A stretch of DNA of 43,873 nucleotides, from assembly GCA_007695115.1 (NCBI GenBank), contig REEK01000108.1, positions 1 to 43,873 of the forward strand, written 5' to 3'. A program made the translations under genes and the position numbers. Shown piece after piece: positions 1 to 43,873 of this stretch. The notes beneath the pieces are model-generated. The model was given only the letters and a program-made list of their open reading frames with translations. It searched no databases and was not told the DNA's origin. Position 1 is the stretch's first letter. Each line of letters starts with the position of its first letter. This DNA is from Sphaerobacteraceae bacterium. Its GTDB lineage: Bacteria; Chloroflexota; Chloroflexia; Thermomicrobiales; Thermomicrobiaceae.

Positions 1-96
1 TCGTCGTCGTCAGTCAGGCCGTCATCTTCATCATCGTCCATGACGGCGTCGTCGTCGTCAGTCAGGCCGTCATCTTCATCATCGTCCATGACGGCG
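1..96. repeat. 48-bp tandem repeat, two copies, continuing past the edge
   Basis: Positions 1-48 and 49-96 are identical 48-bp units lying in frame inside the Asp-rich lipoprotein. Each encodes the 16-residue unit AVMDDDEDDGLTDDDD. A degenerate half copy (HDDAVMDDHDD) precedes them in the protein. The array probably continues beyond position 1. Perfect identity at the DNA level implies recent duplication or ongoing slippage. Confidence 0.85.
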
Positions 97-443
97 TCGT
101 CGTGATCGTCAACCATGGCATCGTCATGTTCCATGGTCAGCGAAACGGACTGATCATCCACCATGAGATTGGCTCGCTCCTGGTCTTGAGCCATGTCATC
201 GTCAGTGGTGGTATCATCGTCCTCAGTAACGGGCGCCGCGTCGTCCACCTCATCATCGGTCGTCACGTCGTCCGTTACCGCATCATCAGCCGTCTCTACG
301 GCAGTATCATCGACCTCTTCGGTTGTGTCCGTGTCGTCAACGGTGGGAACATCGTCCACCGCGTCGTCATCAGTTCCACATGCGGCCACAATGAGGGCGA
401 GCGTAAGCGCAAACCCCATAAGTGCCAACTTGTGTACTCTCAT
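1..443 (-). CDS. Asp-rich repeat lipoprotein, C-terminus cut by window edge
   Basis: The reading frame is open from ATG at 443 to the window edge with no stop, so the C-terminus is missing. A strong ribosome site (aggagg) lies 4 nt upstream. The first 20 residues form a lipoprotein signal with a basic start (MRVHK), a hydrophobic core and a lipobox ending LIVAAC, so the mature protein should be lipid-anchored outside the membrane. The rest is dominated by Asp, Thr, Val and Ala (for example DDDAVDDVPTVDDTD), then a short less acidic stretch containing Met and His (MEHDDAMVDDHDD), then 16-residue tandem repeats that run off the window. Nothing identifies an enzyme. The acidic surface suggests cation binding or a spacer, which is inference. 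Ser-rich and Val-rich open frames on the opposite strand are shadows of this Asp-rich coding. Confidence 0.75.
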   Translation of the reverse strand, partial: MRVHKLALMGFALTLALIVAACGTDDDAVDDVPTVDDTDTTEEVDDTAVETADDAVTDDVTTDDEVDDAAPVTEDDDTTTDDDMAQDQERANLMVDDQSVSLTMEHDDAMVDDHDDAVMDDDEDDGLTDDDDAVMDDDEDDGLTDDD

Positions 444-493
444 TCGTCCTCCTTTGGACTGCTAGGAAACGCGTGAACGGAATCGCGTTTCAT

Positions 494-533
494 ACGTGCC
501 ACAGTTCTCTTCTAGATCAAGACACGTGCCACA
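494..533. promoter_or_regulatory. Pair of 10-bp direct repeats upstream of the lipoprotein gene
   Basis: ACGTGCCACA occurs at 494-503 and again at 524-533, exactly 30 bp apart and so on nearly the same helix face. On the minus strand a TTGATC hexamer sits between them and could act as a -35. The pair lies 50-90 bp upstream of the start codon at 443. It may be a regulator-binding site for that gene; no regulator is known. Confidence 0.35.
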
Positions 534-628
534 AGCTAGACCGATTCCGCTATTTACAATGCAGTTATGTGTCTATATGGGGAAAATCCATTCCCGAAGC
601 TTCGGAGAGTGGAGACTCGGTAGAGGCT

Positions 629-2119
629 TCACTGTGCTGGATACTGGTTGGTTCCAGACGATTCACCGTCATCTTCACCGGGATCAGAAGTTTCCGGCGG
701 TTCCTCAGTATCTGGAGGACTCACCAGAGTTCCTTCGACTGCCTGGACCCCGAGAAGTCCCTGGAGGACATCGAGGCGCTCGGCCCAAACTCCCGGCTGA
801 TGTTCGAACCGGGCGCGTTCGAAGTACTGAACCGTAAAGCCGTTTTCGGTGAACTCCTGGCTTAGTGGATAGCCGAAGACCGGTAGCCCACCAAATGCGT
901 TCCAGTAATCGAGAAACTGATCACATAGATGCTGTCCAGTCGCTGCAAAATAAACGCAGTCATCTCCTGGCTGTGGCGTTGAATCTATCGATTGGAACTG
1001 AGGCTCGTCCCGACGCTCCGCGACCATTTCCCGGCCAAGGTGGCCGAGAAGTACGTCATACTTTTCTGGCCACACCCCGGGATGCCACTCGAAGCGTGAT
1101 CGCTCCATAAACTGCACCGATGCTCCGTTGCCGCCCGGTTCCTCGGCAGTAATCGGATAGCCGAAGATCGCCAGACCGCCGTAGCGTTCCCAGTACTGTT
1201 TGAACGGCCCGCAGAGAAACTGCCCGGTCGGTGCGAAGAACCGGCACCCATCTCGATCGGCGAAGACCGGCACCATCGCCTCGGTGACCTCGTACTGCGG
1301 CCACGCTGTGCCCCGGCCGAGCGTGAAGATCGCCACGCCACCAACCCGGTCTGCTGGAAGCGTGTCGATATAGTCCAGAATGCCCCGCGCTTTCTCCGCT
1401 TTGTCCATCGGCGGATGGTTGATGCCGATTTCGGTGAGCCAGAGCGATGCATCAGTCTCATCCAGCACATAATCGACGATCTCGTGCCAGCCGTGATACT
1501 CATCGACCAGCGAGAAGTGCCCCAGCATATTGGTGCCAACGCCATCGTAGAGATCCAGCACCCAGCCGCCCTGCATCAGATCGATTGCGGACGACGGAAC
1601 CATCGGCAGGCCGGCGATCCAGTGAAGGTTTGGCTGATCCACTGCCGGTTTTACCTCGGTGATGACCTCGAAAAGATTGTCAGTGTAGGCGCTGATTGGT
1701 CCCGGGCATCGCTCCGGTTCGTTGCCAACCTGCACGACAAAATCGATCTCTGGCCAGTCCTGAATCACATAGAGAAACCCGCGGTCTTCCAGATGGGCAC
1801 GTGTAGTTGATGCATCCGACTGGCAATCCTCGGTCTTGAGCATGACTGTCTGGGCGCCATCTTCGATCAGATCTACGACATGCTCCGCAGTGGTACCGAA
1901 TCCCGGGGGAAGATGAACTTTGACGAGGTCGAACTCGCTTCCGCGGATGATCGGCCGCTGGTAATCATCCCAGCTACCCAGATGTGGCGAGATCACGACC
2001 GGCCCCAGTGGCGGTCGATCTGCAGCAGGAGAAGCGTTCGAGGCGGTACCGAAAACACCACCAATAGCCACCAGGATAACCACCCAGGGCGCCAGCCAAC
2101 GCGTGCGATGTGCTGTCAT
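629..2119 (-). CDS. Secreted glycoside hydrolase-like protein with two LGFP-like repeats
   Basis: The 496-residue protein has an N-terminal signal or anchor (hydrophobic residues 12-26). Residues 40-285 look like a TIM-barrel glycosidase of clan GH-A: the segment QVGNEPE puts the expected acid/base Glu at 134, and WLTEIGIN puts the expected nucleophile Glu at 230. Two copies of a roughly 75-residue module follow (about 291-366 and 387-460), each with C-x-F/Y-F-A-x-TG, a YW, FGYP and VQ-F/Y-x-ER-x-RFE. This module is frequent in secreted Chloroflexota proteins and probably binds the cell surface. The tail after 465 is acidic and low complexity. The substrate cannot be read from sequence; a polysaccharide or self-glycan is likely. 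Confidence 0.7.
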   Translation of the reverse strand: MTAHRTRWLAPWVVILVAIGGVFGTASNASPAADRPPLGPVVISPHLGSWDDYQRPIIRGSEFDLVKVHLPPGFGTTAEHVVDLIEDGAQTVMLKTEDCQSDASTTRAHLEDRGFLYVIQDWPEIDFVVQVGNEPERCPGPISAYTDNLFEVITEVKPAVDQPNLHWIAGLPMVPSSAIDLMQGGWVLDLYDGVGTNMLGHFSLVDEYHGWHEIVDYVLDETDASLWLTEIGINHPPMDKAEKARGILDYIDTLPADRVGGVAIFTLGRGTAWPQYEVTEAMVPVFADRDGCRFFAPTGQFLCGPFKQYWERYGGLAIFGYPITAEEPGGNGASVQFMERSRFEWHPGVWPEKYDVLLGHLGREMVAERRDEPQFQSIDSTPQPGDDCVYFAATGQHLCDQFLDYWNAFGGLPVFGYPLSQEFTENGFTVQYFERARFEHQPGVWAERLDVLQGLLGVQAVEGTLVSPPDTEEPPETSDPGEDDGESSGTNQYPAQ

Positions 2120-2253
2120 TGTTCTGCTCGTCCCGTTTCCCTTATCCCCTCATCCGGTGATGAAGACGCAAGCATGACTGCAGGTAGAACGGTTGAGGCT
2201 AATGATCGGTTGTTTTGATGCAATCTTACTGCACCGGAAACCGGGAATCAGGG

Positions 2254-2262
2254 TGCTATAAT
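2254..2262 (+). promoter_or_regulatory. Extended -10 promoter for the MFS gene
   Basis: TGCTATAAT is a perfect -10 hexamer with a TG extension, 41 nt before the GTG start at 2303. No good -35 is visible at 17 bp, which extended -10 promoters tolerate. The identical nonamer occurs at two other gene fronts in this window. Confidence 0.6.
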
Positions 2263-2302
2263 CGCCTGCGCGCTGCCCGCTGGGGCAGATTCAGGGGGTC
2301 TG

Positions 2303-3508
2303 GTGAGTCAGGGTAGAGAAACACTTTCTCAGTGGCAGATTGCACCGTTTCATCTCGGTGCAGCGATCGGCCCGATGGGTGGTGGCGCGCTTCCGATTAT
2401 CTTTGCAATTCTGATGGGCGCGTTCGAAGTCGATCGGGCAACGCTTTCGCTGGCACTCCCCGCCTACATGTTCCCCTACGCCGCCGTTCAACTCATATCC
2501 GGAAGCATCTCCGATCTGACATCGCGGCGGTCATCGATTCTGCTGGGCTTCTCTGCCTATGGCGCCTGTACCATGCTCGCCGGATTGTCCTGGAGCTTCG
2601 AGGTGTTCATTCTGGCGCAGGTATTACAGGGCGCCACCAACGCATTCACAACACCGCTCCTGATGGCAACGCTCGGCGATGTGATGCCCGCGGAGCGCAC
2701 CGGCCGGACGATGGGGATGTTCTCGACGCTGAACATGGCTGGCGCCTCTGGTGCGCCGTTGCTGGCCGGTCTCCTGGCGGGAACGAGCTGGCGCCTGGTC
2801 TACATCGTGGTTGCGCTGATCGCCTGGTCACTCACAGTCTGGTATTTCTTCTGGTTCCGGAAGTACGGTCATCTGGTGCCGAACCGACCGCGTGCCGCGA
2901 CGTTCCGGGCTGATCTCGGACGCATCTGGCAGGCGATGGGGCTGACGCTCCTGCTGCTGGCAAGCCTGTCATTTCTGGCCAATGGAGCGCTGCGAGGCCC
3001 ATCCTATCTGTTTGCGGAGTTCATGCGGGAGACATGGGGCACAGGGGTCGGGTTCAGCGGGGTAGCGCTCGGTATGTATGGTATTGCCGGGCTGGTGCTA
3101 GGGCCGTTCGCCGGGCTGGCTATCGAGCGTCTTGGGATCTTCAAGGGTGCCACGATCAGTATGGGCGGGATTGCGGCGGCACTGGTTCTCCTTGGGCTCG
3201 CTCCAGGTGAATTTTCCTTCGCGGCCGGGAATTTCCTGCTCGGAGGCTTTGGAATCGCTGCCTGGGCGTCGCTGAATACACTGGTGGTGCAGGCGATGCC
3301 GACACATCGGGGAACCGCCTCCTCAATCTTCGGGAGCACCAAGTTCCTCGCTCAGGCCGTTTCGCCGATCTGGTTTACCCCGCTGTATGACACCGTTGAT
3401 CCGGTGATGATTTTCTACGTTGCGGCCTTTATGGCGGTGCTGCTGATCCTGCCACTCACGCTGCTGCGCGGCCGGCTCGGGCCAGATATGTCAGCGCCCA
3501 CTGCCTGA
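2303..3508 (+). CDS. MFS transporter
   Basis: The 401-residue protein is hydrophobic throughout, with about 12 predicted membrane segments and the usual split into two halves by a basic loop (FRKYGHLVPNRPRA, near residues 190-203). The loop after helix 2 (GSISDLTSRRS) matches the MFS signature between helices 2 and 3. The start is GTG, supported by an upstream purine tract (cagggggtc). Substrate is unknown; the fold fits a drug/metabolite antiporter or a sugar/organic-acid transporter. The 3' end overlaps the convergent next gene by 18 bp, so no separate terminator is present between them. Confidence 0.85.
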   Translation: MSQGRETLSQWQIAPFHLGAAIGPMGGGALPIIFAILMGAFEVDRATLSLALPAYMFPYAAVQLISGSISDLTSRRSSILLGFSAYGACTMLAGLSWSFEVFILAQVLQGATNAFTTPLLMATLGDVMPAERTGRTMGMFSTLNMAGASGAPLLAGLLAGTSWRLVYIVVALIAWSLTVWYFFWFRKYGHLVPNRPRAATFRADLGRIWQAMGLTLLLLASLSFLANGALRGPSYLFAEFMRETWGTGVGFSGVALGMYGIAGLVLGPFAGLAIERLGIFKGATISMGGIAAALVLLGLAPGEFSFAAGNFLLGGFGIAAWASLNTLVVQAMPTHRGTASSIFGSTKFLAQAVSPIWFTPLYDTVDPVMIFYVAAFMAVLLILPLTLLRGRLGPDMSAPTA

Positions 3509-4789
3509 CTCATCCTGCTCGGATTGCGTTGAATCGTCCGGCGATTCCGGTTCCTCGTCTCCGGATTTGCCCATCCGGTGCAGATGGGGATTGGCAAAGA
3601 TGGCGAACAGGGCCAGGATGTAGGTGCCCCCCACCATGAGCAACGTCTGGATGACCCCGGTCCACTCGATCAGATATCCGGCCATGATCCGTCCGGGTAC
3701 CATCGCCGCGAAGATACCCGCGTCATACAGCCCGAAAACCCGTCCACGTAGATCAGCTGGCGTGCGTTCCTGGAGCAGGGTGAAGATGAGCGGAATCATC
3801 GGACCACCGAGGAACCCGATTCCCACCAGCCCCACGAGAATCAGCCAGAACGGCGGCGTTGCTGCCAGGAGAAAGAACGCGAGCATCAAGCTACTGACGC
3901 CAGTCAGAATCACCGGACGTCGCGGGAGCCGGTGCCCCCAGATGCCGAACATGATCGAGCTGACGAGTCCGCCACCCCCGAGGGCCGCGAACATGAACCC
4001 GAAATCCGCAGCGCTCTCGAAGTATTCCCGCACATAGACCGGCATGATCACCAGTAGGTTGGCGCGCAGGAACTGGATCATCGTCACACTGATCATCAGA
4101 GCGATGATCAGCCGGGAATCGAACAGGAAGCTGAAGCCCCGTTTCAATTCGCCGAGATACGCCTGCCTGCCGTGAACCGAACCGGTTGGCCGGCTGGCCT
4201 CGATCGGGACGAAGAACAGGACCGCCAGCACCGATATCAGCAGCAGCCCTGTGGTCACGAATAGCACCGGGGCCGCGCCGATGAATCCGATGAGGATTCC
4301 GCCCATCGCAGGCGCCAGCAGAATCGACCCTTGCGACAGTGTCTGGCTGATCGAGTTTGCACGCTCCAGCCGAACACCGGCCCGCTTTGCGGCGTCCGGC
4401 ATCATGCTCAGCCGTGAGGTGAATCCGGGCGTGTCGAATATCGCCCCGATGAACACAAGGACCAGCAGTTGCCCGAAGGTGATGCCAACCGTCAGATGCA
4501 GCAGCGGAATCATGCCGAAAGCGACGGCACTCATCAGATCGGAGATAATCGCGGTGCGGCGGAACCCAAGACGATCGACGATCACGCCGCCGAAGATCCC
4601 GGCAAGCACCATCGGTATGCCGTGGACTGCGGTGGCAAGACCGGTCCGGGCGGCGCTGCCGGTCGTCTCCAGCACGAACCACGGAAGCGCCACCATGAAG
4701 AGCAGAACGCTGGAGTGAACTGTCCCATAGCTCGCCAGAAGCGCAATCAACGGCACACGCTCGGTTGTCTGTACAGCACGTGCCGACAT
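3491..4789 (-). CDS. MFS transporter, exporter type
   Basis: The protein has 432 residues and about 12 membrane segments. The motif GGVIVDRLGFRRT, the variant of the helix 2-3 signature, lies near residues 67-79, and LRGRVFGLYDAG near residues 340-355 is typical of the second half in the enterobactin-exporter-like and macrolide-efflux-like branches. A cytoplasmic acidic tail (GDEEPESPDDS) ends the protein. The ATG at 4789 has a good ribosome site (aggag, 5 nt). It is convergent with the preceding MFS gene and overlaps it by 18 bp. Efflux of a small hydrophobic compound is likely, but the substrate is not readable. Confidence 0.85.
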   Translation of the reverse strand: MSARAVQTTERVPLIALLASYGTVHSSVLLFMVALPWFVLETTGSAARTGLATAVHGIPMVLAGIFGGVIVDRLGFRRTAIISDLMSAVAFGMIPLLHLTVGITFGQLLVLVFIGAIFDTPGFTSRLSMMPDAAKRAGVRLERANSISQTLSQGSILLAPAMGGILIGFIGAAPVLFVTTGLLLISVLAVLFFVPIEASRPTGSVHGRQAYLGELKRGFSFLFDSRLIIALMISVTMIQFLRANLLVIMPVYVREYFESAADFGFMFAALGGGGLVSSIMFGIWGHRLPRRPVILTGVSSLMLAFFLLAATPPFWLILVGLVGIGFLGGPMIPLIFTLLQERTPADLRGRVFGLYDAGIFAAMVPGRIMAGYLIEWTGVIQTLLMVGGTYILALFAIFANPHLHRMGKSGDEEPESPDDSTQSEQDESGSGR

Positions 4790-4941
4790 ACGTCTCCTGG
4801 CCGATGAACTGGTGGCGGGCGATCCAGCGTCGATATGACCCGGATGAGCCTATCATGTGAATTGGCGACCCAAGTGGGGCAAAATCAGTTCTGCAACAAA
4901 CGCTGCGCTGATGATCATCGACTATTGACGGGAGCAACGAC

Positions 4942-5892
4942 ATGAAATTTCGACGGCTCGGACGAGCCGGGTTGTTCGTCTCGGAGATCGGGCTGGGTGG
5001 CAACACCTTCGGCAAGTTCTGCGATGCGGCAGAGACCGCGGCGATCGTCCACCAGGCACTGGACCAGGGGATCACCTTCATCGACACCGCAGATTCCTAC
5101 AACGGAGGCCTCTCCGAAGCGTATATCGGACAGGCACTGCAGGGCCGCCGTGATGACGCGATCATCTGCACCAAGACCGGCTGGGATGTGGGCGAAGGAC
5201 CGAACGATCAGGGGCTGTCCTATCACCGAATCATCCGACGCCTGGATGCAAGCCTGGAACGCCTGGGGACGGACTATGTGGACGTCTACTACATGCACCG
5301 TCCGGATCCGTTCACGCCGATGGAAGAGAGCCTCCGGGCGATGGATGATCTGGTCCGCGCTGGCAAGGTTCGCTACGTGGCGTGTTCCAACTTTGCCGGT
5401 TGGGAGATCGCGACGATGGCCGGTCTCTGCGAGCGTTACGGCTACCGGATGCCGGTGGTCAGTCAATCGCTCTACAACATTCTTGAGCGGGAGATCGAGC
5501 AAGAAGTGATCCCGGCCTGTGACTACTTCGGGCTGAGCGTGGTGCCCTTCGCGCCCCTGGCGAGTGGATTCCTGACCGGCAAGTATCAGCCGGATCAGCC
5601 GGTGCCAGAGGGCAGCCGCGGCCACGGCAACGAGACCTGGCAGCAACGTCGCCTCACTGACCGCAACTTCACCGCGCAGGCTGTTCTCAGCGAGTTCGCA
5701 ACTGAGCGGGACCATGCGCTCACCGAGATGGCGCTGGCCTGGCTGCTGGCGCAGGATGCAGTTTGCTCGGTGATAGCCGGTGCTACCAGCCCCGAACAGG
5801 TGGTAGCCAACGCCAGAGCTGCTGACTGGGAGATGACACTCTCCGATCTGGCGGAGGTTGATCAGATTCTCGCTGATGCGGAGGTTAAGTAG
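4942..5892 (+). CDS. Aldo/keto reductase
   Basis: The 316-residue protein is the usual length for an NAD(P)H-dependent aldo/keto reductase (TIM barrel). The family landmarks are in order: an N-terminal LGRAGLFVSEIGLGG, the FIDTADSYNGG segment with the catalytic Asp and Tyr, KTG with the catalytic Lys, and YYMHRPD with the catalytic His. The C-terminal ISP-like segment AGATSPEQVVAN contacts the cofactor. It resembles the YhdN/general stress and potassium-channel-beta-like branch rather than the sugar-specific ones. The ATG follows a gggag ribosome site. Its stop at 5892 abuts the end of the convergent membrane-protein gene. Confidence 0.88.
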   Translation: MKFRRLGRAGLFVSEIGLGGNTFGKFCDAAETAAIVHQALDQGITFIDTADSYNGGLSEAYIGQALQGRRDDAIICTKTGWDVGEGPNDQGLSYHRIIRRLDASLERLGTDYVDVYYMHRPDPFTPMEESLRAMDDLVRAGKVRYVACSNFAGWEIATMAGLCERYGYRMPVVSQSLYNILEREIEQEVIPACDYFGLSVVPFAPLASGFLTGKYQPDQPVPEGSRGHGNETWQQRRLTDRNFTAQAVLSEFATERDHALTEMALAWLLAQDAVCSVIAGATSPEQVVANARAADWEMTLSDLAEVDQILADAEVK

Positions 5893-6369
5893 CTAGAAGA
5901 GCGAGGTCAGCCAGCTGATACCGGCCCAGGAGGCCACGGTGATGCCGATTGTCCAGATGATGAGACTTCCGGCCATCCACCCTATGATCTGATAGCGCGG
6001 TGCGCTCATCAGGAGCGCCAGAATCGTCCCGAAGTGAACGCCGATCAGGATCGGGCCAAGTGCTGCGGTTCCAGGCAAACCGTACTTGCGCATGACCTGT
6101 TTCGCCCGGGCACGTCGACCGGTATCCCAGGATTCATCTCCCGGGTTGACCAGAAATGCGCCACGTCTTCGAGCCCACCAGTAATTGAATTGCTCGAACC
6201 CGATCACGATCAGAACGACCGGAATGACGTTTCCGATGAAGGCGAGGATCGCCACCGCGACCGGATTCAGGCCGACTCCGATGCCAAACGGAATGACCAC
6301 CAGGATTTCGACCCACGGAACCGCTGCCAGGACAACGATCGTCAGGTACAGGAGAATTGTTTCCCACAT
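5893..6369 (-). CDS. Small multidrug-export-type membrane protein
   Basis: The 158-residue protein has four or five membrane segments and matches my recollection of the 'putative small multi-drug export protein' family (Sm_multidrug_ex). Typical features are EILVVIPFGIG near the N-terminus, a re-entrant GNVIPV segment, a basic cytoplasmic loop (WWARRRGAF) and GLPGTAALGPILIG in the second half. Transport has not been shown for most members, so the name is a family label. It ends directly against the aldo/keto reductase stop (5892/5893), tail to tail. Confidence 0.75.
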   Translation of the reverse strand: MWETILLYLTIVVLAAVPWVEILVVIPFGIGVGLNPVAVAILAFIGNVIPVVLIVIGFEQFNYWWARRRGAFLVNPGDESWDTGRRARAKQVMRKYGLPGTAALGPILIGVHFGTILALLMSAPRYQIIGWMAGSLIIWTIGITVASWAGISWLTSLF

Positions 6370-6407
6370 TGGCCATCACCGTCTATCAACCCGCAAACAT
6401 GAACAAA

Positions 6408-6425
6408 CCCGGGCTCACGCCCGGG
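6408..6425 (-). terminator. Intrinsic terminator of the JAMM-racemase-DinB operon
   Basis: CCCGGGC (6408-6414) pairs perfectly with GCCCGGG (6419-6425) around a 4-nt loop. On the minus strand the hairpin is followed by TTTGTT. It lies about 90 bp past the end of the DinB-like gene and before the next minus-strand start. Confidence 0.6.
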
Positions 6426-6515
6426 CACCGACTCGTCGTTTTCCGCAAGCATATCCTACCGAAATGAAATTTGCCCGGCAGACAGGGAGTTAGCGTTTCT
6501 GGAAATCGCTAGTGT

Positions 6516-6977
6516 TCAGAGGAGCAGATCCCGCAATCGGTTGAGGTGTTCCTGGTCATTCTGGAACAACCCGAGGATCAGATCGTCCACGGTAAACGCC
6601 GGTTCATCCGGCATGTGACCGGTTCGCGCCCAGGCGTCCTCGTCCAGATTGTTCAGTCGCTTTATCAGCTGTTCCCGACCGGTTCTGAATTCGGCCAGCA
6701 CTGTATCGGGGATCTCGGCGTGGTAGTCACGCTCGATCGACCAGAGGTCCGGATCTTCGTGCTCGAATTCAGGATTCTCCTCTTCGAGCATCAGGCTGAG
6801 GCGGTCATCGACAACCACATCCCAATCACGCAGGAACGCCATGATTTCCACGGCGCCCCAGCCACCGCAATCGCCCGCCTGTCGAAGCAGATCATCCGGG
6901 TGATCCTCGATCAGTCGCTGCATTCGGTCTGGAGCCCGGCCAAGTTTGTCCAGCAGCTCGTTTCGATCAGTTGACAT
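6516..6977 (-). CDS. DinB-like four-helix protein, degenerate metal site
   Basis: The chosen start is ATG at 6977, giving 153 residues (MSTDRNELLD...); a longer frame to 7022 would overlap the upstream gene by 56 bp. The helical, acidic sequence with WGAVEIMAFLRDWD early and NDQEHLNRLRDLL at the end fits the DinB/YfiT-like fold used by thiol-dependent transferases. The His normally found after the first conserved Trp segment is replaced (MAFL), so the metal triad appears incomplete. It is last in a three-gene operon and overlaps the racemase by 11 bp. Function is unknown. Confidence 0.6.
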   Translation of the reverse strand: MSTDRNELLDKLGRAPDRMQRLIEDHPDDLLRQAGDCGGWGAVEIMAFLRDWDVVVDDRLSLMLEEENPEFEHEDPDLWSIERDYHAEIPDTVLAEFRTGREQLIKRLNNLDEDAWARTGHMPDEPAFTVDDLILGLFQNDQEHLNRLRDLLL

Positions 6978-7719
6978 GACTCTGCACTTTCCCGGCCTCT
7001 TGCTCCAGCCTGTTCCAGGCAATGTCGTCAGTAGCCAGACGAACTGCGGCGTGAGCGAGGACGTCGGTCGGATCGATCAACGGCACGTGCACCAGATTCT
7101 GGTGCAGAACGACGGGTAACTCTGTACAGGCAGCTAGCAGCGCACCGGCCCCGCCTTCTTCCAGCCAGCTTGCGGCACGGAGAACGGGATCAACGGTGTG
7201 TGCATCGATTGTGCCGGCTTTTACCTGCACGATCGTCTCCATCACCAATGCCTGGTGTGCGTCATCTGGCACTCGGGGCTGCAATCCGTGCCGCCCCAGT
7301 GCTGTCTGATACAAATTCGCGGCCACCGTTCCGCTGGTTGCCAGAATGCCAGCCTGGGTAATATGTCCGGACAGGGCGGAAACTGCACCGGCAGATTCGT
7401 CGATCATATCGACAATCGGGATCGGGCAAGCCGCGCGAATCTCATCGAGAAACGCATGCGCAGTATTGCACGGGATGACAACGAAGTCTGCGCCGGCCCG
7501 GGCCAGGTTTTCGGCACCATGGATAAGCCACGGCAGTGGATCCTCGCCGCCATAGAGCAGGGCCGCTGTTCGATCCGGCACGGTGGGATCTGCATGAATC
7601 ATGACCGGCACATGTTCCTGATCGGTCTGGGCCGGGGTTGCTCTAATGATCTTGGTATAGAGGTCGGCGGTGGCAAGCGGGCCCATTCCACCGAGAATAC
7701 CAATCGTCCGGCGGCTCAT
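6967..7719 (-). CDS. Aspartate/glutamate racemase family protein
   Basis: The 250-residue protein starts with the family signature GILGGMGPLAT and carries both catalytic cysteines: Cys84 in IPCNTAHAF and Cys198 in AACTELPVV. These two deprotonate the alpha carbon from opposite faces without a cofactor. The first signature fits aspartate racemase (RacD-like) better than the glutamate racemase used for peptidoglycan. It overlaps the upstream JAMM gene by 4 bp (ATGA) and so is translationally coupled to it. Possible roles are D-aspartate supply or D-amino-acid recycling; the exact substrate is inferred. Confidence 0.82.
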   Translation of the reverse strand: MSRRTIGILGGMGPLATADLYTKIIRATPAQTDQEHVPVMIHADPTVPDRTAALLYGGEDPLPWLIHGAENLARAGADFVVIPCNTAHAFLDEIRAACPIPIVDMIDESAGAVSALSGHITQAGILATSGTVAANLYQTALGRHGLQPRVPDDAHQALVMETIVQVKAGTIDAHTVDPVLRAASWLEEGGAGALLAACTELPVVLHQNLVHVPLIDPTDVLAHAAVRLATDDIAWNRLEQEAGKVQSHVN

Positions 7720-8180
7720 GGGTTGCCTCCTGTTTCCGGCTCATCAGTCAGGATGATTGGAACTTCACTGATCTCGCCATCATCCCGGAACGCCCGGACA
7801 ACTGGCTCGGATTCAGCGAGTGAGATGATGATCATGTACACGGCTGGATCGAAAATCAGATCACGATCAGTTGGTGATGGCCACGACCCGGTTGATGGAT
7901 GTGAATGAAAGATCGCCCCGAGCCGATCGCCGCGGGAATCGATATCTCGCATGGCATCCAGAACTTCCCGGGGAGCCATCTCGTAGAATGTTTCACTCTC
8001 AGCGACGTTCGTGCCAGGATAGACCCGTGTTACCTGCTCGCCACTGGTGGCCAGTAGCCCGCAGCCTTCCATGGGGTACCAGGAACGCACGTGTTCGATC
8101 ATCTCTGCCAGATGGTCAGACGTCATCGACAGGCGATACGCGCTGGTTTGCCGGGATGTTTCAATGCCTGTTCCGGTCAT
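7716..8180 (-). CDS. JAMM/MPN-domain metalloprotease (M67 type)
   Basis: The JAMM zinc site is complete: Glu in YPMEGCGLL, then HSHP with the exact spacing His-x-His-x7-Ser-x2-Asp (HSHPSTGSWPSPTD). In this 154-residue version these are Glu38, His92, His94, Ser102 and Asp105. Bacterial members of this Mec+-like family release amino acids or peptides from ubiquitin-like sulfur carriers, or cut other isopeptide bonds. ATG at 8180 is listed; GTG at 8192 is an equally possible start. Both precede YRLSM, which belongs to the domain. It is the first gene of an operon with an amino-acid racemase and a DinB-like gene. No ThiS/MoaD-type carrier is visible nearby. Confidence 0.82.
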   Translation of the reverse strand: MTGTGIETSRQTSAYRLSMTSDHLAEMIEHVRSWYPMEGCGLLATSGEQVTRVYPGTNVAESETFYEMAPREVLDAMRDIDSRGDRLGAIFHSHPSTGSWPSPTDRDLIFDPAVYMIIISLAESEPVVRAFRDDGEISEVPIILTDEPETGGNP

Positions 8181-8192
8181 CTCGCCGGGCAC

Positions 8193-8553
8193 TCCTGTTG
8201 AAGCGCATCAGATACAACCGACACTGTTGATCGAGTCGGTCAAAGCTCCGCACGCAATAGCGTTGCGGATTATAGCAAATTCATCTCGCCACTCGATGAG
8301 CATGCTGATAGGCTGAATACTACGGAATCTGCACGCGAGTTGACAACCAGTCAGCCTGTCGCCCAGTTGCAGTCCAATTGCTGAATGGAAATCATCTGGT
8401 TCCGGGACATGCACGGCCGGCAACGCACATTCACCTCGATCGCGTGCAATGAAACAATCAGCGGTCGGTGGCGATCGTTGTGCGGAGCTTCCCGCCGGGG
8501 GCTGACTCCCGGTATCCAGCGATCGTTCTCTCAATTATCTGACGAGGAACCCG
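8193..8553. other. Intergenic region between divergent JAMM operon and recN
   Basis: This stretch separates divergent transcription units. The JAMM-side promoter is clear. On the recN side there is a ribosome site (gacgagga) but no convincing promoter; AATTATCT near 8532-8540 could be a weak -10. A short GC hairpin (ccggg...cccgg, about 8494-8512) is present. A minus-strand frame at 8208-8534 has no family resemblance. Confidence 0.5.
8269..8277 (-). promoter_or_regulatory. Extended -10 promoter for the JAMM-racemase-DinB operon
   Basis: The minus strand reads TGCTATAAT, the same nonamer seen at 2254-2262 and 31643-31651. It lies about 80-90 nt before the JAMM start. No consensus -35 is seen. 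Confidence 0.55.
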
Positions 8554-10311
8554 ATGCTACTTGAGCTGGCAATCCGCAATTTCGCGATTATCCGGGATCT
8601 GCGTATTACCTTTGGTGAGGGATTGCAGGCGATGACCGGGGAAACCGGCGCCGGGAAGTCGATCATTATCGACGCGCTTGGTGCGGTGCTCGGCTCGCGT
8701 GTTTCGGCGGATTTCGTGCGAACCGATTCCGAGAGCGCCTGGGTTGAGGCAGTCTTCGATCTGGAGCGTATCCCGCGTCAGGACGGGATTCGCGAGAAAC
8801 TGGATGAACTGGGGATCGAGCATGATGACGCCTCACTGATTCTCACCCGGGACATCCGCAATTCCGGACGAAGTTCCGCCCGGATCAATGGACGAACCGT
8901 CCCGGCCCGGGAGCTGGCCACGATCGGCGAATGGCTGGTCGATATTCACGGGCAGAGCGAGCATCTCTCGCTGTTGCGTCCTGCAGAGCATCTGTCGATG
9001 CTGGACAGCTATGCCGGCACGACCGCGATGCGACAGGAGCTGTCCGGCCTTGTTCGCTCCTACCGTCAGACCCGGCGACGCATCGATGAGATTCGCTCCA
9101 GTGAGCGAGAACGCGCCCACCAGATCGATCTCCTGCGCTTTCAGGTGGAAGAGATCAACGGAGCGGCCTTAGAGGCTGACGAGGAAGAGACTCTGCAGCG
9201 AGACCGCCAGGTACTGGGCAATGCCGAACGCTTGCGTGATTCCGCCTGGCAGGCCTATCGTCTGCTGGAGGGTGATAGCGAAACTGGGGAGACCATTGCT
9301 GGTGCGCTCGATAAGCTCCGGGAAGCGTCGGCGGTGCTCGATGATCTGGCCGAGGTCGACCCTGATGGCGCCGGGGAGCTGGCCGGTCAGGTCCGGGAAT
9401 CGCTGTTTCTCCTGGAAGAGGGCGGCCCCGCCGTCCGGAGTTACGCCGAATCCGTCGAGTCCGATCCGGCGCGCCTGGAAGCCGTCGAAGAGCGGATCGT
9501 TCAGATCCGGGAACTGCAGCGGAAGTATGGCTCCACCATTCCGGAGATCCTCGCCTATGCCGAAAAAGCCGACGCCGAGCTTGCCGAGCTCGATTCCAGT
9601 GAAGCGACTGTCGATCAGCTCGAATCGGAGCTGGAATCGTCGCGATCCCGTATTGCCGAGCTGGCTGGAACCCTGTCCCAGCGCCGTCGCGCTGCCGCGG
9701 AATCGCTCGAGAAGGGCGTCGAGCAGGCGATAGCCGATCTGCATATGGGTGGGTCGGTATTTCGTGTCGGGTTCGACCTGTTGTCCGGAGATGAGGCCGT
9801 CACGATCGATCAGACCGAGCGGCCGTTCGATCACACGGGAATCGATCGTGTCGAGTTTCTGATTGCGCCGAACGCCGGACAGGAGCCACGTCCGCTGGCC
9901 CGGATTGCCTCGGGTGGCGAGACGGCCCGGCTCATGCTGGCGCTGAAATCGATCCTGTCTGATGCCGACGCCACACCGACGCTGGTCTTCGATGAGGTGG
10001 ACGTTGGTGTTGGCGGGCGAAGCGGTCAGGCAGTGGGCGAAAAGCTCTGGGGACTGGCCCGCGGCCATCAGGTGATCGTGATCAGTCACTTGCCGCAGAT
10101 CGCCGCGTTTGCCGATCAGCATCTCAAAATCACCAAGCTGGAATCGGCCGGAAATACCGAGACGCAGATCGACCAGATTCTCGATGAAGAGCGGCTGGAT
10201 GAGATTGCCGCGATGCTTGATGGTATCCCGGTTACCGATGCGTCTCGACAGAATGCGCGGGAGATGGTGAGACGCATCGATGGCTGGAAACAGGACCAGC
10301 CGACCGCCTGA
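8554..10311 (+). CDS. recN: DNA repair protein RecN
   Basis: This is an SMC-like ATPase that acts in double-strand-break repair and recombination. The 585-residue protein has the N-terminal IRNFAIIRDL start and Walker A MTGETGAGKS (Lys35). A long charged coiled-coil-forming middle (about 150-380) is followed by the ABC signature region RIASGGETARLMLALK and Walker B TLVFDEVDVGVGG, with the H-loop VISHLPQIAAFA. It is slightly longer than the E. coli protein. The ATG is preceded by gacgagga. It is followed 90 bp later by ybaB. Confidence 0.95.
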   Translation: MLLELAIRNFAIIRDLRITFGEGLQAMTGETGAGKSIIIDALGAVLGSRVSADFVRTDSESAWVEAVFDLERIPRQDGIREKLDELGIEHDDASLILTRDIRNSGRSSARINGRTVPARELATIGEWLVDIHGQSEHLSLLRPAEHLSMLDSYAGTTAMRQELSGLVRSYRQTRRRIDEIRSSERERAHQIDLLRFQVEEINGAALEADEEETLQRDRQVLGNAERLRDSAWQAYRLLEGDSETGETIAGALDKLREASAVLDDLAEVDPDGAGELAGQVRESLFLLEEGGPAVRSYAESVESDPARLEAVEERIVQIRELQRKYGSTIPEILAYAEKADAELAELDSSEATVDQLESELESSRSRIAELAGTLSQRRRAAAESLEKGVEQAIADLHMGGSVFRVGFDLLSGDEAVTIDQTERPFDHTGIDRVEFLIAPNAGQEPRPLARIASGGETARLMLALKSILSDADATPTLVFDEVDVGVGGRSGQAVGEKLWGLARGHQVIVISHLPQIAAFADQHLKITKLESAGNTETQIDQILDEERLDEIAAMLDGIPVTDASRQNAREMVRRIDGWKQDQPTA

Positions 10312-10327
10312 TTTTGCGCATAACGTG

Positions 10328-10333
10328 TATAAT
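10328..10333 (+). promoter_or_regulatory. -10 element upstream of ybaB
   Basis: TATAAT occurs in the recN-ybaB gap, 69 nt before the ybaB start. No matching -35 is obvious. ybaB may therefore have its own promoter as well as read-through from recN. Confidence 0.4.
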
Positions 10334-10401
10334 CCCCGTCTGGGACGGGTAATTACCACTCGACTGTTTTCAACACGCTGATCGAATCCGGAGGACGAAC
10401 A

Positions 10402-10704
10402 ATGCAGCCCAACATGAAGATGATGCAGCAGATGCAGGCCCGACTGGAGAAGATCCAGCAGGAGCTCGAAGAGACTGACGTTGAAGGCACCGCTGGTGGT
10501 GGAGCCGTTCGCGTGACAGTGAGCGGTCTGCGTACCGTCAAGAGCATCAAGATCGATCCGGAAGCGGTTGATCCAGAAGACATGGAAATTCTCGAGGATA
10601 TGATCCTCGCCGCGATCAATGAGGCTATGAACAGTGCCGAGGCCCTCTCCCAGGAGAAGATGGGTGCCTTGACTGGCGGGATGAACATTCCCGGACTGAC
10701 CTAG
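10402..10704 (+). CDS. ybaB: YbaB/EbfC nucleoid-associated protein
   Basis: The 100-residue protein has the family plan: an N-terminal Met/Gln-rich helix (MKMMQQMQARLEKIQQEL), a beta sheet (VRVTVSGLRTVKSIKIDP) and a C-terminal helix (ILEDMILAAINEAMNSAE). YbaB dimers bind DNA and shape the nucleoid. It usually sits in a dnaX-ybaB-recR cluster; here it follows recN instead and has no recR next to it. A strong ribosome site (ggagga) precedes the ATG, and a strong terminator follows. Confidence 0.93.
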   Translation: MQPNMKMMQQMQARLEKIQQELEETDVEGTAGGGAVRVTVSGLRTVKSIKIDPEAVDPEDMEILEDMILAAINEAMNSAEALSQEKMGALTGGMNIPGLT

Positions 10705-10738
10705 TTTCCCAGGCACCTGCTCAAGCAGAGATGTTCCC

Positions 10739-10770
10739 GGCACGGCTCACAAAAGCCGTGCCGTTTTTTG
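10739..10770 (+). terminator. Strong intrinsic terminator after ybaB
   Basis: GGCACGGCT (10739-10747) pairs perfectly with AGCCGTGCC (10754-10762) around a 6-nt loop. A G and a run of six T follow. This is the clearest rho-independent terminator in the window. Confidence 0.92.
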
Positions 10771-10926
10771 TGTCCGGAAACCGGCGAGGCAGGACTCATT
10801 CGCGGGTTTCCAATGGTGTTGATCGGTAGTCGGCCACCTCCGTGTGGCCCCGTCCCGCGAACCGGTCTGGTGGGGCGAGGGGCAGACAGAGCTGCCCAGC
10901 TACCGACAGCAAAAGTGAAACCTGCT

Positions 10927-11715
10927 CTAATCGCGCGTATCGCCAGCGAAATCCTTCAACAAACCAAGCGGGCCAGCCACCAGGCCGCCATCGACCGGCA
11001 GGATTGCTCCGGAAACCCAGGCTGCTTCATCTGAGCCGAGATACAGACAGGCATAGGCCACATCTTCCGGCTGTCCGACGCGTCCCAGCGGGGTCATCTT
11101 TGCGCCGCCGTTTTCCTGGCCTGGCTTCGGGGGAACACTGCCGACCAGCCCGGTTTTGACTGCTCCAGGGCAGACCGCATTGCAGCGCACGCCGAACTTT
11201 CCGTATCGGGCGGCCATGTTCCGGGTGAGATTGATCAATCCGGCCTTGGCGGCGCTGTAACCCTCTTCGCCGGTGGCTGTCATCCCGCGTACCGATGAGA
11301 TGTTGATGATCGATCCCGATCCCTGCTCGATCATGTGCGGAAGCACCGCGCGAGATCCGTAGAACGGCGCCGTCAGGATCAGATCCAGACTCGCCTGCCA
11401 GTTTTCATCGGTGATGTAGCGGACGTCCTGCTGGAACGAGAGGCCGGCGTTGTTCATCAGCACGTCCACTTTGCCGAACGCCTCGATCGTGCGGGCAACC
11501 ATGTCGTTGACCGCACTGGAATCGGTCACATCGACCGCCAGCGCCAGCGCCTTGCCGCCGCTGGAGTTGATCGCCTCGGCGACCTGTTCGGCACGATCGG
11601 CGTAGAGCTCGGCGATGACCACCGAGGCGCCTTCCCGGGCGTAAATTTCCGCGGTTGCCTTGCCGATACCGGAACCTGCGCCGGTGATCAGGGCAACCTT
11701 CCCCTCCATGCGCAT
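10927..11715 (-). CDS. Short-chain dehydrogenase/reductase
   Basis: This is a classical SDR of about 262 residues. The nucleotide motif TGAGSGIG is at 11-18, NNAG at 88-91, and the catalytic set is Ser140, Tyr153 and Lys157 (ISSVRG...YSAAK). The C-terminal GAILPVDGGLVAG is also typical. Asp/Glu-type residues after beta-2 (VIAELYAD) favour NAD(H). ATG at 11715 is chosen because an AGGAG site lies 7 nt upstream; a GTG at 11721 would give two more residues. The substrate is unknown. It is transcribed in the same direction as the glycosyltransferase behind it. Confidence 0.88.
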   Translation of the reverse strand: MRMEGKVALITGAGSGIGKATAEIYAREGASVVIAELYADRAEQVAEAINSSGGKALALAVDVTDSSAVNDMVARTIEAFGKVDVLMNNAGLSFQQDVRYITDENWQASLDLILTAPFYGSRAVLPHMIEQGSGSIINISSVRGMTATGEEGYSAAKAGLINLTRNMAARYGKFGVRCNAVCPGAVKTGLVGSVPPKPGQENGGAKMTPLGRVGQPEDVAYACLYLGSDEAAWVSGAILPVDGGLVAGPLGLLKDFAGDTRD

Positions 11716-11778
11716 GAGCACGCTCCTGTCTTTTCATTTTCGGATGATGGTTCTCACCGTTTCGGGATTCGTAAGGGC

Positions 11779-11784
11779 ACTATA
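11779..11784 (-). promoter_or_regulatory. Possible -10 for the SDR gene
   Basis: The minus strand reads TATAGT about 65 nt before the SDR start, in the gap between the SDR and the glycosyltransferase. No good -35 is seen. Confidence 0.3.
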
Positions 11785-11821
11785 CCGCAGGGTGTCGCAG
11801 TATGGCGCTGGTGCTGCACGG

Positions 11822-13126
11822 TCAGGAGCGATACACCGGCTGGCCGGTCTGAATCAGCGTTTCGAGAAGGTCTGCTGCGGTCTTCACGCCGTCCATCGAT
11901 TTGAATTCCTCCGAGAGGTGCCGAGCACGTTCCCGGAAGCCGGGGTTCTGGAGAATATGCGTGGTGGCGTGTCTGACTGCCTCGGCGCCCGGTGTCTGGG
12001 TCTTCAGATCGATACCTACGCCGGTCCATGAAACGCGCGCATTCACCTCCAGCTTGTCCTCGGTTGCTCCGGCGACGATCATCGGCACCCCGTGTTTCAG
12101 CGCTTGCTGGACTCCGTTGTATCCCCCGTTGGTGATCATCACGTCCACATGGGGCAGGAGATGCTCGAACGGAACGAACGATTCCAGGCGCACGTTGGAG
12201 GGAAGACCCTGCTGTGCGGTGACGGCTTCAACTGGCGCGCCTCCGGTGGTGGCGATAACCAGCGCATCGAGTGATCCGAGTGCGGTGATCGCTGGACGCA
12301 GGAGTTGATCCGGATTGGTGCTGAGCGTTCCCTGGGTGATCAGTATCACCGGACGATCCGAATCCAGTTCCGGCCACCAGTCGGGCGGGTCGAACTTGTC
12401 GAGTGGACCAGTGGCGATTGTTGGGCCGGTGAAGTGAAACTGCTTCGGCAGATCGGCCCGGGGAAACTCCAGCCCGGGAATCGAGCCCTGCAGATACAGG
12501 TAAGGAGAGAGAGCCCGATCCCAGAACACTTCTCCGGTTGGTTGAAGCCCGACGCGCTGCCGCAATCGATCAACATATCGTGTGGTGTGCCGGTAGAGCA
12601 GACGTTTTCCGATCTGCTGCTGGGCCGCTACGCGGAGTCGACCCGTCTGCGTGGCTGCGGGCGGAGATCCCAGACCGAACGGCGGCATATCCCGTCCACT
12701 GAGATTGACGGTAAACGGATTGAATGTCGCCCAGCGTGGGCCGTCGAGTTCGTGAATCCAGTGGTGAGGCAGGAAGGCAGAATCCGCCAGAATCAGATCG
12801 ACGGGCTCCGATCGCAGGTCTTTCTGCAGGTCCAGTGTCTGGCCGACAGCCTCTGCCGCGAAGATGTGCCTGATATCGAAGAGCAGGCTGTTGATCCCTG
12901 TGGCGCTTTCTCTCCGGGGGAATTGCTCGTTGATCGGTTGCAGGCTGAAGTCATGGGCGAACCGAGGCGGGACGAACTGTGCACCGATCGATTCGATCCG
13001 GTCACGGTAGGCAGCGCCGGTATACCAGCGCACCGTGTGGCCTCGTTGCGTCAGCTCTCTGACCACCGGCAATATCGGCACAATGTGACCCGTGAGCGCG
13101 GTTGTTGCCACCAGAATTCGCGCCAT
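11822..13126 (-). CDS. MGT-type glycosyltransferase (GT1, UGT-like)
   Basis: The 434-residue protein has the GT-B layout of macrolide/antibiotic glycosyltransferases. The N-terminal part starts MARILVATTALTGHIVPILPVVRELTQRGH, whose GHI..ILPVVREL stretch is the acceptor-side loop. The nucleotide-sugar site is in the C-terminal half, where PVILITQGTLSTNP is followed by FVPFEHLLPHVDVMITNGGYNG, the equivalent of the family H-x-G-x-x-T/N-x-x signature. It probably glycosylates a small lipophilic molecule. The ATG has a gggag site just upstream, and TACAAT at about 13168-13173 on the minus strand is a possible -10. Confidence 0.82.
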   Translation of the reverse strand: MARILVATTALTGHIVPILPVVRELTQRGHTVRWYTGAAYRDRIESIGAQFVPPRFAHDFSLQPINEQFPRRESATGINSLLFDIRHIFAAEAVGQTLDLQKDLRSEPVDLILADSAFLPHHWIHELDGPRWATFNPFTVNLSGRDMPPFGLGSPPAATQTGRLRVAAQQQIGKRLLYRHTTRYVDRLRQRVGLQPTGEVFWDRALSPYLYLQGSIPGLEFPRADLPKQFHFTGPTIATGPLDKFDPPDWWPELDSDRPVILITQGTLSTNPDQLLRPAITALGSLDALVIATTGGAPVEAVTAQQGLPSNVRLESFVPFEHLLPHVDVMITNGGYNGVQQALKHGVPMIVAGATEDKLEVNARVSWTGVGIDLKTQTPGAEAVRHATTHILQNPGFRERARHLSEEFKSMDGVKTAADLLETLIQTGQPVYRS

Positions 13127-13293
13127 TGACTCCCCGGCCCTTCCATCTGTTTGTTCGTGTCCCGGGCATTGTACCGCTCCCAGAGTGCGACCGGAGAGCT
13201 CTGATCGTGGCGCACCTCATGCACCACACCTGAAGAGATAACACGAAGTCAGATACCTGATCACCAGAAGAGAGTCGGAAAGGGAGTCGTGGG

Positions 13294-13800
13294 GTGAATA
13301 CTGAGGCACTATTCGGAACAGGTCAGGCGCTGGAGATCGCGATTACCGCGGTCGTCTTTTACGGATACATGGTCCTCCTGTTGCGTATCTCCGGCAAGCG
13401 AACAACGATGTCGATGACAACCTTCGACTTCGTGAGCACGGTCGCCATGGCAACGATCGTCGGTTCAACGATTCTGCAGGGCACGGTCAGCCTCCTCGAA
13501 GGAATGGTTGCCGTGACGGTACTGGTGGCCCTGCAATGGGTTGCCGGTTCAGTCAGCGCCCGGAGCCCGGTCATCCGGCACTTCATCACCAGCAGCCCCG
13601 CAGTGCTCTACGAGAATGGCCAGTTCAATGAGGAAAACCTGATGGCCGAGCGCATCTCTCGCGAACAATTGCAGCAGAAGATTCGGGCTGCAGGGCATGG
13701 AAACCTGGCGACCGTGAACGCAATAGTGCTAGAGAGCGCGGGCACCGTTTCCGTGGTGGAAAAGGGAACGCTGGGAGACGAGGTCGACCCGGAAACGTAG
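13294..13800 (+). CDS. DUF421/YetF family membrane protein
   Basis: The 168-residue protein has two or three N-terminal membrane segments (about 12-32, 47-62, 68-88), followed by a soluble YetF-like domain (VLYENGQFNEENLMAERISREQLQQKIRAAG). The segment LLRISGKRT after the first helix is the most conserved part of DUF421. Its biochemical role is not established. It starts at GTG with a ggga-rich upstream tract. It is divergent from the glycosyltransferase and is probably transcribed separately from the LLM gene. Confidence 0.85.
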   Translation: MNTEALFGTGQALEIAITAVVFYGYMVLLLRISGKRTTMSMTTFDFVSTVAMATIVGSTILQGTVSLLEGMVAVTVLVALQWVAGSVSARSPVIRHFITSSPAVLYENGQFNEENLMAERISREQLQQKIRAAGHGNLATVNAIVLESAGTVSVVEKGTLGDEVDPET

Positions 13801-13902
13801 CCTGTCGCTGACGTTCTGGCTGGTACGACTCTCGACGAATTTGACAGTTTCGTTCACAATGGCCGGGTAGTTTCGACCGACATACGCATAACTGGAGGAT
13901 AC

Positions 13903-14862
13903 ATGGCCGATCTTGGAATCATGATCGAATCTCAGGATGGAACCAATTGGGATCGCTGGAACAAGCTCATCGATGCCTGCCACAATGGCGGCCTCAACGG
14001 CCTCTGGCGCTCGGATCACCTGTTCTCGCTGATGGGGGACACCACCCGCGATGCGCTGGCACTGGTGCCGGCTCTGACGGCGGTTGCGCTGAAGAGTGAC
14101 CGGCTGGAGTTCGGCGCGGTGGTCTGTCCGATGACGTTCAGGCACCCGGTGATGCTGGCCCGTGAGGCCGTAGCACTGGATACGCTCTCCAACGGACGCT
14201 ATACGCTGGGCATCGGTGCTGGCTGGAACGAGCGCGAGCACGATGCCTTCGGGTTCGATCTCCTGCCGCTCAAGACCCGTATGGACCGTATGGAAGAGTC
14301 GCTGGAAGTCATCAGCCGGCTGCACACCGGCGAAGTGGTCAGCTACAAGGGTGAGCAGTTCGAGCTGAAGGATGCCCAGATGCGTCCGAAGCCAACCCGT
14401 GGCAACAAGGTGCCGATCATGATCGGTGGCAGCGGCAAGCAGCGCACGCTGAATATGGTTGCCCGCTTTGCTGACGAGTGGAACTGCGTCAACGGTGACA
14501 AAGCGAGCTATGACGAGCTCAATCAGGTACTGGACGGCCACTGCAAGAATGCTGGTCGCGATCCATCGACGATCAAGCGCTCGATCATGGGCGGCTTCAT
14601 CATCGGACGCAACGAGAACGAGATGCTCGATCGGGCGAAGAAGCTCAAGGAGATCTCCCCGGGCAACGCCGAATTCACGCCACAGCAGATTATCGATCGT
14701 GCCCGTGATCGCTGGGGCTTCGCCGGTACGCCGGAAGAGGTCATCGAAGCGATCAAGGCACTGGAGAGCAAGGGCGTCTCACGCTTCATGCTCCAGATGC
14801 TCGATCAGGACGATCTGGACGCGGTTGAGCTGATCTCGAAGGAAGTCAACCCGCACGTGTAG
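13903..14862 (+). CDS. LLM-class flavin/F420-dependent oxidoreductase
   Basis: The 319-residue protein has the luciferase-like monooxygenase TIM barrel. Landmarks are LWRSDHLF early, FGAVVCPMTFRHPVMLAREAVALD, NGRYTLGIGAGWNEREHDAFG (the strongest family signature), VPIMIGGSGKQRTL and the C-terminal WGFAGTPEEVIEAI. The GAGWN segment and length favour F420-dependent members, but FMN use cannot be excluded. A TTGACA lies at 13841-13846, without a good -10, and the ribosome site is ggagg. It heads a three-gene same-strand cluster with a VOC protein and a triple-RidA protein, suggesting a shared catabolic job. Confidence 0.87.
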   Translation: MADLGIMIESQDGTNWDRWNKLIDACHNGGLNGLWRSDHLFSLMGDTTRDALALVPALTAVALKSDRLEFGAVVCPMTFRHPVMLAREAVALDTLSNGRYTLGIGAGWNEREHDAFGFDLLPLKTRMDRMEESLEVISRLHTGEVVSYKGEQFELKDAQMRPKPTRGNKVPIMIGGSGKQRTLNMVARFADEWNCVNGDKASYDELNQVLDGHCKNAGRDPSTIKRSIMGGFIIGRNENEMLDRAKKLKEISPGNAEFTPQQIIDRARDRWGFAGTPEEVIEAIKALESKGVSRFMLQMLDQDDLDAVELISKEVNPHV

Positions 14863-14905
14863 AGCGCGGAGTGAGCGCTCACGATTACAGGAAACGAGGG
14901 CGCGC

Positions 14906-15295
14906 ATGGATCACGTCTACGTTCGCTATTTCGTTACTGATGCCGAACGCTCGACCCGCTTCTATCGGGAAAAGCTCGGGTTCGAGGTTGTCATGAACCC
15001 GAATCCGGGCTTTTCCCTTCTGGAGCGCGGGCCGCTCCGGCTGATGCTCAATGCCTCGGGCGGCCGCGGAGCCGGGCAACCATCGAACAGCGGAGAGACC
15101 CCGGAACCAGGCGGCTGGAACCGGTTTCAGATTCGTGTCGATAATCTCGACGCTGAGATTGCACGGATTCAGGAATCTGGTGGCACGTTTTACGATGAGG
15201 TTATCGAAAGTATGGGTGGCCGCCAGATTCTACTGACCGATCCGGACGGCAATCTTATCGAGTTGTTCGAATCACGAACTGAGCCGAATCGTTGA
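14906..15295 (+). CDS. VOC-family (glyoxalase/dioxygenase-fold) protein
   Basis: The 129-residue protein has two beta-alpha-beta-beta-beta modules. The first begins DHVYVRYFVTDAERSTRFYREKLGFEV and the second ends LLTDPDGNLIELFE, the hallmark of the vicinal-oxygen-chelate fold. The terminal Glu and the His near the N-terminus are in the usual metal-ligand positions. Members include glyoxalases, extradiol dioxygenases and resistance proteins, and the sequence does not decide among them. The LLM gene ends 43 bp upstream and the triple-RidA gene begins 49 bp downstream. Confidence 0.85.
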   Translation: MDHVYVRYFVTDAERSTRFYREKLGFEVVMNPNPGFSLLERGPLRLMLNASGGRGAGQPSNSGETPEPGGWNRFQIRVDNLDAEIARIQESGGTFYDEVIESMGGRQILLTDPDGNLIELFESRTEPNR

Positions 15296-15344
15296 GCCGA
15301 ACGAAGCCTGATCGAGTGTCAGGCAGTGAACGGAGACATACACC

Positions 15345-16499
15345 ATGAGCAACCGTCGATTCATCAACCCACCGGACGCCGGGCCCACCCACGGCCGCTA
15401 CAGCAAAGCGGTGGTCAGTGGAAACCGGGTGTTTATGGCCGGTCAGGTGCCGGTTGATATGGGTGGCCATGTTTCCGGGGCCGGGGACATCGAGATTCAG
15501 ACCAGCCAGACACTCCGGAATGTTGGCCGGGTGCTGGAAGAGTCGGGAGCCTCGTTCGGCGATATGACGATGACCCGCGTCTATCCGGCCAGCGTTGCCT
15601 GGCGGAACCAGATCGGTGATGCTCGTCGCGCGGCTGGCCTGGCCAGCGCTACCAGCACACTGGCGGTCATCGAGAGTCTCGCCAACCCGTCGCTGTTGCT
15701 GGAAATCTCCGGGATTGCGCATATTGGCGGCGAGCGATCGACATTTTCGCCGGATACCGTCCACGAGACGCCGGGAACCTATACCCATGGGGTACAGGTG
15801 GATGACACGCTTTACATTGCCGGTCAGATTGCACTCGATCCGGACGGGAACGTCGTCGGAAAGGGTGATGCCGAGGCGCAGGCCGATCAGGCGGTCCTCA
15901 ACCTGCTCCGGGTGCTCGAAGCGGCCGGTGGCTCGCCGGACGACATCGTATATACGTGTCTTTACATCACACACCCCTCATATGTGGATGCCATTCGCAC
16001 CGCCCGAAGAAAATATGGATTGACCGGCTGCCCCAACACGCTGATCGTTGTCCCGAGTCTGGCGACGGCAGATTTTCTCGTCGAGATCGAGGCAATTGTC
16101 GTTCTGGGCACCGAAAAGACGGTCATCAAGCCACCCGATGTCCACTCGGTATCGGGACGCTATGAGCATGCGGTCGTCGCCGGCGATACCGTCTACATGG
16201 CCGGGCAGATTGCACTCGATCCAGACGGCAACCTGGTTGGCCTCGGCGATAGCGAGGCCCAGGCCCGGCAGCTGTATCACAACATGGAGCGGGTGCTGGC
16301 TGCGGCTGGGGGCACCCTGGACGACATCGTGTCTGCCACCGTCTACATGACTAACCTCCAGCATCGAGAGGGCCACAACAAGGTCCGCGGAGAGATCGGT
16401 CTGACGACGCCGGCCAACACGTCGGTCGTCATCTCGGCCCTGGCACAGCCAGAGTTTCTGCTCGAAGTTGAAGCCATCGCCGTGCTTGGCGATCGGTAG
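15345..16499 (+). CDS. Three-domain RidA-family fusion protein lacking the catalytic Arg
   Basis: The 384-residue protein consists of three consecutive RidA (YjgF/YER057c/UK114) domains, roughly 5-128, 133-255 and 258-384. Each has the G-R-Y opening or its equivalent, V-x-x-AGQ-x-x-x-D and LLLEISGI / LVEIEAIVV / LLEVEAIAV near the end. Standard RidA is about 130 residues and forms trimers with active sites at subunit interfaces; it hydrolyses reactive enamines/imines. The substrate-binding arginine of active RidA is replaced by Ser104, Asn231 and Asn358, exactly 127 residues apart, which confirms the internal repeat. Domains 2 and 3 are the most alike (AGQIALDPDGN in both). This could be a monomeric pseudo-trimer with altered chemistry. 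It is the last gene of the LLM-VOC cluster. Confidence 0.85.
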   Translation: MSNRRFINPPDAGPTHGRYSKAVVSGNRVFMAGQVPVDMGGHVSGAGDIEIQTSQTLRNVGRVLEESGASFGDMTMTRVYPASVAWRNQIGDARRAAGLASATSTLAVIESLANPSLLLEISGIAHIGGERSTFSPDTVHETPGTYTHGVQVDDTLYIAGQIALDPDGNVVGKGDAEAQADQAVLNLLRVLEAAGGSPDDIVYTCLYITHPSYVDAIRTARRKYGLTGCPNTLIVVPSLATADFLVEIEAIVVLGTEKTVIKPPDVHSVSGRYEHAVVAGDTVYMAGQIALDPDGNLVGLGDSEAQARQLYHNMERVLAAAGGTLDDIVSATVYMTNLQHREGHNKVRGEIGLTTPANTSVVISALAQPEFLLEVEAIAVLGDR

Positions 16500-16810
16500 A
16501 CTGGTACCAGCCGGAAGATGCCTTACCGCCCGGCCCGAGCAAGATCACGCTTCCGATGTTGTCGTTGATCTCGCCCGGGTCGGGCACCCCGATCCTCAAA
16601 CAGTCCCTTCACCTGAACATCACCGTCAGATAGGCCGGATTCTGGCGCCCCGATGCACGCGGAATCGCTCGATTTGCAACAGAATTCGGGGGGAATGCGT
16701 CGTGGATGTGCAGAGGACGATATCGCAGTCTGGCATTTTGCTTGCGCGGATTTTTGTAAGAGAACGCGCAAGCCGACGTTCGCAAAAGGGGCTAAGGAGG
16801 TTTGTAGCTC
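16500..16810. other. Intergenic region before the GerMN gene
   Basis: No gene is supported here. An 82-residue minus-strand frame (16523-16771) has no family resemblance and poor composition. The region holds the inverted repeat at 16740-16773 and a strong ribosome site (taaggagg) for the following gene. Confidence 0.5.
16740..16773. repeat. 9-bp inverted repeat in the leader of the GerMN gene
   Basis: GCTTGCGCG (16740-16748) is the exact reverse complement of CGCGCAAGC (16765-16773), with a 16-nt spacer. It lies about 40 bp before the start codon. It may be an operator or an mRNA leader hairpin; there is no T run, so a terminator is unlikely. Confidence 0.45.
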
Positions 16811-18109
16811 ATGAAACTACTATTGCGAAAACCACTCGCAATTGCACTCGCCCTCGGATTGACGTTGTCTGTCTTCGCTCCCGCAGTTGCTCAGGAGGAA
16901 GAGAACTTCTTCGGGAACCAATCATTCGAGGAGCGCTGGGAACGGACCGATCGACCGGTCCATGAAAACCAGGTCGACCGAACCTGGATGTGGGGCCCCG
17001 GCCCGATGACCGGAACGATCCTGGAGGAGTATGCGGACTCTCCGGATGGCGTTCGCCAGGTGCAGTACTTCGACAAATCCCGAATGGAGATCAACGATCC
17101 GACTGCCGACCCGGGTGATCTGTGGCAGGTAACCAACGGTCTGCTCGTGGTCGAGATGGTTGAAGGCGCGATCCAGACTGGGGACGACGAGTTCGACTGG
17201 TCGCCGGACCCGGCCAATATCCCGATTGCCGGTGACGTGGATGTGATTCCCGGCGTCACCTACGCAAAGATCAACGAGCTCGATCTTCGACATGTTGGTG
17301 GACGTGAAGAGGGAACCCTCATCAATGAGGCCGTCCGTGAGGACGATATCGTCACCGACACGCAGTACGACGAGTACGGTGTAACGGCGATGTACCACGT
17401 TGAAGGAGACGGCGTTGACAACACCGTTGCCTCTCCGTTCTGGGGCTTCATGAACGAGCAGGGACTGGTTTATCAGGATGGTGACTACGTTACCGATGAT
17501 CTGTTCCTGAACCCGTTCTACGCCACTGGTCTGCCGATCACGGAGGCCTACTGGTCGACGGTGCTGGTCGATGATTTCCCAACGGACGTCCTGTGGCAGT
17601 GCTTCGAGCGCCGTTGCCTGACCTATACGCCGGATAATCCGGACGGCTGGCAGGTCGAATCCGGTAACGTCGGGATGCACTACTATCTGTGGCGCTATGG
17701 CGACCATGGTCATACGACCACCGATATCCAGCTCGGCCTCGTTGCGATCGGTGATGAAGGCCAGCAGGGATATGAGTTCGGCATGAACGACAGCCTGGTC
17801 TATGTCGATGCACAGATGCACCAGCAGGTCACTCCGGAGAATAACGTCCGCGTCGCCTTGCAGACACTGTTCTCCTACCAGCATCCGGAGCTTTATAACG
17901 TCTTCGAAGGGGCTCCGATCTTCGTGCATACGGTGGGTGTGTCTGATGGCGTTGCATCGATCTGGCTCGTCGGAGATCCCGGGATCGTCGGAGCCGGTGA
18001 CGATCCACGCTTCGTTGAGCAGATCTTCTCCACAGCAGCACAGTTCGACGAGGTCGATGATGTGGAGATCTATCTGAACGGCGAAGAATTCGATCCGGGT
18101 CAGCAGTAG
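16811..18109 (+). CDS. Secreted GerMN-domain protein with divergent LGFP-like repeats
   Basis: The 432-residue protein begins with a clear signal peptide (MKLLLRKPLAIALALG..., cleavage near AVAQE). Residues 80-95 (VRQVQYFDKSRMEI) and 240-297 (GLPITEAYW, WQCFERRCLTYTP, GNVGMHYYLWRYG) look like diverged forms of the FGYPIT / VQYFERARFE / LGHLG repeat seen in two other secreted proteins here. The C-terminal part (about 344-426; VRVALQTLFSY, FVHTVGVSDGVASIWLVGD) fits the GerMN domain of spore-germination and Gmad1 proteins. A cysteine pair (264, 269) could form a disulfide. It is likely an envelope protein; function is unknown. The ribosome site is taaggagg. Confidence 0.75.
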   Translation: MKLLLRKPLAIALALGLTLSVFAPAVAQEEENFFGNQSFEERWERTDRPVHENQVDRTWMWGPGPMTGTILEEYADSPDGVRQVQYFDKSRMEINDPTADPGDLWQVTNGLLVVEMVEGAIQTGDDEFDWSPDPANIPIAGDVDVIPGVTYAKINELDLRHVGGREEGTLINEAVREDDIVTDTQYDEYGVTAMYHVEGDGVDNTVASPFWGFMNEQGLVYQDGDYVTDDLFLNPFYATGLPITEAYWSTVLVDDFPTDVLWQCFERRCLTYTPDNPDGWQVESGNVGMHYYLWRYGDHGHTTTDIQLGLVAIGDEGQQGYEFGMNDSLVYVDAQMHQQVTPENNVRVALQTLFSYQHPELYNVFEGAPIFVHTVGVSDGVASIWLVGDPGIVGAGDDPRFVEQIFSTAAQFDEVDDVEIYLNGEEFDPGQQ

Positions 18110-18162
18110 TAGCCTGACAGACCCAAGCCGATGACAACGAGATAACCGCACAGGCAGAAACG

Positions 18163-18190
18163 CGGGAGGGCTAACTGGCCCTCCCGTTTC
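18163..18190 (+). terminator. Intrinsic terminator after the GerMN gene
   Basis: CGGGAGGGC (18163-18171) pairs with GCCCTCCCG (18178-18186) around a 6-nt loop, and tttcttct follows. It lies about 50 bp past the stop. Confidence 0.82.
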
Positions 18191-18307
18191 TTCTGTCTAT
18201 CTGCGCGGATTGGGCCACTGGTAAACCCTCCGCCGTGGTCTTGGGCGATGTGCCAGGCGCGGCCGGAACGCCTCTCCATCATCATGTGCATTGCATAAAC
18301 ACAATAG

Positions 18308-18336
18308 TTGACGCACGCCAATTACCAGTCTAGACT
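18308..18336 (+). promoter_or_regulatory. Sigma-70-type promoter for the small secreted protein
   Basis: TTGACG (18308-18313), a 17-bp spacer and TAGACT (18331-18336) form the best-spaced -35/-10 pair in the window. The leader to the ATG at 18476 would be about 130 nt. Confidence 0.6.
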
Positions 18337-18475
18337 CGCGATAACAGGTCTTTGCTCAGAAAACGCTCGGTCAGGAACCCTGGTGTGCTACCGCCAGAAC
18401 GTCTGATCGATGTGAGCTGGGCAACTCTGAGTGATGGTTTGGGGCTTGCCCCGTTCATGCATAGGAGAATGTGCA

Positions 18476-18961
18476 ATGAAGCGTGTCCTTTTGTCGTTTT
18501 CGATGGTCCTGGTTCTGTTAACCGGTCTGGTTGGCACTGCTTCGGCAGCCAAACCGATCTCGTCCAGCGGTGAGTTCACTGCCGCTATTGACGAATCATC
18601 ATTCAGCTTCACCCCAGTTGGTGCCAACTGTCAGCTCGTGGTTAGTGGGAAAGTCACGTTCTCGGGAACGCTCCAGGGAACCGGTGATGCCGTCACCACG
18701 GCGCTGGTCTTCGCGCCGTGCTCTGAAGTCGGCACGACGCCACCTGGAACATTCCGGGATGTCTTCAGCTCGGATATCGAGTTCAAGGGCACGCTTGAGG
18801 GCACTCCCGTGACGGCCGGAATTCGATATCACGGTACCGTCGCCCCGGGTGGTGACATCAACGCAGTGATGAACTTCTCCGGTGGTCTTCGGGGCTCGGT
18901 TAAGGTCGATGGCGAGGTTGCCGTAGGTGGCGTCTACAACGGCAAGATCGTCCTGAAGTAG
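18476..18961 (+). CDS. Small secreted beta-rich protein
   Basis: The 161-residue protein has a clean signal peptide (MKRVLLSFSMVLVLLTG..., cleavage after ASA near residue 23). The start is set by taggaga 8 nt upstream of ATG 18476; the frame extends 15 codons further upstream without support. The mature part is Gly/Thr/Val-rich with regular alternation (VSGKVTFSGTLQGT, DIEFKGTLEGT, GGLRGSVKVDGEV), which suggests a small beta-barrel or beta-helix. Two cysteines (near 45 and 81) may form a disulfide. I recognise no family. It has its own promoter and terminator, so it is expressed as a single gene. Confidence 0.72.
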   Translation: MKRVLLSFSMVLVLLTGLVGTASAAKPISSSGEFTAAIDESSFSFTPVGANCQLVVSGKVTFSGTLQGTGDAVTTALVFAPCSEVGTTPPGTFRDVFSSDIEFKGTLEGTPVTAGIRYHGTVAPGGDINAVMNFSGGLRGSVKVDGEVAVGGVYNGKIVLK

Positions 18962-18995
18962 CAAGCGAGCGGGAGAACACAGAGAAGCGAATGAC

Positions 18996-19024
18996 AAACG
19001 CGGCGGAGATTCTCCGCCGCGTTT
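18996..19024. terminator. Bidirectional intrinsic terminator
   Basis: A 14-base perfect inverted repeat (AAACGCGGCGGAGA / TCTCCGCCGCGTTT) with one central base lies between two convergent genes. The A and T ends give a T tract in both directions. In RNA a loop of about 5 nt is likely. Confidence 0.85.
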
Positions 19025-19057
19025 CTGCATGTGCGATGTGTTGTGCGGGCAGAAGCC

Positions 19058-19633
19058 CTAGTCGCAGGTCGCTTCCGGGATCAGCGATGGAGTGTCATCA
19101 TCATCGGCGTCTGTCTCGGATGTGAGCATCATTCCGCCATTGATGCTACCGGTGGCGATTCCGCCATCCTGGTCCTGTGTAATTCCGGTCAGCTGTCCGC
19201 CGTTCTGTCCACCGATCATGCCGAGCGGCATATCTCGTTCCGGGTCATAGATCTCGGCGACCATGTCCATTGCCATTGCCTCGAAACCGCCGCCAGCCAT
19301 GGCCACACCGCTGGAGAACATGTTTTCCGAATCGAACATCCCCTCAACCAGCACGATATCGAGTGGATCTTCGCAGCCGACCTCGTTGGAGCCAACCGGA
19401 ATTCCCGCTGCATTGAGCTGACTGAGCGTGACAGTCTCGCTGCTGAGCACGCTGAGATCGCTCGCGGTGCTGCTCAGGCGGTCTACCGTGGCATCCGCCC
19501 GTTCGGAAAGGCGATCACTGCTGGTCTCCATAAACGTGCCGGAGATGTCGTCTGCACGGTCGCCACACGCAGCAGCAACCAGCAACAGTGTCAGGCTGAT
19601 AGCCAGCAATTTCAGTGTCTGTGTGATTCGCAT
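19058..19633 (-). CDS. Lipoprotein of unknown function
   Basis: The 191-residue protein carries a lipoprotein signal (MRITQTLKLLAISLTLLLVAAAC, Cys23). The mature part starts with a Ser/Thr/Asp helix-prone stretch (30-70). It then has a Gly/Met-rich central region (GVAMAGGGFEAMAMDMVAEI, GMIGGQNGGQLTG) and an Asp-rich tail with a last Cys near the C-terminus. The Met richness next to the copper cluster is suggestive but not diagnostic. The ribosome site is aggat, 8 nt upstream. It ends against the bidirectional terminator. No family is recognised. Confidence 0.68.
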   Translation of the reverse strand: MRITQTLKLLAISLTLLLVAAACGDRADDISGTFMETSSDRLSERADATVDRLSSTASDLSVLSSETVTLSQLNAAGIPVGSNEVGCEDPLDIVLVEGMFDSENMFSSGVAMAGGGFEAMAMDMVAEIYDPERDMPLGMIGGQNGGQLTGITQDQDGGIATGSINGGMMLTSETDADDDDTPSLIPEATCD

Positions 19634-19942
19634 GAGGCTGATCCTGATTCTCTAGATCGGGGTCAATGCTGAGTCGCGATGTCTTCTCCAAGCTTAACCC
19701 GAATTTACTTTCTCTACCACTCTTTATCTCCTGACGTCGTTCGCCTGCCTGAATGTGACACCCCGCCTACCCCAACCCATCCACCGGGGTAGGCCTCAGG
19801 CTACCCGGGCCCGGAGCAGAAACTACCCCGCCACACGTGTTGAAGAAACGCGCCAGAGCCTATTCTGAATACAACGAACACGGAACTATCCCGGTAAACG
19901 GGAAACGCCCACAACAATCTAGCCGAACTGGAGGAAGATGAA
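19634..19942. other. Divergent intergenic region upstream of nirK
   Basis: No gene is seen. The region contains the cluster of CTACCC/GGGTAG half-sites and possible promoter elements for nirK (TTGAAG at 19840-19845, TATTCT at 19861-19866, spacer only 15 bp). Minus-strand frame 19801-19986 is a shadow. Confidence 0.5.
19765..19829. promoter_or_regulatory. Cluster of CTACCCC/GGGGTAG half-sites, possible copper-sensor operator
   Basis: GCCTACCCC (19765-19773) and GGGGTAGGC (19786-19794) form a perfect 9-bp inverted repeat with a 12-bp spacer. CTACCC at 19801-19806 forms a second 6-bp inverted repeat with the GGGTAG arm, and a further CTACCCC lies at 19823-19829. The cluster is just upstream of the nirK gene and its putative promoter. 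TACCC...GGGTA sites are known for CsoR-family copper sensors, so a copper-responsive operator is a reasonable inference. Confidence 0.5.
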
Positions 19943-21067
19943 ATGGCCGAAGTAATGAACAAGGAACTGAGCCGACGCGGATTCATGATGCGAGCAGCTG
20001 CTCTTGGACTGGCCGTTCCGGCTGTTGGCGCACTGTTGAGCGCTTGCGATGGCGACGAAGAAGAAGAGGCGGTATCAGCCGCCGCCAGCAGCGACGATGA
20101 TCACGATGCTGACGACCATGTTGCAGCTGCCGACGATGACGGCCCATCCGCAGATGCCGTTCGCGTCGCCAAGGATCCGGCCGACATTCCTGGCCCGATC
20201 GACCGGAGCGAGCCGGAGCATGTCCTGGTCGAACTTGAGACGGTCGAGCTCGATGGCTGGATCGATGAAGAGACGACATTCCGGTTCTGGACGTTCAACG
20301 GAACGGTCCCCGGCCCGATGGTCCGAGTCCGCGAGGGTGACACGGTTGAAGTCCGGCTGAAGAATGCCGATGACAGCCAGCACCCGCACAACATTGATCT
20401 GCACTCGGTGATCGGCCCCGGTGGCGGCGGATACGTCACCACGGTAGCACCCGGAGAAGAGGCCGCATTCGAATTCAAGGCGCTTTATCCAGGGGTGTAC
20501 ATCTACCACTGCGCAGTGCCACATATCCCGACCCACGTCGGACACGGCATGTACGGGCTGATCGTGGTCGAGCCAGAGGAAGGACTGCCGCCGGTCGATA
20601 AGGAGTTCTACATCGTCCAGGGTGACTTCTACACTGATCTCCGCCCGAACCAGGGTGGGCACGCCAACTGGGACGGCGACGCCCAGTTCCGTGAGCAGCC
20701 GAACTACGTGCTCTTCAACGGAATGTTTGCCGGCGCAACTGGTGAGCACACCATGACGGCCGAAGTCGGCGATCGGATTCGACTCTTCGTCGGCAACGGT
20801 GGGCCGAACCTGATTTCGTCCTTCCACATGATCGGTGGGTTGATCGACGTCCTGCATCGAGAAGGCCAGGCCGAAGCGACCCACAACGTGGAGACGACGC
20901 TGATTCCCGCCGGTGGATCGTCCTGGATGGAGTTCCAGATGGATGTCCCGGGCACCTACGTTCTGGTGGATCACTCGCTGGGACGAGCGATCGACAAAGG
21001 TGCGATCGCAACGATCGAGGTCGAAGGTCCAGACAACCCGGAGATCTTCAACCCGCTCGATGACTAG
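19943..21067 (+). CDS. nirK: Copper-containing nitrite reductase (NirK type)
   Basis: The 374-residue two-cupredoxin enzyme should reduce nitrite to nitric oxide outside the membrane. All expected residues align: type 1 Cu His149, Cys190, His198 and Met203; type 2 Cu His154, His189 and His344; catalytic Asp152 (HPHNIDLH) and His295 (SSFHMIGG). These last two distinguish NirK from other multicopper oxidases. The N-terminus combines a twin-arginine motif (LSRRGFMM) with a lipobox (LLSAC, Cys35), implying Tat export and lipid anchoring. An Asp/Glu/Ala linker with two His (38-70) follows. The ribosome site is ggagga. It has its own terminator but is followed on the same strand by copper-delivery genes. 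Confidence 0.88.
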   Translation: MAEVMNKELSRRGFMMRAAALGLAVPAVGALLSACDGDEEEEAVSAAASSDDDHDADDHVAAADDDGPSADAVRVAKDPADIPGPIDRSEPEHVLVELETVELDGWIDEETTFRFWTFNGTVPGPMVRVREGDTVEVRLKNADDSQHPHNIDLHSVIGPGGGGYVTTVAPGEEAAFEFKALYPGVYIYHCAVPHIPTHVGHGMYGLIVVEPEEGLPPVDKEFYIVQGDFYTDLRPNQGGHANWDGDAQFREQPNYVLFNGMFAGATGEHTMTAEVGDRIRLFVGNGGPNLISSFHMIGGLIDVLHREGQAEATHNVETTLIPAGGSSWMEFQMDVPGTYVLVDHSLGRAIDKGAIATIEVEGPDNPEIFNPLDD

Positions 21068-21094
21068 TTGACAGAACGCTCAGGTCTCGCGGCG

Positions 21095-21140
21095 AACCGG
21101 GTTCACGGACGAACAATCCGCTGAACCCGGTTTGTTCTGG
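21095..21140 (+). terminator. Intrinsic terminator after nirK
   Basis: AACCGGGTTCA (21095-21105) pairs with TGAACCCGGTT (21122-21132). An inner CGGA/TCCG pairing lengthens the stem with one bulge, and ttgttct follows. It separates nirK from the PCuAC-SCO unit, possibly as an attenuating rather than absolute stop. Confidence 0.75.
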
Positions 21141-21205
21141 GCCAGAGCCTGAATAGATGATCACCGGCAACTGGTCATTGCCGATGCCGAAAGGCGGCAC
21201 GAACG

Positions 21206-21727
21206 ATGAAACGAAAACAACAGATGTTCCGACTGACAATTACCGGAATCTTCCTGACCCTGCCACTGCTCGGTGGGTGCGCATCGTTAGAACGAGAGGC
21301 TCAGGACGTTGCTGGAGCCTCCGAGCGCACGTTGACAATCCAGAATGTGTGGGCGCGTAGCGAGGGCTCTGGACAGAACAGCGCGGTGTACCTCGAGATC
21401 GTCAATCGCGGTGAGGTGGACGATCAGCTGATCGCCGCCGAAACCGACGTTGCTGGCGCAACCGAGGTTCACGAAGTGGTGTCCCGTGACAATGTTATGC
21501 GGATGCAGGAGGTCGAACAGGTCGAGATTCCTGCCGGGGAAACGGTCAATCTCGAGCCAGGTGGCTATCATCTTATGCTCTTCGGGCTCGTGGATGATCT
21601 GGACGCGGGCGACGAGTTCGATCTGGTCCTGACGTTCGATCAAGCCGGAGAGATCACCGTTACCGCAGAGGTTCGGCATCACACGCCAGATCACGGATAC
21701 CGTGATCCCGGACAGGGAGGCCTCTGA
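21206..21727 (+). CDS. PCuAC-type periplasmic copper chaperone
   Basis: The 173-residue lipoprotein (lipobox LLGGC, Cys25) has the PCuAC Cu(I)-binding motif with exact spacing: His89, ten residues, Met100, 21 residues, His122-x-Met124. These proteins carry Cu(I) in the periplasm and donate it to SCO proteins or directly to cupredoxin sites, classically the CuA centre of cytochrome oxidase. Here the neighbours are nirK and SCO, with no oxidase gene. An additional His-rich C-terminus (RHHTPDHGY) may hold a second copper. The gene overlaps the SCO start by one base (TGATG). Confidence 0.88.
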   Translation: MKRKQQMFRLTITGIFLTLPLLGGCASLEREAQDVAGASERTLTIQNVWARSEGSGQNSAVYLEIVNRGEVDDQLIAAETDVAGATEVHEVVSRDNVMRMQEVEQVEIPAGETVNLEPGGYHLMLFGLVDDLDAGDEFDLVLTFDQAGEITVTAEVRHHTPDHGYRDPGQGGL

Positions 21728-22383
21728 TGCCACGCCTGGTTCAGAAGACACTCGTTGCGTTGCTTATAGCGTTGGTCCCGGTCCTGTTGCTGACCGCGTG
21801 CAGTTCACCGTTCGGTGGTAATGAGGCTGACGAGGTTGCATCGGCTGGCGGTGCGGGCAGTTCCAGTGAGGTACCGGGTGTACTGCTGGAGGATGCCGCA
21901 CCAGCGCCGCAATTTACGCTGACCACGCAGGATGGCTCGCCGTACTCGCTCTCGGAACTCGACGGCAAGATCACGGCGATCTTCTTCGGATATACCGGAT
22001 GCCCGGATATCTGCCCGATGACGCTCGGCTACATGGCGCAAGCCACTGAAGCGCTGGGTGACGATGCCGGGCAGGTCGAGTACCTCCTGATCACGGTCGA
22101 TCCAGAACGAGACGATCCAGAACGCCTGGCGCAGTACATAAGCCGCGTGGATGCGCCACTGACGGCCCTCACCGGAAGCCAGGCAGAACTGGAGCCGGTC
22201 TGGGATGACTACGACATCGTGGTGGAGCGTCGAGAGCGAGATGGTGACGGCTACTTCGTCGATCATTCGGCGCAGATCTGGATCATCGATCAGCACGGGG
22301 ATCTGGTCATGTTCATGCCAATGGGGGCCGATGGCGACGACCTGACCGCGGCGCTGCGCTGGCTGCTGGATCAGGAGGCCTGA
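21727..22383 (+). CDS. SCO1/SenC family copper-insertion protein
   Basis: The 218-residue lipoprotein (LLTAC, Cys25) has a thioredoxin-fold SCO domain. The Cu-binding CxxxC is at Cys92/Cys96 (GYTGCPDICPMTL) and the third ligand is His180 (FVDHSAQIWIID). VEYLLITVDPERDDP is the other conserved segment. SCO proteins deliver copper and/or reduce target cysteines in CuA-type sites. Translational coupling to PCuAC through TGATG indicates joint function. With nirK 660 bp upstream on the same strand, the likely client is the nitrite reductase or the blue-copper protein downstream; this is inference. Confidence 0.9.
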   Translation: MPRLVQKTLVALLIALVPVLLLTACSSPFGGNEADEVASAGGAGSSSEVPGVLLEDAAPAPQFTLTTQDGSPYSLSELDGKITAIFFGYTGCPDICPMTLGYMAQATEALGDDAGQVEYLLITVDPERDDPERLAQYISRVDAPLTALTGSQAELEPVWDDYDIVVERRERDGDGYFVDHSAQIWIIDQHGDLVMFMPMGADGDDLTAALRWLLDQEA

Positions 22384-22384
22384 T

Positions 22385-22858
22385 GTGTTCGGGACAGGGA
22401 TCCGTCAAAACGACCGCGACACGCTCTCCATCGTGATGATTCGGGTGGAGCATCGCCTCCGGTTCGTGCTGGCACTACTCATGCTAGGCATAGCAGGGAT
22501 TCTGGTCAGCGTTGGTGCCGGTCCGATCATCCAGTACGCCAGTGGATCGGAGTTCACCATCTCGGCCGGTATGCAGGGAGAGGCCTGTGGCTCTCATCTC
22601 GAATGGGAGATGGAAAGCCGCACGATTTCAGCTGGAACCCGGGCAACGATCCTCAACGAATCGGTCTACTGGCAGATCCCGGTGGTCATCGAACGCCAGC
22701 AGCGTGATGGGACCTGGGACGTCGTCGGAGAGTCTCCAGTGTTGCGCGGAGGAGAACGCTGGAACTACACATTCTGGAGAAGTGGGACATATCGGGTCGT
22801 TTCGGTCGATGAAACCCAGCGGCTCGCCGGACTCGAAGCGAGTATTTCGGTAGAATAG
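22385..22858 (+). CDS. Membrane-anchored protein of unknown function in the copper cluster
   Basis: The 157-residue protein starts at GTG, chosen because aggagg lies 6 nt upstream inside the end of the SCO gene. It has one membrane segment (about 25-50, LRFVLALLMLGIAGILVSVGAG) and an external domain. That domain resembles a small beta sandwich by pattern (FTISAGMQGEACGSHLEWEMESRTISAGT, WQIPVVIERQQRDGTWDVVG, WNYTFWRSGTYRVVSVDE). A single Cys and scattered Met/His give no clear copper site. The gene is one base from the SCO stop, so it belongs to that operon. A cupredoxin-related fold is possible; no family is recognised. Confidence 0.7.
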   Translation: MFGTGIRQNDRDTLSIVMIRVEHRLRFVLALLMLGIAGILVSVGAGPIIQYASGSEFTISAGMQGEACGSHLEWEMESRTISAGTRATILNESVYWQIPVVIERQQRDGTWDVVGESPVLRGGERWNYTFWRSGTYRVVSVDETQRLAGLEASISVE

Positions 22859-22907
22859 GTTTGCTGCGATCGTGCAGCGACGACAAGGTGAAAGGATACG
22901 CGACAGC

Positions 22908-23303
22908 ATGTCGATTAAGTCATTCCGGTTTGCAGGTTTTTCTCTTCTGATGGTGTTCATGCTCGCCGTGGCTGCCTGTGGCGGCGACGACGATGGCAAT
23001 GGCGATGACGGTGACGTTGCCAACGGCAACGGATCCATAACCATCGAGACTCCGGGTATGGAATTCGATCCGGATACCATCACCGCTAGCGCTGGTGAAG
23101 AACTCGAGATCACCCTGGACAACACCGACGGCCAGGTCCACAACTTCACGCTGGACGAAGCTGATTTCCAGGTCGAAGCAGCTGGCGGCGAGAGCGAAAC
23201 CGCGACGCTGACTGTTCCGGATGAAGCAGGCGAATACGAATTCTACTGCTCCGTACCAGGCCACCGCGAGAGCGGTCAGGTCGGAACGCTCACCGTCGAA
23301 TAA
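22908..23303 (+). CDS. Blue-copper (plastocyanin-like) lipoprotein with Gln at the axial position
   Basis: The 131-residue lipoprotein (lipobox VAAC, Cys24) has an Asp/Gly/Asn linker (25-42) and one cupredoxin domain. Type 1 copper ligands are His78 (QVHNF), Cys114 (YEFYCSVPGH) and His119. The residue at the usual axial Met position is Gln124 (GHRESGQVG), as in stellacyanins, which would lower the redox potential. It probably shuttles electrons to or from NirK. ATG 22908 is preferred over an in-frame GTG at 22872 because the signal peptide then begins properly. It is the last gene of the copper block. Confidence 0.85.
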   Translation: MSIKSFRFAGFSLLMVFMLAVAACGGDDDGNGDDGDVANGNGSITIETPGMEFDPDTITASAGEELEITLDNTDGQVHNFTLDEADFQVEAAGGESETATLTVPDEAGEYEFYCSVPGHRESGQVGTLTVE

Positions 23304-23320
23304 TCACTCTCTGATTATTC
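23298..23320 (+). repeat. AT-rich hairpin overlapping the cupredoxin stop codon
   Basis: GAATAATCA (23298-23306) pairs perfectly with TGATTATTC (23312-23320) around a 5-nt loop, and the stop codon TAA is in the stem. There is no T run. It may protect the 3' end or work together with the next hairpin as a terminator. Confidence 0.5.
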
Positions 23321-24356
23321 ACGACCACACTGGTCAATGATCTCGGCCCTACCCAAACGGGTAGGGCCTATCCTATGCCTGCGGGTATGGTGGGCGGTCC
23401 ATGATGCGGCCACACTGAACACATCATCGCGATGGGCTGACCCCAAACAGTGACATTGCGAGTGTCTGGCAAATAGCCAGAAATCACCATCATCGTGCAG
23501 CTGGAGCCGGGATCGCCAGGTCCCGGCTTCGGTGTGACTGGTTCGAATTCGATTCTGATCAACCCGCCGCCGCAGTGCCGGAATCACCCTTGTGCACAAC
23601 ACAGAGATGCGAATCAGGCTGTCATGCAGGATTTCCCTTTGAGCTATGCGTGACTGCTTGCTGACTCGCGAATCATGGAAACCCCGGGGGGAACACACCT
23701 ATTCCCGGATAAAACCGGGCGAAAGCTCGCGCTAATGGTGATCGCATGACAAGTTTGTTGCGGAATCAATCAACAAGGATCGATGGCCTTATGCTGAATT
23801 GGTGTGTACAAGGCACGCGATGGATGGTATTGTATAGATGCGGAGACGGATTTTAGGTACGTCTTCGTGCAGATACATAGGTTGTGTCTGGTACCGGTCG
23901 TACATTAGCGGCGCCTGAAGACTGAATAGTCGGAAGCGTTACCTATCACATAGCATGATGGTCATAGCGCGCCAGTAACAAGTCTGAGGCGAGTTAGCCG
24001 TTTTGCGGTCTGTTGGTCGTTTGCCGTTACAGCGCTAGAGTAACTATTCAGTGCTGAAGTTGATTTCACCATCAGAACGACAGATCCGGCTACACTGCGT
24101 CTGTGGTCATGTCTCTGGCATATGCGTTGCTCTTACGGCTAGCACGAATTGTCCTCTCGGCCTTTCCGGGAGAGACAAATAGAGTGACTACGCAGAGATC
24201 CAGTGATGTAACGGGACCAGGGAGGTAGCCGAGGACAGGATTGCAAACTGCTCGTTCACAGACTGTACCTGCGGGGATCGTCTCGAATACCACGCAGCTC
24301 GCAGCAGAAACGCAATGGCATTGTGTCTGAACATTCTTGAGAGGTAGTGAAGTAAC
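23304..24356. other. 1.05-kb region without a convincing gene
   Basis: Open frames here (minus 23315-23698, minus 23368-23562, minus 24090-24443) are short, overlap each other or the XRE gene, and lack ribosome sites and family resemblance. The left part holds two hairpins and a CGGGTATGG motif (23381-23389). The centre (23760-24070) is visibly richer in A and T than the genes around it and contains TATTGTATAGAT (23828-23839), a possible -10. An imperfect GC hairpin lies near 24150-24175. The region could hold an untranslated RNA, regulatory DNA or the remains of lost genes; I cannot tell which. Confidence 0.5.
23345..23368. promoter_or_regulatory. 10-bp inverted repeat with TACCC-N4-GGGTA core
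   Basis: GGCCCTACCC (23345-23354) pairs perfectly with GGGTAGGGCC (23359-23368) around AAAC. The TACCC-N4-GGGTA core resembles CsoR copper-sensor operators. The same half-sites are clustered upstream of nirK. As RNA it is also a strong hairpin just past the cupredoxin gene, so it could be a terminator without a T tract. Confidence 0.5.
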
Positions 24357-24740
24357 ATGGTTGGAACACGCTCCGCGAAGCAGGGCCCAACAGAAGTACG
24401 TCAGCGAATCGGCCCGGCCATCCGTGGTTTGCGACAGCAGCAAGGCTTGTCGCTGTCAGATCTGGCGGAGCAGACTGGGATCTCGGTCTCGTACCTTTCT
24501 CGTCTGGAGAAGGGCCGGAGTGTCCCGTCGTTTACGCTCCTGTCTCGACTGGGGCACGTGCTCGGTGTGGATATCGGCTACTTCGTGCAGACGGAAGAGG
24601 AAGCCCAGCAGGTCGATACCGATCTCCAGGTACTGCTGGAGTCCAGTTCACTGCCGAAGCATGTCTGGCCGGAGATCTTCGGCCTGAGTATCGATACCCG
24701 TAAGGCTCTGCTCAAGTTCATGCAGGACGCGACTCGCTAG
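24357..24740 (+). CDS. XRE-family transcriptional regulator
   Basis: The 127-residue protein has a helix-turn-helix at about 17-72: IGPAIRGLRQQQGLSLSDLAEQTGISVSYLSRLEKGRSVPSFTLL contains the typical LSDLAE...SVSYLSRLEKG recognition segment. The short C-terminal part (75-127, TEEEAQQVDTDLQVLLESS...) is acidic and helical with no ligand-binding cupin. The gene stands alone between 1 kb of non-coding DNA and a terminator. Its target is unknown; the copper block or the adjacent sulfur-amino-acid operon are the nearest candidates, without direct evidence. Confidence 0.88.
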   Translation: MVGTRSAKQGPTEVRQRIGPAIRGLRQQQGLSLSDLAEQTGISVSYLSRLEKGRSVPSFTLLSRLGHVLGVDIGYFVQTEEEAQQVDTDLQVLLESSSLPKHVWPEIFGLSIDTRKALLKFMQDATR

Positions 24741-24771
24741 GGGCACTAGCCAGAAAATCGTGAATACCGAA

Positions 24772-24808
24772 ACGACCCCCTTCCGGAATGGCTCCGGGAG
24801 GGGGTCGT
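24772..24808. terminator. Bidirectional terminator between XRE gene and cystathionine operon
   Basis: A stem of 15 pairs (acgaccccct-tccgg / ccgg-g-agggggtcgt, one T-G wobble) with a 7-nt loop spans the gap between convergent genes. On the plus strand ttgtctgtg follows. Confidence 0.75.
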
Positions 24809-24844
24809 TGTCTGTGTCATATGTTGCCGACGCGGACTGGCTTG

Positions 24845-26020
24845 CTAGACCGTTGCCTTTGCCGGAGCTACGGCCGCCAGTGCCTGCTCGATGTCTTCCA
24901 CAAGATCATCGATGTGCTCGATGCCAACTGACAACCGGATGAGGTTGTCGGCAACTTCGTGCCCGGAACCGGCCATGCTGGCGTGGGTCATCTCGCCTGG
25001 ATGCTCGATCAGCGATTCGATGCCTCCGAGGCTCTCGGCCAGCGTGAAGACCTTCGTGGTCTCCACGAATTTGCGAGCCGCCGCGTATCCGCCGGCAGTG
25101 GTAAACGAGACCATGCCGCCGAATCCGTTGAGCATCTGGCGCTTGGCAACTTCGTGCCCCGGATGTGATTCCAGACCCGGGTAGTAGACCTGCTCGACAG
25201 CCGGGTTGTTCGAGAGAAGCTCCACGATCTTCGCGGCGTTGCGGTTGTGCTCTCGCATACGCACCGACAGCGTCTTGAGACCACGGAGTACCAGCCAGGA
25301 ATCGAACGGCGCCGGAACGGCTCCCGCTGCGTTCTGGTGGAACTTCAACGTGTCATAGACCTCTGGATCATTGCCGATGACCGCGCCACCCACAACGTCA
25401 CTATGACCGCCGAGATACTTGGTGGTGCTGTGCAGCACCAGATCGGCACCCAGCGAGAGAGGCTTTTGCAGGTATGGCGAGGCAAATGTGTTGTCGATCA
25501 CCAGCCGGGCGCCGGCCCCCTTCGCAATCTCGGCCATCCCGGCGATGTCCACGATCTTCAGGTACGGGTTGGTCGGGGTTTCGGCCCAGATCATCTTGGT
25601 GTTCGGCTGAACCGCGGCCCGGACGGCATCGAGATCGGTCAGATCGACCATCGTGTACTCGAGGCCATAGCGAGCCAGAACCTTCGAGACGAGACGATAG
25701 GTTCCACCGTAGGCATCGTCCGAGAGAATCATGTGATCGCCCGGAGCCAGCAGATACCAGACGTTCTGAGTACCTGCGAGACCAGACGCGTAGGCCAGCG
25801 CCCAGTCGGCATCTTCCAGCGATGCCAGCGCCGTCTGCAGGGCAGAGCGGGTCGGGTTGTCACTGCGGCTGTAGTCGAAGCCCTTGTGCTTGCCAACTTC
25901 TTCCTGGGCGAACGTCGAGGTCTGATAGATCGGCGTGATCACAGCGCCGGTTGTCGGATCGGGATCCTGTCCGGCGTGGATCGCCCGGGTTTCGAATCGT
26001 TGTGAACGGTCGTAGGACAT
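24845..26020 (-). CDS. Cystathionine gamma-lyase/gamma-synthase (PLP enzyme)
   Basis: The 391-residue protein belongs to the Cys/Met metabolism PLP family. Landmarks are TRAIHAGQDPDPTTGAV, YSRSDNPTR, YASGLAGT, AETPTNP, VIDNTFASPYLQKPLSLGAD and the PLP-binding Lys201 in HSTTKYLGGHSD. The C-terminal segment SLGGIESLIEHPGEMTHA is usual for gamma-lyases and gamma-synthases alike. It lies 6 bp after cystathionine beta-synthase in one operon, so gamma-lyase (cystathionine to cysteine, 2-oxobutyrate and ammonia) is the more likely role. The ATG has a ggaaggg site 9 nt upstream. Confidence 0.9.
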   Translation of the reverse strand: MSYDRSQRFETRAIHAGQDPDPTTGAVITPIYQTSTFAQEEVGKHKGFDYSRSDNPTRSALQTALASLEDADWALAYASGLAGTQNVWYLLAPGDHMILSDDAYGGTYRLVSKVLARYGLEYTMVDLTDLDAVRAAVQPNTKMIWAETPTNPYLKIVDIAGMAEIAKGAGARLVIDNTFASPYLQKPLSLGADLVLHSTTKYLGGHSDVVGGAVIGNDPEVYDTLKFHQNAAGAVPAPFDSWLVLRGLKTLSVRMREHNRNAAKIVELLSNNPAVEQVYYPGLESHPGHEVAKRQMLNGFGGMVSFTTAGGYAAARKFVETTKVFTLAESLGGIESLIEHPGEMTHASMAGSGHEVADNLIRLSVGIEHIDDLVEDIEQALAAVAPAKATV

Positions 26021-26026
26021 GAGTGT

Positions 26027-27448
26027 TTACCCTTCCTCGTGGGTGGAACCAGCAATGAAATCAAGCAGGTCCGCACGGGTGACGATGCCGGCCAGATCGC
26101 CGTCATCGTTGACCAGTACTGCTGGAGAGCCAGCCGCCAGCAGTGGGAAAATACGTTCGACTTCTTCGTCGGCGTCGACCAGCGAGAATGGCGGGTCCAT
26201 CACGGTGCTGACCGGGTCTTTCATCGCGGTCGGGTGCCGGAATACCTGATCCAGCAATGTCCGTTCCTGAATGCTGCCAGCAACGCTGTGGACCGGCATC
26301 AGGCCGTTGTCGCTCGGCCGGGAATCCCGAACCACCGGAAGCTGAGAGATGCGGTATGTGCGCAGCAGATTGATCGCCTCTTCGACCGTCTGACTGACGC
26401 TCACGGTTACTACCGGTGGCATATCCAGGTCGTGGCGGGCGCCGAGCAGGACGCGGGCACGGGCTGGCTGATCGAACCGGGAGAGGAAGCCGTTCTCGCG
26501 CATCCAGTCATCGCTGTAGAGCTTGGAGAGATAGCCACGGCCGCTATCCGGAATCAGCACCACCACGAAATTGTCCGGAGAGTCGTACTTCCGGGCAGCT
26601 TGCAACGCTGCCCAGACCGCGGTGCCACCGGATCCACCGAGCAACACGCCTTCCTCACGGGACACCTGGCGTGCCGTCATGAACGAATCCCGGTCGGTGA
26701 CCATCAGAAACTCATCGACCAGCGAGGACTCGAAGGTTCCCGGCCAGAAATCCTCACCGATTCCCTCGACCTTGTAGGGCCGCATCTCGTTGGGCGAGGT
26801 GTAGATCGAGCCTTCCGGATCGGCCCCGATCACTTTGATATCCGGGTTCTGTTCCTTGAGATACTTGCTGACCCCGCTGATGGTGCCGCCGGTGCCAACA
26901 CCCGCTACGAAGTGGGTGATCTTGCCGGCGGTCTGTTCCCAGAGTTCGGGACCGGTGGTCTCGTAGTGGGAGCGCGGGTTCATCGGGTTGAAATACTGGT
27001 TCGGCTGGAACGCGCCGGTGATCTCCTGCGTCAGGCGGTCGGCCACGCTGTAATAGCTGTCCGGCGATTCCCGGGCAACGTTGGCCGGTGTGGTGACGAC
27101 TTCGGCACCGTAGGCCCGGAGCAGGGCGACCTTCTCGTTGGCCACCTTGTCTGGCATTACGAACACGCACCGGTAGCCACGTACGGAAGCCGCCATTGCC
27201 AGACCGACACCGGTGTTGCCAGACGTTGGCTCGACGATCGTTCCGCCACTCTTGAGCCAGCCCCGACGTTCGGCTTCGTCCAGCATCCGGAAGCCGATCC
27301 GGTCCTTGACGCTGCCGCCCGGATTCAGCATCTCCATTTTGGCGACGACGGTCGATTGCAGTCCACTGGTTACACTGTTCAGGCGCAGGAGTGGAGTGTG
27401 ACCAATAAGTGACAAAATGTCTTCATAGACCACTGGTTCGCGTTCCAT
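26027..27448 (-). CDS. Cystathionine beta-synthase with C-terminal CBS pair
   Basis: The 473-residue protein combines a PLP fold-type II synthase (about 5-325) with two CBS domains (about 345-470). The PLP lysine is Lys48 in LNPGGSVKDR. PTSGNTGVGLA and GTGGTISGVSKYLKE are the phosphate and substrate loops. The first motif begins directly after a short N-terminus, so the heme domain of animal enzymes is absent. It joins serine and homocysteine, giving the first step of reverse transsulfuration; the CBS pair may sense an adenosyl ligand. ATG 27448 is chosen by homology start and ggag upstream; the open frame runs on to 27811 without support. Confidence 0.9.
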   Translation of the reverse strand: MEREPVVYEDILSLIGHTPLLRLNSVTSGLQSTVVAKMEMLNPGGSVKDRIGFRMLDEAERRGWLKSGGTIVEPTSGNTGVGLAMAASVRGYRCVFVMPDKVANEKVALLRAYGAEVVTTPANVARESPDSYYSVADRLTQEITGAFQPNQYFNPMNPRSHYETTGPELWEQTAGKITHFVAGVGTGGTISGVSKYLKEQNPDIKVIGADPEGSIYTSPNEMRPYKVEGIGEDFWPGTFESSLVDEFLMVTDRDSFMTARQVSREEGVLLGGSGGTAVWAALQAARKYDSPDNFVVVLIPDSGRGYLSKLYSDDWMRENGFLSRFDQPARARVLLGARHDLDMPPVVTVSVSQTVEEAINLLRTYRISQLPVVRDSRPSDNGLMPVHSVAGSIQERTLLDQVFRHPTAMKDPVSTVMDPPFSLVDADEEVERIFPLLAAGSPAVLVNDDGDLAGIVTRADLLDFIAGSTHEEG

Positions 27449-27515
27449 AGAAAGCTCCGCGCTCCTCTCCGAACATCGAAATGTACGACCTGAACAGTTT
27501 GTCAAGACGGCGTAA

Positions 27516-27524
27516 ATTGTAACA
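27516..27524 (-). promoter_or_regulatory. Extended -10 promoter for the cystathionine operon
   Basis: The minus strand reads TGTTACAAT, an extended -10 about 68 nt before the beta-synthase start. A perfect TTGACA on the same strand (27505-27500) lies downstream of it and could serve a second start with a poor -10. Confidence 0.45.
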
Positions 27525-27571
27525 TGGGGTCTGACTGGACCCGCGAGCCTACCCCGTGAATGGAGCCGAGA

Positions 27572-28264
27572 ATGCCCCGGCAGGAGCCCGATCCGCGAGA
27601 CGAGTGGTTCGACGTGGTCGATGTGCACGCATCGCCGACCGGTGAGGTCAAGCGTCGCGCTGATGTCCACGCCGACGGGGACTGGCACCGGGCGTTCCAC
27701 TGCTGGGTGATCGTGCGGAGCCGGGATGCCCAGCCAGCTATTGTCTTCCAGCGACGTTCGGCGAGTAAGGACACCTATCCCGGACGACTGGACGTGGCCG
27801 TGGGTGGTCATTACCGGGCCGGGGAAGGTTTTGACGAGGTCGTGCGCGAGATCGACGAAGAGCTGGGGATCTCACCACCGGTCGACGCACTGGTCAATGT
27901 CGGACGCCGCTGGGCCGAGAATATCACTGAATCCTGGGTCGATCGGGAGATCGAGGATGTCTATGTCTATGCGTTGTCGGCTCCGGTGGCCACGCTCCGA
28001 CCATCGTTCGAGGAAATCACTGCGCTGGATGTGATCACCGTGCGGGCAATCGAGAGCCTGTTTTCCGGAGAGGAGCCGACGATTGCATCCCGTCGATTCC
28101 TGGTTACTCCGGAGGATGAGCTCGAATCCGAGACAGTTGCCGAAGTGACGCTGGAGGATTTCATTCCGGTGCAGGATGGCTACTGGCTACACGGTGCCAG
28201 GGCCGCGCAGGCGGTGCTGAGTGGAGAAACGGATGTGCAGCTCCAGCTGGATAAAGCGAATTGA
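27572..28264 (+). CDS. Nudix hydrolase
   Basis: The 230-residue protein contains a Nudix box at about 73-95 (GGHYRAGEGFDEVVREIDEELGI in two parts: GGHYRAGE and REIDEELGI). The catalytic Glu residues are present, but only six residues separate the first Glu from the RE pair instead of the usual seven. The preceding IVFQRRSASKDTYPGRLDVAVGG resembles the isopentenyl-diphosphate isomerase-like/YfcD branch. The substrate is probably a nucleoside diphosphate derivative, but is not readable. ATG 27572 has ggag 6 nt upstream; ATG 27560 has none. It is divergent from the cystathionine operon and ends 11 bp from the convergent mutS. Confidence 0.85.
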   Translation: MPRQEPDPRDEWFDVVDVHASPTGEVKRRADVHADGDWHRAFHCWVIVRSRDAQPAIVFQRRSASKDTYPGRLDVAVGGHYRAGEGFDEVVREIDEELGISPPVDALVNVGRRWAENITESWVDREIEDVYVYALSAPVATLRPSFEEITALDVITVRAIESLFSGEEPTIASRRFLVTPEDELESETVAEVTLEDFIPVQDGYWLHGARAAQAVLSGETDVQLQLDKAN

Positions 28265-28275
28265 CGAAACCTGGT

Positions 28276-30870
28276 CTACTCGTTCACCTTGCGCTGGAGC
28301 TCGTAGAGCCGGGTGAGGGCTTCCAGCGGAGACAGTGATTCGATATCGAGCTGCTTCAACTCGTCGAGCACGGGACTGTCCGGGGCAAAGAACGTCATCT
28401 GCATCGGTGATGCCGGCTGCTGGCGCATCGCTTCCCGGCGAGAATCACCCTGACCGTTGGCCGAGATTCGCTCCAGATCCTGCAGGATCTCCCCGGCCCG
28501 ATGAACCACCGAACGCGGCATCCCGGCCAGTCGGGCCACATGGATGCCGTAGCTGCGGTCGGCCCCGCCGGGAACCACCCGGTGCAGGAAGACCACCTCT
28601 TCGCCCTCTTCCAGCACATCGACGCGATAGTTCACGACGCGGGGCAGAAGATCAGCCAGTTCGGTCAGTTCGTGATAGTGCGTCGCGAACAGCGTCTTGC
28701 AGCCCAGTCGGGAGCTGTTGTGCAGGTGCTCCACTACGGAGCGGGCGATCGCCAGACCATCATAGGTACTGGTGCCGCGGCCGATCTCATCCAGCACCAC
28801 CAGCGATCTGGACGATGCGTGGTGCAGAATAGAGGCGGTCTCCACCATCTCTACCATGAAGGTGCTCTGGCCGGATGAAATGTCGTCCTGCGCCCCGATC
28901 CGGGTGAAGATGCGATCGATTAACCCGACATGTGCCTGATCGGCCGGCACGAACGAGCCAATCTGGGCCATCAGGGCGATCAGCGCCGTCTGCCGGAGGT
29001 ACGTTGATTTCCCGGCCATGTTCGGGCCGGTGAGAATCGCGATCTGCGCCTCGTCGGTATCGAGCCGGGTATCGTTCGGCACGAAACTCCCGGAACTCAC
29101 CGACATCTCCACCACCGGATGTCGCCCGCCGGTGATCTCCAGCCGGTTGCCATCGTCCAGCACAGGACGAACATAGCCACGGCGTACCGATGCTTCGGCA
29201 AACGAGGCAAGGGTGTCGATATCGGCGATCGCATCGGCGGCATCACGCACCAGACTAGCTCCGGCCACGACCTGCGCCACCAGACGCCGAAAGACGTTCT
29301 GCTCCAGTTCGGTGATCTGCTCATCGGCGTTGAGCACACGGTTCTCGTACTCTTTCAGCTCCGGGGTGATGTAGCGTTCGCCGCCAACCAGCGTCTGCTT
29401 GCGCTGGTAGTCGTCTGGAACCAGATCCACATTTGCCCGGCTGACTTCGATGTAGTAGCCGAAGACCTTGTTGTAGCCGACTTTGAGATTCTTGATTCCG
29501 GTGCGCTCGCGCTCGGTTCGCTCCAGATTGGCGATCCATTGCCGGGCACCACTGGATGATGTGCGAATGGCGTCCAGTTCGGCACTGAAACCGGCCCGGA
29601 TCGCCTGCGTAGGACCAACCATGGCCGGTGGATCGTCCACCAGAGCGTGCCGGACAACGCTCACGATCTCGCTGCATTCCGGCATCCGGCGCAGGATCGA
29701 CGGCCGGTTCTGCTCGTTGAGGAGCTGATCGATCACTGGCAGATTGTCCAGCGAGTTCGCCAGCGTCCAGATATCCCGCGGCCCGGCTGTTCCGGTAATG
29801 GCACGGTTGATCAATCGCTCGATGTCGGAGACCTGCTGCAGGGCCTCGCGAATGCGGGTTCGAACCAGGGCTCGTTCGGCGAAGAATTGCACCCCATCCT
29901 GCCGGTTGGAGAGCAACTCAAGATCGAGCAACGGCTGCCCGACCCAGCGACGGAGCCGGCGAGCGCCCATCGGGGTCTTCGTCTGATCCAGCACCGCCAC
30001 CAGCGATTGCGACTTGTCTCCCGTGGTGCTCTCCAGCAGCTCCAGATTCCGGCGTGTCTGTGCATCGAGCATCATCGCGGCTTCGGTGGAATAGGTGACG
30101 AGATCGACGATCTGAGCCAGCGAATTAAGCTGGGTTTCACCGAGATATTGCAGAAGGGCACCGGCTGCGCGAACGGCCAGCGGTTTATCTCTACATCCGT
30201 AGGCATCCAGCGAATCGACCTGAAAATGCTCCCGGAGCGCTTCATCTGCTGTGTGCGCTCGCCAGTCAGCAGCACCGGAGCGGGTGATGTAGGCGCCATT
30301 CGGCACGAAATCAGCTGGCTCTATCCGCTCATCATCGCTGATCACGATCTCGGCCGGGTTCAGCCGCAAGAGCTCCTGATGAACGGCCTGGTTGACGTTC
30401 TGCTCCCGTTCGGCCTGCATCTGAGTGGTCAGGAACTCGCCCGTGGTGATGTCAGCGATCGCCAGCCCGGCCCGGGCGCCTTCAACCAGCGTTGCGGCGA
30501 TGAAGCGGTTGCTCTCGCTCTCCAGCATCGAAGGGTCGGTCACGGTGCCGGGTGTCACTACCCGGGTGACTTTGCGCTCCACCGGTTGCTTACCGTCTGG
30601 TTCGGTGATCTGCTCGACCATCGCCACTTTGTGCCCGGCATCGATCAATTTGCTGACATAATTCTGGGCAGCGTGATAGGGGATGCCGGCCATCGGAATC
30701 CGGGTGCCTTTGCCCATCTCCCGGGATGTCAGGGTGATATCGAGCACGGACGAAGCGATCTTCGCGTCATCGTCGAAGGTTTCGTAGAAATCTCCGAGCC
30801 GGAAGAACACGACGACGTCCGGATATTCCTTCTTGATGGAGAGGTATTGCCGTCTGATCGGCGTGGTCAT
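28276..30870 (-). CDS. mutS: DNA mismatch repair protein MutS
   Basis: The 864-residue protein has the full MutS1 plan. The N-terminal mismatch-binding Phe28-x-Glu30 motif (FRLGDFYETF), the connector and lever/clamp domains come first. The ATPase follows, with Walker A GPNMAGKST near 613-621, SSGQSTFMVEM, Walker B LVVLDEIGRGTSTYDG and TLFATHYHELTEL. The C-terminus (DIESLSPLEALTRLYELQRKV) is the dimer/beta-clamp-interacting end. It recognises base mismatches and starts repair. No mutL lies in the window. The ATG has aggaa upstream and TACAAT at 30924-30929 as a likely -10. Confidence 0.97.
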   Translation of the reverse strand: MTTPIRRQYLSIKKEYPDVVVFFRLGDFYETFDDDAKIASSVLDITLTSREMGKGTRIPMAGIPYHAAQNYVSKLIDAGHKVAMVEQITEPDGKQPVERKVTRVVTPGTVTDPSMLESESNRFIAATLVEGARAGLAIADITTGEFLTTQMQAEREQNVNQAVHQELLRLNPAEIVISDDERIEPADFVPNGAYITRSGAADWRAHTADEALREHFQVDSLDAYGCRDKPLAVRAAGALLQYLGETQLNSLAQIVDLVTYSTEAAMMLDAQTRRNLELLESTTGDKSQSLVAVLDQTKTPMGARRLRRWVGQPLLDLELLSNRQDGVQFFAERALVRTRIREALQQVSDIERLINRAITGTAGPRDIWTLANSLDNLPVIDQLLNEQNRPSILRRMPECSEIVSVVRHALVDDPPAMVGPTQAIRAGFSAELDAIRTSSSGARQWIANLERTERERTGIKNLKVGYNKVFGYYIEVSRANVDLVPDDYQRKQTLVGGERYITPELKEYENRVLNADEQITELEQNVFRRLVAQVVAGASLVRDAADAIADIDTLASFAEASVRRGYVRPVLDDGNRLEITGGRHPVVEMSVSSGSFVPNDTRLDTDEAQIAILTGPNMAGKSTYLRQTALIALMAQIGSFVPADQAHVGLIDRIFTRIGAQDDISSGQSTFMVEMVETASILHHASSRSLVVLDEIGRGTSTYDGLAIARSVVEHLHNSSRLGCKTLFATHYHELTELADLLPRVVNYRVDVLEEGEEVVFLHRVVPGGADRSYGIHVARLAGMPRSVVHRAGEILQDLERISANGQGDSRREAMRQQPASPMQMTFFAPDSPVLDELKQLDIESLSPLEALTRLYELQRKVNE

Positions 30871-30923
30871 GAGTCAGGCGTTCCTGCCGCTGCGCGTGTG
30901 GATGATCGATCTCAATGGGGTCG

Positions 30924-30929
30924 ATTGTA
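30924..30929 (-). promoter_or_regulatory. -10 element for mutS
   Basis: TACAAT on the minus strand lies 54 nt before the mutS start. No consensus -35 is seen; the gap to the upstream VapC-like gene is short. Confidence 0.35.
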
Positions 30930-30953
30930 CGCGATGAGGTAGGACGTGTCCGG

Positions 30954-31355
30954 CTACCAGATCGTTTCGATGCCGGATGTCACGATGAGGCGGTCACGCG
31001 TGATGAGTGGGACGCGGTGAACCAGCGCAGTTGCGGCAATGATCCGGTCTGGGAGGTCAGGTACCCGTTGACGATCGACCTGATCAACGGACATTGCTAT
31101 AAGCCGGTTGATAGGCAGTTCCAGCAGAACAGACTCTGACTCACCGAGAACATTGTCGATTCTGGCTAGCGCTTGCGAAGGGATTCGGTTCTTCTCCTGA
31201 AGGTAAATAACCTCAATCAGCGACATTGCTGAAACACCGATTCGATCGCCTGCCTCCCCAGCGTCGTTTATCAGATTCTCCGCTCGTGCAGACAGCTTCG
31301 GATCACTGTACAGGTGCCAGAGCAACGCATGAGTGTCCATGATCGCTACGAGCAT
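30954..31355 (-). CDS. VapC-like PIN-domain toxin
   Basis: The 133-residue PIN-domain ribonuclease has the four expected acidic residues (numbered with the optional extra first Met): Asp8 in MDTHALLWHL, Glu49 in LIEVIYL, Asp104 in LPDRIIAATA and Asp122 in ITRD. MDTHALLW is typical of the VapC subgroup whose antitoxins are short and helical. ATG at 31355 overlaps the antitoxin stop as TGATG, with gagg 7 nt upstream; a TTG one codon earlier is less likely. Toxin follows antitoxin with coupling, the normal order. RNA cleavage is inferred from the family. Confidence 0.87.
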   Translation of the reverse strand: MLVAIMDTHALLWHLYSDPKLSARAENLINDAGEAGDRIGVSAMSLIEVIYLQEKNRIPSQALARIDNVLGESESVLLELPINRLIAMSVDQVDRQRVPDLPDRIIAATALVHRVPLITRDRLIVTSGIETIW

Positions 31356-31600
31356 CAAACATCCTCACGCGGGAAATTCTTCCACGCCTCTCGGCGTGCC
31401 TCGTCAATTTCCTCCGCAGAAGGGGCAGTGCCCAGGTCTGCAAGGAGGCCCTTCGCCGTCTTTCTCGGTATGTGTGGCTCAACCATCGAGTCAGGCCCGA
31501 CCTCGGGAGATACCCGCTCGACGAGCCGCCGCTTATCCTCAGGCGATAGCTGCTCGACCAGCTTCATCACGTCTTCCAGCGTCGGTTGTCCCTGTTGCAT
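31355..31600 (-). CDS. Antitoxin partner of the VapC-like toxin
   Basis: The 81-residue protein has LEDVMKLVEQLSPEDKRRLVERV near its N-terminus, a pattern common in short antitoxins of PIN toxins (DUF2281-like). The C-terminal half (AEEIDEARREAWKNFPRED) would wrap the toxin. There is no obvious DNA-binding domain, but a promoter with an overlapping inverted repeat lies just upstream, so autoregulation by the complex is plausible. The start is ATG at 31600 with only a weak ribosome site. Confidence 0.8.
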   Translation of the reverse strand: MQQGQPTLEDVMKLVEQLSPEDKRRLVERVSPEVGPDSMVEPHIPRKTAKGLLADLGTAPSAEEIDEARREAWKNFPREDV

Positions 31601-31642
31601 TGGTGTTCACTCTCACTTTCGGCAGGCAGGTCCGGATACTCG

Positions 31643-31669
31643 ATTATAGCAACCAGCGTGTTGGTTGCT
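31643..31669 (-). promoter_or_regulatory. Toxin-antitoxin promoter with overlapping operator
   Basis: The minus strand reads TGCTATAAT (31651-31643), an extended -10 about 43 nt before the antitoxin start. AGCAACCA (31648-31655) and TGGTTGCT (31662-31669) form a perfect 8-bp inverted repeat with 6-bp spacer that covers the TG extension and the spacer side. Occupation would block polymerase, as expected for autoregulation. Confidence 0.6.
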
Positions 31670-31678
31670 GGCTTCAGG

Positions 31679-32986
31679 TTAGCCCAGGTCGTAGATGATC
31701 AGACCGGCGGGAACCTTCGGGTAGAAGTAGGTCGATTTCTGCGGCATATAGGCGCCGGCATCGGCCACGGCGAGCACCTGCTCGATGCGGGGGTTGGTCA
31801 TGAACAGCGCCATCGGGGATGTTCCAGCCTGGACGCGGCGAGTCAGCGTGGCAGCATCCGCCGAGTAGATGATCAGGTTATCCGGGTCATCCCTCGGGAT
31901 CGCCAGTACGTGCTCCAGAATCACCCGATGCAGCACGGTGACATCGAGATCACCGACTTCCGGTGCCGTGGACGGCTCAATGAACCGTCCCAGCGATACC
32001 GACTCCTTCAAACGCAGACGGCAGAGGCGCTGATCGTCATGCCTGATCATCAGAAACTCCGGCTGCTCGGACGCCGATTCAGCCAGCCGTCGGGTTCGGC
32101 GGGCTACGAGATCCGGATCGATCTGCTCCGGCTGCAGGACACATTCAATCTCGAACAGCTCTTCGAGACGCTCCTGCATGGCGTGGTGATCTCCCGGAAT
32201 CTCCCGGATTTCACGATGAATCGGCAGAATCGACACTCCGGGGTCGAACTCACTCACGATCAATGTCAGGACGCTTCCGGCGGGGCCGGGGTCTTGTCCC
32301 TGTTCCAGAAGGTGATCCCGATACGCTTTTGCTGCGGCGAACCGATGATGACCGTCAGCGATGTACAGAGGGCGTTCGGCCATCAGATCCTGCAACCAGG
32401 CGATCAAGTGGGGATCAGTGAGTGTCCAGAGCCGGTGGACACCATCTTCATTATCGTGGCCGGAGAGATCCGGTGGGCGAGCGTGCACCAGATCAGCCAG
32501 AACCACCCCGAGCCAGCCACTGTCCCGAATCAGCGTGAAGATCGGGGAGATGCTGAGTCGCAACTGCCGGAGCAGATCGACCCGGAAGCGAAGGTTCCCG
32601 GGAATCGTGCCCTCGTGCGGACGAAACCCGGTGGATGCTGACTCCTCCAGGCTGGCTGCGGCGAAGAGCCCGAGCCGTCGGTGGTAGATACCATTCTGGC
32701 GATAGCGATGCTCATGCACGAAGAAGGCCGGTTGCTCCGGTCTTATCAGCAACCCGTCGGCGATCCAGCGCTCGAAGACCGATGCGCGGACCTGGTCCGG
32801 TTGTGCCCAGTTGCCTGCTTCAGGATCACCGAGTTCGAGCCGTAACGAGTGATAGGGGTGCTGCTCGATCAGCCGGGAGGCCTCCTCGAGGTTCGGCAGG
32901 TCCTGCGGTGGACCGATCACCGGACTGAGTCCGAAGGTCCGCTGTGGATCATAGTGGACGCCGCAAAACGGCTCGATCTTCGGCAC
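31679..32986 (-). CDS. DUF1015 family protein
   Basis: The 435-residue protein matches the DUF1015 plan. It opens PKIEPFCGVHYDPQ and continues with NLEEASRLIEQHPYHSLRLELGDPE, FVHEHRYRQNG and the family hallmark YIADGHHRFAAAKAYRD near the middle. The DGHHR segment is reminiscent of the ParB/Srx-like SerK fold, so a kinase or nucleotidase role has been suggested for relatives; I would not assign one. GTG at 32986 has gggag 9 nt upstream. It lies between the toxin-antitoxin pair and the GGT-like gene, with no clear functional link. Confidence 0.85.
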   Translation of the reverse strand: MPKIEPFCGVHYDPQRTFGLSPVIGPPQDLPNLEEASRLIEQHPYHSLRLELGDPEAGNWAQPDQVRASVFERWIADGLLIRPEQPAFFVHEHRYRQNGIYHRRLGLFAAASLEESASTGFRPHEGTIPGNLRFRVDLLRQLRLSISPIFTLIRDSGWLGVVLADLVHARPPDLSGHDNEDGVHRLWTLTDPHLIAWLQDLMAERPLYIADGHHRFAAAKAYRDHLLEQGQDPGPAGSVLTLIVSEFDPGVSILPIHREIREIPGDHHAMQERLEELFEIECVLQPEQIDPDLVARRTRRLAESASEQPEFLMIRHDDQRLCRLRLKESVSLGRFIEPSTAPEVGDLDVTVLHRVILEHVLAIPRDDPDNLIIYSADAATLTRRVQAGTSPMALFMTNPRIEQVLAVADAGAYMPQKSTYFYPKVPAGLIIYDLG

Positions 32987-33012
32987 GGAACGCTACTCCC
33001 GAACAGTAAGAC

Positions 33013-33034
33013 GGGAGGGGACGATGCCCCTCCC
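33013..33034 (-). terminator. Intrinsic terminator after the GGT-like gene
   Basis: GGGAGGGG (33013-33020) pairs with CCCCTCCC (33027-33034) around a 6-nt loop. On the minus strand gtcttactgttc follows. It lies about 30 bp past the gene's stop. Confidence 0.7.
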
Positions 33035-33062
33035 TGATCATGCGAGAACAATCTCCGGCGTT

Positions 33063-34805
33063 CTACCAGCCGATAGCGTAGGCCTCGGCTCTGGCGTCTG
33101 CGCCAGCGGTGCGAGTGCCGGTGTCATGATCGACAACGATGGTGCAGACATTCCCCGTTGATCGGGTCCAGTCCGGCCAGCGTTCGATCTTGTGACCGCG
33201 CTTTTCGAGCTCTTCGATGACTGACGCATCGATCCGTGTCTCGATCTGGCGCAACCCCGGCCAGTAGGTGTGCGGGGCGAACGAATCCGGATGATTGAAG
33301 GTGCCGATGCGTGGCTGTTCGATCGCCTCCTGCGGATCCATCTCGAACTCCACGATATTCAGGAATACCTGAACCATCGATTGCACCTGCATGTCACCAC
33401 CGGGCGTCCCGAACGGCATATACAGTTTGCCGTCCTTGAAGGCCATCGCCGGGTTTGGCGTCAGGCGCGGCCGTTTGCCGGGCTGGAGCGACGACGGATG
33501 GTCCGGATCGATCCGGCTCTGGTTGCCCCGTCCGGATGCAATCAGCCCGAGTCCGGGAATGACTGGAGATCCAGCTACCGGATCGCTCGGGGTGGCCGAG
33601 AACGCATTGCCCTCGGCATCCACGGCACAGACATAGCTGGTGTCAGGATACGGCTCATCGCTCATGCTGCCGATCGGCCCACTGCCACCGCGAACGGCGC
33701 CAACCGCGCTCAGCTGGCCCGGCGCGGGCATCTCGTCGAACGTGGTGTTCGGGTCGATCCGGCGACGCTGTACAGCCGCGTATGCCTCGGAAAGAAGCTC
33801 GTCCAGTGGCACATCGAAGAACTTCGGATCGGCATAGTAGGCTTCGCGATCGGCGAAGACCAGATCGAGTGCCTGGACCAGCGTGGACAGGTAGTCCGCC
33901 GAGTTGTGCCCCATGCTCTTGAGGTCGATACCCTCGAGAATCTTCAGCGTCTGCAGGTTCATCGGCCCCTGAGACCACGGACCAGTTGCATAGACGTCGA
34001 TGCCCTTGTAATTGATTGACGGTGGCGTCTCGATATCAGACGCGAACCCGGCAAGATCCTCTTCGGTGATGAATCCACCCTGCTCGGTGATGAACGCCGC
34101 GATCTCGCGAGCAATATCACCCTTGTAGAACTCATCTCTGGCCGCCTCGACTCCGGCTCGCCGACCGTTGCTGGATGCCCGCTTTTCGGCGTCAACCATG
34201 CGACGGAAGGTTCGGCCGAGATCCTTCTGATAGAAGATCTCGCCAACTTCTGGCACCCGGCCGCCCGGCAGGAACACTTCGGCACTGCTCGGGAAACACT
34301 CGATGTTCGGGCGATGCTTGTTCAGGTTGCGATGGAGCGATGGATACATCTGGAAGCCCTGCTCGCAGAGCTCGATCGCCGGGGTGATGACCGTCTCGAA
34401 CGAGAGAGTGCCGTACCGGGCGAGCGATGTCAGCCAGGCATCAGCCGCCGCTGGCATGACTGATCGACGGGCGCCGTTGGGAATGACGCCGCCTTCTTCG
34501 CGCTGGTAGACCTCCAGGTTGGCGTCTTTGCCCCAGTAGCCAAGTCCACTGATGGAGCGGAGTTCATCCGACTCCTTGTGGTAGACGATGGTTGGCGCAA
34601 CGCCGCCGAAGCTGGTCAGGTCGGGAAGCAAGACGTTGAGACAGATCCCCGCAGCGACACCGGCGTCGATGGCGTTGCCACCGAGATTGAACATCCGGTG
34701 TCCAGCCGCCGTTGCCAGAAAATGACCGCTACACAGAGCGTAATGGCGTGCCTGAACGGGTGGGCGATGTGACGTGCGTGGAACGGGAGCGCTGTAACCC
34801 GGCAT
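33063..34805 (-). CDS. Gamma-glutamyltransferase-like Ntn hydrolase
   Basis: The 580-residue protein is of GGT length. It has GGNAIDAGVAAGICLNVLLPD in the N-terminal part and GPWSQGP at 275-281. The self-cleavage site is DTSYVCAVDAEGN, making Thr389 the nucleophile of the small subunit. The residue after it is Ser rather than the usual Thr. PGGDMQVQ and GTFNHPD are later substrate-site segments. There is no signal peptide, so it is probably cytoplasmic, unlike classical periplasmic GGT; glutathione hydrolysis should not be assumed. The ribosome site aaggagg sets the start, and TACAAT at 34845-34850 (minus) is a possible -10. Confidence 0.87.
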   Translation of the reverse strand: MPGYSAPVPRTSHRPPVQARHYALCSGHFLATAAGHRMFNLGGNAIDAGVAAGICLNVLLPDLTSFGGVAPTIVYHKESDELRSISGLGYWGKDANLEVYQREEGGVIPNGARRSVMPAAADAWLTSLARYGTLSFETVITPAIELCEQGFQMYPSLHRNLNKHRPNIECFPSSAEVFLPGGRVPEVGEIFYQKDLGRTFRRMVDAEKRASSNGRRAGVEAARDEFYKGDIAREIAAFITEQGGFITEEDLAGFASDIETPPSINYKGIDVYATGPWSQGPMNLQTLKILEGIDLKSMGHNSADYLSTLVQALDLVFADREAYYADPKFFDVPLDELLSEAYAAVQRRRIDPNTTFDEMPAPGQLSAVGAVRGGSGPIGSMSDEPYPDTSYVCAVDAEGNAFSATPSDPVAGSPVIPGLGLIASGRGNQSRIDPDHPSSLQPGKRPRLTPNPAMAFKDGKLYMPFGTPGGDMQVQSMVQVFLNIVEFEMDPQEAIEQPRIGTFNHPDSFAPHTYWPGLRQIETRIDASVIEELEKRGHKIERWPDWTRSTGNVCTIVVDHDTGTRTAGADARAEAYAIGW

Positions 34806-34904
34806 GCGTGCCTCCTTCAGAGCTGTAATGCGACATGTTCCGGCATTGTAGACCGAATTGGTCGATCTCGCGAACCGGAACGCTGTCGCACTTTGCGCTG
34901 GGGT

Positions 34905-35294
34905 CTACCTGGAAGCGTGCAAGGCGGTGAGCTGTTCCAGGTTGGCTTCATCATCGTGCTCGGCACCAAGCAGGACCAGGAGCAGCGCTTCCGGTTTCGG
35001 CTCGGTCTCGTCGATCGCCTCTTCCGGGTTCGGAATGTAGCGTTCGTCGCCCCAGGTTTCGGATTCACCCGGCTTGAATGTCTCGCACAGCCAGGTGCGG
35101 GCGGCGATGGCGTTGCTGCCGAGTTTGCGGCGGGCACGCTCTTCGTAGCGATCGATAACTCCGCCTGCGTGGAGCACATACACCGCAACGACTCGACGCC
35201 CCTGGTGACGTCCCCGTCGGATGATCTTTTCCCCGTCGGCCACTTCGAGCTCTTCGGCCGGGACACCCCGGCCAGACTTCAGCAGATATCTCAC
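34905..35294 (-). CDS. Conserved-looking small protein of unknown function
   Basis: The 129-residue product is read from GTG 35294, chosen because gagaaggag lies 5 nt upstream; the frame stays open to 35318. The first 45 residues are basic and beta-prone (MRYLLKSGRGV...KIIRRGRHQGRRVVAVYVLHAGG). The second half is acidic (IPNPEEAIDETEPKPEALLLVLLGAEHDDEANLEQLTAL). A single Trp-Cys segment (RTWLCETF) sits in the middle. No motif of a known family is seen. A competing minus frame at 34817-35266 is a shadow. The gene stands alone upstream of the GGT-like gene. Confidence 0.6.
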   Translation of the reverse strand: MRYLLKSGRGVPAEELEVADGEKIIRRGRHQGRRVVAVYVLHAGGVIDRYEERARRKLGSNAIAARTWLCETFKPGESETWGDERYIPNPEEAIDETEPKPEALLLVLLGAEHDDEANLEQLTALHASR

Positions 35295-35506
35295 AGCGTC
35301 TCCTTCTCGATCTGTCACCTGAACCAGCGCGATTGAACAGTGAGCAGGATTGCAGAGCAGTAGTGACGCGCTGTCGGCTATCAGTGTACTACGCGTATGC
35401 GTCTGACTCGTGATGTTGGATCGCCTTGAGGTGAGCTAATCAGCGAGAAGCGAGCGAGGTGTTATGAGACTGGCTTTTTCTAAAGCTCCAGCTGAGGGAA
35501 CAAAGA

Positions 35507-35540
35507 CTGCCGCAGACATCGGGGATGATGCCTGCGGCAG
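35507..35540 (-). terminator. Intrinsic terminator after the L,D-transpeptidase gene
   Basis: CTGCCGCAG (35507-35515) pairs with CTGCGGCAG (35532-35540). On the minus strand tctttgttccc follows. The 16-nt loop contains a further short ATC/GAT pairing. Confidence 0.65.
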
Positions 35541-35553
35541 CTACGACAGAGGA

Positions 35554-36747
35554 TCAAGTTCCGGGAGTTCGTCCGTGGACATACACTGTCGTGCCGACAG
35601 GCGCCCAATTATAAATCCAGCCTGCGTTTGCAGTCGGCAAATTGACGCAGCCCGCACTCTGCGGCGTGCCAAAGTTCTGATGCCAGTAGGTTCCGTGGAT
35701 CGCATATCCACGATCGTAGTACATGATGTACGGAACGTTGGTCAGACTATAAGAGCCGCGATCCGGTGTCCATCCAGCCATGTTTCCGTAGCGCAGATGC
35801 ATGTAGGTCCGGAAGGTGCCGGTCAGCGTTGGGACGGCTGGTCTTCCGGTTGCGGCAGTTGACGTAAAGACCACGCGATTGTATTCCCACGCTCGCACCC
35901 GCTGGTTGGTCAGGTCAACCTGGATCCACTTGGCCAGATGTGTTGGCGCCCCGGCTGGTGCCTGCACTGCCGGCGGAGCCGGAGCCGGTGGTGGTGGCGC
36001 AGGGGTGTACCACAGATTCGGATGATAATTGTCTACACCACTGATTCGATCAACTGGCGATGTATCCACGCCGGTATCGCGGGCTGCCTGTCGGCCGAGA
36101 TGTCCGAGAAGGATCTCGTAAGGCGTTCCCCGGTGTTCCGGGTGCCACTCGAAACGGGCACGCTCGAAATACTGGACCGTCCGGTCATTTTCCGTGAACT
36201 CTTCAGTTATCGGATATCCGAAGATCCGGAGACCACCGTTCTGTTCCCAGTAAGTCTTGAACCCATGACTGAGCCGGTGACCAGTGGGCTCGAAGAATCG
36301 GGTATTGGTATCGTCCGACGCGGACACGCGCTGAAATGGCTGCTCACCCCGACGATGACTGGTTTGATCGGCTCCCAGCCTGCGCAGCAGAATTCGCCAT
36401 TCAGCGGCATTGTCCGGGTGATGCTCGAAGACTGCGCGCTCGAAGTACTGAACAGTTCGTCCGTCCTCGGTTATCTCCTCAGTGAGCGGATAACCGAAGC
36501 GAAAGATTCCGCCATTGTTGCGCCAGTAATCGAGGAAATCGTTACCCAGGTGGTGACCGGTCTGAGGAAAGTAGACCTTATTCGGTCCTACCTCTGACTG
36601 GAATGCCATCTCCGGAATACTTTCCAGTTCACACGGGCCTTCAGCTGTTGGCTCAGGTGCCACAGGATCAGGCTCACTGGCAAACACCGGTATCGCGGAC
36701 CCGGATAGCAGGACGAGCGTAAGAAAAAGTGCAAAAACGTACTTCAC
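35554..36747 (-). CDS. Secreted L,D-transpeptidase with two LGFP-like repeats
   Basis: GTG 36747 is chosen because agaggag lies about 8 nt upstream and a signal peptide (MKYVFALFLTLVLLSG..., cleavage after VFA) then starts properly; the ATG at 36774 would put the ribosome site inside the gene. Mature protein: two LGFP-like repeats (about 58-125 and 150-220, both with FGYP and TVQYFERA-x-FE), a Pro/Ala hinge (near 250-268) and a YkuD domain (273-393). The catalytic set is His351 (IHGTYW) and Cys367 in SAGCVNLP. It would cross-link peptidoglycan or attach proteins to it, with the repeats acting as a wall-binding part. Length is 397 residues. Confidence 0.85.
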   Translation of the reverse strand: MKYVFALFLTLVLLSGSAIPVFASEPDPVAPEPTAEGPCELESIPEMAFQSEVGPNKVYFPQTGHHLGNDFLDYWRNNGGIFRFGYPLTEEITEDGRTVQYFERAVFEHHPDNAAEWRILLRRLGADQTSHRRGEQPFQRVSASDDTNTRFFEPTGHRLSHGFKTYWEQNGGLRIFGYPITEEFTENDRTVQYFERARFEWHPEHRGTPYEILLGHLGRQAARDTGVDTSPVDRISGVDNYHPNLWYTPAPPPPAPAPPAVQAPAGAPTHLAKWIQVDLTNQRVRAWEYNRVVFTSTAATGRPAVPTLTGTFRTYMHLRYGNMAGWTPDRGSYSLTNVPYIMYYDRGYAIHGTYWHQNFGTPQSAGCVNLPTANAGWIYNWAPVGTTVYVHGRTPGT

Positions 36748-36917
36748 AAGGGACTCTCCTCTCCGTTCACCCATGTCAGTGTCCTCGCTGTCGCGCGCCC
36801 CATAGGGCTAGATTAGGTGAACTGAGGGTTCATCCCTGTAACGATTCTGGCGAGTACGTTACAACCGGATAACATAACCAGTTTCCTGAGAATTGCTATT
36901 GTCGGATGTGCTGGATA

Positions 36918-38081
36918 TCAGCCCGACTTCTGCGTTACCGAGGTGTAGACCTCCAGATGCCGCTCGGCGATGGCATCCCAGGAGAACTGTCGTGAGGCAT
37001 CCACCGCGGCGGCGCTGAGCCGGACCCGGAGTGACGGTTCAAGCCTGAGAAGTTGAATCGCTTCGTGGAGAAAATCGGTCTCGCTCACCGGGACCAGCCA
37101 GATCGACTCGCCCGGCGAAAACGGCGCAAGGGAATCTCCCGCCCGAGGATCGGTAGTAATGACTGGCGTGCCGGATTTTAGCGCCGCCAGCAGCGTGCCA
37201 CTCCGGAGACTCGCTCCACCCCGGAGCGGTAGCGCGATGAGATCAACGGCGGCAAGCGCCTGCGCGGCTTCTTCTGGCGCGATGTATCCGGTGATTGTCG
37301 TTGGTACGGAGGCGTTTCTGAGGCGAGCCGTTATTCGATCGAAATAGCGCTGATTGGAGGTGTCTGTGGTCGGCAGATCGCCGCTGATCACCAGAAGCTC
37401 GATCCCGGTCATATCGGGTCGTTCCAGCGCGTCGAGCAGATCATCGACCCCCTTGTCGGCGGTCAGGAATCCGAAGAATCCGATCACGAAGCCAGCCGGG
37501 TCCAGATCATACCGGGCCAGCACCTCGTCTCGATCGACATCAGTCGCCACCGGAAGATTGCTTCCAATTGGGATTCGCCAGAGCCGATCACGATATCTTG
37601 GATTACGGTGAACCTGATTGTAATCCCGCTCATTGGTCAGAATGATTGCGTCGCTTCCATGCGCCAGCGCACGGTTGGCCCAGCGCCGAAAGATTCCAGC
37701 TTTCGGAAACAGGTAGGGTCGCAAAAGATCGTGATAGGTGGTCACTACCGGTACCGGTCGCTGGCGAAACCCGAGCCGGAGCGGCAGGGTGTTGATCGCC
37801 GAGCGCAGCTGGAACGCGCCGGTCTGATACTGGATGTGAATCAGGTCCGGCTGGGTCTCTTCGATCGTCTGGCGGGCTGTTTCCACGATGCTTGAGTCCC
37901 AGTTGTCAACCGTGCTGACGATGCGTGGATCGTTCGCGCCGTCGAGGGCGGCACTCGAGGTCATGAACAATGACTCCCAGCCATGTGGCTCAAGGGCATC
38001 GGCCAGGATTGAAGTGTAATCGCCAATGCCGCCGTGCATCGGCGGAAACTCACCAGTGATGAACAGTACGCGACCGCTCAC
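36918..38081 (-). CDS. Family 4 glycosyltransferase
   Basis: The 387-residue GT-B enzyme opens with FITGEFPPMHGGIGDYTSILADAL, the acceptor-side loop of GT4. It carries PDLIHIQYQTG and FGFLTADKGVDDLLDALE in the middle. The C-terminal nucleotide-sugar region (ALPLRGGASLRSGTLLAALKSGTPVITT) has a Gly/Ser substitution in the usual E-x7-E area, where acidic residues are replaced. It is the last gene of a three-glycosyltransferase operon and starts at GTG overlapping the previous stop by 4 bp. It probably builds a surface or exopolysaccharide. Confidence 0.85.
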   Translation of the reverse strand: MSGRVLFITGEFPPMHGGIGDYTSILADALEPHGWESLFMTSSAALDGANDPRIVSTVDNWDSSIVETARQTIEETQPDLIHIQYQTGAFQLRSAINTLPLRLGFRQRPVPVVTTYHDLLRPYLFPKAGIFRRWANRALAHGSDAIILTNERDYNQVHRNPRYRDRLWRIPIGSNLPVATDVDRDEVLARYDLDPAGFVIGFFGFLTADKGVDDLLDALERPDMTGIELLVISGDLPTTDTSNQRYFDRITARLRNASVPTTITGYIAPEEAAQALAAVDLIALPLRGGASLRSGTLLAALKSGTPVITTDPRAGDSLAPFSPGESIWLVPVSETDFLHEAIQLLRLEPSLRVRLSAAAVDASRQFSWDAIAERHLEVYTSVTQKSG

Positions 38082-39868
38082 GAATGTCCTCCGGAACCAC
38101 GAAATCGGGCCGTGAAGACCCGGCTATACATACCAACTCGCTGCCATCGAAGACTTCGCTTGTGACCGATCAACCCTTTGGTCATCTCGATGATGATCCG
38201 GACCAGATAGGTCATCAGCAGAAAGACGTGGAGCGACCACGCCGAGACTTTGCCAAAGAGCTGCCGGTAGAGCAGCACCTTGCTCGAATCGAAGTGGATC
38301 TGCCGTTGTGGGACGTTCTGAATACTGCTGGCGCCTTCATGATGAACCACCGCTGCGGTGGGGAGATACACGATACTCCAGCCATACTGTTTGAGTCGGT
38401 AGCACCACTCCACCTCCTCAGAGTACATGAAGTAGCGTTCGTCGAGAAGTCCGGCGCTCTCTATTGCCTCTCTCCTGACCATGAGACAGGCGCCGACCAG
38501 CCAGTCGACCGTCTGTGTCTGATCATCCGGGCGATCTGCCAGATAGTATCGTCGGACGACCTGATTATCCGGCCAGTAATCCTGAATGATCGTGCTCTCC
38601 AGATAGCCGGTCAGTCGGGTCGGAAACCGACGGCGAGATGGCTGGACCGAGCCATCCGGATACATCAGGCGTGGGCCAACGAGCCCCACGCCCGGATTGG
38701 AGTCCAGATAGTCGGCCAGTTGCCCGAACGCATCGCCGAGGATCGTGGTATCCGGGTTCAGCAGGCAGATGTGACGGCCGCTTGCGGCACGCATTCCCTG
38801 ATTGTTGGCCGCGGCGAAGCCCGCGTTATGGCGGTTCTCGATCAGTTTCACGTCGGGGAATCGTCGCTGGATCATGCTGGATGTGCCATCGGTGGAGGCG
38901 TTATCGACCACGATGATCTCGCCGGTGTGGCTGTTCGCTTCCAGCCAGGCCTCGATAGACGAAAGGCAGTTGTTCAGCAAATCGCTAGTGTTGTAGGAGA
39001 CGATCACCACACTCACGTCGATCGTCTCTTCCGGATGCCCGAGCCGGGCAAAGCGGCCCTCTGTCTTGCGGGCTGCCGGCTGAAAGTGATCGCGCCGGCT
39101 CCGGACAGCGCGCCATTTCTGATATTCGTACCAGCCCATGCTGGAGGCGAGCAGAAGGCCCAGCCCTCCATCACGGTAACCATTGAGAGTGACGAACCGT
39201 CGCCAGAATTCTTTGAATGGGCGTCCAATTATGGTTCGGCGACGGCCAACATCGCCATGGACCAGGTGCTGATCGGCTTCCATCAGTGCGTAGCGACGCT
39301 GGATCGCGCGAAACTCGGAGAATGAATCGAAGTTGATGTGAATCATGTGTGATTCCAATTGAGATTGTGAGCCAGAAAGCTGAAGTTGTTCGTGAACCTG
39401 AATTGACGCGTCATAACGGCCGCTCGATGTCCGGAAGAGACGTAGCTGCGAATCGGGCCACCAGCCACCACCGGTCAATACCCGATTGCCGAAGCGGTTT
39501 TCCCGGGGGATGCGGTAGCCGTCGATGTCATCGGGCGGGTTCTGCAGGACCTCGCGGATTTCGTTCAACAGCGGAGTCGGGAGATACTCGTCAGCGTCCA
39601 GAAAGAGGATCCACTCGGTTTCGACCAGGTCGATCGCGGCGTTGCGCTGATTGGCGTAGCCGTTGAAGTGCCGATGATGCACGCTGGCGCCGAATTCATG
39701 GGCGATCTCCACGCTTCGATCTCGACTGCCAGAATCCAGCACGATGATCTGATCGGTCAGTTGTCTGGCACTGGAGAGGCAATCGGCCAGGTGGCGTTCT
39801 TCGTCGAGAGTTAGCACCACAACTGTGAGTGGCAGGGTTGTGCGGGAAGCATCAATCATCGCTGGCAC
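38078..39868 (-). CDS. Two-domain GT2-GT2 glycosyltransferase
   Basis: The 596-residue protein fuses two GT-A enzymes. Domain 1 (about 13-260) is WaaE/KdtX-like: VVVLTLDEERHLADCL, IIVLDSGSRDRS and DADEYL at 91-96. Domain 2 (about 280-560) is rhamnosyltransferase-like: VVIVSYNTSDLL, IIVVDNASTDGTS, NAGFAAANNQG, LLNPDT and YSEEVEWCYRLKQ. A C-terminal hydrophobic, basic stretch (LHVFLLMTYLVRIIIEM) may touch the membrane. GTG 39868 has gaggaaa 9 nt upstream and overlaps the preceding gene by 17 bp. Two successive transfers by one protein is the simplest reading. Confidence 0.87.
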   Translation of the reverse strand: MPAMIDASRTTLPLTVVVLTLDEERHLADCLSSARQLTDQIIVLDSGSRDRSVEIAHEFGASVHHRHFNGYANQRNAAIDLVETEWILFLDADEYLPTPLLNEIREVLQNPPDDIDGYRIPRENRFGNRVLTGGGWWPDSQLRLFRTSSGRYDASIQVHEQLQLSGSQSQLESHMIHINFDSFSEFRAIQRRYALMEADQHLVHGDVGRRRTIIGRPFKEFWRRFVTLNGYRDGGLGLLLASSMGWYEYQKWRAVRSRRDHFQPAARKTEGRFARLGHPEETIDVSVVIVSYNTSDLLNNCLSSIEAWLEANSHTGEIIVVDNASTDGTSSMIQRRFPDVKLIENRHNAGFAAANNQGMRAASGRHICLLNPDTTILGDAFGQLADYLDSNPGVGLVGPRLMYPDGSVQPSRRRFPTRLTGYLESTIIQDYWPDNQVVRRYYLADRPDDQTQTVDWLVGACLMVRREAIESAGLLDERYFMYSEEVEWCYRLKQYGWSIVYLPTAAVVHHEGASSIQNVPQRQIHFDSSKVLLYRQLFGKVSAWSLHVFLLMTYLVRIIIEMTKGLIGHKRSLRWQRVGMYSRVFTARFRGSGGHS

Positions 39869-40793
39869 CTGCGCAGGTTTCCTCGTAGATTCCGGCGATT
39901 GCCTGCAGTTCCTCGATGGTGCGTCCCCCGGACGGCAGTGGCAGGCGAGACCGCTTCAGGGAGATCCCAAGGTCCATCAGGGAGCGCAATCGGCGCCTGA
40001 AGCGTTCGTTTTCGTGCAGCAGGAAATAGCGTGCCCGGCTCCGGTGAAGCTGAGCTTGCATCCGATCCGGCGCCTGCGATGTGCTCTGTCCGCCATGATG
40101 GATGACCGTTGCGGATGGAGCGCAGAGAATCGTCCAGCCAGCATCGCTCATTCGCCGGCACCAGTCGATCTCCTCGCTGTAGACGAAATAGCCGGGGTCG
40201 AACGCTCCAACCGTATCCACGATCTCTCGTCGAACCAGCATACACGCTCCCAGTGGATGATCGATCCTGAACGGTGATCGCCCATCGCCCCGGTCATACC
40301 GGCCGTTGATCTGGCTACCCATCAGCCGCGGATGCAGGGGGTAGAGATCGAGGAATGTCTGCACCAGCCCTGGAAACTGAAATCCTGCCGTCTGGAACGA
40401 ACCGTCTGTATTCAGCAATACCGGAGACACCAGACCGATATGCTCCGATGCGACAAGCGTTCGCCAGAGCCGACCGAGCGATTCTGGCTGGAGCTCCGTA
40501 TCCGGGTTCAGAATGAGGAGCGCGTTTCCCCGGGCGTGCTCGATCCCGAGATTGTTGGCGGCAGCAAAGCCGAGATTCTCCGATTGCGCGAGCACGACGA
40601 CATCGGAATCCGCCGCCCGCACTGCCTCGGCCGATCCATCCGTCGAGGCGTTATCGACCACGATAATCTCCAGGTCGAGCTCGCTACGACGCTGCTCGGC
40701 ACGTACCGAAACCAGGCATTGCAGAAGCAACTCGCGGGTGTTCCACGAGACAATGACCACGGACAGATCAGGATCGCGTACTGGTGACGACAC
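39852..40793 (-). CDS. Family 2 glycosyltransferase
   Basis: The protein has about 313 residues and the GT-A signature set: SVVIVSWNTRELL, IIVVDNASTDGSAE, NLGFAAANNLG, LILNPDTEL and FVYSEEIDWCRRMSDAGW. It is closely similar in plan to domain 2 of the following gene, suggesting duplication. The start is uncertain: GTG 40793 puts the domain at residue 10, whereas the frame is open to a TTG at 40877; neither has a strong ribosome site. It is the first gene of the three-gene glycosyltransferase operon, divergent from the NERD-like gene. Confidence 0.82.
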   Translation of the reverse strand: MSSPVRDPDLSVVIVSWNTRELLLQCLVSVRAEQRRSELDLEIIVVDNASTDGSAEAVRAADSDVVVLAQSENLGFAAANNLGIEHARGNALLILNPDTELQPESLGRLWRTLVASEHIGLVSPVLLNTDGSFQTAGFQFPGLVQTFLDLYPLHPRLMGSQINGRYDRGDGRSPFRIDHPLGACMLVRREIVDTVGAFDPGYFVYSEEIDWCRRMSDAGWTILCAPSATVIHHGGQSTSQAPDRMQAQLHRSRARYFLLHENERFRRRLRSLMDLGISLKRSRLPLPSGGRTIEELQAIAGIYEETCAGASDD

Positions 40794-40940
40794 CTCGTTG
40801 CCAATCTTCCCGGGCGGAGATGCCCTGGACCCGGCCCCCACCTGATTCTGCAACGCCAGCCCCGGCAATTGCCACAATTGGCCGTCGGGGGAATTCCGTT
40901 CTGCGTACTGATTATGGCATGCTAGGGTGCGTCAACTAAT

Positions 40941-41783
40941 GTGTCGTTGCCTGAGCGTTCCTCTGCGCGACACCCCGAGTTTTCGATCAGAACCGACCAG
41001 ATCACCAGATACCGCAAGATTGGCAGGGTCATGCGCGTCGTTCGGAATGTTGGATACCTCAATCGAAGGAAGCGGATTTCCCGCTGGACGGTGTTTTTCG
41101 GCGTTCTTGGTCTCGCTCTCGCCATGCTTATGGTGACGAGACCGGAGCTGATTATTCCTGCCTACGGTGTGCTGATTGTTGGGTTCCTGGTCTTCAACGC
41201 TGGTATGCAGCAGATCACCAAGTGGAACCGCAGCCCCCGGGCGGATGAAGTGCTCGATCAATTGCTTCGCCGCTTGAATGATCGTTACGCAATGATCCAT
41301 TTCCCCGAGATGGGTGGCTGGCGACCTGAGCACGTGTTGATCTCACCTGCAGGGATGATCGTGATTACCCCGCGTGCGGTGCCGGGCAAGATCGAAGTCG
41401 AGGGCGAAAAATGGACCCGGAAGGGCAACTTCTTCGTTCGCTTCTTTGGCCTGGGTGGCCCACAACTCGGAAACCCGACGATCGAAAACGTTCGACAGCG
41501 GGAATCACTCTATGAATACCTGACGTTGAATGATCTGCCCGGCAAGGATCACATCGACGGCGTCATCGTCTTCCTCAACCCGCGATCGGAGATCGAAGTT
41601 ATCGAATCCGATATCAGCGTGGCGATGGCTGATGAGTTGCTCTCCACCATCCGTGATTTCGGTGCCGAGACCAACCTGGCCAACGACGAGCGCAAGGAGA
41701 TCGTTAGCGCACTGGCGCAGGGCGAGAACGTCGAAGGCCCAGTCTCGCTGCCGTCACGCGATCCCAACGCCCGCGCAGCCTGA
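40941..41783 (+). CDS. NERD-like membrane-anchored protein
   Basis: The 280-residue protein has two membrane segments (about 49-66 and 69-87) and a cytoplasmic domain (95-225). That domain's pattern resembles the NERD (nuclease-related) domain: ADEVLDQLLRRLNDRYAMIHF, EHVLISPAGMIVITP, GKIEVEGEKWTRKG and GNPTIENVRQRESLYEYL. The catalytic E-x-K of active NERD proteins appears replaced (VITPRA), so nuclease activity is doubtful. The start is GTG 40941; ATG 41031 is possible but would shorten the N-terminus. It lies 12 bp upstream of holB and is probably cotranscribed. Confidence 0.6.
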   Translation: MSLPERSSARHPEFSIRTDQITRYRKIGRVMRVVRNVGYLNRRKRISRWTVFFGVLGLALAMLMVTRPELIIPAYGVLIVGFLVFNAGMQQITKWNRSPRADEVLDQLLRRLNDRYAMIHFPEMGGWRPEHVLISPAGMIVITPRAVPGKIEVEGEKWTRKGNFFVRFFGLGGPQLGNPTIENVRQRESLYEYLTLNDLPGKDHIDGVIVFLNPRSEIEVIESDISVAMADELLSTIRDFGAETNLANDERKEIVSALAQGENVEGPVSLPSRDPNARAA

Positions 41784-41795
41784 CGCAACCGGGAG

Positions 41796-42863
41796 ATGAC
41801 TGGCGTGGGAACATCCACGACACAGGTTCACAACTGGCCGATCATCGGTCATGAATCAGCGGTTGATCAACTCGCCCGGGCTGTCCAGTCCGGGCGAATC
41901 AATCATGCCTATCTGTTTACCGGCCCTGATGGCGTTGGTCGAAGAACCATCGCTCGAACCTTTGCCCGGGCGCTGGTCTGCGACGCAGAACTGGAATCCC
42001 GCCCGTGTGGCACCTGTTCAGCCTGTCGCCGTGTCGGTGAAGGCTCCTATCCCGATGTCACCACGGTGAGCCTGGAGTCCCAGCTTGCTTCGAGTGAGCG
42101 GAAGGACTCCCGCAATACGGTGATCTCCATCGAGACGATCCGGGAATTGCGTTCATCGGTCTCACTCCGGCCAATGGAGTCGGACTGGCGTGTGGCGATC
42201 ATCGAAGACGTCGATCGGGTCTCCCGAGACGCCTATGATGCGCTGCTGAAAACGCTCGAAGAGCCACCGTCGTATGTCGTGTTGCTGCTGATTGCCACCG
42301 AGTTCGCTGCACTGCCGGAGACGATTCGCTCCCGTTGCCGGCACATCTCGCTAGAGCCATTGTCACGCCCGGTGGTCGCCGAAGAGCTGCGCAAGCGAGG
42401 TGTGGCTGATGAGCAGGCGGATCTGATCGCCCGATTGACGCGGGGACGGATTGCCAGAGCGATCGAACTGATGGCGGATGAGGAAACGCTGGAGCAGCGG
42501 AACGAATCCGTCAAACGCGGCGTCGAGATGATCGGTGATCCGCTGGTGGCGCTGGCTGAAGTCCGCCGGCTGGCCGATGTCTACCGGCGGGGGCAGCGAG
42601 ATCATGTCCAGCAGGAGATCGATCTGCTGATCGGACTCTGGCGGGACCTGCTGCTGCATGTGGCCGGGCGGCCGGACGATGTCACCAACATCGACGTCAT
42701 CGGTGAATTGACGAGCGCCGGGCCGGACTGGCGACTCGCCGATATTCAGCGTGCGCTCGAGGCCTGCTACCAGGCGCTACACGACCTCAGTGTCAATGTT
42801 CAACCACGTCTGGCACTCAATACGATGGTGATCCAGTGGCCGGAACCAGGAAATCGCGGATGA
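41796..42863 (+). CDS. holB: DNA polymerase III delta' subunit
   Basis: The 355-residue protein is an AAA+ clamp-loader subunit. WPIIGHESAVDQLARAVQSGRINHAYLFTGP opens the domain. The zinc site is Cys62, Cys71, Cys74, Cys77. Later segments are VAIIEDVDRVSRDAYDALLKTLEEPP and the arginine-finger motif TIRSRCRH. The Walker A is GPDGVGRRT, with Arg in place of the usual Lys, which fits a subunit that does not hydrolyse ATP. A GTG at 41805 is a good alternative start, because gggag lies 9 nt before it but directly touches the ATG at 41796. It overlaps the next gene by 4 bp. Confidence 0.9.
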   Translation: MTGVGTSTTQVHNWPIIGHESAVDQLARAVQSGRINHAYLFTGPDGVGRRTIARTFARALVCDAELESRPCGTCSACRRVGEGSYPDVTTVSLESQLASSERKDSRNTVISIETIRELRSSVSLRPMESDWRVAIIEDVDRVSRDAYDALLKTLEEPPSYVVLLLIATEFAALPETIRSRCRHISLEPLSRPVVAEELRKRGVADEQADLIARLTRGRIARAIELMADEETLEQRNESVKRGVEMIGDPLVALAEVRRLADVYRRGQRDHVQQEIDLLIGLWRDLLLHVAGRPDDVTNIDVIGELTSAGPDWRLADIQRALEACYQALHDLSVNVQPRLALNTMVIQWPEPGNRG

Positions 42864-43591
42864 GCGCGCAATCTTCGCGGATCTGCGCCATCCGGCTTCC
42901 CGGGACGAGCCGTGCCCGGTTCGCCGATGCCGGTGAGGTCGCGGTCTCCCTGGGTGACTGGGTGGTGATCGATATCGGTGCCGGCGAAGAATCTGGTCAG
43001 ATCGTGGTAGCGCCGGATCAGTGGACCACAGCTATCGAGATGGAAGATGTCCCACGCATAATCCGTCGACTCGACGATGCGGAGTTCGATGCGCTTGCTC
43101 AGACGATCGAGCTCACCCGTTCGTTGATCAATCCGGCTGCCGATATGCTGCGTACTCATTCCCCGGGCACCCGCCTGGCCGGTCTGCGTCTGACGCTGGA
43201 TCGCTCAACCGCAATCGTCGCCTACCTCGGGCCGGAGCCTGAGAACGCAGCCGTGTTGGATGATGCGCTTTCACGGGCAATCGATCGTCCGGTGGTGCTG
43301 GAACAGGATCTTCCCGGAGATCCAGATCGTGCGATGCTCGGTGGCGGGATTGGGCGTCCGTCTCGTGAAGACGCGGAGACGTTCCAGGAGCTTCTGCAGC
43401 GCCGCATCGACGTGATCAGGGACCCGGAGTCATTTGCCCCGCACGGAATGCCCAGACTGGGCACACAAGTCTTCTGTGATGATGGAGACGGCGTACTGGT
43501 GGCCGTTGATGTCCGCCGCTGGACGGCAACTGTCCGCCTTGCTGATGGCACAGAAATCACGGCTCCAGTCGATTCCCTTCGCCAGCCCTGA
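42860..43591 (+). CDS. Divergent YaaT/PSP1-domain protein
   Basis: The protein has 243 residues from ATG 42860, which overlaps the holB stop (ATGA) and has aggaaa upstream. The N-terminal part (GEVAVSLGDWVVIDIGAGEESGQIVV) fits the start of PSP1/YaaT (RicT) proteins, which lie next to holB in Bacillus as well. The middle (RLDDAEFDAL, LRLTLDRSTAIVAYLG) and LGGGIGRPSR correspond to the PSP1 core. The cysteines normally in the GGIGPCGR-CC region are absent, so the iron-sulfur site of the Bacillus Ric complex is unlikely. Function is unknown. Confidence 0.65.
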   Translation: MSAQSSRICAIRLPGTSRARFADAGEVAVSLGDWVVIDIGAGEESGQIVVAPDQWTTAIEMEDVPRIIRRLDDAEFDALAQTIELTRSLINPAADMLRTHSPGTRLAGLRLTLDRSTAIVAYLGPEPENAAVLDDALSRAIDRPVVLEQDLPGDPDRAMLGGGIGRPSREDAETFQELLQRRIDVIRDPESFAPHGMPRLGTQVFCDDGDGVLVAVDVRRWTATVRLADGTEITAPVDSLRQP

Positions 43592-43873
43592 CAATAGCGC
43601 TGAGCCCGCCGGGATCTCAAACCACGGCGGAAATCATTTACGTTCTGTTTTGCGTCCAACAGTCAAACTATGGGTGATCTTACGGATGCGCTTTCACACG
43701 TATTCCGCTATTATTAATTTGAAGCTCATTAAGCCTGAAGATTTATAAAAGCAAATATTTCGTGCCATAGGAACCATAGAAAGTCTCCGTGAACGATCTG
43801 ATCGGAGAATGCTTCTCCAGGAACAGGAGGTCCGGCACTCCAGAGCATGTTCGACGCGCTTCACCTGATTGAC
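43592..43873. other. Terminal intergenic region with AT-rich segment
   Basis: No gene is visible. Positions 43680-43770 are markedly AT-rich compared with the rest. A short hairpin GGAGAA-tgc-TTCTCC lies at 43804-43818, and an aggaggt at 43836-43842 may serve a gene starting near 43852 (ATG) or beyond the window. No structured RNA family could be recognised. Confidence 0.45.
43719..43747 (+). promoter_or_regulatory. Possible promoter at the right edge
   Basis: TTGAAG (43719-43724), a 17-bp spacer and TTTATA (43742-43747) form a plausible -35/-10 pair in the AT-rich segment, pointing out of the window. Confidence 0.35.

Follow-up and report, generated by a model that had tools for sequence, protein, structure and literature searches.

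Proteins in which three RidA domains are fused were described by Niehaus et al. in 2015, who named them '3x-RidA' and suggested that each is a trimer joined covalently (PMC4433059). According to the same source, Rid4-7 lack the arginine of the active site, and in about 10% of RidA proteins this position is Ser. In TdcF, the pocket consists of seven residues (Tyr17, Gly31, Asn56, Asn88, Arg105, Pro114 and Glu120), and the side chain of Asn88 contacts Arg105 (PMC1884159). Replacement of the equivalent Tyr and Glu in S. enterica RidA had little effect, and replacement of the Arg almost abolished activity (PMC4433059). Arg-less variants of RidA, RutC and plant RidA were nearly or fully inactive (PMC4433059; PMC8113886), and Arg-less Y3550 of Y. 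pestis was without RidA function (PMC7221256). What Arg105-less Rid proteins do is recognised as a gap in knowledge.

Pseudo-trimeric relatives have been described as well. In FBXO22, the FIST domain consists of three repeats arranged with pseudo-threefold symmetry; for the folds of chorismatases and of cyanuric acid hydrolases, an evolutionary origin from YjgF monomers has been considered possible (PMC11185555).

An earlier note on the DNA analysed here had named a triple form that is common and already characterised as something that would refute it, and this largely applies. Three-domain Rids have been known since 2015 (PMC4433059), and more were found in Chloroflexota and Mesorhizobium. 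The form is thus known, while biochemical characterisation of any 3x protein was not found in the literature that could be searched. The triple RidA architecture is not new, the protein encoded here is a further 3x-Rid, and Arg105-less Rids are a large known class.

The triple Rid gene and its conservation

The window, that is the whole stretch of 43,873 nucleotides that was analysed, is a contig of a Thermomicrobiaceae genome (98.5% complete, 186 contigs). Residue positions were mapped to E. coli RidA/TdcF numbering. In the E. coli RidA sequence used for numbering, Tyr17, Gly31, Asn56, Asn88, Arg105, Pro114 and Glu120 match the published TdcF numbering. The features under study are the following.

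13903..14862, plus strand: F420-type LLM (luciferase-like) oxidoreductase of 319 aa; scores 230.6 bits against TIGR03560, slightly short of the cut-off of 231.4
14906..15295, plus strand: VOC/glyoxalase-like protein, 129 aa; PF00903
15345..16499, plus strand: 3x-Rid gene, complete ORF, 384 aa, three PF01042 stretches; predicted one-chain pseudo-trimer
15345..15728, plus strand: Rid domain 1 (D1, aa 1-128); Y19, G33, N59, R78 (position 75), G91 (position 88), R94 (position 91), S104 (position 105), E120
15729..16112, plus strand: Rid domain 2 (D2, aa 129-256); Y146, G160, N186, R218 (position 88), R221 (position 91), N231 (position 105; Ser in orthologues), E247
16113..16496, plus strand: Rid domain 3 (D3, aa 257-384); Y273, G287, N313, N345 (position 88), R348 (position 91), N358 (position 105), E374

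The 3x-Rid ORF starts with ATG at 15345 and ends with TAG at 16497-16499. Pfam model PF01042 matched the protein in three stretches with 213.9 bits (cut-off 27.3), and TIGR00004 reached 171.4 against a cut-off of 106.25, a score summed over the three domains. When the protein was compared with itself, identity was 42% at a lag of 127 residues and at most 15% at all other lags from 90 to 199. The 127-residue period is real and strict, as the earlier note had described it, and the protein has three Rid domains fused in tandem, as in 3x-RidA. Identity between the domains was 36% for D1-D2, 39% for D1-D3 and 50% for D2-D3.

Each of the five genomes of the genus had the triple gene: the window genome itself, three others at 98, 82 and 72% identity, and a fifth with an 80% fragment; two of the five copies are interrupted by contig ends. 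It was found in none of the 16 other genomes of the family. Compared with genome G012, the window gene yielded dN 0.007 and dS 0.23 (dN/dS about 0.03), and compared with G013, dN 0.13 and dS 1.3 (dN/dS about 0.10). The triple gene is under strong purifying selection.

As the source is a contig of a metagenome-assembled genome, it was considered whether the triple gene is an artefact of assembly or annotation, or a tandem duplication that has degenerated. Such an origin is extremely improbable and was ruled out, as was a pseudogene, because the same triple gene occurs in five genomes of the genus and its dN/dS is low; in addition, its paralogous domains are just 36-50% identical.

Pocket residues, candidate arginines and ancestry

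The Arg105 column is occupied by S104, N231 and N358, so that the arginine of archetypal RidA is missing in every copy, as had been noted before. Asn at position 231 is found in the window only, the remaining four genomes of the genus having Ser, and G011 carries Asn instead of Ser at position 104. Among the sites that were readable, Arg was present at the Arg105-equivalent positions in none of the orthologues.

In contrast to Arg105, the equivalents of Tyr17, Gly31, Asn56 and Glu120 are retained in all three domains, in the complete orthologues. Position 88 is occupied by Gly91, Arg218 and Asn345, leaving an Asn88 equivalent in D3 only, and position 114, Pro in TdcF, is Ala in all three domains. 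Other arginines stand near these sites. All three domains carry Arg at helix position 91 (R94, R221, R348). In D1, strand position 75 is additionally Arg (Arg78) and position 88 is Gly; in D2, the Asn88-Arg105 contact pair of TdcF is exactly reversed as Arg218/Asn231; in D3, the position 91 arginine is the sole candidate replacement. R78, R94, R218, R221 and R348 were unchanged in G012 and G013.

In view of TdcF, position 88 borders the pocket, because Asn88 touches Arg105 there (PMC1884159). Positions 75 and 91 may border it as well. Position 91 lies one helical turn past 88, and position 75 shares a strand with position 73, two residues away. Position 73 corresponds to Glu88 of AmnE when counted from the Arg, and Glu88 is among the listed cleft residues of AmnE.

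These arginines bear on a reading in which the protein is an ordinary imine/enamine deaminase acting on imino acids, with Arg91 (in all domains, helped by position 88 in D2) or Arg75 (in D1) replacing Arg105 as carboxylate anchor. A total of 178 Rid domains from Chloroflexota were scored at E. coli positions 75, 88, 91 and 105, of which 136 were without Arg105 and 42 had it. Arg91 was observed in 96 of the 136 Arg105-less domains and in 1 of the 42 Arg105 domains, which mostly have Tyr91 (Fisher p 1.7e-16, on raw counts). Arg at positions 75, 88 and 105 was mutually exclusive, with no doubles in the 178 domains compared to about 16 expected on shuffling. Both patterns, the conservation of the five arginines and the location of position 88 speak for such a relocation.

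On the tree, however, changes of Arg105 number just about three, and two independent contrasts were supported. The pattern is therefore mainly a clade signature and no proof of compensation, and as a repeated compensation the swap was not significant once ancestry was respected. D3, moreover, has the position 91 arginine alone, and the Arg105-less proteins tested so far were inactive. A relocated carboxylate anchor in the window protein is accordingly unlikely. Proposed precedents for an Arg-less deaminase were also rejected: AmnE keeps Arg117, and DadY and RutC both keep the Arg. A broader version of this reading is quite doubtful. It would hold that in the Arg105-less clade the catalytic Arg moved and was not lost, with Arg91, or 88 or 75, reaching the same cleft; many presumed non-deaminases, the window pseudo-trimer included, would then be imine/enamine hydrolases of altered specificity, and the fused form would unite three versions of the relocated site.

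The earlier note had predicted from the loss of Arg a function other than enamine/imine hydrolysis. In its favour, the absence of Arg105 has been linked to the absence of deaminase activity in published work. Conserved arginines at 91, 88 and 75, apparently by the pocket, count against it and touch the very case that the note had named as refuting it, an Arg entering the clefts from another position. The prediction was weakened, not refuted, and the step from a lost Arg to no imine chemistry is plausible but unproven.

Ancestry was examined with a tree of 72 domains, from which positions 75, 88, 91 and 105 were excluded. Arg105-less domains stood apart from Arg105 RidA with support of 99/98, although one domain of G358 with Arg at 105 fell within the Arg-less clade. 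Because the Arg105-less domains form a separate clade, Arg105 was most likely absent before triplication; the tree indicates that the Arg was not lost three times but that the window domains belong to the Arg105-less clade. D1 was the most divergent window domain. D2 and D3 were closest to each other, forming sister groups in one tree (SH-aLRT 80) and left without a resolved order in the 72-domain tree. A single clade of the three window domains was not rejected (p-AU 0.43). The 3x forms lay apart on the tree, yet one clade uniting the window type with that of the other Chloroflexota was not rejected either (p-AU 0.42).

A row of Rid genes was observed in genome G325 (contig C17, L067 1168-3229), where a 251-aa frame containing two Rid domains comes after three single-domain Rid frames. 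This row possibly illustrates an intermediate step on the way from tandem genes to fused multi-Rid chains.

Predicted fold, gene neighbourhood and possible function

AlphaFold2 modelling of the whole 384-aa chain with a 32-row alignment yielded a pLDDT of 93.4 and a pTM of 0.92, and the packing of the three domains is therefore confidently predicted. Following Foldseek and VIA-align comparison of this model, chorismatases came first, as full-length matches. The crystal structures 4bps, 5ag3 and 5a3k gave Z 28-28.6 over about 286 residues with rmsd 2.6-2.8; the top structure, 4bps, reached Z 28.6 over 286 residues with rmsd 2.6, so that the model has the overall chorismatase fold. The FIST domain of FBXO22 followed with Z of about 16, and cyanuric acid hydrolase ranked lower still (Z 11). 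When each predicted domain was compared alone with single RidA chains, Z was 12-13, as expected of the RidA alpha/beta fold.

The one-piece pseudo-trimer proposed in the earlier note is well supported by the confidence of the model, and the full-length matches to pseudo-trimer folds give it precedents. The chain alone very probably folds into the barrel-shaped trimer that is otherwise made by single RidA subunits, with three inter-domain clefts. The clefts differ, as had also been suggested: in D1, D2 and D3, position 75 is Arg, Cys and Thr, position 88 is Gly, Arg and Asn, and position 105 is Ser, Asn and Asn. In these residues the three are no longer equivalent, as fusion would leave each cleft free to drift.

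An enzyme that works like a chorismatase through one of its three clefts would fit the best full-length fold match. This is very unlikely, as identity to chorismatases is about 13%, TIGR04444 gave no match to the window protein at E 0.001, and no shikimate-pathway neighbours were present among the genes scanned.

Another alternative is a non-catalytic ligand-binding or scaffold protein (a sensor, a chaperone or a partner of the LLM enzyme) in which the pocket is kept and the chemistry is not. The FIST domain of FBXO22 shares the pseudo-trimer fold, is without an obvious ligand pocket and serves protein binding (PMC11185555). Arg105 is absent in all domains of the window protein, and its three pockets diverged from one another under purifying selection. 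On the other hand, equivalents of Glu120, Tyr17 and Gly31 are present in every cleft, and a pure scaffold would not need them. This alternative is somewhat unlikely.

The gene neighbourhood is operon-like. The 3x-Rid gene is directly preceded on its strand by the LLM and VOC genes, with gaps of 43 bp (LLM-VOC) and 49 bp (VOC-3x-Rid). The VOC and 3x-Rid genes are probably in the same operon, and all three genes are probably co-transcribed. The window genome (G000), G012 and G013 share the order LLM-VOC-3xRid; in G011, both the LLM gene and the Rid gene stop at the edge of a contig. Other genomes of the family encode LLM homologues (about 50% identity), and none of these had a Rid or VOC neighbour.

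An LLM gene also adjoins single-domain R75-type Arg105-less Rids from the same taxonomic order, at 10 of 16 loci, compared to 0 of 26 Arg105 Rid loci. Since these Rids are related to each other, this is one conserved association, not ten. Their LLMs resemble F420-dependent Mer and belong to another LLM subfamily than the LLM beside 3x-Rid, so the two neighbourhoods may be unrelated. Such a pair is found in the window genome itself (contig C92, L002 1264-2828), where a Mer-like F420 LLM oxidoreductase comes directly after a single-domain Rid with Ser105 and Arg75; pairs of this type were also seen in related genera and, within the order, in other families.

Other genes were observed on the downstream side. 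A secreted-looking GerMN-type protein (PF10646; 16811-18109 in the window) lies downstream in five of five genomes of the genus, and a second long protein with a segment related to it was seen at L010 and L075. Further on, at 19943-22383, a multicopper oxidase-type protein, a PCuAC copper chaperone and SCO1/SenC are encoded in a row as a copper cluster.

Taken jointly, the best explanation is a 3x-Rid pseudo-trimer of the Arg105-less clade that works with the LLM and VOC proteins, and it is put forward tentatively, at somewhat less than even confidence. Three Rid domains of this clade form one chain in which each predicted cleft keeps its Tyr17, Gly31, Asn56 and Glu120 equivalents, Asn88 persists only in D3, and the carboxylate-binding Arg105 has given way to Ser or Asn. 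Its most likely function, put forward with still more reserve, would be to bind or hydrolyse a reactive product of oxidation by the F420-type LLM enzyme (an imine, an enamine or a related compound) and not a plain alpha-imino acid. A product without the alpha-imino-acid carboxylate is favoured because the protein has kept Glu120 and Tyr17 but not the residue that binds this carboxylate. That Glu and Tyr are kept says little about catalysis, since their replacement matters little in S. enterica RidA. As the genome contains a separate canonical Arg105 RidA, the 3x-Rid protein need not be the housekeeping deaminase. With three differently furnished, linked clefts in one predictedly stable chain and a candidate partner enzyme encoded next to it, 3x-Rid is a convenient system for studying pocket function and whether an arginine elsewhere can take over from Arg105.

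Comparison with known Rid systems

Like the 3x-RidA proteins already described, such as EF_0115 of Enterococcus faecalis V583 (PMC4433059), the window protein has three tandem fused Rid domains and is presumed to be a covalently linked trimer. The window protein is without Arg105; EF_0115 was compared by its published description.

Other 3x-Rid proteins were found in Chloroflexota (G196, G358 and G367; L061-L063) and on Mesorhizobium plasmids (WP_140764101.1 and WP_140523185.1). They share with the window protein the three domains, a length of 381-405 aa and Arg91 in most domains, and nearly all their domains are without Arg105 (one Arg in 15 domain rows). In contrast, they stand on a separate branch of the tree and have partly lost Tyr17 and Glu120, all of which are kept in the window. 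The Mesorhizobium genes (399 aa; L210 3911-5110 and L211 2610-3809) are directly followed by a gene of the Xaa-Pro peptidase family, with IclR and TetR regulators and amino-acid ABC transporter genes in the surroundings. Further high-coverage tblastn matches on plasmids were not counted as triples, being single domains of about 375 bp each that the query matched three times.

Single-domain Arg105-less Rids (Ser-type RidA, Rid4-7 and Y. pestis Y3550) likewise carry another residue in place of Arg105; in the Chloroflexota sample this was mostly Ser or Asn, often with Arg91. Unlike the window protein, they consist of one domain and are presumably homotrimers.

Chorismatases (FkbO/Hyg5/XanB2), cyanuric acid hydrolase and the FIST domain resemble the window protein in having three RidA-like repeats in one chain with pseudo-threefold packing. 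Their sequence identity to it is just 5-14%, and their catalytic residues are other ones.

The RutC/RutA system is comparable in that a Rid protein is encoded with an LLM-type oxidoreductase, and the favoured reading of the window locus would follow the same logic with another substrate. RutC, however, has Arg104 where the window protein has no Arg; the RutC model TIGR03610 gave the window protein 130.3 bits against a cut-off of 169.1, and the window LLM is TIGR03560-like, not RutA.
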